From a virus, in IMG/VR virus record IMGVR_UViG_3300032893_000139, positions 1 through 40,550 of that record: a stretch of 40,550 nucleotides of DNA, one strand, 5' to 3'. Each line of letters opens with the position of its first letter. The first letter of the stretch is position 1. The notes below the pieces were generated by a model that saw nothing but the letters and a program-made list of their open reading frames with translations, was not told the origin of the DNA and ran no database searches. A program made the translations under genes and the position numbers. This document shows positions 1 through 40,550 of the stretch, piece by piece.

Positions 1-1915
1 TAGATAATACAGATAAGTCTAAATTATTATCTGTAATACTGTCCGCAGATAAGTTAGTAGTTACAGCATTTATTTTTTTAAAACATTTAAATGATTCAAA
101 AGAAGTAGTTCCATTTCTAATAGAGCCCGAGTTAGCTGTAGATACTGTGTTATTTATAGTCAAACCAGTACTCAAAATTACTCTATTATTTGTTGTGTCT
201 ACAGCTAATATTTGAAAATCTGCAGAAGCTCCATCTCTAAATAAATCTCCTGGAGCAACCTTAGATAAATCCACTAAAGTAGCATACTGAATTATTCCAG
301 TACCAGAAGTATAGGTGTATCCCACTAATCCAGTATTACTAAATAATACCGTTCCAGGGGTTTCATTTTGCAATCCTGCAGCTCCTAATAGCCACTCAGA
401 TTCTGATACATTATTAAATATACTTACTGAACTATTTTGATAAGTTGTAGTTTCTTCTATTATTTCTGATACTATTCTAGGTCTGTATGTTAATTGTTTT
501 ATTTCAAATCTATCTATACCAGATACCGTTTCTATTACATTATTAATATCTTTTATTAGTATTTCTTGTGCAAATCCTATACCAGTTCCATCTGATCCAC
601 CAGTAGAAAGATTGAAAAAATTTTGTAAAGCTGTCAATATGTTTTGTTGTACTGTAGCTCTATTTACATTAGCGGCCACAAAGGCTTCAATACTGATTAA
701 TACACTTATTCCAAAAGCATCTAGAATATCAAACTGTACAGTAACAGTCTTTCTTCTGTCTATAAAGGAAGATAAAGTATTTTTTAAAGCAGGATTGTCG
801 CTAATTTTTTGTATACCGTTTCCTTGTGGAACAACATAAACATCTATATCTATTCCTGGTATGGTAGTATCAATCTCTGCAGAAGCATCAAAAACTTCAG
901 TAAAATTGGCTTTTAAAATCTCAGCATAATCATTTACTGCTACGGCTCTTTCTAAAGTGCGTAAACTAGCCGGGATTAAGTCTCTAAGCTGCTCAATAGA
1001 TTGTTCGTCTGTTCCCCCAGAAAACTCAGCATTATTAGTTATAGAAGAAACTATAGGGTTAGAATCAATTAGTGTAGTAAGAGTATTAGCTCCTATATTT
1101 CCTGCGGAACCTCCACCACTTCTATAAGTTATATTTATTGTTTCCCCTGGAGAAAGTTTTCTACCAAATACACCATCTCCAAAACGTATAAAAGGTGTGC
1201 CGTCGTCTCGCTTATCTAGTAAAAAAGCTCTACCACCACCACCAACTATATTACCTAGAGAATCTTCTACAACAGCAGTATCAGTGCCATTTTGTCTAAT
1301 AAAAGTATCTACTAATGTATAATCATTTCCTGAAACTGTTAAAGTAGGAGATAAATCTTGGCTATTACTATTTGTTAGATCAACAACTACATTAGGTCCA
1401 GTAAGATTAAATTCTTCGTTTTGTAATCCTTCAGAAACAAACTGTTCTGTCACTATAGTACCTTGTAAAAAAGTACCATTATAATTACCTGCTCCGCCAG
1501 CAACCACATCGCTTGTTAAGTAGTATTCCTCTCCATTTGTAGCTCTAGCTCTAAATCCACGAGATATAGTGCCAGCTCCAGTAACAACAAAAGTACCTAT
1601 TCCTGATGCACTAGAGGCGCTAGCTGGAGTAAAACCAAATTGTTTTGCTATGTCTCTTATAGCACTTTCTAGTGTGGCAGTTTGTAGATAACTTTCTGTT
1701 GCTTGCGAATCAAAATAAAAAAAGAAAACATCTGCCACATACGCAACTAATTCTGCCCAAGTTCTAGAAAACGAATCGGTGTTAAAATTCGTCCATAACC
1801 TATTTGCAGAAGTATCCGCACCATAATTTACAGTAGCATAAGTTATTAAAGCATCCAAAGTGCTATTGAAGTCTTTTTGTATGTAATCCAAATCTTTGTT
1901 TGTAGTGCTAGCCAT
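1..1915 (-). CDS. Baseplate J-like protein (gp6/gpJ family), 3' end cut by window edge
   Basis: A reading frame starts at ATG 1915 (MASTTNKDLDYIQ...) and stays open for 638 codons to the window edge, so the C-terminus is missing. It reads like baseplate assembly protein J / T4 gp6: an N-terminal part with FNTDSFSRTWAELVAYVAD, a middle part with GGGGRAFLLDKRDDGTPFI and FGDGVFGRKLSPGETI, and a helical GTDEQSIEQLRDLIPASLR segment typical of this family. These proteins form the wedge ring of the contractile-tail baseplate. The gene lies downstream of gp25, as in Mu/P2-type clusters. Its Shine-Dalgarno GAGGAA lies inside the last codons of the upstream GIY-YIG gene, and its first 8 bases overlap that gene. 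Family assignment rests on sequence resemblance and gene order. Confidence 0.85.
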   Translation of the reverse strand, partial: MASTTNKDLDYIQKDFNSTLDALITYATVNYGADTSANRLWTNFNTDSFSRTWAELVAYVADVFFFYFDSQATESYLQTATLESAIRDIAKQFGFTPASASSASGIGTFVVTGAGTISRGFRARATNGEEYYLTSDVVAGGAGNYNGTFLQGTIVTEQFVSEGLQNEEFNLTGPNVVVDLTNSNSQDLSPTLTVSGNDYTLVDTFIRQNGTDTAVVEDSLGNIVGGGGRAFLLDKRDDGTPFIRFGDGVFGRKLSPGETINITYRSGGGSAGNIGANTLTTLIDSNPIVSSITNNAEFSGGTDEQSIEQLRDLIPASLRTLERAVAVNDYAEILKANFTEVFDASAEIDTTIPGIDIDVYVVPQGNGIQKISDNPALKNTLSSFIDRRKTVTVQFDILDAFGISVLISIEAFVAANVNRATVQQNILTALQNFFNLSTGGSDGTGIGFAQEILIKDINNVIETVSGIDRFEIKQLTYRPRIVSEIIEETTTYQNSSVSIFNNVSESEWLLGAAGLQNETPGTVLFSNTGLVGYTYTSGTGIIQYATLVDLSKVAPGDLFRDGASADFQILAVDTTNNRVILSTGLTINNTVSTANSGSIRNGTTSFESFKCFKKINAVTTNLSADSITDNNLDLSVLS

Positions 1916-2531
1916 TTATTTCCTCTAAATACTTAAATGAATATCCACCAGTATGACTTCTTTCACTAGTTAGTACTTTGCAAATATTTGATTTTTGCAA
2001 ACTTAATTCTTCTGCAGCAGATTTTATAGAATAATATATTTTATTTAATTCTAAACACTTTATTTTTCTTTTTTTAGCCACTTCTGACATTTTTAGCTTG
2101 GATTTTTTGGAGTGTTTTTTATTAAACCAATGATGATTTTTTCCTCTTATACCAAACATGGGGTTTAATCTTCCGCATTTACCAAACATGCCGTTGTTTT
2201 TTCCAAAATGAGATACGCTAATCTTTTTTCTACTGATATCACTATGTTGGCAGTTTTTGCCACCAGTAGTTAAATTATATCCGTTTGGAATTTGACTATT
2301 ATAAAATTTTATCCAATACTGTTCTTTTTTATTTAACTTGTTAATAGAATTACAAACTTCTATAACTTTTATTGTAAAACTTTCTTTTCCATATTTTTTT
2401 ATAGCTTTACTTAATAAACAATTAGTACCTTTATATCTAATATGTTCAAGCCATCTTTTTTTCACACTTCTAGCCGTCTGTCCTATATAAATTTTACCAT
2501 TAATTTTATTGGTAACTTTATAAATAAACAT
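1908..2531 (-). CDS. GIY-YIG homing endonuclease with NUMOD DNA-binding repeats
   Basis: A 207-residue free-standing homing endonuclease. The N-terminal GIY-YIG nuclease core shows IYKV (residues 3-6), YIGQT (15-19), a conserved Arg around 26 and the likely catalytic Glu70 in KKEQYW. It is followed by NUMOD3-like repeats (FGKNNGMFGK, GRLNPMFG, GKNHHWFNKKHS) and a C-terminal NUMOD1-like helix-turn-helix (YSIKSAAEELSLQKSNICKV). Such proteins cut an allele lacking the gene and spread by repair. It sits between the gp25 gene (3-base gap) and baseplate J (8-base overlap), two genes normally adjacent, so it is an insertion in a structural operon. No intron is needed to explain the flanking frames. 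Its end (codons for LEEING) contains the J ribosome binding site. Confidence 0.92.
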   Translation of the reverse strand: MFIYKVTNKINGKIYIGQTARSVKKRWLEHIRYKGTNCLLSKAIKKYGKESFTIKVIEVCNSINKLNKKEQYWIKFYNSQIPNGYNLTTGGKNCQHSDISRKKISVSHFGKNNGMFGKCGRLNPMFGIRGKNHHWFNKKHSKKSKLKMSEVAKKRKIKCLELNKIYYSIKSAAEELSLQKSNICKVLTSERSHTGGYSFKYLEEING

Positions 2532-2534
2532 AAA

Positions 2535-2948
2535 TTAAGCAAAAGATAATTGTGTAGAAGTCCTGAATGGAAAAACTAAATTTACAGTAGTATCTGAATT
2601 ATTAACAACAAATTGTATATTAAAAGTTATTAAACCTGTATTTCTATTGCTAGTTCCACTAACATCCGTAACTGTTATTCTAGGTTCAAAAGTATCTAAA
2701 GCTTCTCTTATAGCTGCGGCACCTGCTACCTGCGCATAATCTATATTTTCCCAAATTTGAGCCCTTAAAGAACACCCAAAAGTTGGACGCTGCACTCTTT
2801 CTCCAGGTATTGTTAATAACAATTGTTGTATATCTTGTAATAATAAATCTAAACCAGATATAGGCTCAAAACTTCCAGCTATAGGAAACTTTAAATCTGA
2901 ACCTAGTCTAATTTTTAGGCTATCATCAATAGATTTTATTTTAGCCAT
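2535..2948 (-). CDS. Baseplate wedge protein, gp25/gpW lysozyme-like family
   Basis: 137 residues, the usual length for this family. It contains the characteristic LLLQDIQQLLLTIPGERVQR segment (residues 34-53) followed by PTFGCSL, and then a region with ITVTDV. The PGER-Q-P-FG pattern marks T4 gp25, P2 gpW and their relatives in R-type pyocins and contractile injection systems, where the protein nucleates the sheath at the baseplate. It starts 1 base after the stop of the spike gene and is followed by the GIY-YIG insertion and then baseplate J, the expected gene order. Confidence 0.92.
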   Translation of the reverse strand: MAKIKSIDDSLKIRLGSDLKFPIAGSFEPISGLDLLLQDIQQLLLTIPGERVQRPTFGCSLRAQIWENIDYAQVAGAAAIREALDTFEPRITVTDVSGTSNRNTGLITFNIQFVVNNSDTTVNLVFPFRTSTQLSFA

Positions 2949-2949
2949 A

Positions 2950-3735
2950 TTATTCTACTTTTACTTTGGAGCTAAGAGTACTGGTTGGCATAGGAATAGT
3001 AGGCGCTCCAGTTCCTCCAGTGTGTACATGGGTATCAAAAAAAGTTTTAAATGTCGTTCCTAATATAACGGATTCAGTTGCTCCAGCTCCTAATTTAACT
3101 GTATCAGCTTCCACTGTAGCAGTATCATTCGCTACTATTGAAGCATTTTGACAATTTATAATAACATTACCTCGTACAAAAATTTGGAATGAACTGTCTT
3201 GTTGAGTTAGTCGTAAGTAATTTCCTTTATTGTCTTCTATTAATATATGTTGATTACCTAAATCAGATTCTTCTTTTATCCAGATTTTATTTCCAGATCT
3301 AGAAGTTAATCTTATACCTCTATTTTGTGCTGATATATTAATAGCACTAGGATCTGAACCAATAATAGTAGCAATACCATCATCTAGTTCTATTTTATGC
3401 CCTTCAGGACTATATAAACCTCTATTTGTCGGTACTTCTCTTCTAAAGTCTATTGGAATATTTGGGTTAGCATCTTCTCCGCTAATTATATTACCCCAGG
3501 CCACAGGGTGAGTATAATATCCACAATCTGATTCTATAAATACATGATCATTAATCTCTGGCACGTCAAATAATCCAGGAGTTTTTAAATAAGGAATCCA
3601 AACAGTTTCTCCTAATAAAGGGTGCTTAACTCGTATTCTTCCTCTTTTTAAAGGATCTCTATTATCGATAACTACAGCTCTTGATCTTGCCGTATATTTT
3701 ATTTCGCCACTAGCGGCATCTTTTGTTGGTATCAT
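2950..3735 (-). CDS. Baseplate hub/spike protein with OB-fold (gpV/gp5/VgrG-like)
   Basis: 261 residues. The N-terminal part is an OB-fold as in phage spike proteins: RAVVIDNRDPLKRGRIRVKH (residues 19-38), then GETVWIPYL and VFIESDCGYYTHPVAWG, the typical D/NRD-P-GRVRV...P pattern. The C-terminal half (about 120-260) is rich in short beta motifs (GHKIELDDG, IRLTSRSGNKIWI) as in gpV beta-helices that pierce the membrane. There is no lysozyme domain as in T4 gp5. It lies between the hub and gp25 genes with gaps of 1-3 bases. Confidence 0.88.
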   Translation of the reverse strand: MIPTKDAASGEIKYTARSRAVVIDNRDPLKRGRIRVKHPLLGETVWIPYLKTPGLFDVPEINDHVFIESDCGYYTHPVAWGNIISGEDANPNIPIDFRREVPTNRGLYSPEGHKIELDDGIATIIGSDPSAINISAQNRGIRLTSRSGNKIWIKEESDLGNQHILIEDNKGNYLRLTQQDSSFQIFVRGNVIINCQNASIVANDTATVEADTVKLGAGATESVILGTTFKTFFDTHVHTGGTGAPTIPMPTSTLSSKVKVE

Positions 3736-3738
3736 ATT

Positions 3739-5370
3739 TTATTTCTTAAATAAAAAACTATTATACTTATCTCTAAGGCTTTGACCAAGATTATCTGATG
3801 TAGTATTTTTTATTTTAATTCCTGGAGTAGTATCTTTTTCTGATATTTTTTTTGCTTCCGGCTCATCCAACCCATATCCTGTAGCATACGTAGTCGCTGT
3901 TACTTTACAACTATAACCGCTATTATCTATTATATGCTCTACTGCCACTATTCTATAAGATCCACTATATCTTTCTCCAATACCTCTTACTACAACTAAT
4001 CCAGGAGTAAGTTTAGTATATCCTATAGTAGTCATTTCTAAGATTACTCCATGATGAGCATCTTCTGCTTTTACTTTAGATCTATCTATGTAATTTGTTC
4101 TTTCATTATCTATGGGGCTTAATTCTACTTTTCCTGTTTTTGTTCCACCGCCTAATTTTTCAGAAGCATTTTTTACTGCTCTTATAGGATTAACTGATGT
4201 AGGATCTGCATTAATAATTTGTTCACTTTTCGAACCTGATTTATTTAATTCTTTTTTTTGTATTAAAGTCAGTTGGTCTTTACCAGTATCAGCCTGTTGG
4301 GAAATTATTGTACCTTTTTGATCTACTCCAGTTTCCGCTACTCCAGTAACTATACCAAAATCAGCTTTTATTGATACATTTTTTATAATACTTTGGGGAG
4401 ATTTAAAATAAAAAGTATATGGATTATCTACTATAGGTTGAGATTCAAAATCTGTTGCGTGCATAAAAATTATAGTATCTCTACCAGTAGAATTATCAGG
4501 TATAACTTGATAATAACAATTATGGACTTTTGCTAATCTTTTAAAAAATTGATCGAAGCTTTCTCCAGATATTAGTACTTTTACATGATGATTGTCTAAT
4601 TCTGGAGCAGGTAAATTTTTACTTATAATAGAACCAGTATCTAATATAGAAGATATTTCTGACATTAACGCTGAAGTTGGCTTATCTTTAAATTCAGATA
4701 ATAGCTCATTAGGCCCTGTTTTTATAACTTCAGCAAAAACAATTGGTTTTCCCTGTGGAGTAATTTGATTCAAAAATGCACAAGTATTTTGACAAGTTAC
4801 AGTTGTTTCTGTTTGAGCACTCTCATTAAATACCGTTGATACCATAATTACATACATTCTTATAGAACGTACACTAGAAGAATCTTCTTTATATCCCCAA
4901 GTAACTTTTATCTGATTTCTTTCCTGAAATAAATATTTAGGATTGGCTGCTTTTGCTTGTTTTGTTGTTATTATTTTTTCATCTTGTACTTCTTTAACTT
5001 CTATTGTATTTCTTAAAGCATTTAAAGAATTAAAAATTCCTACTTCCTTATTATCTGAAAGTAAAGCATAATTAGAAAACTTTAAATCTGCTATAAATCC
5101 TGAAGAATTGCCTATACTAGTAGCTGATCCATCACTATTGGACGTAAAATTAGATTTATAAATCCTAGAAGGTTCTCTAGAACCCTCCATAAAAGTTATA
5201 TTGATGGTACTATGTTCATCTACTCCATAAGTTTCTTTTATTTCAATTTTCTTAACTAATCTAAGTATATCGTCGGGTAAAGGAGTCATGTTTACCCCAT
5301 AAGAATCCCCTACACTTATAGTAAAAAATGGAGTTTTTATTTTAGAATAATCATTTATTGGAGTAGGCAT
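3739..5370 (-). CDS. Baseplate hub protein (gpD/gp27-like)
   Basis: 543 residues, the largest baseplate gene after J and the tape measure. The N-terminus (FFTISVGDSYGVNMTPLPDD) and the segment VKVLISGESFDQFFKRLAKV (starting about residue 263), followed by YTFYFKSPQSIIKNVSIKAD, resemble hub or late-control (gpD) proteins that form the trimeric platform for the spike. The C-terminal GYTKLTPGLVVVRGIGERYS with YRIVAVEHIID is typical of the last hub domain. It sits directly upstream of the spike gene (3-base gap) and downstream of the LysM/gp53-like gene, the expected order. Assignment rests on motif resemblance and context; individual domain borders are uncertain. Confidence 0.75.
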   Translation of the reverse strand: MPTPINDYSKIKTPFFTISVGDSYGVNMTPLPDDILRLVKKIEIKETYGVDEHSTINITFMEGSREPSRIYKSNFTSNSDGSATSIGNSSGFIADLKFSNYALLSDNKEVGIFNSLNALRNTIEVKEVQDEKIITTKQAKAANPKYLFQERNQIKVTWGYKEDSSSVRSIRMYVIMVSTVFNESAQTETTVTCQNTCAFLNQITPQGKPIVFAEVIKTGPNELLSEFKDKPTSALMSEISSILDTGSIISKNLPAPELDNHHVKVLISGESFDQFFKRLAKVHNCYYQVIPDNSTGRDTIIFMHATDFESQPIVDNPYTFYFKSPQSIIKNVSIKADFGIVTGVAETGVDQKGTIISQQADTGKDQLTLIQKKELNKSGSKSEQIINADPTSVNPIRAVKNASEKLGGGTKTGKVELSPIDNERTNYIDRSKVKAEDAHHGVILEMTTIGYTKLTPGLVVVRGIGERYSGSYRIVAVEHIIDNSGYSCKVTATTYATGYGLDEPEAKKISEKDTTPGIKIKNTTSDNLGQSLRDKYNSFLFKK

Positions 5371-5373
5371 ACT

Positions 5374-5694
5374 TTAAGAGATTACTAAATTAGAAATAGC
5401 AATTAATACTCTATTAAGTTCTGGAATTCTTAGAATTTGACCTGCTTTTAGACCAAATAATGGATCAGATATATTATTAAATTCATAAATAACCCACCAT
5501 AAATCAGGTAGGCCATAGGCCTTAAAAGAAACTAAATCTGGTCTATTTTCTAACTCTTTAGTTACAGTAATAAATAAATCACCTTCATCTTCTACTAAGT
5601 TTAAAGAAGATCTTAAAGCTAAAAAATTCTGCCCACTCCTATTTTTTATGGCTATACCGCCCGTGTATCTAGATAATTCTTTAAAATTTGCCAT
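5374..5694 (-). CDS. gp53-like / LysM-type baseplate protein
   Basis: 106 residues with the pattern ELENRPDLVSFKAYGLPDLW then WVIYEFNNISDP and LKAGQILRIPELNRVL. The RPDL-YG-PDLWWVI-NNI-DP-LK-GQ-L-IP signature recurs in small baseplate proteins related to T4 gp53 and in LysM-containing tail proteins. The final GQILRIP resembles the end of a LysM fold. Such proteins join the hub to the wedges or tube. It is placed between the CIS-tube-like and hub genes with 3-12 base spacing. Confidence 0.75.
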   Translation of the reverse strand: MANFKELSRYTGGIAIKNRSGQNFLALRSSLNLVEDEGDLFITVTKELENRPDLVSFKAYGLPDLWWVIYEFNNISDPLFGLKAGQILRIPELNRVLIAISNLVIS

Positions 5695-5706
5695 AACAGC
5701 TTCCTT

Positions 5707-6465
5707 TTAAGCTAATGATTCATATTTTGAAGAAATATATATAGAATCTCTAGATATAGATTTTCTAGTGTATTGCATTAGAGAAAAAGAAACAACCGCT
5801 TCTAAAGGAGATAAGTTGGGTAATTGTTTTGTAATCTTTATTCTTAGATTAGTAATTACCCATAAACCAAAATAATCATTAGTATTATCTCCATATGATT
5901 TTTTTGAAAGAGAGCTTCCTATCCATAAAGTTACCAATGGTGGACTTGAGGCTAAGCGTCTTCTTTCTTTTTTTCCATTAGAAATTAAATCATAAGTAGG
6001 ATATAATAAAGATCTATAAAATTCCAATCTAGCGGATACGTCAAGTTTTGTTCTAACTGGATCTGTAGAAGCATTTGTTCTAGAAGTAGGAATAGTTACT
6101 TTAAAAAAACTAGAAGCTATATCTGCTGTTGCTGTTAGAGCTGTTCCATTAGAAGGATTTAAATTTTTGTACAAATCTAAGTCTGATGTTTCAGCTGTGA
6201 CCAAAGCATCAAAAGATACGATCCTTGGACCAGAAGAAATCCACTGTAACGGGGGATCGCTTTGTCCTGGAACAGAATTAGGTGACCAATTTGCAGATTT
6301 TTCTTCGTCTATAGAAGCTGGATTTAAAAGAAAAATCCCCATATTAGTCTTATTTATTTTTCCATTAGTATCTACAGGAAATATTGCTGCTCTAAATAAG
6401 CTACCATTATTAGAAGAATCTGCGCTGGCTACTTGAATAGCTTTATTTAACTTTTTAATAGCCAT
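5707..6465 (-). CDS. CIS-tube / LysM-type tail tube cap or baseplate adaptor (Afp7-like)
   Basis: 252 residues. The N-terminal half holds ASIDEEKSANWSPNSVPGQS (about residues 50-69), then DPPLQWISSGPRIVSFDALV. The ANW-PG-SDP-Q-GP-SF pattern matches the contractile injection system tube protein family (Afp7/Pvc7) that adapts the inner tube to the baseplate hub. The C-terminal half includes PPLVTLWIG and FGLWVITNLRIKITKQLPN, also family-like. Its stop is 12 bases from the next gene, and its ATG overlaps the tape measure stop by 1 base. No separate peptidoglycan-binding domain is evident. Confidence 0.7.
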   Translation of the reverse strand: MAIKKLNKAIQVASADSSNNGSLFRAAIFPVDTNGKINKTNMGIFLLNPASIDEEKSANWSPNSVPGQSDPPLQWISSGPRIVSFDALVTAETSDLDLYKNLNPSNGTALTATADIASSFFKVTIPTSRTNASTDPVRTKLDVSARLEFYRSLLYPTYDLISNGKKERRRLASSPPLVTLWIGSSLSKKSYGDNTNDYFGLWVITNLRIKITKQLPNLSPLEAVVSFSLMQYTRKSISRDSIYISSKYESLA

Positions 6466-8093
6466 TACAAACCTCGCCTATCTCCAGGAGTTTGATTTTT
6501 ATCTTTAATATTACCAGCTATGTAAGAAAGATTATCAGAACTATCTAAAGCTTCTTTCATTATATTAAAATATTCTCTTTTTGTTATAGTTTCTCCGCCT
6601 TCTGACTCTTTAGATTTAGCTAATTTAATTGATTCTGCCATTTTATGAGCTTTAAATTCATCAAGCTTAGACATAGTGTCATTTAATCTATTAATTCTAG
6701 TAGATTCATCATCTGGAATAGAGTCCAAGGGTATTATGGCGTCTGTTTTTATTGGCTTTGATAAAATACTTTTTTCTGCTTCCTTAGTAGCTATAGTTTT
6801 TTCTAAACCTATGCCAGAAGGAGTAGTCATTAAAGGCATTCCCAAAGAAGTCTTAATTTTACTAAATAAGTTAAAAGATTCTCCAAATTTTTCGATACTT
6901 ATAAATATCTTTTTAAACCAGTTCCACATACGTTCTAAAGCTTCTACCACATCTAATATAGAATCAGCTAATTTATCTGAAATAGTATCGGCTAATGTAG
7001 ATAAAATATCTGAAAAAGATAGAGTTTTTGTTTTATATTTATCTAATAATTTAGCAAAAGCTCCCTGAGAATTGGCACTTTTTTCTGCGCTCTCATCAAC
7101 ATTATAAAAAGCTGCAGTTAATAATCCAAGAGCTACTAATAAACCCATGGGACCTATAATAGTTGCGCCTAAAGCAGCGCTTACTAATTTTGCCGTGCCT
7201 AATACGGCTAATAAAGTTCCCATTGAACCTACAGCAAAAGTTACTGCTTTTACTAATCTAAAAAAAGTTCCACCAACTTCTTTATGTGTTTCTATAAATT
7301 CCGTTGTTTTAGTTATAGCTTCTGTAAATTTTTTTATATAAGGAGCTAAAGCTGTGCCAACTAAAGTGAAAAAAGCAGTTTTAAGTAGTTGAATTTGACC
7401 AATGAATTCTTTATATGAATCTAACAAATCTTTATTATCATGTAAATGATTTCTAGTAGCAGCATTTAATAATCTCATTACTATAGCTTGTTTTTCTTGT
7501 GTACTTATTACTTGTCCTAATGCACCGCCAGCTTTATGTAATAAAGATAATTCTGCCTGAAGATGAGGATTAGTTCTAGCTATGATATTGAGCCATTCTG
7601 CGTGTGAAATTGAGCCATCTTTTAAAAATTCTATTATTTCTTTTAGCCCTTCGGAAGTTTCAGTTCCAGCAAGTTTAGCGGCAGTTCCTGCCATAGCCAG
7701 TACATTTACTATTTTTCCTTCATCTTTAATTATACCTAAAGATTTCAAAGATACCGCAGATCTCATGGCTTCAAATCTATCTATATAGGTATTAGTAGCT
7801 TTATCTAATTGATTAAAAAATTTACTTTTATCTCCAAAAAGTCTCTCAAATTGATTTGTTAATCTATCTAATGAAGCAGCTTCTCCTATAGATGAAGTAA
7901 AATTAGTAAGACCTCTTTGAAACAAAGCTACAAAGGCGGTCGTAGCAAACAAAGCCCTGTTTAGCTTTGTAATATCTGAACTTGTTTCTTTAGATTTTTT
8001 TCCAACGCCACCTAATGAATCGCCGATTTTTTTTAATTTATCGGTGGCGGCATCTATAACTTTTGCTACTATTTCTAAAGTTTTTCTTGCCAT
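6465..8093 (-). CDS. Tail tape measure protein
   Basis: 542 residues. The helical N-terminal part (KVIDAATDKLKKIGDSLGGV...) is followed by the typical tape-measure block (ASLDRLTNQFERLFGD, IARTNPHLQAELSLLHKAGG, GQVISTQEKQAIVMRLL). Two or three hydrophobic segments lie in the middle (about residues 280-335, e.g. ATIIGPMGLLVALGLLTAAF). It spans the tail lumen and sets tail length. At about 0.15 nm per residue this would suggest a tail of roughly 80 nm, shorter than T4. It starts directly after the TAA of the frameshifted chaperone, the canonical position. No lytic domain is visible. Confidence 0.9.
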   Translation of the reverse strand: MARKTLEIVAKVIDAATDKLKKIGDSLGGVGKKSKETSSDITKLNRALFATTAFVALFQRGLTNFTSSIGEAASLDRLTNQFERLFGDKSKFFNQLDKATNTYIDRFEAMRSAVSLKSLGIIKDEGKIVNVLAMAGTAAKLAGTETSEGLKEIIEFLKDGSISHAEWLNIIARTNPHLQAELSLLHKAGGALGQVISTQEKQAIVMRLLNAATRNHLHDNKDLLDSYKEFIGQIQLLKTAFFTLVGTALAPYIKKFTEAITKTTEFIETHKEVGGTFFRLVKAVTFAVGSMGTLLAVLGTAKLVSAALGATIIGPMGLLVALGLLTAAFYNVDESAEKSANSQGAFAKLLDKYKTKTLSFSDILSTLADTISDKLADSILDVVEALERMWNWFKKIFISIEKFGESFNLFSKIKTSLGMPLMTTPSGIGLEKTIATKEAEKSILSKPIKTDAIIPLDSIPDDESTRINRLNDTMSKLDEFKAHKMAESIKLAKSKESEGGETITKREYFNIMKEALDSSDNLSYIAGNIKDKNQTPGDRRGL

Positions 8094-9004
8094 TTATTTT
8101 TTAGTTTGATTATTTATATAATCTTTATATGCAGTTTTTATAGTTTTTCTCAGAAACCAGCCCATATTATCTACTTCACTTGGAGGCCATCTAAATGTTT
8201 GCCCAAAAAACACGTAGTCATCCAGGAGGTCTTGTCTGTGAGTTATATATTGGAATTCGTAGATCCCCTGGTAAGGGCTAAAAAAGATACATCATAACAA
8301 TTAAGTTTTATTGTAAAATCTTTATTGCAGCTTTCACAAGCAACCTCTATGTCAGTATCTATAGAACCTTGTAGCACAATTTCATCCATTTTTTCTTGGA
8401 TAAAAGAAAGATCTGTGGCGGACATATTTTCTAATTCTTTTTCTATATTATGTAATTTATCTCCAATTCTCTTTATAGATAAAGCTATTACTGAAGTTAC
8501 CAACGAATCCTGTTTTTTGTTATTTATTTTAATAACTTCAAATATATCTTTTAAGTATAAAGGTTTTAGTTCTACTTCTAATTTACTTTTTGGTAAAATC
8601 ACTAATTTTGGAGTAATTAAATCTTTTAGTGGTAATTCAGTAATTTTTAATTGATCTAAATTTAAACGTAAATTCTTGTTTTTATGCCCACAATTACTAC
8701 AATCTGCTTCATGATAAAATCTAGAGCCATAGGTTTTTTCTCGTATTTTTACTAGGAGTGTTTCTAAATCCCCGACTGGTAATCTATTTATAGCTTCAGA
8801 ATTTTTACCTAACCATTTAATTCCTTCTCTGGTCTGAATACTTACAATTAGGTCTTCTAGAATTTTAGGAATATGTCCCAAATTTCCTACTACTAATTCT
8901 CTATTTGCTAAATAATTCTGTTGTTTGCCTTTTAATTCTTCTATTTCAACATGATTGAAATGATCTTGTCCTTCGACAAAACCATTAGGTAGTTGAACTA
9001 ACAT
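8094..9004 (-). CDS. Frameshifted long form of tail assembly chaperone (gpGT-like)
   Basis: The product of a -1 shift at the slippery heptamer TTTTTTA (8285-8279). Codons 1-242 come from the zero frame. Translation then continues in the -1 frame as SPYQGIYEFQYITHRQDLLD, DYVFFGQTFRWPPSEVDNMG, WFLRKTIKTAYKDYINNQTKK, ending at TAA 8096-8094. This gives about 303 residues instead of 253. The added 61 residues replace only 11 (ALTRGSTNSNI). The -1 frame has no suitable ATG near its beginning, ends exactly before the tape measure ATG, and reads as a good protein (aromatic and charged, no stops). This is the classic lambda G/GT arrangement. Frameshifting is inferred; efficiency is unknown. Confidence 0.85.
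8243..9004 (-). CDS. Tail assembly chaperone / T4 gp26-like zinc-knuckle protein (short form)
   Basis: 253 residues in the zero frame. Two CxxC pairs, C102/C105 (DCSNCGHKN) and C223/C226 (CESCNKDF), can bind one zinc and frame an alpha-helical middle. This resembles T4 gp26/gp51-type baseplate chaperones and proteins coded just before tape measure genes. The last 11 codons lie beyond the slippery site and are replaced in the long form. In lambda-like systems the short form is the more abundant and binds the tape measure. It begins with ATG 9004; the Shine-Dalgarno GAGGAG-like sequence lies just upstream (AACGAGGAGAATAT). Confidence 0.75.
   Translation of the reverse strand: MLVQLPNGFVEGQDHFNHVEIEELKGKQQNYLANRELVVGNLGHIPKILEDLIVSIQTREGIKWLGKNSEAINRLPVGDLETLLVKIREKTYGSRFYHEADCSNCGHKNKNLRLNLDQLKITELPLKDLITPKLVILPKSKLEVELKPLYLKDIFEVIKINNKKQDSLVTSVIALSIKRIGDKLHNIEKELENMSATDLSFIQEKMDEIVLQGSIDTDIEVACESCNKDFTIKLNCYDVSFLALTRGSTNSNI
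8279..8285 (-). promoter_or_regulatory. -1 ribosomal frameshift slippery site T TTT TTA
   Basis: On the minus strand the zero-frame codons are TCT TTT TTA GCC. The X XXY YYZ heptamer T TTT TTA is therefore in the correct phase for simultaneous slippage. Seven bases downstream, CCAGGGG (8271-8265) can pair with CCTCCTGG (8229-8222, one bulged T), a long-loop stem. A shorter CCCT/AGGG hairpin starts 1-2 bases after the site. Either could stimulate slippage. Confidence 0.85.
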
Positions 9005-9025
9005 ATATTCTCCTCGTTAATAAAG

Positions 9026-9556
9026 TTAGCCTCTAATTAACCGTTTTGTAACATCTGATATAGTATCTACTATAGTATTATCTTGTCCTAGTACTTTTAC
9101 TTCAAAACTTTCATATTCTAGTGTAAGTTTTTCTATACTTACTGTATCATCTCCATCTGAAGAAAAATCACTAGCTGGTTTATATTCTATAGGAAAAGCT
9201 CCATACAAAGTATAGGTTCTTACTGATCTACCTGCCCTATCTAAATGTTCTATAGTTACATCTTTTCTATAACTTACTGCAGGTTCGCTAGGACTAAGTA
9301 ATAAATTAAAATAAGATTTAGCCCACTCATTAAAACTTTTATCAGATGTAACTCCTCTAAGTAAAATTACTGGCTCATATCTAACTGAATCTATAATTTT
9401 CTTAGGAAATAAATGACTACCGCCTTCTGCGTAAGAATTTGTACTTATATTAACAGAAGGTACTTGAACAGAAGTAAATCCTAATCTAGAAAATCCATCT
9501 ATATCAACTTTCCATCTAAATTTATCTAATGGGTCTTTATTTGAACTTCTAGCCAT
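9026..9556 (-). CDS. Tail tube protein paralogue 3 (T4 gp19-like)
   Basis: 176 residues. It begins MARSSNKDPLDKFRWKVDID and contains GFTSVQVPSV, then YRKDVTIEHLDRAGRSV, TYTLYGAFPIEYKPASDFSS and SIEKLTLEYESFEV, the plan of T4 gp19-like tail tube proteins (beta-barrel with a final strand pair LTLEYE). It is the last of three adjacent homologous tube genes and precedes the tail chaperone. In injection systems with several tube paralogues, one forms the main tube and the others the baseplate-proximal layers. Which is which here cannot be told from sequence alone. Confidence 0.88.
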   Translation of the reverse strand: MARSSNKDPLDKFRWKVDIDGFSRLGFTSVQVPSVNISTNSYAEGGSHLFPKKIIDSVRYEPVILLRGVTSDKSFNEWAKSYFNLLLSPSEPAVSYRKDVTIEHLDRAGRSVRTYTLYGAFPIEYKPASDFSSDGDDTVSIEKLTLEYESFEVKVLGQDNTIVDTISDVTKRLIRG

Positions 9557-9562
9557 TTAATT

Positions 9563-10240
9563 TTACCTTGTAAAAGGTAGTTTGCCTTGTGCTAAAGCTA
9601 AATTTATGCCAGTTAACACTGCCCCTTCTAATGCGTCCTCTTCTTCTGCTAATTCTTTTGAAAATCCATCTATACCACCCTCTAACTCTAAAAACCATTC
9701 ATACGTTAAAGTCAATTCTTCTATAAGCTTTTCTTCTATATTGGCACTTAAATCATTACCGCCTTTGTAAGATACTGGAAAAGCATTAAACAACATCCAC
9801 TGTTTTATAGGATTACCTTCTCTATCTAAACTAGTAATAATTACTTCTTTTCTAAAATTTTCACTTTGAACTGGAGCAGTAGAATCTTTTGTTAATTCTT
9901 GAGCTACTCCTAAAAGAGCCATATCGTCATGAACTAATTTGTACCATTTATATAGATCTCTATTATCTGTGGCTCCTCGTTTTAGAATAACTGGTTCATA
10001 TTTAGTTAAACCAGGTATTTTACTAAAACGTTGATTATCTATATTTTCCCTATAAGAAATTTCGTTTATTGTAGCTTTTGGCAAAGTAACTTCACTAAAT
10101 CCAGCTCTACTTATAATAGAAAATTTTTTATTAATGATGCCTAAAGCATCTACTGCAGCTACAGCACTTATATCTAATGATATAACCGTAACTTTAAATC
10201 TAAATTTTTCTATAGGATCTAATGTAGCACTTCTAGCCAT
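9563..10240 (-). CDS. Tail tube protein paralogue 2 (T4 gp19-like), with insertions
   Basis: 225 residues, the longest of the three tube paralogues. It shares the start MARSATLDPIEKFRFKVTV and the core FRKEVIITSLDREGNPIKQW, MLFNAFPVSYKGGNDLSANI, IEELTLTYEWFLELE. It has extra residues near 24-40 (AVAAVDALGIINKKF) and a C-terminal tail of about 35 residues (after LELEGGIDGF). An extended tube paralogue often sits at the base or top of the tube. It follows a terminator after the first tube gene, so it may be made at lower level. Gap to paralogue 3 is 6 bases. Confidence 0.85.
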   Translation of the reverse strand: MARSATLDPIEKFRFKVTVISLDISAVAAVDALGIINKKFSIISRAGFSEVTLPKATINEISYRENIDNQRFSKIPGLTKYEPVILKRGATDNRDLYKWYKLVHDDMALLGVAQELTKDSTAPVQSENFRKEVIITSLDREGNPIKQWMLFNAFPVSYKGGNDLSANIEEKLIEELTLTYEWFLELEGGIDGFSKELAEEEDALEGAVLTGINLALAQGKLPFTR

Positions 10241-10259
10241 AAGATATTTATTATATAAA

Positions 10260-10283
10260 AGGAGGGAAAATTAATTCCCTCCT
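10260..10283 (-). terminator. Rho-independent terminator between tube genes
   Basis: AGGAGGGAA (10260-10268) pairs perfectly with TTCCCTCCT (10275-10283) over 9 base pairs with a 6-base loop. On the minus strand the stem is followed by TTTTATA. It lies just after the stop of tube paralogue 1, and would limit transcription into paralogues 2 and 3, giving the main tube and sheath higher expression. Confidence 0.75.
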
Positions 10284-10293
10284 CTTTAATTTA

Positions 10294-10869
10294 TTAAGGT
10301 AAAGAAGAACTAACAGGTCTGCTTAGAGACGTATCAGGAACTTCTTCTTTAAAATCTTCAAACCCTAAAGTTAGAGTTTCTAAAGATTTGTCTCCATCTT
10401 CTCTAGCATTTAGATCCGAGCTAGCAGCAAAGTGTACAGGAAACGCATTAAATAACGTCCACTGCCTAGCTGTGTTGCCTTCTCTATCTAGGACCTTAAT
10501 AGTAACATCTTTTCTGTAACTATTTGATGCTGCATCTGGCGACCTTGCTGATAGAGCTTGTCTACCAACTTGGCCGGATGTAGGGTTATGAACTGCACTA
10601 GCCCATTTATAAAACTCATCATTCGGATCTTGAATTATAAGACCTCTATTTAAAGTAATATCTTCCATGCTAGTAAGTCCAGCAAATAGCTGATTAATAT
10701 CAGGATCAATTCCTTCTCTGTACGTCCCTTTAGTAGTAGTTCTTTTTGGTGATTGAACGTCATGGAATCCTAACCTAATTAAAGCAGTACCTTCGGAATC
10801 TCCTTCAGAAGTCCAAGAAACTTGAAATCTGAATTTTTCCAAAGGATCAACTGATGCGCTTCTTGCCAT
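10294..10869 (-). CDS. Tail tube protein paralogue 1, likely main tube (T4 gp19-like)
   Basis: 191 residues. It begins MARSASVDPLEKFRFQVSWT and shows LIRLGFHDVQSPKRTTTKG, YRKDVTIKVLDREGNTARQW, TLFNAFPVHFAASSDLNARE and SLETLTLGFEDFKEE, the gp19 tube pattern shared with the next two genes. It directly follows the sheath gene (18-base gap) and is followed by a strong terminator, the usual arrangement for the abundant main tube subunit. That it is the main one is inferred from position. Confidence 0.88.
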   Translation of the reverse strand: MARSASVDPLEKFRFQVSWTSEGDSEGTALIRLGFHDVQSPKRTTTKGTYREGIDPDINQLFAGLTSMEDITLNRGLIIQDPNDEFYKWASAVHNPTSGQVGRQALSARSPDAASNSYRKDVTIKVLDREGNTARQWTLFNAFPVHFAASSDLNAREDGDKSLETLTLGFEDFKEEVPDTSLSRPVSSSLP

Positions 10870-10887
10870 GATATTTATTCTCCGTTA

Positions 10888-12330
10888 TTAAGCAGTAGGT
10901 AATGGGAATTCAAGAGCAATTTCAATAAACCTAACAGCTTTATTTGGCTTAACTTGAACTCGAACCCTTAAAAGTCCTTCATCAATTTCATTTTGAGTAG
11001 CTTCCACTGAAATAACTTTGAATTGTTGAGATTCTGGTAAACCAGCTGGAAATAGATAAATATTATTTCTTAAGAAGGCTTCAATAGCTCTAGAGACTTT
11101 TTCCTGAGTTTCAGGAGAAAAATTTTCCCATAAAAACCCACGTAAACCTCTTTCTAGAGAACCTTTAATAAATTGTAAAGCTCTCATAACTTGAATAAGC
11201 TGTTCATCTGCTGTAACTAATGAACCACCAGCAGTATATCCACCAAACACAACATTTCCAGAACCTGAAAATGAAGTTATTCGATTAATAAAAGCTAATC
11301 TAAGAGGTTCTGCATCAATTCTTTCAGAAAGAGTTAAACTTAAACCATTTATTCCAGCAATGCCAGCAAATTGAATACCAGCAGGGGCATGAGATACTCC
11401 GCCAATACTTATATTAGCGTCTATTCGAGCCATTATACCGGCTACATGCCCAACAGGATCAACAGCAACTAAAGCCCCCGGCAAAGCCAAAGAACTTCTG
11501 TCTAATACTAATACAGGATTAAAGTACCATCCAGCCACTCTAGAAGGATCATTAACTTCTAAATCTTTATACGTAATAGCTGAAGGTATATGTAGCGTGA
11601 TAGTATCTGTAGCAGAAAGACCTGAGGTAGTACTTACAGTTAGGGTGTCTGCTCCATCATCCACTGCAGTTATAGTAGCTTTATAAACTCCAGCTTTTTT
11701 AACGATCATGCCAGGAGTTATAGCCGATAAATCTGCAGTAGCTAAATGTAGCACATTACTAACTATACTATTTATAGTATAAGAAGGTGAACCTACTTGA
11801 ACATCAGTATTAGCTTTAGTTATTTCTAACGGTTCTCCAATTAAAGAGAAAGTTGTGGATAACGTAGCGCCAAATTCTGCTCTAACTGTTTTAGAATAAT
11901 CAATTAAAGCTGGATGAACTATATAAGCTAACGATAAAGGTAAACCAGGAACACACACTAATCCAACTACGTCTACGGGGTCTAAAGCTCGTAAACCAGT
12001 TCCTAAAGAAGCATCTCCCACGAAATCAGAAGCAGCAGGAGTAGCTCCAACGTTTACAATTATAGCAGTGTTACCAGTGCCCGCATTATCAAAAAACCCT
12101 TGAACAGCATAATAAGCTCCATATAGAACTTCATCTGGATTTCCAAAGGTATTTTCAAATGTAGTTAAATCGGTAACACTTGTGGGCGTATTTAGAGGCG
12201 CCCCGACTTTAGTGGTTCCAATGAGGAAGGCAGTCACAGAGGTAGAAACGCCAGGGACTTGTATCGTACCAATAGGTACGTCAAATACCTGCACTCTTTC
12301 TGGACCTATACTCGTATTTAACAATGCCAT
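10888..12330 (-). CDS. Tail sheath protein
   Basis: 480 residues, typical for a short sheath protein. The N-terminus has VPIGTIQVPGVSTSVTAFLI then GTTKVGAPLNTPTSVTDLTT and FENTFGNPDEVLYGAYYAVQ, the common sheath pattern (GVS-TAFIG-A--GP-N-P--ITS---FE--FG). The C-terminal third has FINRITSFSGSGNVVFGGYT, then VMRALQFIKGSLERGLRGFL and WENFSPETQEKVSRAIEAFL, the conserved core that forms the interlocked sheath mesh. The contractile tail depends on it. An inserted domain spans about residues 175-265 (beta-rich, VLHLATADLSAITPGMIV). It precedes the tube genes. Confidence 0.95.
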   Translation of the reverse strand: MALLNTSIGPERVQVFDVPIGTIQVPGVSTSVTAFLIGTTKVGAPLNTPTSVTDLTTFENTFGNPDEVLYGAYYAVQGFFDNAGTGNTAIIVNVGATPAASDFVGDASLGTGLRALDPVDVVGLVCVPGLPLSLAYIVHPALIDYSKTVRAEFGATLSTTFSLIGEPLEITKANTDVQVGSPSYTINSIVSNVLHLATADLSAITPGMIVKKAGVYKATITAVDDGADTLTVSTTSGLSATDTITLHIPSAITYKDLEVNDPSRVAGWYFNPVLVLDRSSLALPGALVAVDPVGHVAGIMARIDANISIGGVSHAPAGIQFAGIAGINGLSLTLSERIDAEPLRLAFINRITSFSGSGNVVFGGYTAGGSLVTADEQLIQVMRALQFIKGSLERGLRGFLWENFSPETQEKVSRAIEAFLRNNIYLFPAGLPESQQFKVISVEATQNEIDEGLLRVRVQVKPNKAVRFIEIALEFPLPTA

Positions 12331-12352
12331 TTATATATTCCTCTCCACATAA

Positions 12353-13810
12353 TTATGGATCTTCAATAATTACAGTATTTGTATTTAAATCTTCGATGGA
12401 CTCTGTTATTTGAGTAATAACGCTATTGTTTTGAACATCTTCAAGTTTATCAACAAATATTTGAACCCAAAACGTAAATTCATGTACCCAGTATTGAGCC
12501 GCCTCAACATCCTTAGTTACATGGTCTACGAAATGAAACATCAATAATTCAAAATCTGCATTGCTTATGATTTTACTTGTTTTTGCCGTGGTAAAAGTGT
12601 CCGGTACAACATCCTGTAATTTTAGTTGATTGGTAGATATTTTTTCTACCACTATAGACTCAAAAGGTCTATCCGATTTACTATCAGGACTAATAGTTGG
12701 AAATAAGTCGTCTATTATAAACACAGTATCATTTAAATTAAAACCACTATTATCTGACACATTTATTATCTGACTGCCACCAGATGTGACATCTTGAGTA
12801 AGAGTCTGTTCGAAACTTAGAGCGCTTCTAACTATTACAGGTAAAAATGTCCTTGGAGGATTAAATTCTTCCCATACTCTATTCAAAATATCTATGTGAG
12901 TATCTCGTTCCTTTGAGTCAATTCTTATTAAATAATAAGCGTCTATAGGAATTGGCGGGTCAATACTTCCTATATTGTCTGCCCCAGCCAAAGTATCTCC
13001 ATTTGCATTTATTATACTAATAGGTTTAGTTTGATCTAAAATCAAAAATCTAACTAAACTTAAGTCTGCGGCTTGGAATACATTTCCAACACGTATTATC
13101 TTTCCATTAGCTAATAAGCTAGGAGTTCCTACTCCGCCTAAAGTTATAGTATTCGTATTTATATTTATAGCAGTTATAGGAAAACTTGCTATAAGCGAAT
13201 CTTGGAAATCGTCCCCAACTTTAACAGTATGTAAATCTATTGGGGAGGTAAAAACTAAATTTCTTAAATTGCTATCAAATAATGCTGTTGGTAAATTTTC
13301 AACTAAAGTATTACTAACAAAAATTGAATGATCGCCAGAATTACTTATAGTAACAGAACTAATCTTATATGTTCCTATATTATTACCAGCTAATAATCTT
13401 AATAAATTACCAGGTTGTACTTTAGCTATTTGAAATACTCCAGTTTTAAATTCATTACCTGGAGCTAAAATAGTACCATCTGAGCTAGAAGTTATTATAT
13501 CAAAAGCTCTTTGCGAAGTTTGAACTGGAGTTTCTATCCATCTCCCGTACTGAGGTACTACTCTTCCAGTAAATCTATCTTCTCTAGTTTTAAGTAATCG
13601 TATAAAAAAATGTGGATATTGTATATTATTAGTATCAGCGCTGCTATCATAAAAATTGGGTTCAATAGGTAAACTAACTACTTCTCCAGTAAAAGGATCG
13701 AAAGTATCCTGTAAAACTTCTCTACTTAAAGTTCTATTATCATTAAAAGTTATGCGACGAACTTCCCGAGCCAAACTTTCCTCTACATCTCTAAATATCT
13801 GCCTAGACAT
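12353..13810 (-). CDS. Virion structural protein upstream of sheath (neck or tail-completion candidate)
   Basis: About 485 residues. I prefer ATG 13810 (MSRQIFRDVEESL...) to the TTG at 13816, because AAGG lies a sensible distance upstream and the upstream gene ends at 13817. It begins with a helix rich in charge, then beta-rich repeats (GNLLRLLAGNNIGTYKISSV, ITLGGVGTPSLLANGKIIRV) suggestive of small barrels. It ends with a helical FHFVDHVTKDVEAAQYWVHE stretch. I do not recognise a named family. Position between the 353-residue gene and the sheath suggests a neck, tail-terminator or collar role. The upstream frame is separated by 6 bases. Confidence 0.6.
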   Translation of the reverse strand: MSRQIFRDVEESLAREVRRITFNDNRTLSREVLQDTFDPFTGEVVSLPIEPNFYDSSADTNNIQYPHFFIRLLKTREDRFTGRVVPQYGRWIETPVQTSQRAFDIITSSSDGTILAPGNEFKTGVFQIAKVQPGNLLRLLAGNNIGTYKISSVTISNSGDHSIFVSNTLVENLPTALFDSNLRNLVFTSPIDLHTVKVGDDFQDSLIASFPITAININTNTITLGGVGTPSLLANGKIIRVGNVFQAADLSLVRFLILDQTKPISIINANGDTLAGADNIGSIDPPIPIDAYYLIRIDSKERDTHIDILNRVWEEFNPPRTFLPVIVRSALSFEQTLTQDVTSGGSQIINVSDNSGFNLNDTVFIIDDLFPTISPDSKSDRPFESIVVEKISTNQLKLQDVVPDTFTTAKTSKIISNADFELLMFHFVDHVTKDVEAAQYWVHEFTFWVQIFVDKLEDVQNNSVITQITESIEDLNTNTVIIEDP

Positions 13811-13816
13811 AATCAA

Positions 13817-14878
13817 TTACCTTATTGTTAGCATGCCTTCTTCTTGGAACTTTTCTATTACTTTAGAAGCTAAAGTTACTAACTCACTAAACCACATATC
13901 TTGGTTAGTTATTAGCCATATATTCACATTTCTGTCTAGTTCATCTAAAAATTTTGTATTATTTATATCTTCATAATCTGATATTAATGAGTATATAACT
14001 GAGTCTTTTTTTACTTCTTTTAATATACGTAAATTATTTATGAGAGCTAATATATTGTTGTAAGCTTCTATACTAGGGGTTAAATTCTGTCTATCTTTTA
14101 GGTTTGTAATCTGTTGATCCACTTTAACTAGGCTACTTGTGGCTGAGTTAGCTTTTAGAACATTTAAAGCTTCGTCATATTGGCTTTCTTTTATTTTTTC
14201 TATAATATCAGTTATATCTGATCCAGATCTTTTTAATTCTTGTACTCCGGCTTTTGCTAAAGACCATTCAGAATATCTACCTAATCCGTATCTTTGATAT
14301 TTGGATCTATCTGGAGAATTTTTATATGAATCATAAGTTTTTCTAGATTTATCTGTAACTCCTCGATCTCTAGAACAAACTATTTTTACGTATGGTTTGG
14401 GATCAAAATTCTTTAAAAAATAATATCTAGGTTTATTAAAAGAAGTATCAACAAATATTGCGTTTCTAAAAATATTAACTGCTCTAGCGTAGCTTTGTTC
14501 CATATCTCCGTCTACGCCTTCGGGTATACGCAGCCTAACCATTCCACTATTTATAAAAAATACATTTGATTGTAATGAATTGGTATAATCTTCATTCTTA
14601 TTTATTTTTTCTACGTCTACTCCAAACACAAATCTTAATATATCTGCGTCAGATTTAGGCATATCAATCTTATGATTATCTGCTGTATCTGATTTTTTGC
14701 TGCTATCTTCTCTTATTTGTTCGTTTATTACGTATTTTAAATTTCTTTTTAGTTCACTAATAGAACTAGATAAAGATGAGTCCAGGCCTTTGTTTATTAC
14801 TTTATCTTTTATTTCAGCTTTTAATTTAAGAAAATCTCCTACTTCTTTTAAATTAACGTCTAATTGTACTTTAAACAT
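13817..14878 (-). CDS. Hypothetical structural protein of neck region
   Basis: 353 residues of unrecognised family. The first 60 residues are helical and charged, the middle has SNVFFINSGMVRLRIPEGVD and a basic block (SRDRGVTDKSRKTYDSYKNS), then a GLGRYSEWSLAKAGVQELKR segment and a helical C-terminus (ILALINNLRILKEVKKDSVI). The middle EWSLAKAGVQELKR is reminiscent of gene products that contact the tail tube, but this is weak. It overlaps the HNH gene stop by 1 base, so the HNH gene was inserted between it and the connector-like gene. Confidence 0.55.
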   Translation of the reverse strand: MFKVQLDVNLKEVGDFLKLKAEIKDKVINKGLDSSLSSSISELKRNLKYVINEQIREDSSKKSDTADNHKIDMPKSDADILRFVFGVDVEKINKNEDYTNSLQSNVFFINSGMVRLRIPEGVDGDMEQSYARAVNIFRNAIFVDTSFNKPRYYFLKNFDPKPYVKIVCSRDRGVTDKSRKTYDSYKNSPDRSKYQRYGLGRYSEWSLAKAGVQELKRSGSDITDIIEKIKESQYDEALNVLKANSATSSLVKVDQQITNLKDRQNLTPSIEAYNNILALINNLRILKEVKKDSVIYSLISDYEDINNTKFLDELDRNVNIWLITNQDMWFSELVTLASKVIEKFQEEGMLTIR

Positions 14879-15450
14879 TATCTGCCGTTTACTTTATGCC
14901 AATCTTTATGGCAAGGCTCGCACAAAGTTAAACCATTATCTAGGTTATAAAAGAAATTATTATTTAGGTCGTTTTCTGTTAAATTTGCTACTAATTTATT
15001 ATTAGTTTCACAATATTTTGTTATAAGCTTCTTTAGAGTATTTATATGGTGAGCGTGTAATTTTTCTGTAGAATTACATTTAGTGCATTTGTTATTATCT
15101 CTATTTAATACCGAATAACGCCAATCCCAATATGATTTTAAATCTCTAACTCTATCATAAACTGACTTATAACCGCCTTTCCAACTGTGATGGTCAGGTC
15201 CAAATCCTTGAGTTTTGGAATAATGATTACTATACTCTCCTGGCTTTCTTTTTGGTAAATTTTTTATAATTCTAAGTATAGGAGTTTTAGAACAATTGAA
15301 ATTTTTAGCTATTTTATTACAAGATAAGCCGGATTTATATAACTCTATTATTTCTTTTTCTTGATCTAGAGTAAATAACTTATTAAGTTCTTGTAGATAT
15401 CTTACTTGTTTCTGCAAAGCTAATTTTTGCTTTTCACTCTTATATTCCAT
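14878..15450 (-). CDS. HNH homing endonuclease with N-terminal helix-turn-helix
   Basis: The open frame begins at GTG 15537, but I choose ATG 15450 (MEYKSEKQKLALQKQ..., 190 residues) because a host-type promoter (TTGACA and TACAAT) sits between the two positions. From that start: coiled region, helix-turn-helix (ELYKSGLSCNKIAKNFNCSK, residues 36-55), basic link, and an HNH nuclease domain with zinc ligands C122/C125 (CTKC), catalytic His in LHAHHIN (132-137), Asn172, C177/C180 and H181/H185 (LCEPCHKDWH). The family cuts phage alleles lacking the gene. It is free-standing, inserted between connector and neck genes. The Shine-Dalgarno is weak (AGG 12 bases before ATG). Confidence 0.88.
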   Translation of the reverse strand: MEYKSEKQKLALQKQVRYLQELNKLFTLDQEKEIIELYKSGLSCNKIAKNFNCSKTPILRIIKNLPKRKPGEYSNHYSKTQGFGPDHHSWKGGYKSVYDRVRDLKSYWDWRYSVLNRDNNKCTKCNSTEKLHAHHINTLKKLITKYCETNNKLVANLTENDLNNNFFYNLDNGLTLCEPCHKDWHKVNGR

Positions 15451-15472
15451 AATGCACTTTAACCTATAAGTC

Positions 15473-15500
15473 ATTGTAACATATATAGAATTTTTGTCAA
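15473..15500 (-). promoter_or_regulatory. Sigma-70-type promoter for the HNH gene
   Basis: On the minus strand TTGACA (15500-15495), a 16-base spacer, and TACAAT (15478-15473). Transcription would begin around 15466, some 16 bases before ATG 15450. It is close to a consensus host promoter and lies in the 80-base gap after the connector-like gene, so the HNH gene can be expressed independently of the structural operon. Confidence 0.7.
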
Positions 15501-15529
15501 TACTTAATTTTATCAATAAAATCAGATAG

Positions 15530-16285
15530 TTAACCACGCCCCAACGGCAAACCCTGTAAAACTGATTCTCTTTTCTCTTGAGCTAGTATATTCATCCATT
15601 CATTACGCCAATCTAATAGGTTTTGTTCACTTATTGAACTACCATCTTCTCCACGGGCGGCAAGTAATATACTCCAAATAGTATAATATATACAAAATAA
15701 TCTATAATTGGCACTCATTCCTCTAGATTTACTTAAATTAAGTTCTTCTCTTAATTTTACAGTAGCATCTTGTAAGTGAGAGTCTATTAATTGATTTCTA
15801 GCAGTTAAATCTTGTCTGGTTGAAGGAGGTAAATAATCATCTATATTGAATTTCTTTTTTCTAACATCATCTACTGTAGCATAAGTAGGAGTCTGCATTC
15901 CAACCATTCCGGCAGAACCTACTATCATAAAAAATTCATCACCAAAATTAGTTAATAGTCCAGCTATGTAACCGCTGTAACTAATTATATATTCATCTAC
16001 AGGAACAGTAGTTATAGGAATATCCCAAATAAATTGATATTCAAATTGTTGTCCTGGAACCAAGGTGCCGTTTAAAGTAGTTACGGGTTCTGGTACAGGG
16101 GCATCTCCAGATAAAAATCTAGGCTTATATATAGTAGCTGTAGGAATAGTAGCAAAATCTACAGTAGTAGGAACTCCATCACTAGTAAAAATAGTTTTAA
16201 AAGTGCCGGTAGTTCCTCTAACAAATATATATCCGTCTTTTGGTTCTGTTCTAGTTCCTGCTACAGGGGATACTACACCAGCCAT
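15530..16285 (-). CDS. Head-tail connector/adaptor-like protein
   Basis: 251 residues. The first 130 residues look like an immunoglobulin-like or beta-sandwich domain (KDGYIFVRGTTGTFKTIFTS, DEYIISYSGYIAGLLTNFGD). The C-terminal part is helical and resembles head-tail adaptors (gp6/gp15 class): TYATVDDVRKKKFNIDDYLP, LTARNQLIDSHLQDATVKLR, then EELNLSKSRGMSANYRLFCI. The -ATVDDVR- plus helical bundle is what ring-forming connector proteins show. The proposed fusion of a beta domain to an adaptor is an inference. The gene lies 1 base after the holin-like gene and upstream of the HNH insertion. Confidence 0.6.
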   Translation of the reverse strand: MAGVVSPVAGTRTEPKDGYIFVRGTTGTFKTIFTSDGVPTTVDFATIPTATIYKPRFLSGDAPVPEPVTTLNGTLVPGQQFEYQFIWDIPITTVPVDEYIISYSGYIAGLLTNFGDEFFMIVGSAGMVGMQTPTYATVDDVRKKKFNIDDYLPPSTRQDLTARNQLIDSHLQDATVKLREELNLSKSRGMSANYRLFCIYYTIWSILLAARGEDGSSISEQNLLDWRNEWMNILAQEKRESVLQGLPLGRG

Positions 16286-16286
16286 G

Positions 16287-16532
16287 TTAACTCCTAAACA
16301 TAAATCTTATTATAAATTCACTAACTAAACTTAGTAATCCTGCTGCTATTCCAACTTTTACCAACATGGGAACAAAATTATTTTCTAATCTAGTTATTCG
16401 TTTTTCTAAATCTTCTACGTCTTCTTTTGAAGGTAAAGCCTTAACATCCTCTCTAACTTCTTTTAACAGATCCATCAATAGCTTTAGTTTTGTTTCTACG
16501 CTTACTAACCTTTCGCTTATCTTGTGGTCCAT
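16287..16532 (-). CDS. Small coiled-coil membrane protein, XhlA/holin-like
   Basis: 81 residues: an N-terminal heptad-like helix (ERLVSVETKLKLLMDLLKEV; EDVEDLEKRITRLENNFVP) and a C-terminal membrane segment (LVKVGIAAGLLSLVSEFIIR, about 57-76) followed by basic residues. This is the layout of haemolysin XhlA proteins and related phage holin partners. Its ATG has an upstream AAGGA at good spacing, and its first 80 bases overlap the previous small gene in another frame. Next to a putative cysteine hydrolase, it could act in lysis; this is inferred. Confidence 0.6.
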   Translation of the reverse strand: MDHKISERLVSVETKLKLLMDLLKEVREDVKALPSKEDVEDLEKRITRLENNFVPMLVKVGIAAGLLSLVSEFIIRFMFRS

Positions 16533-16662
16533 TGTTAAAATCCTTTTCTACTAACCAATTACCAAATATCTCTGTTGCTTCATCAGAGATTTCTTTAGCT
16601 ACTTCACAAGCTTTATTTAATTTAGAATTTATGCAAGTTTCTTTCTGTTTATAGTTTGCCAT
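16453..16662 (-). CDS. Small charged hypothetical protein overlapping the holin-like gene
   Basis: 69 residues (MANYKQKETCINSKLNKACE...), strongly basic at the C-terminus (DKRKVSKRRNKTKAI). No membrane segment. The ATG at 16662 has a good Shine-Dalgarno (GAGG, 6 bases upstream). The last 80 bases lie under the start of the holin-like gene in a different frame. It is real or at least translatable on start-site evidence. No function is recognised. Confidence 0.5.
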   Translation of the reverse strand: MANYKQKETCINSKLNKACEVAKEISDEATEIFGNWLVEKDFNNGPQDKRKVSKRRNKTKAIDGSVKRS

Positions 16663-16673
16663 AAATCCTCAAA

Positions 16674-17216
16674 TTAAAGTCTATAGGAAGCTTTTAACAC
16701 AAAAGTTTCTGGATGAGCTTTAAAAATATCTTGTAGATCTTGGGGGGCTATTGAACCGTTTCCATATCCTTGTAATACATCGTCTAGACCGCAAGCTTTC
16801 AAATATGTTACGCATAACTGACTGCAGATAAGTCCACTGTTAGCTTCCCAATTATCTTGGGATTTAATATCTTTACCAAAAATCAAACAAATTTTTCGCC
16901 ATATAAAATAAGCATATTCAAGAAACCCATAGGACACTTCAAGATAGTTTATAACATTTTTTATAGCTTCATCTTTGATTTCTTGATCTATATCTATAAA
17001 CCATACTTGCAAACCTTCAGCCATATTATTTAGATAACCTGTGTCATATCTAGACATATCTATTCCACCTTCAACTGCTTCTATACACATAGGAATACCT
17101 AGAATTTCTGGCATTGTAACAAAACTATGGCTAAATCTAGAATTGGTAAACCACATAATACATTTTGAAAGCCAATTATCTTTACAACCTGCTAAAGCTA
17201 TGTCGCCATAATCCAT
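16674..17216 (-). CDS. Permuted papain-like (NlpC/P60-superfamily, YiiX-type) cysteine hydrolase
   Basis: 180 residues, with no signal peptide. The permuted NlpC/P60 order is visible: early His30 in SRFSHSFVTM, an acidic Glu46 in CIEAVEGG, the YGFLEYAYFIW helix, and the likely nucleophile Cys131 in SGLICSQLCVTYLKA. In YiiX/LRAT-like proteins the His precedes the Cys and the fold hydrolyses amide or ester bonds. In a phage, next to holin-like genes, peptidoglycan cleavage is plausible but not proven; it might instead be a virion-associated enzyme. It lies between the fibre and holin-like genes. Confidence 0.65.
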   Translation of the reverse strand: MDYGDIALAGCKDNWLSKCIMWFTNSRFSHSFVTMPEILGIPMCIEAVEGGIDMSRYDTGYLNNMAEGLQVWFIDIDQEIKDEAIKNVINYLEVSYGFLEYAYFIWRKICLIFGKDIKSQDNWEANSGLICSQLCVTYLKACGLDDVLQGYGNGSIAPQDLQDIFKAHPETFVLKASYRL

Positions 17217-17244
17217 ACATCAATCTCCTATAGATAAAAGATTG

Positions 17245-17907
17245 TTATTGACCTACTGCCCATTCAAAATTAACGTAAAATTTACCAGTTATTAGGCCGC
17301 CGCCCTTTTTAGCTACCACTTTTATATAAAATCCTGATGGAGCAAAACCATAGTATCCAACAGTTTCTGCTTTTAAAGTGCCTCTAACAGGAGGTAAATA
17401 CCAACCTTGATTTGCTGTATCTGCTGCATCATCTGTATAACTTCCTACTATACTATCTACACCGCCGCCAGCTATATTATCATGATCAACAAACCATGCC
17501 CCAAGTACCTTGTCTCCCGGAGTAGGCACATCAAAAAAAGCTTCAGCAGAAGCAATATATCTTCCATCAGAACCAGGGGTACCCGGTATTTTTACTAATA
17601 CTGTAGCAGTGCTGTCTTCTTGTACATCAGCTTCTGCACAAAAAAGTTTTAAAGTTTTATCCTTAGCTTCAAATTGAGTTTGTACTTGTGTTATCTGATT
17701 TTCTGGCAGTGGTTGACCATTATGATTGGTAACTATTGTATCTAAAGTAGATTTATCATTATCAGATAAAGTGTCTTTAAAAAAAATAGATAGAGCAGAA
17801 TCTAGTAAATTTATGTGATCTAAAGCTATTATAATAGAACTTGTTTGTATTTCTTGAGTTAATCTATCTATAGCACAAGGAGTTTTTGTATAATCATATT
17901 CTGTCAT
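17245..17907 (-). CDS. Hypothetical virion or fibre-associated protein
   Basis: 220 residues. The N-terminal 40 residues are helical (YTKTPCAIDRLTQEIQTSSI), then an LSDNDKSTLDTIVTNHNGQP segment. The rest is beta-rich and glycine-rich (GSDGRYIASAEAFFDVPTPG, GWYLPPVRGTLKAETVGYYG, VVAKKGGGLITGKFYVNFEW). It starts immediately after the beta-helix spike gene stop (1-base gap) and may be a fibre tip, chaperone or accessory. I recognise no family. Confidence 0.5.
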   Translation of the reverse strand: MTEYDYTKTPCAIDRLTQEIQTSSIIIALDHINLLDSALSIFFKDTLSDNDKSTLDTIVTNHNGQPLPENQITQVQTQFEAKDKTLKLFCAEADVQEDSTATVLVKIPGTPGSDGRYIASAEAFFDVPTPGDKVLGAWFVDHDNIAGGGVDSIVGSYTDDAADTANQGWYLPPVRGTLKAETVGYYGFAPSGFYIKVVAKKGGGLITGKFYVNFEWAVGQ

Positions 17908-17908
17908 A

Positions 17909-19648
17909 CTAAGCCCCTAATCTTATAAGTAACATACTTCTTTGTGACACAGTCATACTATTACCATTAGGGTTTATATATATACTGCATGCCGTAGAGC
18001 CATTAAATGATTTGATAGTTTGTGTACTATTTTGAAAAATGTGGCCACCAGACGTCGAAAGATTTGATCTTTTTGAATCTGTTATAGGCGAAGCTCCTGA
18101 ATATATAGTACAATCCAATTGTTGCCCAGAACCGCTTCCAGTATTTTGCGCATTATACCAAATACTATAGGTACCGGATTGTGGAGTAACGGACATGCCA
18201 GTTATTAATGTATCAACGCTGGCCGAACTAGAAAAATCGGTATTAGAGATTACATTATAACTAATTAAACCTCCAGCTATGCTTAAAATAACTTGATTGT
18301 ATAGCCAAGAACCAGCCGCAGTTCCATTTGTTTGTAACATTAGTTGCGTATAGGATGTTTGAGATAGAACTATTAAAGTGTTATTACCGCCATCTTTAAG
18401 AGTTATTGGCTGTGAACTTTGATTATATATGTCTACTTTGTAACCTATTCTTATATTAGTTGCATCTGGCAAAACTATTGATTGACCAGTAGACGAACCT
18501 GTTATTAAGTATGTAGTAGTATCTTGATATAGCAGTGAATGTGAATTTCCTGTAAATGGAGTACTAAGAGAAGTAACTTGGTCTATCCTTCTTTTGGGAA
18601 TCGACGCTCCAGATATAGTTAAATCTCCTGATGATGGATCATGATAATTAGGATAAAAAGTAGTAGAATTATTATTAACTTTACCTATGTTTGCTGAACC
18701 GGAAAAAGTACCTGTAGTTCCTGTATGATCAATTTGTAAATCTACAGTATTATTAAACATTCCCATAGCGGCGGCATTTATGTTAGGTGCTGCGCCAGAA
18801 TTAATTGTATAAATACCTTTCGCAAAACCTTCTATGTGGGCTCCAGTAATCTCTAAATCCCCTCCAGTATCTGCTTGAAAACATGATCCAGAAGTTGTTG
18901 CTCCACTTAATTGGTATTCTCCTCCATCTACATCCATTTCGCAACTGGCTCCAGAAGTGTAACCTATATATGTTGGATAAGATGCCGCAAAATCTGTAGC
19001 GATCACGGATACTAGTCTAAGTGTACCTCTACCCGTACCAGTAGTTTTTGTAATTAAAAAACCTTTATTAAATTGATCTCCGCTTCCTATGGTACAATCA
19101 TGCACATACATTAAAGTATTAAAATTACCGACTGTAACAGTGACTGCAGTATCTGTAGAACCAAATCTGCAATTTAGAACATTAAATAACGTATTGTTGG
19201 CAGAAGATCCAGGATAATTTATTAAAGACTTTCCAGAACCAGAAACTCCATTTAAATATAAATTGGCTATAAATATATTATCTGCAGCAGTTAATAAATC
19301 TTGATTCGCATTAGCAGCTGCTATTTGGACCAATCTTGGACCGCCTTGTCCTACAACATGTATATAAGATTTTAATTGAACCGGATTATTTTCTGTATAA
19401 ATACCTGGTGCTATTTTAATAACATAACGTTTTGTCGATGAAGCATCAGTTATAGAAGCCAATGCTGCAGATAAAGTAGAAAAATCTTTATGTCCGGGAT
19501 TCTGTTTTACCCATACTATCTGTTGTATATTTACTTCATTATCAATTTCATCAACAACGCTTTGTACATCAGTAGAAGTTAAACCATTAATAGTAGCATC
19601 AAAAGGCACGGATCTAGCTACTGGTGATATGTCTATTTTTCTTTGCAT
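17909..19648 (-). CDS. Beta-helix tail spike or fibre (pectin-lyase-like)
   Basis: 579 residues. The N-terminus (SVPFDATINGLTSTDVQSVV) is a common phage fibre anchor. Residues about 50-130 begin a pectin-lyase-like right-handed helix (GHKDFSTLSAALASITDASS, then YVIKIAPGIYTENNPVQLKS, IHVVGQGGPRLVQIAAANAN). Repeated strands with N/G/S-rich turns run to about 330 (LYLNGVSGSGKSLINYPGSS, CTIGSGDQFNKGFLITKTTG). The C-terminal part is a fibre-like beta domain (ITLKDGGNNTLIVLSQTSYT) with a small sandwich (SGTYSIWYNAQNTGSGSGQQ). It is likely to bind or degrade a surface polysaccharide; no catalytic residue set can be assigned. It overlaps the upstream gene by 1 base. Confidence 0.75.
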   Translation of the reverse strand: MQRKIDISPVARSVPFDATINGLTSTDVQSVVDEIDNEVNIQQIVWVKQNPGHKDFSTLSAALASITDASSTKRYVIKIAPGIYTENNPVQLKSYIHVVGQGGPRLVQIAAANANQDLLTAADNIFIANLYLNGVSGSGKSLINYPGSSANNTLFNVLNCRFGSTDTAVTVTVGNFNTLMYVHDCTIGSGDQFNKGFLITKTTGTGRGTLRLVSVIATDFAASYPTYIGYTSGASCEMDVDGGEYQLSGATTSGSCFQADTGGDLEITGAHIEGFAKGIYTINSGAAPNINAAAMGMFNNTVDLQIDHTGTTGTFSGSANIGKVNNNSTTFYPNYHDPSSGDLTISGASIPKRRIDQVTSLSTPFTGNSHSLLYQDTTTYLITGSSTGQSIVLPDATNIRIGYKVDIYNQSSQPITLKDGGNNTLIVLSQTSYTQLMLQTNGTAAGSWLYNQVILSIAGGLISYNVISNTDFSSSASVDTLITGMSVTPQSGTYSIWYNAQNTGSGSGQQLDCTIYSGASPITDSKRSNLSTSGGHIFQNSTQTIKSFNGSTACSIYINPNGNSMTVSQRSMLLIRLGA

Positions 19649-20739
19649 TAAGTAGACTCCGTAATTCTAGCAGTCTTACTATTAGCACTAGCTACTACCC
19701 ATACTTGAAAAGTACTATCTGGATCTACTGCAAAGGAAATTGACTGATTTTTGTATAAAGGAGTACCATTAGAAGTTGTAACTCCATTATTATAACCCCA
19801 ATACATATCATCTAATGCTGTTATGGTTAAGGATTTTCTATTACTTAACCTACTTCCTCCAACTTTAGCTTCATATGCTGTGTTCCCTGTCGTTAATGTT
19901 AAAGCTCCGTATACTCCGCCATTTCTTAGACCATCAGAAACTTTTAAATCACTATTTGTTGTAACTAATGCTGTGTCTGTTCCATCAGTAATTTTTATAG
20001 GCCAAGCATTTGATGCAGTATTTGCTGTGCCTTGATTTGCAGTAACAGTACTAGTGCTGGCTAATGGAGAAATAATCAATCTACCACTAGAATCTAATTG
20101 TATTGCTGATTGTTGAGTATTAGTAAGAGTAGGAAGAGCAGTATTAAACTGTCCTCCAATTAATTGCGATTTTGTGGCAGCAGTTCCAGGAGTAACTGGA
20201 CCATCAGCTGTATCTGTAGTTAACCAGGGAGTTGTATTGGCTGTGTTTCCAGGTTGAACAGTCCAAGTCCCTGATTGAGTTGATAGTATGTTTGAATCAT
20301 TTGATACGGTGACACGAGGTATGCCGGAACCGGACGCTCCTGTTCCAGTAACTACTGCTGATCCGCCAAACTGAGATATGTTTTCTACCCATGGTGATGT
20401 GCTTTGTACTACGGAAACTGAATCTGTACCTGAAGCAAGCGTCCAAGTTCTACCAGTCGTCCAAGTACCGCTTTGAGAAACGCTCCAAGGTGGTGTTCCT
20501 TGTTGAACTGTCCACGTTCCCGATTGAGTAACGGGCTGAGCTGTAGTTCCTGTAGGATCTACACGAACAGGATTAGTTGCCGTTCCTATTTCTGTACCAG
20601 CATTATTACGTAAATTTATGTGTAAAGCTTTTCCAGAAGTAACTAATGCCCCGTTTCCAGATTCATCGGAAGATTGTATTTCTACTATTGTGTTATCTAA
20701 TGCTGAAGTAGAATTTGAATCTTGAACACTAGCCGACAT
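19648..20739 (-). CDS. Repeat-containing virion appendage protein
   Basis: 363 residues, serine-, threonine- and glycine-rich. It has imperfect tandem repeats (VTQSGTWTVQQGTPPWSVSQ, TQSGTWTVQPGNTANTTPWL), a beta-repeat pattern seen in phage appendages. The C-terminus (KSLTITALDDMYWGYNNGVT) has a small beta domain also seen in head-fibre proteins. No enzyme motif. It precedes the spike gene and may connect the spike or form a head fibre; this is inferred. Confidence 0.6.
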   Translation of the reverse strand: MSASVQDSNSTSALDNTIVEIQSSDESGNGALVTSGKALHINLRNNAGTEIGTATNPVRVDPTGTTAQPVTQSGTWTVQQGTPPWSVSQSGTWTTGRTWTLASGTDSVSVVQSTSPWVENISQFGGSAVVTGTGASGSGIPRVTVSNDSNILSTQSGTWTVQPGNTANTTPWLTTDTADGPVTPGTAATKSQLIGGQFNTALPTLTNTQQSAIQLDSSGRLIISPLASTSTVTANQGTANTASNAWPIKITDGTDTALVTTNSDLKVSDGLRNGGVYGALTLTTGNTAYEAKVGGSRLSNRKSLTITALDDMYWGYNNGVTTSNGTPLYKNQSISFAVDPDSTFQVWVVASANSKTARITEST

Positions 20740-20740
20740 T

Positions 20741-20995
20741 TTATTTAGTTACTCTTTTTTTATTTTTTGAAACTATTTGAGGTTCAGTTACCACTTCTTT
20801 AACTTCATTTATTTCTACAGTAGGTTTATTTGTTTCTTGTTCTATTTCTAATTTAATAGAAGAACTAAGTTTACCTACCCATTTAAAAACTTCAGCCATA
20901 GCTATTACTTCTACGCCTTCTAAAGTAAAAGAACCCTTATTTAGAGCTTTTATTAAATTTTCTACTTGATATAAATCTTGCTTGGTAAACTTCAT
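20741..20995 (-). CDS. Small hypothetical helical protein
   Basis: 84 residues with a helical N-terminus (YQVENLIKALNKGSFTLEGV) and a charged C-terminus (VTEPQIVSKNKKRVTK). A small head or fibre module protein of unknown function. It follows a terminator by about 20 bases and ends 1 base before the repeat protein. Confidence 0.5.
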   Translation of the reverse strand: MKFTKQDLYQVENLIKALNKGSFTLEGVEVIAMAEVFKWVGKLSSSIKLEIEQETNKPTVEINEVKEVVTEPQIVSKNKKRVTK

Positions 20996-21015
20996 AATAG
21001 CTTAGAAATAAATAA

Positions 21016-21053
21016 AGGGGTATAGTAGAGGCATAACGTTCCACTATACCCCT
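21016..21053 (-). terminator. Rho-independent terminator after decoration/fibre gene
   Basis: AGGGGTATAGT (21016-21026) pairs perfectly with ACTATACCCCT (21043-21053), 11 base pairs, followed on the minus strand by TTATTTATTTC. It follows the stop of the 346-residue gene by about 20 bases. Confidence 0.75.
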
Positions 21054-21074
21054 CTAAATAATTAATATAATTTA

Positions 21075-22115
21075 TTATGCTACTTCTAGTAGTCTGACGT
21101 CCTGAGTACCAGAGACTGCGAAAGCAAACAATTGTACATCAGGACCTAAATCTACACTTAAAGAAGCTCCAGCAGATATTCTAAAACCTGAAGCATCAGT
21201 TACAGTAGCGTCGTTACCAATAAAAATAGCTTTATTTCCTAAATTTTGAATCATATAAGTTTTTCTACCTGATAATTGTGATGCGGTAGCTAGTAGGGTA
21301 GCCGCTGTATTGGTAACAGATACTGCTTGGGCTTTGGCTGCAACATTAGCGCTATCATTTACATAAACACGACGATACTTATCAGAAATTAAATTGGCTC
21401 TATTGTTGGCAGAGGTAATAGCTGATAAAGGTCCAGCAACGGATTTTGAACCTACTTTTACAGGATTTTCAGTATCTGCGACATCATCTGCAACTGTTCC
21501 AACCGGAACACTCCACAATGCTCCACGATTATTAGTCTTTAGTCCTGCATAATTTCCAGAAGAAGTTATATCAACAGTTAAGGTATCTTGACGATAGGAC
21601 AACATGAAGTCGCCTTCATCACCAACCGTATGTGCCGTATTTTCTGCATGATTAGAACCTACGGTAAAAGAATTCGCAATATTAACATCTAAAGCTTGTT
21701 TACCGCTTACTAAAGTTGATGTAAGAGCGGTTCCAGCTCCATCTGATAAATTTGATGAAGTTCTTAAAGTTTGTGCTCCTGTTGCACCACCATTAAAATC
21801 AGCTGCTCCAGTAGCATTTCCAATTTGAGCTGCAGTGCGAATAGTACTGGCCCCAACTGTACCATAATTAGTATCTACGGTCGTAGGAAGATTGCTAACT
21901 TTTACTACATCTGCGGAAGTCAAAAGTCTAATTTGTCTGGGATCAATTTGCACTCCAGCAACATTAATACCAACATCTAAAGCTTGCTGGCTACCATTAG
22001 CTTGAGAAGTAATAAGATTACCAAGGGAATCCTGTAAATACGCACCAACATGATCACTTTCACTTAAATTTGCTGTATCTAAAATTAATTTATCTTTAAA
22101 TCCTACTGCGGACAT
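21075..22115 (-). CDS. Head decoration or head-fibre-like protein
   Basis: 346 residues, beta-rich. It contains repeated turns GATGAADFNGGATGAQTLRT, a middle with SYRQDTLTVDITSSGNYAGL, NNRGALWSVPVGTVADDVAD, and a C-terminal SGRKTYMIQNLGNKAIFIGN domain with ISAGASLSVDLGPDVQLFAF. That C-terminal domain (a small beta sandwich) occurs in many phage head or fibre proteins. It is followed by a strong terminator, so high-level expression of a capsid-associated protein is plausible. Fits either decoration or fibre; not proven. Confidence 0.6.
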   Translation of the reverse strand: MSAVGFKDKLILDTANLSESDHVGAYLQDSLGNLITSQANGSQQALDVGINVAGVQIDPRQIRLLTSADVVKVSNLPTTVDTNYGTVGASTIRTAAQIGNATGAADFNGGATGAQTLRTSSNLSDGAGTALTSTLVSGKQALDVNIANSFTVGSNHAENTAHTVGDEGDFMLSYRQDTLTVDITSSGNYAGLKTNNRGALWSVPVGTVADDVADTENPVKVGSKSVAGPLSAITSANNRANLISDKYRRVYVNDSANVAAKAQAVSVTNTAATLLATASQLSGRKTYMIQNLGNKAIFIGNDATVTDASGFRISAGASLSVDLGPDVQLFAFAVSGTQDVRLLEVA

Positions 22116-22140
22116 TTTCTTTTCTCCTTAATACTTTACA

Positions 22141-22818
22141 TTATGTCCAAGCTACGATCTCTACTATTTGACTAGCATGGCTAACCTGAAAAAATAAAGT
22201 TAGCGTCGTAGCATTTATTCCTTCCTCGGTATATCCTGTTCCTCGATTTATTTGTAAATAATTTGTACTTGATTGTCCAGAACTATAAGCTAATTGGATA
22301 CTAGCTTTTGAATCTCTTACTCTAATTGTAAATTTCTTTGTATTTGACGGTAAAACTTGAGAAACTTCTACATTAGCTAAGGGCACGGATACATTAAATA
22401 TACTGGGAGTTGAAGGTACATCACTAGATTTTACTAGTAATTCTCCGTCAGATAATACTTTTACTACGTGTTGCGTGCCTGTTAACGTGCCATCTTCTGT
22501 ACCAACTATTAATTGAGAATCCCCAGAAGCTGCCGAAGTTATTGTATTTACGTTTATAGAACCATCTGTTTCTATATGAAGATGAGCACCTGTAGTAGGA
22601 TCACAAATTTCTATGTTATCCGTAGTACAATCTAAAGGTCTTGTATCAACAACAACATTATCAACAGATAAAGCAGCATCTACACAAAGTCTTCTATTTC
22701 CATTAATATCCGTAACAGTCGTTATAGGTTCCCCATTCCGATAATCTACGAGAGTATTACCTTGAGTTGTTCCTTTAGGATTGTATTGTAAACCAGATCG
22801 ACTGTTTTTAGTGCCCAT
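22141..22818 (-). CDS. Virion accessory protein with N-terminal motif shared with the next gene
   Basis: 225 residues. It begins MGTKNSRSGLQYNPKGTTQG; the upstream gene (22825-23214) begins MSTKSDRSPGTQFKKSGVSQ, so the two share a TK-RS-Q-G-QG motif at the N-terminus. It is then beta-rich (GDSQLIVGTEDGTLTGTQHV; VLSDGELLVKSSDVPSTPSI) and ends with an ITI-like beta domain. Head- or fibre-associated role inferred from location. No family recognised. Confidence 0.5.
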   Translation of the reverse strand: MGTKNSRSGLQYNPKGTTQGNTLVDYRNGEPITTVTDINGNRRLCVDAALSVDNVVVDTRPLDCTTDNIEICDPTTGAHLHIETDGSINVNTITSAASGDSQLIVGTEDGTLTGTQHVVKVLSDGELLVKSSDVPSTPSIFNVSVPLANVEVSQVLPSNTKKFTIRVRDSKASIQLAYSSGQSSTNYLQINRGTGYTEEGINATTLTLFFQVSHASQIVEIVAWT

Positions 22819-22824
22819 TTAAAC

Positions 22825-23214
22825 TTAATTGTCGTATAGATTTACTAAAAGTTCTCCTGATGTGGCATCATTAGATACGGCTTTTACTGATAATCTTGTG
22901 CCCATAGGAATACTTAGCAATATTTGGCCATTTCCTCCTACTGGTATATAAATCTGATCAACTTCAAATCCTGTTGCTCCAAACGCTAACACTAAAGATT
23001 GTCCAGAACTGTCATGTATTTCTATTCTTTTTGATATATCTGAAGTAGCGGGAGTTAATTCCGTATATGTAGTGGTATTTACTGGGCTACCTGTATAATC
23101 AATCAAAAGTAAATCAGTGGCTCTAACTTCTGGGTTATCTATTACAGATACTCCTTGAGAAACTCCTGATTTTTTAAACTGTGTACCTGGAGATCTATCG
23201 CTTTTAGTGCTCAT
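22825..23214 (-). CDS. Small beta-rich virion protein
   Basis: 129 residues. Shared N-terminal motif with the previous entry (M-STKSDRSPGTQFKKSGV). The remainder looks like a single beta-sandwich (VNTTTYTELTPATSDISKRI; EIHDSSGQSLVLAFGATGFE; GNGQILLSIPMGTRLSVKAV). A head decoration or fibre role is possible. Its ATG follows directly on the TAA of a small membrane peptide. Confidence 0.5.
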   Translation of the reverse strand: MSTKSDRSPGTQFKKSGVSQGVSVIDNPEVRATDLLLIDYTGSPVNTTTYTELTPATSDISKRIEIHDSSGQSLVLAFGATGFEVDQIYIPVGGNGQILLSIPMGTRLSVKAVSNDATSGELLVNLYDN

Positions 23215-23352
23215 TTAAAATATCCTATAAACTTTTAATAAAGCTAATAAAGAAAAAACTAAACTTAATATAGATACTATGCATGCTATTTTTGTGTACT
23301 TAGTTGAAGATTGTCTAGGACGTAATCTAATTACTTCTGCGTGTCTGGCCAT
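23215..23352 (-). CDS. Small single-span membrane peptide (45 residues)
   Basis: MARHAEVIRLRPRQSSTKYT followed by a hydrophobic stretch (IACIVSILSLVFSLLALLKV) and YRIF. A basic N-terminus and one membrane helix. It overlaps the upstream gene end by 26 bases and ends exactly where the next gene starts (TAA then ATG). The ribosome binding site is weak (GAG, 8 bases before ATG). Could be a lysis or virion membrane peptide; function unknown. Confidence 0.5.
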   Translation of the reverse strand: MARHAEVIRLRPRQSSTKYTKIACIVSILSLVFSLLALLKVYRIF

Positions 23353-23914
23353 TGTTTTTCTCTAATTTATTTATTACTTTTTTCCTAAACTCACGTCTTT
23401 CTTCTTTTGTCATTCTATATTTAGGAAATTCTATACCTAAATCTGATAATCTTGGATCATGTAAAATATGTAATTTACAATAGCCACTTGGACTTTGTTC
23501 CAGGGCATTTAATTCGCATAATAAACCAGAAGTGGGGCTATTAAACTTACATTTAATCCCTTCTTCTAGATGCTTTTTTTGATCCTCTTCTACAGCCTTA
23601 ATCTTTTCAATTTTTTGTTCTACTGAATATATCTCTAAAAACTTTTTGTAGACATCTTGTCCATATATCACTTTTATGTCTGATGTCTTACTTATAAATG
23701 GTAACTTTTTTAAATGTGTTATAGGCAGTTCTACTGCTTTACGTAACATTGGTATTTTTTTTAAAGCTTGATGAGATTTACCGTTTTTTTCTACTACAGC
23801 AAATCCTCCACGAAACTTTATACCATTTATTACGTAATTAACTCCACGGAGAGTATGCTTAATTACTATATAATCTCTACTTCTATCTAAAGACTTTGTG
23901 GTCCAAGTACTCAC
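23327..23914 (-). CDS. Hypothetical protein with Cys-rich putative zinc site
   Basis: 195 residues; starts with GTG preceded by AAGGAG at six bases. The first 60 residues are beta-rich (YIVIKHTLRGVNYVINGIKF), and a helical linker follows. C122, C133, C146 and H149 (CKFNSPTSGLLC and YCKLHI) form a plausible zinc site. The C-terminus is strongly charged (KEERREFRKKVINKLEK). Its function is unknown. It lies just after the major capsid protein and a terminator-like hairpin. Confidence 0.55.
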   Translation of the reverse strand: MSTWTTKSLDRSRDYIVIKHTLRGVNYVINGIKFRGGFAVVEKNGKSHQALKKIPMLRKAVELPITHLKKLPFISKTSDIKVIYGQDVYKKFLEIYSVEQKIEKIKAVEEDQKKHLEEGIKCKFNSPTSGLLCELNALEQSPSGYCKLHILHDPRLSDLGIEFPKYRMTKEERREFRKKVINKLEKNNGQTRRSN

Positions 23915-23931
23915 TATTTCTCCTTGAGGCT

Positions 23932-23975
23932 CTTCCTAAAGGAAGGATTAAGCTGGGAGAGTAACCTCTCCCAGC
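23932..23975 (-). terminator. Tandem hairpins after the major capsid gene
   Basis: GCTGGGAGAG (23952-23961) pairs with CTCTCCCAGC (23966-23975), ten base pairs, loop TAAC. A second hairpin (CTTCC/GGAAG, 23932-23945) follows on the minus strand. There is no long T-run, so this could be an attenuator or an RNA-processing/stability element rather than a full terminator. It lies downstream of a promoter-like motif at 24004-24023 and before the next gene's GTG at 23914. Confidence 0.55.
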
Positions 23976-24003
23976 CAATTTAAGCAACCGACCAATATAT
24001 ACA

Positions 24004-24023
24004 ATATGTATATACTAAATCAA
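24004..24023 (-). promoter_or_regulatory. Repeated 20-base promoter-like motif, copy 1
   Basis: On the minus strand, TTGATTTAGTATATACATAT: a near copy of the motifs at 34770-34789 and 35621-35640. It lies 4 bases after the major capsid gene stop and 90 bases before the next start. Its conserved TTGA and TATACATAT are promoter-like, but spacing does not fit a standard sigma-70 promoter. Confidence 0.45.
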
Positions 24024-24027
24024 TGTA

Positions 24028-25350
24028 TTACGATCCTAGAGGTAATACGTCCATCATTCTAGCAAGAGCTAGACGATTGTAAAGATCGAAACCACAATAC
24101 CACTTCATACGATATTGATAAGCATTTTCGTTCTCACGAGGACCAACATATTCTAGTTTTAATCCGGCATTATTGGCAGAAGTAAAACCAACTACCCCTT
24201 TAAATTCTCCCCAGCACCCACAATAAATAGAGGAACCATCAAGCCTCTCTGCAGAAACTGCAGCTGATCCGACTGGGAATAATCCAGCCGTATCAAGAGC
24301 CTGACGAGCCACTAATTTATTCTGTTCTGGATCAAAGAAACTACCAGTAATCGTAACGGTAACCGTCGCAGTTCCTGCTCCTGAAACAATTGGATACCGA
24401 TAATTTACGCCATCGCTGCCTCGTAGTAAAAGTTCTGTATCGGTAGACTGAGTAGAACCTGATAGAACTACGATAGTAGAAGATGTAACTGAAGATACGG
24501 TAAGAGACGTCGTATTAACCGCATCTGCACGGCTAATAAAATCATTCCTAAATACCGGAATATCTTGATAGTAAAGCATTGGCTTCATATTGCCAAGACC
24601 TTGCTGCTGAATCATGTATGCATCCGTACCACCACCAGTGTTTCGTAGAAGAACACGAAGTGTACGAATCTCACGAGCATTCATCATCATAAAGTCTGGT
24701 TTAGCAGCCGTAATACGATCAATAAGATCGTCTAGATCTTCTAGCGTAAAAACACGACCAGGGCGACCAAACCTAGGGCTTGTACTATCATCTTCAACTA
24801 ACGTTAAAGTTTGAGTAGACGCACCATTATTATAAAAAGGATGGTTAACGTCGTCAGCATTACCTTGTTCAGCATCAAGAATTGACGCCATTCCGTTAAA
24901 CCTATCAGAAATTCCAATAGGTCCGTTATTACTAGTCGCTAAAGGACCACTAACACGACGAGCATTAACAACTGCATTCATATAAATACGAGCTAGTTGT
25001 TTTGCTTTTGAAGAAATTTGAACTTGAAGTTGATCATTCGATTCGCTGAATTGATCTTCAATTTGTCCATCTATGATAATATCTGCAATAATTGCAGCTA
25101 AATTAACATTCACAGATGAAAAAGTAGCACCTGCCTGATACTTTGTTTGATTTAAGTTAGTACCAGGAGAAGCAAAATCAGCAGAAGCTAGTGACGCTTC
25201 ACGGGTAAATGTATATGCTAGCCCTTCAAATACAACGAACGGAAGGTATCGAAACCACTCGTCCACTGAAATAATATCCGCAATAATGCCCTCAACGAGC
25301 AAATTGTTAGATAATGTAGCCGCATCAGCTAATGAAATTACCTGAGCCAT
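24028..25350 (-). CDS. Major capsid protein (HK97-fold)
   Basis: 440 residues. The N-terminal part is an arm and helix (AQVISLADAATLSNNLLVEG then FRYLPFVVFEGLAYTFTREA), followed by SASSKAKQLAR-type helical region (QVQISSKAKQLARIYMNAVV) and a helix/strand core with DLIDRITAAKPDFMMMNARE (P-domain-like) and LGNMKPMLYYQDIPVFRNDF. The C-terminal FKGVVGFTSANNAGLKLEYV and WYCGFDLYNRLALARMMDVL are typical. An insertion around 270-350 (beta repeats, TTSLTVSSVTSSTIVVLSGS) may be an inserted domain. Codons favour CGN/GGN more than the neighbours, as expected for an abundant protein. It follows the scaffold gene and precedes terminator-like hairpins. Confidence 0.9.
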   Translation of the reverse strand: MAQVISLADAATLSNNLLVEGIIADIISVDEWFRYLPFVVFEGLAYTFTREASLASADFASPGTNLNQTKYQAGATFSSVNVNLAAIIADIIIDGQIEDQFSESNDQLQVQISSKAKQLARIYMNAVVNARRVSGPLATSNNGPIGISDRFNGMASILDAEQGNADDVNHPFYNNGASTQTLTLVEDDSTSPRFGRPGRVFTLEDLDDLIDRITAAKPDFMMMNAREIRTLRVLLRNTGGGTDAYMIQQQGLGNMKPMLYYQDIPVFRNDFISRADAVNTTSLTVSSVTSSTIVVLSGSTQSTDTELLLRGSDGVNYRYPIVSGAGTATVTVTITGSFFDPEQNKLVARQALDTAGLFPVGSAAVSAERLDGSSIYCGCWGEFKGVVGFTSANNAGLKLEYVGPRENENAYQYRMKWYCGFDLYNRLALARMMDVLPLGS

Positions 25351-25374
25351 TTATCTAATACTCCTATTATGTTA

Positions 25375-26340
25375 TTATCTATTTGATCTAAAAGCAGTGT
25401 TAGTCTCACCAGATCTAATTTGTTTTAATGCCTCTCCAATTTTCTGTTGAGAAGTCATTTTGTTTTTGACTTCAGCAGTGGCAGCATCTAAACGTTCCTT
25501 AGTAGCTCTAGCTCCATCCTTGGCTCCTGGGACCGCATGGCTTACTACCACCGTTTTATCCTCAAAAACCCCTTTTATCTTAGCTTCACTAAGAGCTAGT
25601 AATGCATCTCTGGGATCACCTGCACCCTTAACAATAAGGTCAGCAACGCTTTTAAATTTTTCTGGAATTGTTTCCAATTCTTTATGTAATCGTTGTTTAT
25701 TAATTTCATTCAGAGCTTCGGATTCTGCTTGATATTTTGACAAATTAGCTTGTATAGAAGAAATCTTTTCTTGATAAATTTTTTCTTGAGCATCCATTTT
25801 AGCTTTCATTTCTGCAATCAAAGCTTCTCTGTGTGCTACTTTTTCACTAAGATCTCGTTTCTTGTCCGCTTCTTTAGTCTTAATATCTTCAAGCTCTTGT
25901 TGAGCTTGAGCAAGTTTCTTTAGCTCATCTTCTTTAACAGAAAGACGACTTTCCATTTCTGTTTTAAGTTTATCTACGCTTTCTTCGTATTTAATCCTAG
26001 TAGTTTTATTTTCTTCTCGTAACTTTTTAATTTCACGAAAAGCACTTTCTTTAGTCCAACTATCAGGATCTTGCACTAAGTCGCTTCCGTCGGTCTCTAC
26101 CTTTTTAGAAGCTGTTTCTGATTCTCCAGCACTTTTAGTCTTTGCTGTGGCAGCAGCACTAGACTCAGTACTACCAGCTTTATTCAGCAAATCTGATCCT
26201 CTGCTGTTTGTGTGATTACTTGTTGGTTTTTCGTCAGCAGAACCAGATTCTGATTTTGACTGTGTTGGCCCTGGACTTCCAGTTCCTTCTGCTGAAGATT
26301 TCTTAGCACCTAATTTACTAATTAAGTCATCTGTTGGCAT
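25375..26340 (-). CDS. Capsid scaffolding protein
   Basis: 321 residues directly upstream of the capsid gene. The N-terminus is low-complexity and Ser/Glu/Gly-rich (SAEGTGSPGPTQSKSESGSA), then a long alpha-helical coiled coil (about residues 100-230; REIKKLREENKTTRIKYEES, VKEDELKKLAQAQQELEDIK, RDLSEKVAHREALIAEMKAK). A basic C-terminal helix (KIGEALKQIRSGETN) is suitable for binding the capsid protein. Size, coiled coil and gene order portal-112aa-scaffold-capsid support the call. No maturation protease was found in this window; none is fused here either. Confidence 0.8.
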   Translation of the reverse strand: MPTDDLISKLGAKKSSAEGTGSPGPTQSKSESGSADEKPTSNHTNSRGSDLLNKAGSTESSAAATAKTKSAGESETASKKVETDGSDLVQDPDSWTKESAFREIKKLREENKTTRIKYEESVDKLKTEMESRLSVKEDELKKLAQAQQELEDIKTKEADKKRDLSEKVAHREALIAEMKAKMDAQEKIYQEKISSIQANLSKYQAESEALNEINKQRLHKELETIPEKFKSVADLIVKGAGDPRDALLALSEAKIKGVFEDKTVVVSHAVPGAKDGARATKERLDAATAEVKNKMTSQQKIGEALKQIRSGETNTAFRSNR

Positions 26341-26380
26341 CTTAATTACCTCAACACTAGCTCTTCTAGGAGTCTAGTAA

Positions 26381-26719
26381 TTAATATTTATATCCTTCAT
26401 CAAGGATACTATTTGTGTTTTTGTTAAAAGTATTACTAAAACCTCTATTAATCATTTCTTTCCTATATGGATTATTAGGATTAATATCAGATTCTGTAAT
26501 AGGTCTTATAGTTATTTCATAAATAAGACCGGGATCAAACGCAGTAACTAGTGGTGTAGATAATTCAAAAGGTGTTTGATCATGTAGACTTTTGGTCCAT
26601 TTTTCTTTTAGCTCACCGTATAATTTATGAGCTTCGTCGAAATCTAAAGTTTCTAATACCACGATGTGATCTTGGTTTCGTTTTAAAACAATAACAGCGT
26701 AAGTTTGCTTTTTATCCAT
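26381..26719 (-). CDS. Conserved-type small phage protein between portal and scaffold
   Basis: 112 residues. A beta-alpha-beta core (YAVIVLKRNQDHIVVLETLD; FDEAHKLYGELKEKW) followed by IYEITIRPITESDINPNNPY and an Asn-rich tail. The first half resembles small proteins coded next to phage portals, but I do not recognise a family. It may assist portal or scaffold assembly. Confidence 0.5.
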   Translation of the reverse strand: MDKKQTYAVIVLKRNQDHIVVLETLDFDEAHKLYGELKEKWTKSLHDQTPFELSTPLVTAFDPGLIYEITIRPITESDINPNNPYRKEMINRGFSNTFNKNTNSILDEGYKY

Positions 26720-26737
26720 ATTCTCCTCGGGTTAAAC

Positions 26738-28639
26738 TTACTTTATTGTCTTCTGGGTTCTTTTTTCTGAGGCTCTAGGGTCTCCGTTTTTTTCTTTTTG
26801 TTTTGAACTATCTTCTGCATGTTTTGCTTTATTGTCTATTTTTGGTTTGCTTACCTTTAGAGATTCAGACTCTCCTAAATCTCCACCCCTTGTAGATTTA
26901 TTATCAGTAGAAATAGCAACATCTGATCCTAATACGGACAATATCTGAGCTTTTTCTACCTCAACTTTTGCATCCTCAATTGCTTGTTCCGTCTTGTCTT
27001 TTCTTCGTTGTTTAATAAGCTTATTAATATCCTCATGACTTAAGTGAGGATATAACTTTTTATATGTACTTCTGTCTCCTGAATCCAATAATTTATTTTC
27101 CATTGCTATAGTTTCTATATTTGTTTTTGGATCTACCGGAAATTTAGGTTGTACATAAGTTACATCTAATCTTGCGTTATCTGAGAATTTTCTGTCACCA
27201 GTTTTTGAATTATGTGCGTTCCATAGTTGTTTAATAATTAAAAATAACTGCTGCTCTCTTTCTTTAAATAATTTAGCTCTTCGTATATTTTGCTCAATCA
27301 CACCTATCTTATCCATTAATAGAGCAAATCCAGAACTAGGTAAACTATCTTTGTATTTTGGTCTAAGTCCATGGTTAATTCTAACCATATCCGTTATACC
27401 TTCTATAACTTTTATTAAACCTGTAATATCTGCTGATGGATGAGCAAACTTAAAGTCTCCTTTTTCTCCAACAGCTATAGCAGTATCTGGACCTATACTG
27501 GTTCCTAGTGCCGCAGCATCAGCATTACCATCTCTAAATATACCTAAACCAGCATCAAACGTTCTAAATTGTCCTCCGGCAGCAAAACCACTGATGCCTC
27601 CAATGCCACCAAATTTAGACTGCGCTTGTCCACCTTTTAATATATTATAATCATCTACAGGTCGACCTTGTCTCAATGAAGTTGGTCTTTCTACTCCAGA
27701 AACAACAGGGACTCCAAACGATTGAAACTTAGCTATATGATTTAAATCTGTTATTCGCATATTAAGAGCATGGTTAGCGTAAATTAAAGGCTCATTAATA
27801 GGCAAAAAATAATAATGTGCAGGATCTTGATTAAAAAACGGTATAGCTGGAATTACTCCATAAGGGTTTTTAGTTTCATAGTATTGGCCATTATCACTTT
27901 CTATTCTGTGTGATGTGGGAGACCAATATATTCTATTTATTTTTCCAATTTCCCCAGCATTTCCAACATGTTGTCTAGCATCTATAGACGCCATACCTAA
28001 ATCTGATGGATTAGGTAATTTTCCTGTTATTGATCCACCAATCATTTGTGAACCACTAGCGGAAGCAAATCCTCCAAACTTAGTTCCAAAACCAATTAAT
28101 AATTCTGTGATATAATAAGGCGAAGCTCCATGCTTCATATCATATACGCCACCATGAAGCATGTCTAACTGAACTTTTCCGCCTTGAGTTTCTTTTACTA
28201 GCTGCCCAGTATTTGGATCAACAAAGCTAACTTTAACTAGTATGGTTCCTAATAACTTAACCCATCTGTCAAGTTTTTCCATAAAAGTTTGGTATCGAGA
28301 TTCTCTCATAATCTCTTCCCATAACTTTTGATCTTCTTTTAAGTTTTTCCCTTCTTCATCTACTACTTGATATATAGGATCTTCTCTATACAAAATAGAG
28401 GTTTCATCAATAATCTCTTTAGTGAGGTTAAGAGGTAGTATTTGCTGTTTCTCAGGATTACGAAACTGCCTAACCAAATCTAACCAAACAAATTCGTCCT
28501 GTCGTCCTTCATAAAAAGCTAAGGCTATCTCGGTGATCCATTGGCGGTAATAAATATCTTCGTAAAGATATACTCCTATTGAGGATAACCCGCCTAAACG
28601 ACTGATTGGGTGGTTGCTTATGCCCAAATTGAACGCCAC
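26738..28639 (-). CDS. Portal protein
   Basis: 633 residues, the large size of myovirus portals. The N-terminal wing has YYRQWITEIALAFYEGRQDE, then NLTKEIIDETSILYREDPIY, which is typical of phage portals. The middle has IYWSPTSHRIESDNG with YGVIPAIPFFNQ, and GFALLMDKIGVIEQNIRRAK resembles the stem/clip helices (DK-G--E-N----R). The C-terminus is helical, charged and disordered (KHAEDSSKQKEKNGDPRASE). It forms the 12-fold DNA entry ring. It sits upstream of the scaffold and capsid genes, and the LAGLIDADG gene lies just upstream (12-base gap). Confidence 0.9.
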   Translation of the reverse strand: MAFNLGISNHPISRLGGLSSIGVYLYEDIYYRQWITEIALAFYEGRQDEFVWLDLVRQFRNPEKQQILPLNLTKEIIDETSILYREDPIYQVVDEEGKNLKEDQKLWEEIMRESRYQTFMEKLDRWVKLLGTILVKVSFVDPNTGQLVKETQGGKVQLDMLHGGVYDMKHGASPYYITELLIGFGTKFGGFASASGSQMIGGSITGKLPNPSDLGMASIDARQHVGNAGEIGKINRIYWSPTSHRIESDNGQYYETKNPYGVIPAIPFFNQDPAHYYFLPINEPLIYANHALNMRITDLNHIAKFQSFGVPVVSGVERPTSLRQGRPVDDYNILKGGQAQSKFGGIGGISGFAAGGQFRTFDAGLGIFRDGNADAAALGTSIGPDTAIAVGEKGDFKFAHPSADITGLIKVIEGITDMVRINHGLRPKYKDSLPSSGFALLMDKIGVIEQNIRRAKLFKEREQQLFLIIKQLWNAHNSKTGDRKFSDNARLDVTYVQPKFPVDPKTNIETIAMENKLLDSGDRSTYKKLYPHLSHEDINKLIKQRRKDKTEQAIEDAKVEVEKAQILSVLGSDVAISTDNKSTRGGDLGESESLKVSKPKIDNKAKHAEDSSKQKEKNGDPRASEKRTQKTIK

Positions 28640-28651
28640 AAGTACTCCTAA

Positions 28652-29341
28652 TTATTGAAGAATTTCAGATTTTCTTGGAATCCAATTCATACCAAGAACA
28701 GCTTTTTCATATTTTCTATCTAAATAAATGTTTGAATTTTTATATAAATATTCTACAACTTTTTTTGCTGATCTTGTTTCTTTTCTAAATAAGTAGATGG
28801 ACGACACTTTACTTAATTTAGATAATTTTAATTCTAATTTAGAACTCAAAATCTCATTTATTTTACTAACAACCTTAAAATTACCACAAATTTGAACTTC
28901 TGGTCTAAAGTTGTTACTATATTTTTTATTTTTAGTTCTAAATAAAACTGAACCGTCTCCGTCCCATATACCTCTAATTAAATGAGACATCAATTCTTCT
29001 TTTATTTGAGGAATTTCAACTGTATGTGTTTTGTTGGGGCCTATTCCTAATTTTCCTAGGTCTTCTACTATTTTTTTATTAGTAATTACTATTTCACAAC
29101 ATTCAGATTTCTTGTTATTTGCTCCGTTTCCAACTTTATAACAATAAATCTTATTGCTACTATTCAAAAACTTTTTAAATTTCTCTAAATGATTAATGTC
29201 TTTTATAGCTAAACCTATCTTTAATCTGTTATTAAAAATAGATCCATCAGCTAATATAAAACCCAACCAATAAGCTTTTTCTTCCGAATCTATATTCTCA
29301 AATACTGACTCATCTAAGCTATATTTTCTACTATCTACCAT
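28652..29341 (-). CDS. LAGLIDADG homing endonuclease
   Basis: About 229 residues from ATG 29341, chosen over TTG 29398 because GAGGG lies five bases upstream. Two LAGLIDADG motifs are visible: AYWLGFILADGS (residues 23-34 from this start) and HLIRGIWDGDGS (120-131), with the acidic residues that bind metal. The spacing makes it a single-chain two-motif enzyme. It is free-standing, not an intein, because neither flank shows a splicing junction. It lies between the 66-residue gene and the portal gene and is preceded by twin TTGTACA palindromes. Such enzymes recognise sites of about 20 bases. Confidence 0.9.
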   Translation of the reverse strand: MVDSRKYSLDESVFENIDSEEKAYWLGFILADGSIFNNRLKIGLAIKDINHLEKFKKFLNSSNKIYCYKVGNGANNKKSECCEIVITNKKIVEDLGKLGIGPNKTHTVEIPQIKEELMSHLIRGIWDGDGSVLFRTKNKKYSNNFRPEVQICGNFKVVSKINEILSSKLELKLSKLSKVSSIYLFRKETRSAKKVVEYLYKNSNIYLDRKYEKAVLGMNWIPRKSEILQ

Positions 29342-29378
29342 TTTTCCCTCTGGAAAAAAGTTAATCAGCTCTACTGAT

Positions 29379-29398
29379 TTGTACATTATATTGTACAA
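29379..29398. repeat. Palindromic element A (TTGTACA-N6-TGTACAA)
   Basis: TTGTACA and TGTACAA form a 7-base inverted repeat with 6 central bases (TTATAT). It is nearly identical to element B at 29411-29430; centres are 32 bases apart, about three helical turns. It overlaps the extended 5' end of the LAGLIDADG frame and lies 37 bases upstream of the chosen ATG. Confidence 0.65.
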
Positions 29399-29401
29399 TA
29401 A

Positions 29402-29438
29402 AGGGGTAAATTGTACATTTTACTGTACAACTTCCCCT
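29402..29438 (-). terminator. Terminator-like hairpin containing palindromic element B
   Basis: AGGGG (29402-29406) pairs with CCCCT (29434-29438), enclosing TTGTACA / TGTACAA at 29411-29430. On the minus strand the stem is followed by TTATT. It lies 12 bases after the 66-residue gene stop. Whether the palindrome is an RNA stem, a protein operator, or both cannot be told from sequence. Confidence 0.6.
29411..29430. repeat. Palindromic element B (TTGTACA-N6-TGTACAA)
   Basis: TTGTACATTTTACTGTACAA: same 7-base arms as element A, different only in three central bases. Operator-like pair, 32-base periodicity, inside the terminator-like hairpin. Confidence 0.65.
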
Positions 29439-29450
29439 CTATTAAGCTTT

Positions 29451-29651
29451 TTACGGCATTTCTCCCGGAGCCTTTTTCTTAGACTCGGGCGGATTACCGG
29501 CTTTACCCGGTTTATCATTATCCTGGGCCATGTTCGGCATATTGGGCTCTAGCTCATATTCCGCAGGCATAGGATTTTTGAGTCCACGGGACTTCAAATG
29601 AGGGGCACCTTCCGTAACAATACCGGCGGTGTGCTTTCCTACTTTCGCCAT
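29451..29651 (-). CDS. Small basic-acidic hypothetical protein
   Basis: 66 residues, proline- and lysine-rich (APHLKSRGLKNPMPAEYELE; PGKAGNPPESKKKAPGEMP). Probably largely disordered. It belongs to the small genes between large terminase and portal. It is visibly richer in G and C than the neighbours (codons such as CCG, GGC), perhaps acquired separately. No family recognised. Confidence 0.5.
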   Translation of the reverse strand: MAKVGKHTAGIVTEGAPHLKSRGLKNPMPAEYELEPNMPNMAQDNDKPGKAGNPPESKKKAPGEMP

Positions 29652-29667
29652 TTGTTGTTCTCCTTAA

Positions 29668-29901
29668 TTAAGGTAAGTCTCTTAACTTACGGTCTAGTTG
29701 CTTATCAGACCAATTACGAGTAAATCTAGCCTGTATAGATTTTTTTAATTTATCTACCCTAGGAGATTTAGCTTGTACTTCGTCTTTTAGATCAATTTTG
29801 TCGTAGGTATCACGAAGTTCTAAATTAGAAGCATCTTCTCGTTTTAATACTCCACGCCAAAGGTTATCAATTTTTTTAATTAATTTTTTAGCTGTAGCCA
29901 T
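29668..29901 (-). CDS. Small helical charged protein
   Basis: About 77 residues from ATG 29901 (MATAKKLIKKIDNLWRGVLK); the longer frame to 29961 would overlap the upstream gene. Basic and helical (KLKKSIQARFTRNWSDKQLD). No recognised family. The upstream gene stops at 29912. Confidence 0.5.
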   Translation of the reverse strand: MATAKKLIKKIDNLWRGVLKREDASNLELRDTYDKIDLKDEVQAKSPRVDKLKKSIQARFTRNWSDKQLDRKLRDLP

Positions 29902-29911
29902 TTTAAATCTT

Positions 29912-30193
29912 TTAACACTTAGGTTTATTTTGAGGAGGAAAAGCTGGTCCTTTTGGCCCACCTGGCATTTGCGGATGATGTAAATGATACGCTAGATCAT
30001 TAATCAATCTATGTTGTTTAATATTTTTAACCATGGGGTGTTTTAAATGAGCTGCTTTACCCATTTCTTCTTGTTCTGTTTTTTCGTGCATTGGATCTTC
30101 TTTTCTCTCTTTCATTTCTTGTGCATCACTTTCTTTAGACTCATGTTTAATATAAGCCTTAGTGTCTCCTGCTTTTGGTTCTTTGTGTGACAT
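29912..30193 (-). CDS. Small charged hypothetical protein
   Basis: 93 residues, His/Lys/Glu-rich (KESDAQEMKERKEDPMHEKT). C-terminus has proline and glycine runs (PQMPGGPKGPAFPPQNK). Likely partly disordered; no function is recognised. Its start overlaps the previous gene's stop by 1 base. Confidence 0.45.
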   Translation of the reverse strand: MSHKEPKAGDTKAYIKHESKESDAQEMKERKEDPMHEKTEQEEMGKAAHLKHPMVKNIKQHRLINDLAYHLHHPQMPGGPKGPAFPPQNKPKC

Positions 30194-30456
30194 TATTTTT
30201 TCCTTGGATCAAAGCCTTTAGGTAAAATAGACCATTCACCGTACTCAGCAGCGTTTAATTCTTTCTTTGCTATTCCTAAAAACCCATTACGACTACCTGA
30301 CATCTGAGGAGCATTATCAATTAGTTTGCTTATCGCCATAGCATAAGAAGTACCTAAACCTCTACTTAATGATCGCATTTCCGGAAATACATTAGTGGCA
30401 GACAAACTGGCACCACTAACCCCTTTTCCTTGATTTTTATTAGATTTTTTAGCCAT
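30193..30456 (-). CDS. Small hypothetical protein
   Basis: About 87 residues from ATG 30456 (MAKKSNKNQGKGVSGASLSA); this ATG overlaps the stop of the previous gene by one base (TAATG), which supports it over the upstream start. Motifs are low complexity plus SRGLGTSYAMAISKLIDNAP. Unknown. Confidence 0.5.
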   Translation of the reverse strand: MAKKSNKNQGKGVSGASLSATNVFPEMRSLSRGLGTSYAMAISKLIDNAPQMSGSRNGFLGIAKKELNAAEYGEWSILPKGFDPRKK

Positions 30457-30683
30457 TATAATAGTCCTTTTGATTTCAACCAATTTTCTGCAAATATATT
30501 CATTTTGTTTAATTTTTCCAGAGAATTTAACTTGTTGTAATTAGAATTGTATACTGCTCCAGCAAACTCATTATAAACTGCTTCATATAAAGCATTACAT
30601 ATCTCTATACTTTGTGCCTCTAACTTAAGTTTGCTTTTATCAATTAAAAATGTATGATTATTCCTATAAAAATAAGAAGTCAT
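30456..30683 (-). CDS. Small hypothetical helical protein after TerL
   Basis: 75 residues, helical (QSIEICNALYEAVYNEFAGA). The ATG overlaps the end of the terminase gene. Unknown; likely translationally coupled to TerL. Confidence 0.5.
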   Translation of the reverse strand: MTSYFYRNNHTFLIDKSKLKLEAQSIEICNALYEAVYNEFAGAVYNSNYNKLNSLEKLNKMNIFAENWLKSKGLL

Positions 30684-32287
30684 TAAAATCCTTGCATAAC
30701 AGTAACATGCTGTCCAGTATCATGAAATAAATATACAATTAAATATCTTAGAGCGTCTATAAGTCCTTCATAACCCTCTGGGGTTTCTTCGTAATCTTCT
30801 TTTAAAGCTCCTAATTTACTTTTTTTGAAAGCCGCATTACTAAGAGCGTAAATAACATTTACGCAATTTCTACTGATAAATAACTTTGGAAAAGTTTCTG
30901 GCTCTCTATCTTTTAAAACTGGTCTTCCTTTTTCATCAAACTTTGGAAAATTCATCCAAAGTCTAATCATATTACAACCAGTCTCTCTATCTTGTTTTAA
31001 TCCTACTGGACGTTTTCCTAAAACTACTTCAAAATCATCCCAAGCAGATCGGCCATTAAGTTGAACCTGATCTCCGCTTATATCTGCCACAACATCAACA
31101 AATTTTATATATCTTTTATTTTTTAATGTTTGTTTTTCTTCTTTCCACACTTCAAACGCTGTTTTATTTAATTCTTTTTCTTTTTCTAATATTTGTTGCG
31201 CTTGCATGAAAGAAGTTGTAGATTTTGTAAATTTTTCGTCAAATATAACAACATCTCCGTATTGATTAATTTGTGCAAATATTGTGCTTGCTGGCTTTGC
31301 AAAATTGTGATCACAAGCTGCGTATATTGGTCCGGCATCTGGATGCCATTTGTAATCAACTACATTAGGATGTTTGTCGTTTTCTGATTCTTCTACAATA
31401 AAACCAGGAAAACAGAGGTCTGCAACTGATTCAAAATCTGCTAAATATTCTTGTTTAAACTTTTGTACTTTTCCAGCTAATATGGAACGCCTATAAGCTG
31501 AATCTATTTCTTCTTTTGATTTTTCTGGAGTAGCAGCTAATAGTGGATTATCGTAACTAGTTCTTTGAAAAGAACTCCATTCTCGCATATCATTATTTGT
31601 TCCTGTAGCTTCGTCAAATACTATTTGTAATTTTCCTTCTCTTTGTTTTTTTCCTACGGAACCAAATAAATGAAGTTTGTAAAAAGAATTTTTTCCTCGT
31701 GGAGTACTTATAAATACTGCACTACCTTCTTTATCCATTAGAGTGGGTTGAATCATCTGTACCCATATATCGTCTAATCTTGGATCAAGTGCTGCTTCAT
31801 CTACTATGACCAAATCATTTGCTTCTCCTGCCAAAGAATCTGGTCTTTCCATTGATTTAGCTTCTAGTACTGATCCCCATGGAGTTTCTAGGTAATAATC
31901 CCCTTTCTGGTTACGAGCCCGACCTTTTACGCCGGGCTCTATAAGTTTTAATTGAGTTACTAATATACTATATAATTCTCTAAAAACTTTTTCTGTCAAT
32001 CCATAATCAGGAGCTACTATCCATACTCTTCTGTTTGGCTGCATCAAAACTGCTAAAGCTGTTAAAGAGGTTAATAGTGTTTTTCCCCAACGCCTTCCAC
32101 AAGCCAATACTTTAAATCTAGCAGGATCTTTTATAACTTCTAGATGTCCGTTATGCAAAGGTTGTATTAATTTACCTTGAGTAGTTCTTACTTTTTTATC
32201 GTTTAGCCATCTAGCTAAACCTTCTATGTTTAATTCATGTATGCGTAAAGGAGATCCTTCTGCATTGTATTGAACTTTGTAAGACAT
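30683..32287 (-). CDS. Terminase large subunit (TerL)
   Basis: 534 residues. The N-terminal ATPase has Walker A GRRWGKT (64-70), Walker B LVIVDEA (acidic D163/E164) and the coupling motif STPRG (194-198). The C-terminal RNase H-like nuclease shows the expected acidic residues: D326 in AACDHNFAKP, D402 in VVADISGDQ, and a late Asp in GLIDALRY near the C-terminus. It cuts and pumps DNA into the prohead with the portal and TerS. It belongs to the head module; the TerS gene is two genes upstream, separated by a virion protein. Confidence 0.95.
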   Translation of the reverse strand: MSYKVQYNAEGSPLRIHELNIEGLARWLNDKKVRTTQGKLIQPLHNGHLEVIKDPARFKVLACGRRWGKTLLTSLTALAVLMQPNRRVWIVAPDYGLTEKVFRELYSILVTQLKLIEPGVKGRARNQKGDYYLETPWGSVLEAKSMERPDSLAGEANDLVIVDEAALDPRLDDIWVQMIQPTLMDKEGSAVFISTPRGKNSFYKLHLFGSVGKKQREGKLQIVFDEATGTNNDMREWSSFQRTSYDNPLLAATPEKSKEEIDSAYRRSILAGKVQKFKQEYLADFESVADLCFPGFIVEESENDKHPNVVDYKWHPDAGPIYAACDHNFAKPASTIFAQINQYGDVVIFDEKFTKSTTSFMQAQQILEKEKELNKTAFEVWKEEKQTLKNKRYIKFVDVVADISGDQVQLNGRSAWDDFEVVLGKRPVGLKQDRETGCNMIRLWMNFPKFDEKGRPVLKDREPETFPKLFISRNCVNVIYALSNAAFKKSKLGALKEDYEETPEGYEGLIDALRYLIVYLFHDTGQHVTVMQGF

Positions 32288-32339
32288 ATTTTCGCTCTTC
32301 TCAAAAATGTCTATAGATTTTGTAGAGAATTTTTATGTA

Positions 32340-33053
32340 TTAAGCGGCTCTAGTAACTAGTTTCCAAGTAGGAGATGCCTTGGTATTAGCATTTATGTAA
32401 ACATTTTTACCAGACGTATCAACATACATTGATCCTGGGCCAGCAAATCCAGCACCTGTAGTACCATCTGTGGGAACTCCTGCTCCGTTTAACATACACA
32501 CATCATTAGTCATGCGTATATCTGCTTTTAAAATAGCTAAAGCATTATAACCATCGTGAGCTGGTGAAGTTAGGTCTAAACCATAACTAAATCCTGAACC
32601 GGCATTGCTATTATTAGACATGGCTTTAAAAGCTGCGTTAGCTTTAGTAACTGAACTATCTCCATCTACATACGCAACAACAGCCCCATCTGCATTAGTG
32701 ACACCGTCAGAAATTTGAGCTAAAACTGCCCCACAAGGATAGGTACTCGCTCTTGTACCAGTTAAACTATAAGCTCCAATAACTCCAGCTAAATAATTGG
32801 CTGCATTAGTTAAAGAATCTCCAATAATGTTGCCCATAATATCTGCAACGAATTTAGGATCACCACTAACATTACTACCAACATTAGAAGATACTATTAG
32901 ATCTGGGCCAACGTTCTGAAAAGAATGAATTCCAGAATAAGAAACTTCTCCATGCAAAGAATCATTTAATTCTACTAATTTCTCTGATACTAATCCTGGA
33001 CTAGAGGCTTGCTTAATATACTGCGTCTTTAAACCACGTATTTTTAGAGACAT
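32340..33053 (-). CDS. Virion protein between TerS and TerL
   Basis: 237 residues, beta-rich, Gly/Ala/Ser-rich, with VTNADGAVVAYVDGDSSVTK and the C-terminal PGSMYVDTSGKNVYINANTK ASPTWKLVTR type of ending seen in head-fibre or capsid-associated proteins. A head decoration or fibre protein is the best guess. The location between the terminase subunits is unusual. No enzyme motif. Confidence 0.55.
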   Translation of the reverse strand: MSLKIRGLKTQYIKQASSPGLVSEKLVELNDSLHGEVSYSGIHSFQNVGPDLIVSSNVGSNVSGDPKFVADIMGNIIGDSLTNAANYLAGVIGAYSLTGTRASTYPCGAVLAQISDGVTNADGAVVAYVDGDSSVTKANAAFKAMSNNSNAGSGFSYGLDLTSPAHDGYNALAILKADIRMTNDVCMLNGAGVPTDGTTGAGFAGPGSMYVDTSGKNVYINANTKASPTWKLVTRAA

Positions 33054-33065
33054 ATCTTATATTTC

Positions 33066-33650
33066 CTACTCTTTTTCGGTTTTATTATGTAAAACCTTGT
33101 TTATTTCTCTATATGTTTCTATAGTTTTATCGTTGCTAACATCTATCTTTTCTGAATAATCTCCAGATAAGGTTAACCATAATTTAGCAGCGACATCTGA
33201 CTTATCTACGGCTCTTTTTCTTAATGCTTCTATAACTACCGCTCTCTTAGCATTGGAAAATAAACCGTCTCCTCTAATCTTATCCCAAACCGCTTCTTCC
33301 CACCCTTCTTTTTTAAACCACGCAGAAACTGCTGGTACAGAAGGGACACTTTTATTTAACAATTCCCTAAGCTCTTCGCTATATTCTTGTCGTTTATTTA
33401 TTTCTGTTTTTAGTATCTCTACTAATTTATGTAAGGAAGGGGTTGGAGTATCTGCAACTATATATCCAGCTACAATTTCTTGTAATAATTCTTGTGTTAA
33501 TGTCCAAGGAGAATCTGGATTTTGATATAATTTTAGAGCTTTATGTACAGAAAATTTCTCTGCAATTTTATCTCCGGTTGATTTTTTAGAATCTTCGACA
33601 TTCTCTATCGGAGTATTTTGTGTATTTTTATTATCTGTACTATCGCTCAT
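33066..33650 (-). CDS. Terminase small subunit-like (TerS)
   Basis: 194 residues. The C-terminal half has a predicted helix-turn-helix (SVPSVPAVSAWFKKEGWEEA) and NAKRAVVIEALRKRAVDKSD followed by AAKLWLTLSGDYSEKIDVS, the pattern of phage TerS proteins. The first 30 residues are disordered, then a coiled helical middle (KLVEILKTEINKRQEYSEEL). TerS chooses the DNA to be packaged. Its position two genes upstream of TerL supports this. Confidence 0.75.
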   Translation of the reverse strand: MSDSTDNKNTQNTPIENVEDSKKSTGDKIAEKFSVHKALKLYQNPDSPWTLTQELLQEIVAGYIVADTPTPSLHKLVEILKTEINKRQEYSEELRELLNKSVPSVPAVSAWFKKEGWEEAVWDKIRGDGLFSNAKRAVVIEALRKRAVDKSDVAAKLWLTLSGDYSEKIDVSNDKTIETYREINKVLHNKTEKE

Positions 33651-33655
33651 AATTA

Positions 33656-33859
33656 TTAATAAGGATTAGGACGAGTTTTATGTTTAGGAGAACCGTCTAA
33701 GTGAGCTTTATTATCAGCTTTTTTATAAGATTCATCTTTTGGACTTACATCTTTTACATCACTTGGAAGTTCGTTTTTTCCTCGTGCAGCACCTTCCGCA
33801 CCATAACCTAACTGATATTTAACTCTGTGCTTGCGGTGTGCATATGGATCTTGTGGCAT
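33656..33859 (-). CDS. Small hypothetical charged protein
   Basis: 67 residues (MPQDPYAHRKHRVKYQLGYG...), rich in Lys, His and Pro, probably disordered. GAGGT precedes the ATG at nine bases. No family recognised. Confidence 0.5.
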   Translation of the reverse strand: MPQDPYAHRKHRVKYQLGYGAEGAARGKNELPSDVKDVSPKDESYKKADNKAHLDGSPKHKTRPNPY

Positions 33860-33860
33860 T

Positions 33861-34088
33861 TTAGTTTACCTCTGTATTTTTCAATATTTTTTTTGATTCT
33901 TTTGCATTAATTGCAGATTTAGGTAGTTCCACTAATAATAGTTCTGGATTTAATAAAAAACTCGTATTACAAGTAAGTTTATTAAACTTATCTCTGTTCA
34001 TACATCGTTTTGGTTTAAGGTCCGCCCAAGCCGATAGTATGCTAGTTTTCCATCCGCAATTCTTGCACGTATAAATAATTCTAGTCAC
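33861..34088 (-). CDS. Small zinc-ribbon protein
   Basis: 75 residues with C8/C11 (CKNCGW) and C29/C40 (CMNRDKFNKLTC), a plausible zinc ribbon. It starts with GTG at 34088, preceded by GAGGAAACA, a strong Shine-Dalgarno. It is the first gene of the structural block after the terminator-bearing gap, so it may be a DNA-binding regulator or packaging accessory; this is inferred. Confidence 0.6.
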   Translation of the reverse strand: MTRIIYTCKNCGWKTSILSAWADLKPKRCMNRDKFNKLTCNTSFLLNPELLLVELPKSAINAKESKKILKNTEVN

Positions 34089-34393
34089 TGTTTCCTCGGA
34101 AATCTATGTAAAAGGGAAGTGGAATAAAGTAGAAGTTATCCCACTTCCCGTTAAGTTGCTTTTAGGATTAAGCATAACCAAGTTCCTGTATACATGAGTC
34201 CTTATAATCAACGTATGAAAAAGAGGACCAATGAAGCATTAGGAACTTACGGGACACCTCACGAAATAAAGCTTATATATGTCCCGATCATATATAATCA
34301 TAATTATCTCATGGGTTAACTTGTTAACTTTTGAGAAAGTTAAAACTTATTTTGCTGCATAGCTATTAAAGTTTGAAATTTATCGCTCAACAT
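34089..34393. other. Gene-free 305-base hairpin-rich gap
   Basis: Between the small-gene array and the structural block. It holds a terminator (34114-34149), the long inverted repeat AAGTTCCT/AGGAACTT (34180-34187 and 34241-34248), with an inner GTCCT/AGGAC pair, CGGGACA/TGTCCCG (34250-34256 and 34280-34286) and TTAACTTT/AAAGTTAA (34324-34331 and 34336-34343). No convincing protein is coded. A structured RNA, a leader or a promoter-bearing regulatory region is possible. Confidence 0.6.
34114..34149 (-). terminator. Rho-independent terminator between small-gene array and head module
   Basis: GGGAAGTGG (34114-34122) pairs with CCACTTCCC (34141-34149), and AATAA can also pair with TTAT. On the minus strand the stem is followed by TTTTA. 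It separates the regulatory small-gene array from the structural genes to its left. Confidence 0.75.
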
Positions 34394-34720
34394 TTAACAA
34401 GGAAAACCTATACCATTAAAATCAGGCATTACGCCAGTAATTTTTGATATAGGATCAAGTACTGTAGCTACGTTTCTTTCTCCTAATCGTATATGAGATA
34501 CCCTGTAAATTAGTTTCAAATTTAATTTCTTACACTCTTTTTCTAATAATTTTAAATCTTTTGCAGAAACAATTTCACCGTTTTCATCAGGGATTGGTAC
34601 AATTTCGTAGTTTTCTGTGCCTGCTACAGCCATAAAAAAACTATTTATAAACTCTATATCCTCTTCCATGCTATCTTCTGTCATTTCATAGGTGCTGTCA
34701 TATTCATCATTGTAAGACAT
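34394..34720 (-). CDS. Small acidic hypothetical protein
   Basis: 108 residues, very acidic at the N-terminus (DEYDSTYEMTEDSMEEDIEF), then a beta-alpha region (YEIVPIPDENGEIVSAKDLK; LKLIYRVSHIRLGERNVATV). A good Shine-Dalgarno (AAAGGAG) precedes the ATG. The repeated promoter-like motif (34770-34789) lies 50 bases upstream. Acidic small phage proteins are often anti-host factors, but no function can be assigned. Confidence 0.55.
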   Translation of the reverse strand: MSYNDEYDSTYEMTEDSMEEDIEFINSFFMAVAGTENYEIVPIPDENGEIVSAKDLKLLEKECKKLNLKLIYRVSHIRLGERNVATVLDPISKITGVMPDFNGIGFPC

Positions 34721-34769
34721 GCATCACTCCTTTGTATGCTTCCGATAATAGTAGAGGCATGCTAAGTAT

Positions 34770-34789
34770 ATATGTATACACTAAATCAA
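34770..34789 (-). promoter_or_regulatory. Repeated 20-base promoter-like motif, copy 2
   Basis: On the minus strand: TTGATTTAGTGTATACATAT. It sits 50 bases upstream of the acidic 108-residue gene and shares 18 of 20 bases with copy 1. See copies at 24004 and 35621. Confidence 0.55.
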
Positions 34790-34807
34790 CGTTTTTATTA
34801 AAAATAT

Positions 34808-35107
34808 TTATTCAAATAGTATTTTAATCATCGGGTTAGTTTTTGGGTTGCCTATTCGTTCTAAGCAACTTATGGGAAGAAATACTGCTTCTATGGTTGG
34901 CTGTAGTTCATAAATAAACTTCAATTCTATCGGCACTATTTTATAAAAAGAAATACCTGATTCTTTAACTATATCAAGTACTTCCCATATCATTTTTCTA
35001 TAGGATTTATATTCATTAGAGTCTATCTCTAAAACTAAAGCTTCTTTTGTATCTTCTAAATAAACTATAGATAATCTAACATAATCCCCTATTTCAATTT
35101 TTTCCAT
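34808..35107 (-). CDS. Member of the small GD/LYE protein family
   Basis: 99 residues. It begins with MEKIEIGDYVRLSIVYLEDT (GDYV motif near residue 7) and ends NPMIKILFE. Beta-rich with mixed hydrophobic strands, suggesting a small barrel. It has the shared N-terminal G[DS]-[YVW]-[VL] and C-terminal [IV]K-LYE/LFE marks of the array. Its first base (35107) overlaps the upstream stop by 1 base (TAATG). Its function is unknown. Confidence 0.6.
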   Translation of the reverse strand: MEKIEIGDYVRLSIVYLEDTKEALVLEIDSNEYKSYRKMIWEVLDIVKESGISFYKIVPIELKFIYELQPTIEAVFLPISCLERIGNPKTNPMIKILFE

Positions 35108-35343
35108 TATTCGTATAACACCTTAACTGTAGAGGTTTCTAGCTTTCTAAGCTTACTAAATTGAGTAATTAATATTAAATTAAGCTCTATATGCCTAATT
35201 TCGCAATCAAATCCCGCCATTTTCTCCATAAAATCAGGATCATATACTTGAGTTATTAAAAATATACCATTTTGACCTGGTAAACATGGTTTCTCATTAG
35301 GATCAAAAAACTGTACATAGTCTCCTTTTTTTAATTTACTCAT
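35107..35343 (-). CDS. Member of the small GD/LYE protein family
   Basis: 78 residues, MSKLKKGDYVQFFDPN..., ending ETSTVKVLYE. The codons for VKVLYE (GTT AAG GTG TTA TAC GAA) contain an AAGG Shine-Dalgarno for the next gene, whose ATG overlaps the stop. Small-barrel-like (GDYVQFF; GIFLITQVYDP). The start overlaps the previous member by 8 bases. Unknown function. Confidence 0.6.
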   Translation of the reverse strand: MSKLKKGDYVQFFDPNEKPCLPGQNGIFLITQVYDPDFMEKMAGFDCEIRHIELNLILITQFSKLRKLETSTVKVLYE

Positions 35344-35584
35344 ATAAAATTTTAATAGATTCTATTTTCTTTGAATCAGTAATCTCTATAACATCTTCCA
35401 TATTTACTTTCATGGAGTGTAAATATAGAATACCTTCTATGTTAGATTTACCATAAAATTTGATAATCTCATAAAAATCCTTTATACTAACTATATGAAA
35501 ATATAGCTTTTTTTCTCTATTTTGACTTATTCCTATCCTTATATAACACTCCCCTTCATATTGTACATAAGAATAATTATTCAT
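35336..35584 (-). CDS. Member of the small GD/LYE protein family
   Basis: 82 residues. It begins MNNYSYVQYEGECYIRIGIS and ends KKIESIKILYE. Codons for LYE (TTA TAT GAG) contain the next ATG. Beta-alpha pattern with SIKDFYEIIKFYGK. It lacks the exact GD, but keeps YVQYEGECYIRI, similar to GDWLLCEGQIWEI in another member. The promoter-like motif (35621-35640) lies 37 bases upstream. Unknown function. Confidence 0.6.
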   Translation of the reverse strand: MNNYSYVQYEGECYIRIGISQNREKKLYFHIVSIKDFYEIIKFYGKSNIEGILYLHSMKVNMEDVIEITDSKKIESIKILYE

Positions 35585-35620
35585 TTATAACCCATTTTTT
35601 AGACAACTAGCTATAAATTT

Positions 35621-35640
35621 ATATGTATAGCCTAAGTCAA
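35621..35640 (-). promoter_or_regulatory. Repeated 20-base promoter-like motif, copy 3
   Basis: On the minus strand: TTGACTTAGGCTATACATAT. It follows a compact structured element and precedes the 82-residue gene by 37 bases. Sixteen of 20 positions are identical in all three copies. Confidence 0.55.
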
Positions 35641-35643
35641 CCT

Positions 35644-35702
35644 GAGTCTGGACCGATTCTCGGCCACTGGGCGCACCATCGGCAAACATGCCCACCAGAC
35701 TC
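35644..35702. other. Compact GC-rich structured element (three-way-junction shape)
   Basis: Outer stem GAGTCTGG (35644-35651) with CCAGACTC (35695-35702), 8 base pairs. Inside are CCGA/TCGG (35653-35656 and 35660-35663) and TGGGC/GCCCA (35668-35672 and 35690-35694). It is sharply more GC-rich than its surroundings, lies between the frameshifted gene's stop and a promoter-like motif, and does not fit a tRNA. Could be a terminator, a processing site or a small RNA; strand of action unknown. Confidence 0.55.
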
Positions 35703-36021
35703 CTATTCATATAACACTTTAGTAGTTTCACTATAAGGAATAGCTTCTTCTATTCCTATTACGTTTTGTCCATTTTTATGAATTACTAAATAACCTATAT
35801 CAGAATTTATAGAATTTGGCCAATTTCTAGTTACGTCTTCAACGTAAATATCACTAATTATACAATTACCGTAGGTTTTGTTGTATATTACATCTCCCGG
35901 TTTAAACCTCAGATTTAACGCTTTTGTTAGGTTATCCTTGGCTATTTCTAAGGATTTTTCAAAATATTTAATTCTATCTTCTAAATAAGTAAGTAAGTGT
36001 GTGTTTAATGCTATTTTCCAT
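35703..36021 (-). pseudogene. Frameshifted member of the small GD/LYE family
   Basis: A long frame ending PYSETTKVLYE (stop at 35703) has no ATG, GTG or TTG start. In another frame ATG 36021 gives MENSIKHTLTYLFRR then stops. Between them lies a run (AAGT)3 followed by (GT)4 on the plus strand (35986-36004). Removing one four-base unit or adding one two-base unit would join the frames to give MENSIKHTLTYLEDRIKYFE and the full family-type protein (PGDVIYNKTY... ending TTKVLYE). It may be switched off, a pseudogene or a base-calling error. Confidence 0.7.
35986..36004. repeat. Short tandem repeats inside the frameshifted gene
   Basis: On the plus strand TAAGTAAGTAAG runs into (GT)4. These are 4-base and 2-base repeats, the type that mutates by slippage. 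They lie exactly where the reading frame of the gene breaks. Confidence 0.7.
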
Positions 36022-36280
36022 ATAATATATCCGAAGCTTCTGTTACAGGAATCAGTTTATAGTGTTTTAAATCTACAATAATATTAACAGGTTCTAGGTG
36101 TTCTATGTCTAAATATTCTAATAAATCAATAGGTTGCCCAGGTTCTGCTTTAGTATAGTAAATAGGCCTTAAAGTATATTTTTCTAAAGGTAAATTTATA
36201 GAAACAATCTTGTACTTTTTGTGCGTTACCACCTTAGTTTTGTTATGTAGCACATATACTACGTCTCCTACACTAATCAT
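36011..36280 (-). CDS. Member of the small GD/LYE protein family
   Basis: 89 residues: MISVGDVVYVLHNKTKVVTH, with the GD-VV barrel start and a C-terminal TEASDILYGK. The LYG codons overlap the next (frameshifted) gene's ATG. Middle strands (KYKIVSINLPLEKYTLRPIY; LEPVNIIVDLKHYKLIPV) suggest a small beta-barrel similar to SH3/KOW folds; this is inferred. The start is coupled to the previous member, whose LYD codons contain this ATG. Confidence 0.6.
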   Translation of the reverse strand: MISVGDVVYVLHNKTKVVTHKKYKIVSINLPLEKYTLRPIYYTKAEPGQPIDLLEYLDIEHLEPVNIIVDLKHYKLIPVTEASDILYGK

Positions 36281-36524
36281 ATAAAGCCTTTATGGTATTT
36301 AAATCTCCTTTAGGCACCAACTTACTTTTTTTAATATGAACTGGATGCAACATCCTAAAAGCACCGGTTTCTATATTTTTAACTGAAGTATCCCCTAGCC
36401 TAACTGAATCTAAATATATAATTTCCCATATTTGACCTTCACAAAGTAACCAATCCCCTACTTTTAGCTTAGAAAACTTCTCTAAACTGTCTACAAACCA
36501 GTTTAGGTCTTCTCTTATCTTCAT
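36273..36524 (-). CDS. Member of the small GD/LYE protein family
   Basis: 83 residues: helical N-terminus (NWFVDSLEKFSKLKVGDWLL) then GDWLLCEGQIWEIIYLDSVR and HPVHIKKSKLVPKGDLNTIK, ending KALYD. AAAGG within the codons for IKAL is a Shine-Dalgarno for the next gene, whose ATG sits within LYD (TAT GAT). AGG lies upstream of its own ATG at about 8 bases. Unknown function. Confidence 0.6.
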   Translation of the reverse strand: MKIREDLNWFVDSLEKFSKLKVGDWLLCEGQIWEIIYLDSVRLGDTSVKNIETGAFRMLHPVHIKKSKLVPKGDLNTIKALYD

Positions 36525-36572
36525 TTTTAACCTACTTAATAGCCTCTATAATCAATTTCCAATGTTAAACCT

Positions 36573-36594
36573 ACTTCTAACTATGCGTTAGAAG
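36573..36594. repeat. Perfect 8-base inverted repeat between array genes
   Basis: CTTCTAAC and GTTAGAAG with a 5-base centre lie in the 107-base gap between two family genes. It lacks a T-run, so a terminator is not clear. An operator or an RNA stem is possible. Confidence 0.45.
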
Positions 36595-36631
36595 CTATAA
36601 ATTAAATATAAACCTTTTTAACCATAAATTA

Positions 36632-36859
36632 TCAACCAAATAAAAGCTCAATGGTGGCGGTTTTTGGTAATATTTTGGCATTTAGGTGCTGTAAATCTAA
36701 TAAACCTATATAAGTAGGCTGTTTTTCAGGCTCTTTTAGGCTTTTTAAAGCTAAATATGAGCTATTATCTTGTCGATTTTTTAAAATTAATTCAAATACT
36801 TCGTTATTTATAAGTAAATAAGAGCCTATTTCAATTTTTTTTAAAAAATTTTCTTTCAT
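36632..36859 (-). CDS. First member of the small GD/LYE protein family array
   Basis: 75 residues: MKENFLKKIEIGSYLLINNE... with GSYLL in place of GDYVL, then VFELILKNRQDNSSYLALKS and ILPKTATIELLFG at the end. It is the most upstream family gene of the leftward array. A possible sigma-70-like promoter (TTGACT, 17 bases, TAAATT at 36894-36866) lies so close that the transcript could begin at or near the ATG; no Shine-Dalgarno is seen. Unknown function. Confidence 0.55.
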   Translation of the reverse strand: MKENFLKKIEIGSYLLINNEVFELILKNRQDNSSYLALKSLKEPEKQPTYIGLLDLQHLNAKILPKTATIELLFG

Positions 36860-36865
36860 AATCAG

Positions 36866-36894
36866 AATTTAACAGATTTAGGGGGTATAGTCAA
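36866..36894 (-). promoter_or_regulatory. Putative promoter of the small-gene array
   Basis: On the minus strand TTGACT (36894-36889), 17-base spacer and TAAATT (36871-36866). The -10 ends 6 bases before ATG 36859, so transcription would begin at about the start codon. Weak match; not confirmed. Confidence 0.4.
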
Positions 36895-36971
36895 ATTTTT
36901 AATTTATAAATTATAGGTATGAGGACCCCTGGAGTGTGAGGTGGCATGGAAATTGCACCGCTTCCCCCCTT

Positions 36972-37016
36972 CGATTCTTCAATAATATCAAGTACTTATC
37001 TTGTATAAGAATCGAA
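36972..37016. repeat. Inverted repeat CGATTCTT/AAGAATCG
   Basis: An 8-base inverted repeat enclosing CAAG...CTTG lies between the 67-residue leftward gene and the small-gene array. The hairpin could end transcription of the 67-residue gene, but it lacks a T-run. The 187 bases from 36860 to 37046 otherwise show no convincing gene. Confidence 0.4.
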
Positions 37017-37046
37017 CACTGTACACATTACTAACAATTAGGCATT

Positions 37047-37241
37047 CTATCGTCCTGACTCGGCAACTTTATTATAATACCAAGTGTAGTGATTGACCTT
37101 TTCTTCCCAATCTAATAGAGCGGTGAAGCTTACAATGTCTTGACCTAAGTTACACTCAGCGTTCTGCACTTGTCTTAGAGCACTATAATAAGTATTCTCC
37201 GTCAAGTCTTTCGGATTCACGTATGCAATTGGGTTGTTCAT
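37047..37241 (-). CDS. Small hypothetical protein
   Basis: 64 residues from ATG 37241 (MNNPIAYVNPKDLTENTYYS), preferred over ATG 37250 because AAAGGTGG lies at proper spacing. The sequence has YYSALRQVQNAECNLGQDIV and helical LLDWEEKVNHYTWYYNKVA. Unknown; divergent from the rightward 98-residue gene. Confidence 0.5.
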   Translation of the reverse strand: MNNPIAYVNPKDLTENTYYSALRQVQNAECNLGQDIVSFTALLDWEEKVNHYTWYYNKVAESGR

Positions 37242-37372
37242 GTCATCCACCTTTCATTCTCAGAATACCACATTGGGGATTGAATGCAATGCCTCAATTA
37301 TGTTATTTTCTCCATAATATTTTTCTTGCTCCCTCGGAGCAAACGCAGTATTCTTGAATCAACGGAGGACAT

Positions 37373-37669
37373 ATGAACAATCTTAAGTATGGTATTATCG
37401 TAGGAATTCAACATGTTGAATATGATACGCCAGTTGAGAAGAATGAAGCTCGACGGAGAGTCGGAAGCTGGGTATTGGTGGTTTCCAACGGCACGTATTA
37501 TAGGTATGCGGTATTGACAGGGAAGGGTCAAAATTTTTCTTTAGGAGAACATGCCACATTCACTGTCAAAGCCGAAGCTACGTCTGCCGTTTGTGCCAGC
37601 ATTGATACGCTAAGCACGGAAGCTGTAATGGTGGCCAGTAAGGTGTATTCCTCAAGCAAGGGAGAATAA
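37373..37669 (+). CDS. Small beta-rich hypothetical protein, rightward
   Basis: 98 residues (MNNLKYGIIVGIQHVEYDTP; VGSWVLVVSNGTYYRYAVLT), beta-rich with an Ala/Ser/Thr C-terminus (EATSAVCASIDTLSTEAVMV). A good Shine-Dalgarno (GGAGG) stands before the ATG. It begins a GC-richer rightward block. Unknown function. Confidence 0.6.
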   Translation: MNNLKYGIIVGIQHVEYDTPVEKNEARRRVGSWVLVVSNGTYYRYAVLTGKGQNFSLGEHATFTVKAEATSAVCASIDTLSTEAVMVASKVYSSSKGE

Positions 37670-37670
37670 T

Positions 37671-37910
37671 ATGACGAACCTACCTACCTTAGAATTCAAA
37701 TGTAAGGTGCCCTTCGGCATAGATGACTTGCGCTGGGAGTATAGAGGTATACCCTTTAGACAGCATAGCAAGTATGAGTGGGAAGTGTGGTACCAAGACA
37801 ATCGCCGAAGCTCTGGACATTGTATTCTAGTATTCAAAACCTACAGCGAAGTGTTGGCATCTATAGATGCTCGTTTTAAACAATTCCCTCCTGAATTTCC
37901 ACTTGAATAA
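37671..37910 (+). CDS. Small hypothetical protein, rightward
   Basis: 79 residues (LEFKCKVPFGIDDLRWEYRG; HSKYEWEVWYQDNRRSSGHC). Follows the 98-residue gene by one base and is probably in the same operon (GGGAG just before the ATG). Aromatic-rich, small. No family recognised. Confidence 0.6.
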   Translation: MTNLPTLEFKCKVPFGIDDLRWEYRGIPFRQHSKYEWEVWYQDNRRSSGHCILVFKTYSEVLASIDARFKQFPPEFPLE

Positions 37911-37931
37911 GATTTTTTGTTCGCTCCGGCC

Positions 37932-37971
37932 AGCCCGCTTTCGGTTCAATTGAGCTGAGGGCGGGCTTTGG
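37932..37971 (+). terminator. Terminator-like hairpin after the rightward pair
   Basis: AGCCCGC (37932-37938) pairs with GCGGGCT (37961-37967), followed by a short T-run (TTTGG). Could end the two-gene transcript. Confidence 0.5.
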
Positions 37972-37988
37972 TGCGTTAAGAGGTGCGT

Positions 37989-38135
37989 ATGTCCAAACTG
38001 AAGTTATGGAGCCTGCGCTATAGGCTCGACTTACGTCTGCGTGAACTGGAAGCCTTGGGAGAATACAGTGGCTGGACGTGGGCTGTGCTGTACAAAGTAA
38101 GCGTGGCCCTAGACGAATACGAACCGTTCCACTAA
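37989..38135 (+). CDS. Small basic hypothetical peptide (48 residues)
   Basis: MSKLKLWSLRYRLDLRLREL ends in YKVSVALDEYEPFH. AGAGGTG stands before the ATG. Basic N-terminal helix and an acidic tail. GC-richer than most of the window. Its function is unknown. Confidence 0.5.
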   Translation: MSKLKLWSLRYRLDLRLRELEALGEYSGWTWAVLYKVSVALDEYEPFH

Positions 38136-38402
38136 GCGGCTATAAAGCGCTATAGAGCGTTGCAACCAGCGAAGCATAGTGCGGCATAGGTTAACCTGCG
38201 TCGAGCGCTGCCAGCTATATCAGAACGCCTAATATGGGCATTCTACGGGAGAACTGCGGGCTATAGTCCCCTGCAACCTACAGGCAGCCTGTTAAGGCCT
38301 ATAGGTATACCTATGCTTATAACTAAGGGTACAGCTATATCCTAAACTATACCCATAATTATATTATTACCCTACTGAAAGGGAATTATTCTGTACATTA
38401 TT

Positions 38403-38416
38403 TTTCACTAGTGAAA
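38403..38416. promoter_or_regulatory. Perfect 14-base palindrome, operator-like
   Basis: TTTCACTAGTGAAA is a perfect palindrome. Its half TGAAAG also occurs as CTGAAAGG at about 38374 and 38426 and as CTGAAAAAG near 38443. It lies 70-100 bases upstream of a strong promoter, so a repressor or activator site is plausible. Confidence 0.5.
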
Positions 38417-38482
38417 GGGAAACAAACTGAAAGGCATTTTGTCTGAAAAAGAAAATTTATTTTGTACTTGACAACATTTTTC

Positions 38483-38511
38483 TTGACAAATGCATTTTAG
38501 TATGATACAAT
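38483..38511 (+). promoter_or_regulatory. Strong sigma-70 promoter, rightward
   Basis: TTGACA (38483-38488), 17-base spacer and TACAAT (38506-38511). A second TTGACA lies 15 bases upstream (38468-38473). It reads into the AT-rich gene-free stretch and converges with the leftward 72-residue genes. Transcribed product unknown. Confidence 0.7.
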
Positions 38512-38919
38512 CAAAGCGTATTAAGAGAATAACTCAGTAACTAACTCCAAAAAACAGTAATTAGCTTACCACAACTTACTTTTATAGTCAATTAGCTACA
38601 AAAAATAGGAATAAGTTACTAATTATTAGTAGTTAAGGGTATGTGAGAGAGAATATACTGAATTATTACCCTAAAATACCACTAAAAAACTACTACTATA
38701 AATAATAATATTAACTACTTAGCTTATTACTCCTAACCTATTATTACTACTTATATAAATAAGATAATACTTAATAGGTATTATATTTGCATAGGTTATT
38801 TTAGTTAGTATGATGTATTGCAATAGCTGTGCCGGCAACTTTAACCTAGTCCCCTACGCTTAGCCAAAATAAAACGTATAAGAAGAATATGAACGCTAAG
38901 AATACTACCATAAGTTTAC

Positions 38920-39138
38920 CTACTTTAAAGTATTCCATAGAATATTATAGGCTTCAATAGCTTCGTCAATTTCCTTAATAGCTATAGCTTTGAGTATGCG
39001 GCGAGGGTATTCTAGCTCAAAGCGTTTAATCCAAGCCTCAACGTGAGCTTTGTCGCCTACGCCTAATACTGTTAGGCTAGGGTTAGTTAACTTAGCTTTT
39101 ATATCCTGCCTGAACGGAATACTAACTATGGCGTACAT
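38920..39138 (-). CDS. Small hypothetical protein
   Basis: 72 residues (MYAIVSIPFRQDIKAKLTNP; EAWIKRFELEYPRRILKAIA), mixed alpha/beta. AGGAA before the ATG. Small regulatory or nucleotide-associated protein possible; no family recognised. Confidence 0.5.
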   Translation of the reverse strand: MYAIVSIPFRQDIKAKLTNPSLTVLGVGDKAHVEAWIKRFELEYPRRILKAIAIKEIDEAIEAYNILWNTLK

Positions 39139-39147
39139 ACTTGGTTC

Positions 39148-39366
39148 CTATTGTTTTTTAGTAATATTACTGCCAAACCAGTTATACCGCAACTTTGTTT
39201 TGGTTGAATCCGCTATATACCCGAATTGTACCATACCAGCATTCCACTTATTAACTACTTCTTTACAACCAAAGCATAGCCTATTTTGAATTCCCTCTGA
39301 AGGGAATAACTTGTCGCACCGTAGACATTTCCTATTAACGTATTTAGGTTTGTTTTTCATACTCAT
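39148..39366 (-). CDS. Small zinc-ribbon protein
   Basis: 72 residues with two CxxC pairs: C14/C17 (CLRCDKLFPSEG) and C31/C34 (RLCFGC). The pattern CLRC-K-FPSEG--NRLC--C occurs in small zinc-binding proteins of phages and bacteria. It is 9 bases upstream of the next leftward gene. DNA or RNA binding is plausible but not shown. No clear Shine-Dalgarno. Confidence 0.65.
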   Translation of the reverse strand: MSMKNKPKYVNRKCLRCDKLFPSEGIQNRLCFGCKEVVNKWNAGMVQFGYIADSTKTKLRYNWFGSNITKKQ

Positions 39367-39388
39367 TAGTTAGTTGCAATAGGTATTC

Positions 39389-39414
39389 CAATTAACTCGC
39401 AGGCTCGTTAATTG
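39389..39414. repeat. Inverted repeat CAATTAAC/GTTAATTG
   Basis: An 8-base inverted repeat with a 10-base centre just upstream of the leftward zinc-ribbon gene start. Operator- or hairpin-like. Confidence 0.45.
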
Positions 39415-39460
39415 TGTTTATTCGTATAACTTTTATACTAATCTTATATTTGTAAGCTTA

Positions 39461-39480
39461 ATTTATTAGTGTATACATAA
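39461..39480 (+). promoter_or_regulatory. Partial fourth copy of the promoter-like motif
   Basis: ATTTATTAGTGTATACATAA shares TTAGTGTATACATA with copy 2 (34770-34789). Here it points rightward, about 160 bases before the 79-residue rightward gene. The TTGA part is missing. Confidence 0.35.
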
Positions 39481-39570
39481 CAAATTCAACTAATTGTAAC
39501 TTTATTGGATATTTATTGGTCGGTGTTAGGTTTTTGGTGCGGCGGTTAACAATTGAATTGCACGGCGCAG

Positions 39571-39591
39571 CCTAATTAGGTTTGGCCAAAC
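39571..39591. promoter_or_regulatory. Two adjacent palindromes before the rightward cluster
   Basis: CCTAATTAGG (39571-39580) and GTTTGGCCAAAC (39580-39591) are perfect palindromes that share one base. They lie about 45 bases upstream of ATG 39638. Operator sites for a dimeric regulator are plausible. Confidence 0.5.
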
Positions 39592-39637
39592 GTTTGCAAC
39601 TATTAAATTTCAAGTAAACTGAATAGGAGTATATAGA

Positions 39638-39877
39638 ATGAATACTAATAACGCTGTCGCAACTGTTACTACAATCGATTCTAACCCGCCTAAACGGGTT
39701 TATACTCGCACGCCTGCAGTCGTTAGAGCTAAGAGCCTAGCTGACGCTATTAACGAGCGCACAGAGCGGTTCCTAGACAAGCAAGCCGAAGAAGTAGCTT
39801 TGTTGATTTATACTTTGGAGAATATTCACGGAGACGAAGCTACAGTTAACGTTGAGCTTAGTAAACTATTGAAATAA
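39638..39877 (+). CDS. Small helical hypothetical protein, rightward
   Basis: 79 residues. A disordered start and a basic segment (PPKRVYTRTPAVVRAKSLAD) then a helical region (AINERTERFLDKQAEEVALL; IYTLENIHGDEATVNVELSK). AGGAG lies nine bases upstream of the ATG. First gene of a rightward cluster. A DNA-associated role would fit the basic N-terminus, but no family is recognised. Confidence 0.6.
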   Translation: MNTNNAVATVTTIDSNPPKRVYTRTPAVVRAKSLADAINERTERFLDKQAEEVALLIYTLENIHGDEATVNVELSKLLK

Positions 39878-39889
39878 ATAGGTTTTATT

Positions 39890-40024
39890 ATGAAACACGT
39901 AGTATTTATGACTTTCGTAGGGTTATTTATACTAGCCTATATGAAAGTTGAACCAATGGTGTTAATAGGTTGGGCCAGTGGCACTATTTGCCTAGGCTTA
40001 GCGATAGGATTGTTATATGAGTGA
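39890..40024 (+). CDS. Tiny two-span membrane protein (44 residues)
   Basis: MKHVVFMTFVGLFILAYMKV then EPMVLIGWASGTICLGLAIG and LLYE. Two hydrophobic segments joined by a short turn. AGG lies upstream of the ATG. The next gene's ATG overlaps its end. It ends in LLYE, like the small-gene array, perhaps by chance or through the same overlap signal. Confidence 0.5.
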   Translation: MKHVVFMTFVGLFILAYMKVEPMVLIGWASGTICLGLAIGLLYE

Positions 40025-40100
40025 ATTTAGAGCTACTACTTTCAATCTATTGTTAACTTACTTGATTTTGTTAGTAGTTGTAATACTTTACAATATTTAG
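40017..40100 (+). CDS. Tiny single-span membrane peptide (27 residues)
   Basis: MSEFRATTFNLLLTYLILLV then VVILYNI. One hydrophobic helix. Its ATG overlaps the end of the previous gene by 8 bases, which supports coupled translation. Unknown function. Confidence 0.4.
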   Translation: MSEFRATTFNLLLTYLILLVVVILYNI

Positions 40101-40107
40101 GTGAATT

Positions 40108-40164
40108 ATGTTTTTAACTTTACTTACCCTAATACTTACGTTAGCAAATACTTTTGCATTATAG
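40108..40164 (+). CDS. Possible 18-residue hydrophobic peptide
   Basis: MFLTLLTLILTLANTFAL, one hydrophobic segment. Ends in TAG at 40164. It follows two other tiny membrane genes, but the Shine-Dalgarno is poor. May be real or chance. Confidence 0.25.
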   Translation: MFLTLLTLILTLANTFAL

Positions 40165-40236
40165 TGATCGTCAATTATGTAGAAAACAGCACAAAATAAA
40201 CATAATTCCTTAACAATTAACTAGTAAAGTGAGTAT

Positions 40237-40550
40237 ATGAAATACAAAAACTTATTTAATTGGTTTAAGGCTAAGTACTTAACTTTATACTCTGTAGCTT
40301 TTATTAGGTTTAATAGGGTATTTATTTTTGCTATTCAAAAGGAATATCCTTTTATTTTTGTGGCGATTATTAAATTAGGCCAAGCCAAGTTAGTTGAATC
40401 TAACTACGAAGGAATATGCCCGGTTTGCCACGAGCACACTACTGCGGGGAATTCTTGTTGCGGCGCAGGCGCCTACGTTGACGGCGGGTTAGTTAGCGAT
40501 GAAGAGGCTATTGACGAGCAGAATAATCCTAGAATCTGCGTGAATCTACT
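40237..40550 (+). CDS. Membrane-proximal protein with Cys-rich site, 3' end cut by window edge
   Basis: 104 codons visible from ATG 40237 and open to the window edge. The N-terminus is basic and hydrophobic (KYKNLFNWFKAKYLTLYSVA; VFIFAIQKEYPFIFVAIIKL), possibly membrane associated. A Cys/His cluster CPVCHEHTTAGNSCC follows, a possible zinc site. Weak Shine-Dalgarno (GTGAG). The C-terminus is missing. Unknown function. Confidence 0.5.
   Translation, partial: MKYKNLFNWFKAKYLTLYSVAFIRFNRVFIFAIQKEYPFIFVAIIKLGQAKLVESNYEGICPVCHEHTTAGNSCCGAGAYVDGGLVSDEEAIDEQNNPRICVNL

Follow-up and report, generated by a model that had tools for sequence, protein, structure and literature searches.

The window analyzed here is a 40,550-base virus record from IMG/VR with a G+C content of 33.6%. 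Its minus-strand gene at 9004-8243 encodes a tail assembly chaperone of the gp26 type (PF12322) and belongs to a T4-like phage with a contractile tail. Conservation among relatives of a T TTT TTA-type heptamer near the 3' end of the gene, of an open -1 frame and of a downstream stem makes it very probable that a programmed -1 frameshift at this heptamer yields a short and a long form of the chaperone. In a profile search, the short product scored 47.3 bits against PF12322 (T4_baseplate; cut-off, 24.5) and also matched phrog_150. With Foldseek, its AlphaFold model (pLDDT 90) retrieved T4-like baseplate hub assembly proteins (best E 6.8e-15); proteins of this kind also head the 60 BFVD matches of the model at E <= 0.001, which include gp26 of Aeromonas phage 25. 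Cysteines C102, C105, C223 and C226, forming two CxxC pairs (residues 102-105 and 223-226), are unchanged in all 20 viral sequences compared (see below). The gene order, tube - chaperone - tape measure (Table 1), is the usual one, and the tape-measure protein is the expected client of the chaperone. The adjoining tail tube gene is the nearest of three gp19-type paralogues arranged in tandem (176, 225 and 191 amino acids; 9026-10869). Three tail tube paralogues are also found in locus L002, and tail tubes are triplicated in the Vandenendeviridae (PMC12846349). Elsewhere in the structural region (12353-20739 and 26738-28639), several large ORFs (487, 353, 579, 363 and 633 amino acids) have no PHROG match at E <= 0.001.

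Table 1. Features of the chaperone region (window coordinates)
Feature	Position	Strand	Remarks
Tail tube protein gene, gp19-type, directly upstream of chaperone	9026..9556	-	PF06841, 89.7 bits
Short chaperone (TAC-N), gp26-type, 253 aa, two CxxC pairs	8243..9004	-	PF12322, phrog_150, AlphaFold/Foldseek
-1 open frame, stop to stop	8094..8291	-	pN/pS of 0.35 in the -1 frame only
Putative slippery heptamer T TTT TTA	8279..8285	-	In phase; T TTT TT(C/A/G/T) in 26/26 related sequences
Predicted 61-residue C-terminal extension (TAC-C)	8279-8097	-	Three-helix model, pLDDT 84.6; stop TAA 8096-8094
Predicted stem, 5' arm CCAGGGG	8265..8271	-	7 nt past heptamer; reaches 8262 beyond one mismatch
Predicted stem, 3' arm CCTCCTGG	8222..8229	-	Pairing on to 8231 beyond one mismatch; biased Leu codons
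Tape-measure protein gene	6465..8093	-	phrog_991 and phrog_28, tail length tape measure

The chaperone gene ends with the sequence ...TCT TTT TTA GCC CTT ACC AGG GGA... ATA TAA. The heptamer (TTTTTTA, 8285-8279) is thus read TCT TTT TTA in the zero frame, whose stop (8245-8243) lies 13 codons on, counted from where TTT TTA begins. The nearest upstream stop in the -1 frame is 9 nt before the heptamer; after the heptamer, this frame reads SPYQGIYEFQYITHRQDLLDDYVFFGQTFRWPPSEVDNMGWFLRKTIKTAYKDYINNQTKK and ends in a TAA (8096-8094) abutting the tape-measure ATG at 8093. The initial annotation had placed the heptamer in the phase required for a -1 shift and had followed it with a 61-codon frame running to the TAA that touches the tape-measure ATG; the coordinates proved right to the base. 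Because in-phase XXXYYYZ heptamers are common in the window's 37 genes (roughly 10,000 codons contain 93, including 12 of the TTTTTT type), the heptamer alone is weak evidence. Only at T TTT TTA 8285-8279, among the 93, does the -1 frame continue for more than 100 nt past the stop of its own gene. The frequency of such heptamers speaks for coincidence, a widespread AT-rich motif happening to overlap an open -1 frame, and a sequencing error might also have split a single gene; both ideas are answered by the relatives.

A search of viral contigs with the chaperone sequence by itself found no relatives; these were reached through the tail tube gene and then by alignments. The scans gave 28 loci, 19 of them distinct and with intact gene ends, making 20 sequences with the window; addition of six T4-like phages sampled from a phage collection brought the set to 26. 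No relatives were found among 84,980 prokaryote genomes, and the -1 peptide alone had no tblastn match among phages. The 19 relatives, whose chaperones are 32-59% identical to that of the window, all have an in-phase T TTT TTC (T TTT TTG in L049) and an open -1 frame. Across the 20 viral sequences, the -1 frame is uninterrupted and spans 59-68 codons wherever the contig is long enough (L033 ends 25 codons in). The distance from the heptamer to the zero-frame stop ranges from 4 to 13 codons, and that from the upstream -1 stop to the heptamer from 3 to 39 nt; since both stops shift among the relatives, the heptamer stands out as the fixed point. The base preceding TTT TTN is a T in 26 of 26 sequences, against 13.6 expected from the codon use of each gene, an expectation that overstates independence because the sequences are related. 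This first T of the slippery sequence falls in codons for six amino acids (S, D, G, T, L and A).

In the stretch past the zero-frame stop, pN/pS among five relatives is 0.35 for the -1 frame versus 1.23 and 1.27 for the other two frames, which contain many stops, bearing out the earlier impression that the added part reads like a protein. In the extension, W43, R46 and K47 are the same in every relative, several further positions are nearly invariant, and a segment FF(R/L/S)P(Y/F)QG is conserved in the -1 frame. In none of the 26 sequences is the heptamer missing or are the two frames fused. Recurrence of heptamer and frame throughout this set, which comprises independent contigs as well as finished phage genomes, together with purifying selection on the extension, refutes coincidence or sequencing error as an explanation; its probability is practically nil.

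The same data bear on whether the -1 frame could be a separate small gene with a start of its own, expressed by re-initiation or coupling. A small ORF is indeed annotated in the P-SSM2, S-RIM8, ValKK3, LG08 and BRock records, and P-SSM2 has an ATG just past the zero-frame stop. In the window, however, the sole ATG of the -1 frame is found beyond the middle of the extension (M of EVDNMGW), and its GTG (in DDYVFFG) lacks an obvious ribosome-binding site. Moreover, the conserved FF(R/L/S)P(Y/F)QG segment precedes any such start, and an independent gene would not account for a slippery T that persists regardless of the residue encoded. A separate gene is therefore quite improbable. The view, already taken in the initial annotation, that the frame lacks its own start agrees with residues conserved from the heptamer onward and with protein-level selection in the -1 frame.

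That annotation had also noted a stem seven bases downstream of the heptamer, which was located at this position, past the 7-nt spacer GCCCTTA, and found to be conserved. In 14 members of the window's clade, aligned gap-free over 96 bases from the heptamer, columns 15-24 pair with columns 55-64, the pairing starting after a 7-nt spacer. Columns 18 and 61 switch together, being A-U in nine members and G-C in five, with no exception among the 14; about four changes are implied on a tree that is poorly resolved. The codons concerned (Gln CAA/CAG and Leu TTG/CTG) change silently in the -1 frame and could have changed independently. This is the one base pair that covaries on both sides of the stem. 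In the 3' arm, which lies past the zero-frame stop, a Leu-Leu pair is encoded as CTY-YTG in 13 of 14 members where codon use predicts 0.41; as the sequences are related, the nominal probability overstates the case. By predicted energy, the stem region of the window does not fold more stably than shuffled versions of it (z = 0.13), so that the case for the predicted stem rests on the comparison, which supports it well, the energy doing so weakly. The stem of the window's clade is absent from L016-L018 (the loci also numbered L045-L047), which form a more distant clade. A different hairpin, GTCGGT/ACCGAC, is found in L016 (4708-4760, equal to L045 3708-3760), 5 nt after the heptamer, and the stimulator may therefore have been replaced.

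The stem is relevant to another alternative, namely that the polymerase slips on the T6 run and produces mRNAs one base longer or shorter. In its favor, all sequences have at least six T in the run. In bacteria, however, slippage during transcription generally takes a run of some nine bases, and in the AT-rich relatives the run has not grown longer but is mostly capped by C. Nor would slippage during transcription account for a conserved RNA stem at ribosomal spacing. We consider it less probable still than a separate gene.

Sequence comparison shows the frame, the heptamer, protein-level selection on the extension and the stem; that ribosomes slip, how efficiently they do so and what each form does are what we infer. 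Under programmed -1 frameshifting, most ribosomes would reach the zero-frame stop and release the 253-amino acid short form (TAC-N). A minority would pause at the stem some 7 nt downstream of the heptamer, allowing the two tRNAs on TTT TTA to slip back one base together, and translation in the -1 frame would then give a 303-amino acid long form (TAC-NC) ending in a small three-helix domain. The junction peptide would be LNCYDVSFLSPYQGIYEFQYITHR if slipping occurs after both codons have been read, or the FF variant ...SFFSPYQ... if it occurs before TTA is read. As in lambda G/GT, the tape-measure protein would be coated by many short and few long molecules, and the C-terminal domain of the latter would recruit the tail tube protein.

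The six T4-like phages belong to several groups: P-SSM2, S-RIM8, C48C1, ValKK3, LG08 and RL38J1 include cyanophage-type Kyanoviridae, Vibrio Schizotequatrovirus and the Rhizobium phages LG08 and RL38J1. In all six, T TTT TT(C/T/G) is found 2-4 codons before the end of the gp26-type gene, after which some 60 codons of -1 ORF lead on toward the tape measure. These phages, outside the T-even group, share with the window a PF12322/gp26-type TAC-N with an in-phase T TTT TTN near its end and a -1 ORF, again some 60 codons long, up to the tape-measure gene. They differ in that their zero-frame stop follows the slip codons by 2-4 codons rather than 13, and in that their heptamer ends mostly in C rather than A; the window's clade, the group among these in which a downstream stem was looked for, has one that is conserved, and its -1 domain is diverged. 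The initial annotation had considered the union of a gp26-like chaperone with a G/GT-style shift less usual. This does not hold: with both present in six of six sampled phages from several groups, and with precedent in the literature, T4-like phages that do not belong to T4's own group combine, as a rule, a gp26-type chaperone with -1 slippage. Its other proposal, that short and long G/GT-like forms are made from a gp26-like protein with two CxxC pairs, is strongly supported by the conserved heptamer, frame and stem.

The -1 part is annotated in these phages as a separate 'gp51' or as a hypothetical protein. In the L064, L066, L067 and L068 records, the name 'gp51 / baseplate hub assembly catalyst' is given to the -1 part only. 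Such labeling of the -1 part alone hides the fused long form. Compared by hhalign, the -1 parts of the T4-like phages match the C-terminal region of T4 gp51 (probability 97.5, E 8e-12; none of 100 shuffled profiles scored as high). T4 gp26 and gp51 both match PF12322 over roughly their first 200 residues. T4 therefore uses two separate genes for what these phages obtain through a frameshift: its gp26 and gp51 share the PF12322 domain with the window's chaperone, gp51 continues into an additional C-terminal region whose homologue is the -1 part of the T4-like relatives, and the short and long forms come from two genes without frameshifting, where the window has one gene and a shift. The extension of the window's clade resembles the T4-like TAC-C domain in layout; against the known T4-like TAC-C profile it scored a weak 14.6, a value matched by one in 100 shuffles, and this profile similarity is only suggestive. 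An hhalign alignment of the whole long form with gp51 was meaningless and was discarded, and the window's C-terminal part by itself scored no higher than shuffles against gp51. A fold search with the model of the -1 domain gave no significant match, its weak ones including named tail chaperones; a search of solved structures returned none.

Frameshifting is reportedly conserved in several T4-like groups, T4 itself using separate genes 26 and 51 (work of Vladimirov, Gautam and Davidson); the PF12322 matches, the layout in six phages and the gp51 profile comparison reproduce this picture independently. The lambda slippery site is G GGA AAG, different from that of the window. Lambda gpG/gpGT nevertheless resembles the window in having a short chaperone and a longer, frameshifted one, encoded immediately before the tape-measure gene, with the -1 slip close to where the first frame ends (PMC5009743). 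Lambda is a siphovirus, and the comparison is one of arrangement. Atkins et al. (2016) describe G-T frameshifting as widely conserved in long-tailed phages, T4 excepted (PMC5009743). PMC12846349 cites Vladimirov, Gautam and Davidson 2022 (Virology 566:9-15) in connection with polyT -1 signals in TAC-N genes of T4-like phages. Pseudomonas phage Adele and the Vandenendeviridae, a virus family different from that of the window and compared by arrangement, likewise combine a myovirus TAC with a conserved polyT -1 site (GTTTTT), an uninterrupted -1 frame and three tail tube paralogues (PMC12846349).

A further variant was noticed in the Streptomyces phages BRock, pSt2308 and LuckySocke (L008 4100-4428, L009 4100-4446 and L022 4100-4449), in which a gp26-type chaperone is followed by a TAC-C-like frame. 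This second frame is +1 (equivalently -2), overlaps the chaperone by 26 nt and carries no frameshift annotation. It contains a TAC-C-like motif, W-S-L-x-E-[IL]-[KR]-K-[LM]-T-x-R-E-R; a site ATC CTG TTT CRS GAA CTC TRA is conserved, and there is no T TTT TTN heptamer. It is conceivable, though we lean slightly against it, that the gp26/PF12322 family has repeatedly changed how its long form is made, most groups relying on tandem -1 slippage at T TTT TTN (accompanied by a covarying stem in the window's clade), Streptomyces phages of the BRock group on a shift of +1 or -2, and T4 on two separate genes.

The arrangement described here is already known in T4-like phages, and the general picture is unchanged. 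New are the clade itself, its conserved stem and the Streptomyces relatives with a +1 (or -2) second frame. The T4-like frameshifted chaperone is thereby extended to an uncultured clade of contractile phages, and the 20 sequences, with the stem conserved in 14, provide a comparative resource for -1 slippage on T TTT TTN. Automated annotation misses the second half of such genes or mislabels it ('gp51', 'hypothetical protein'). The more interesting loose end is the BRock group, where the TAC-C-like motif is kept in a +1 (or -2) frame: if the mode of expression has indeed changed repeatedly, the long form would be essential and the recoding mechanism exchangeable.
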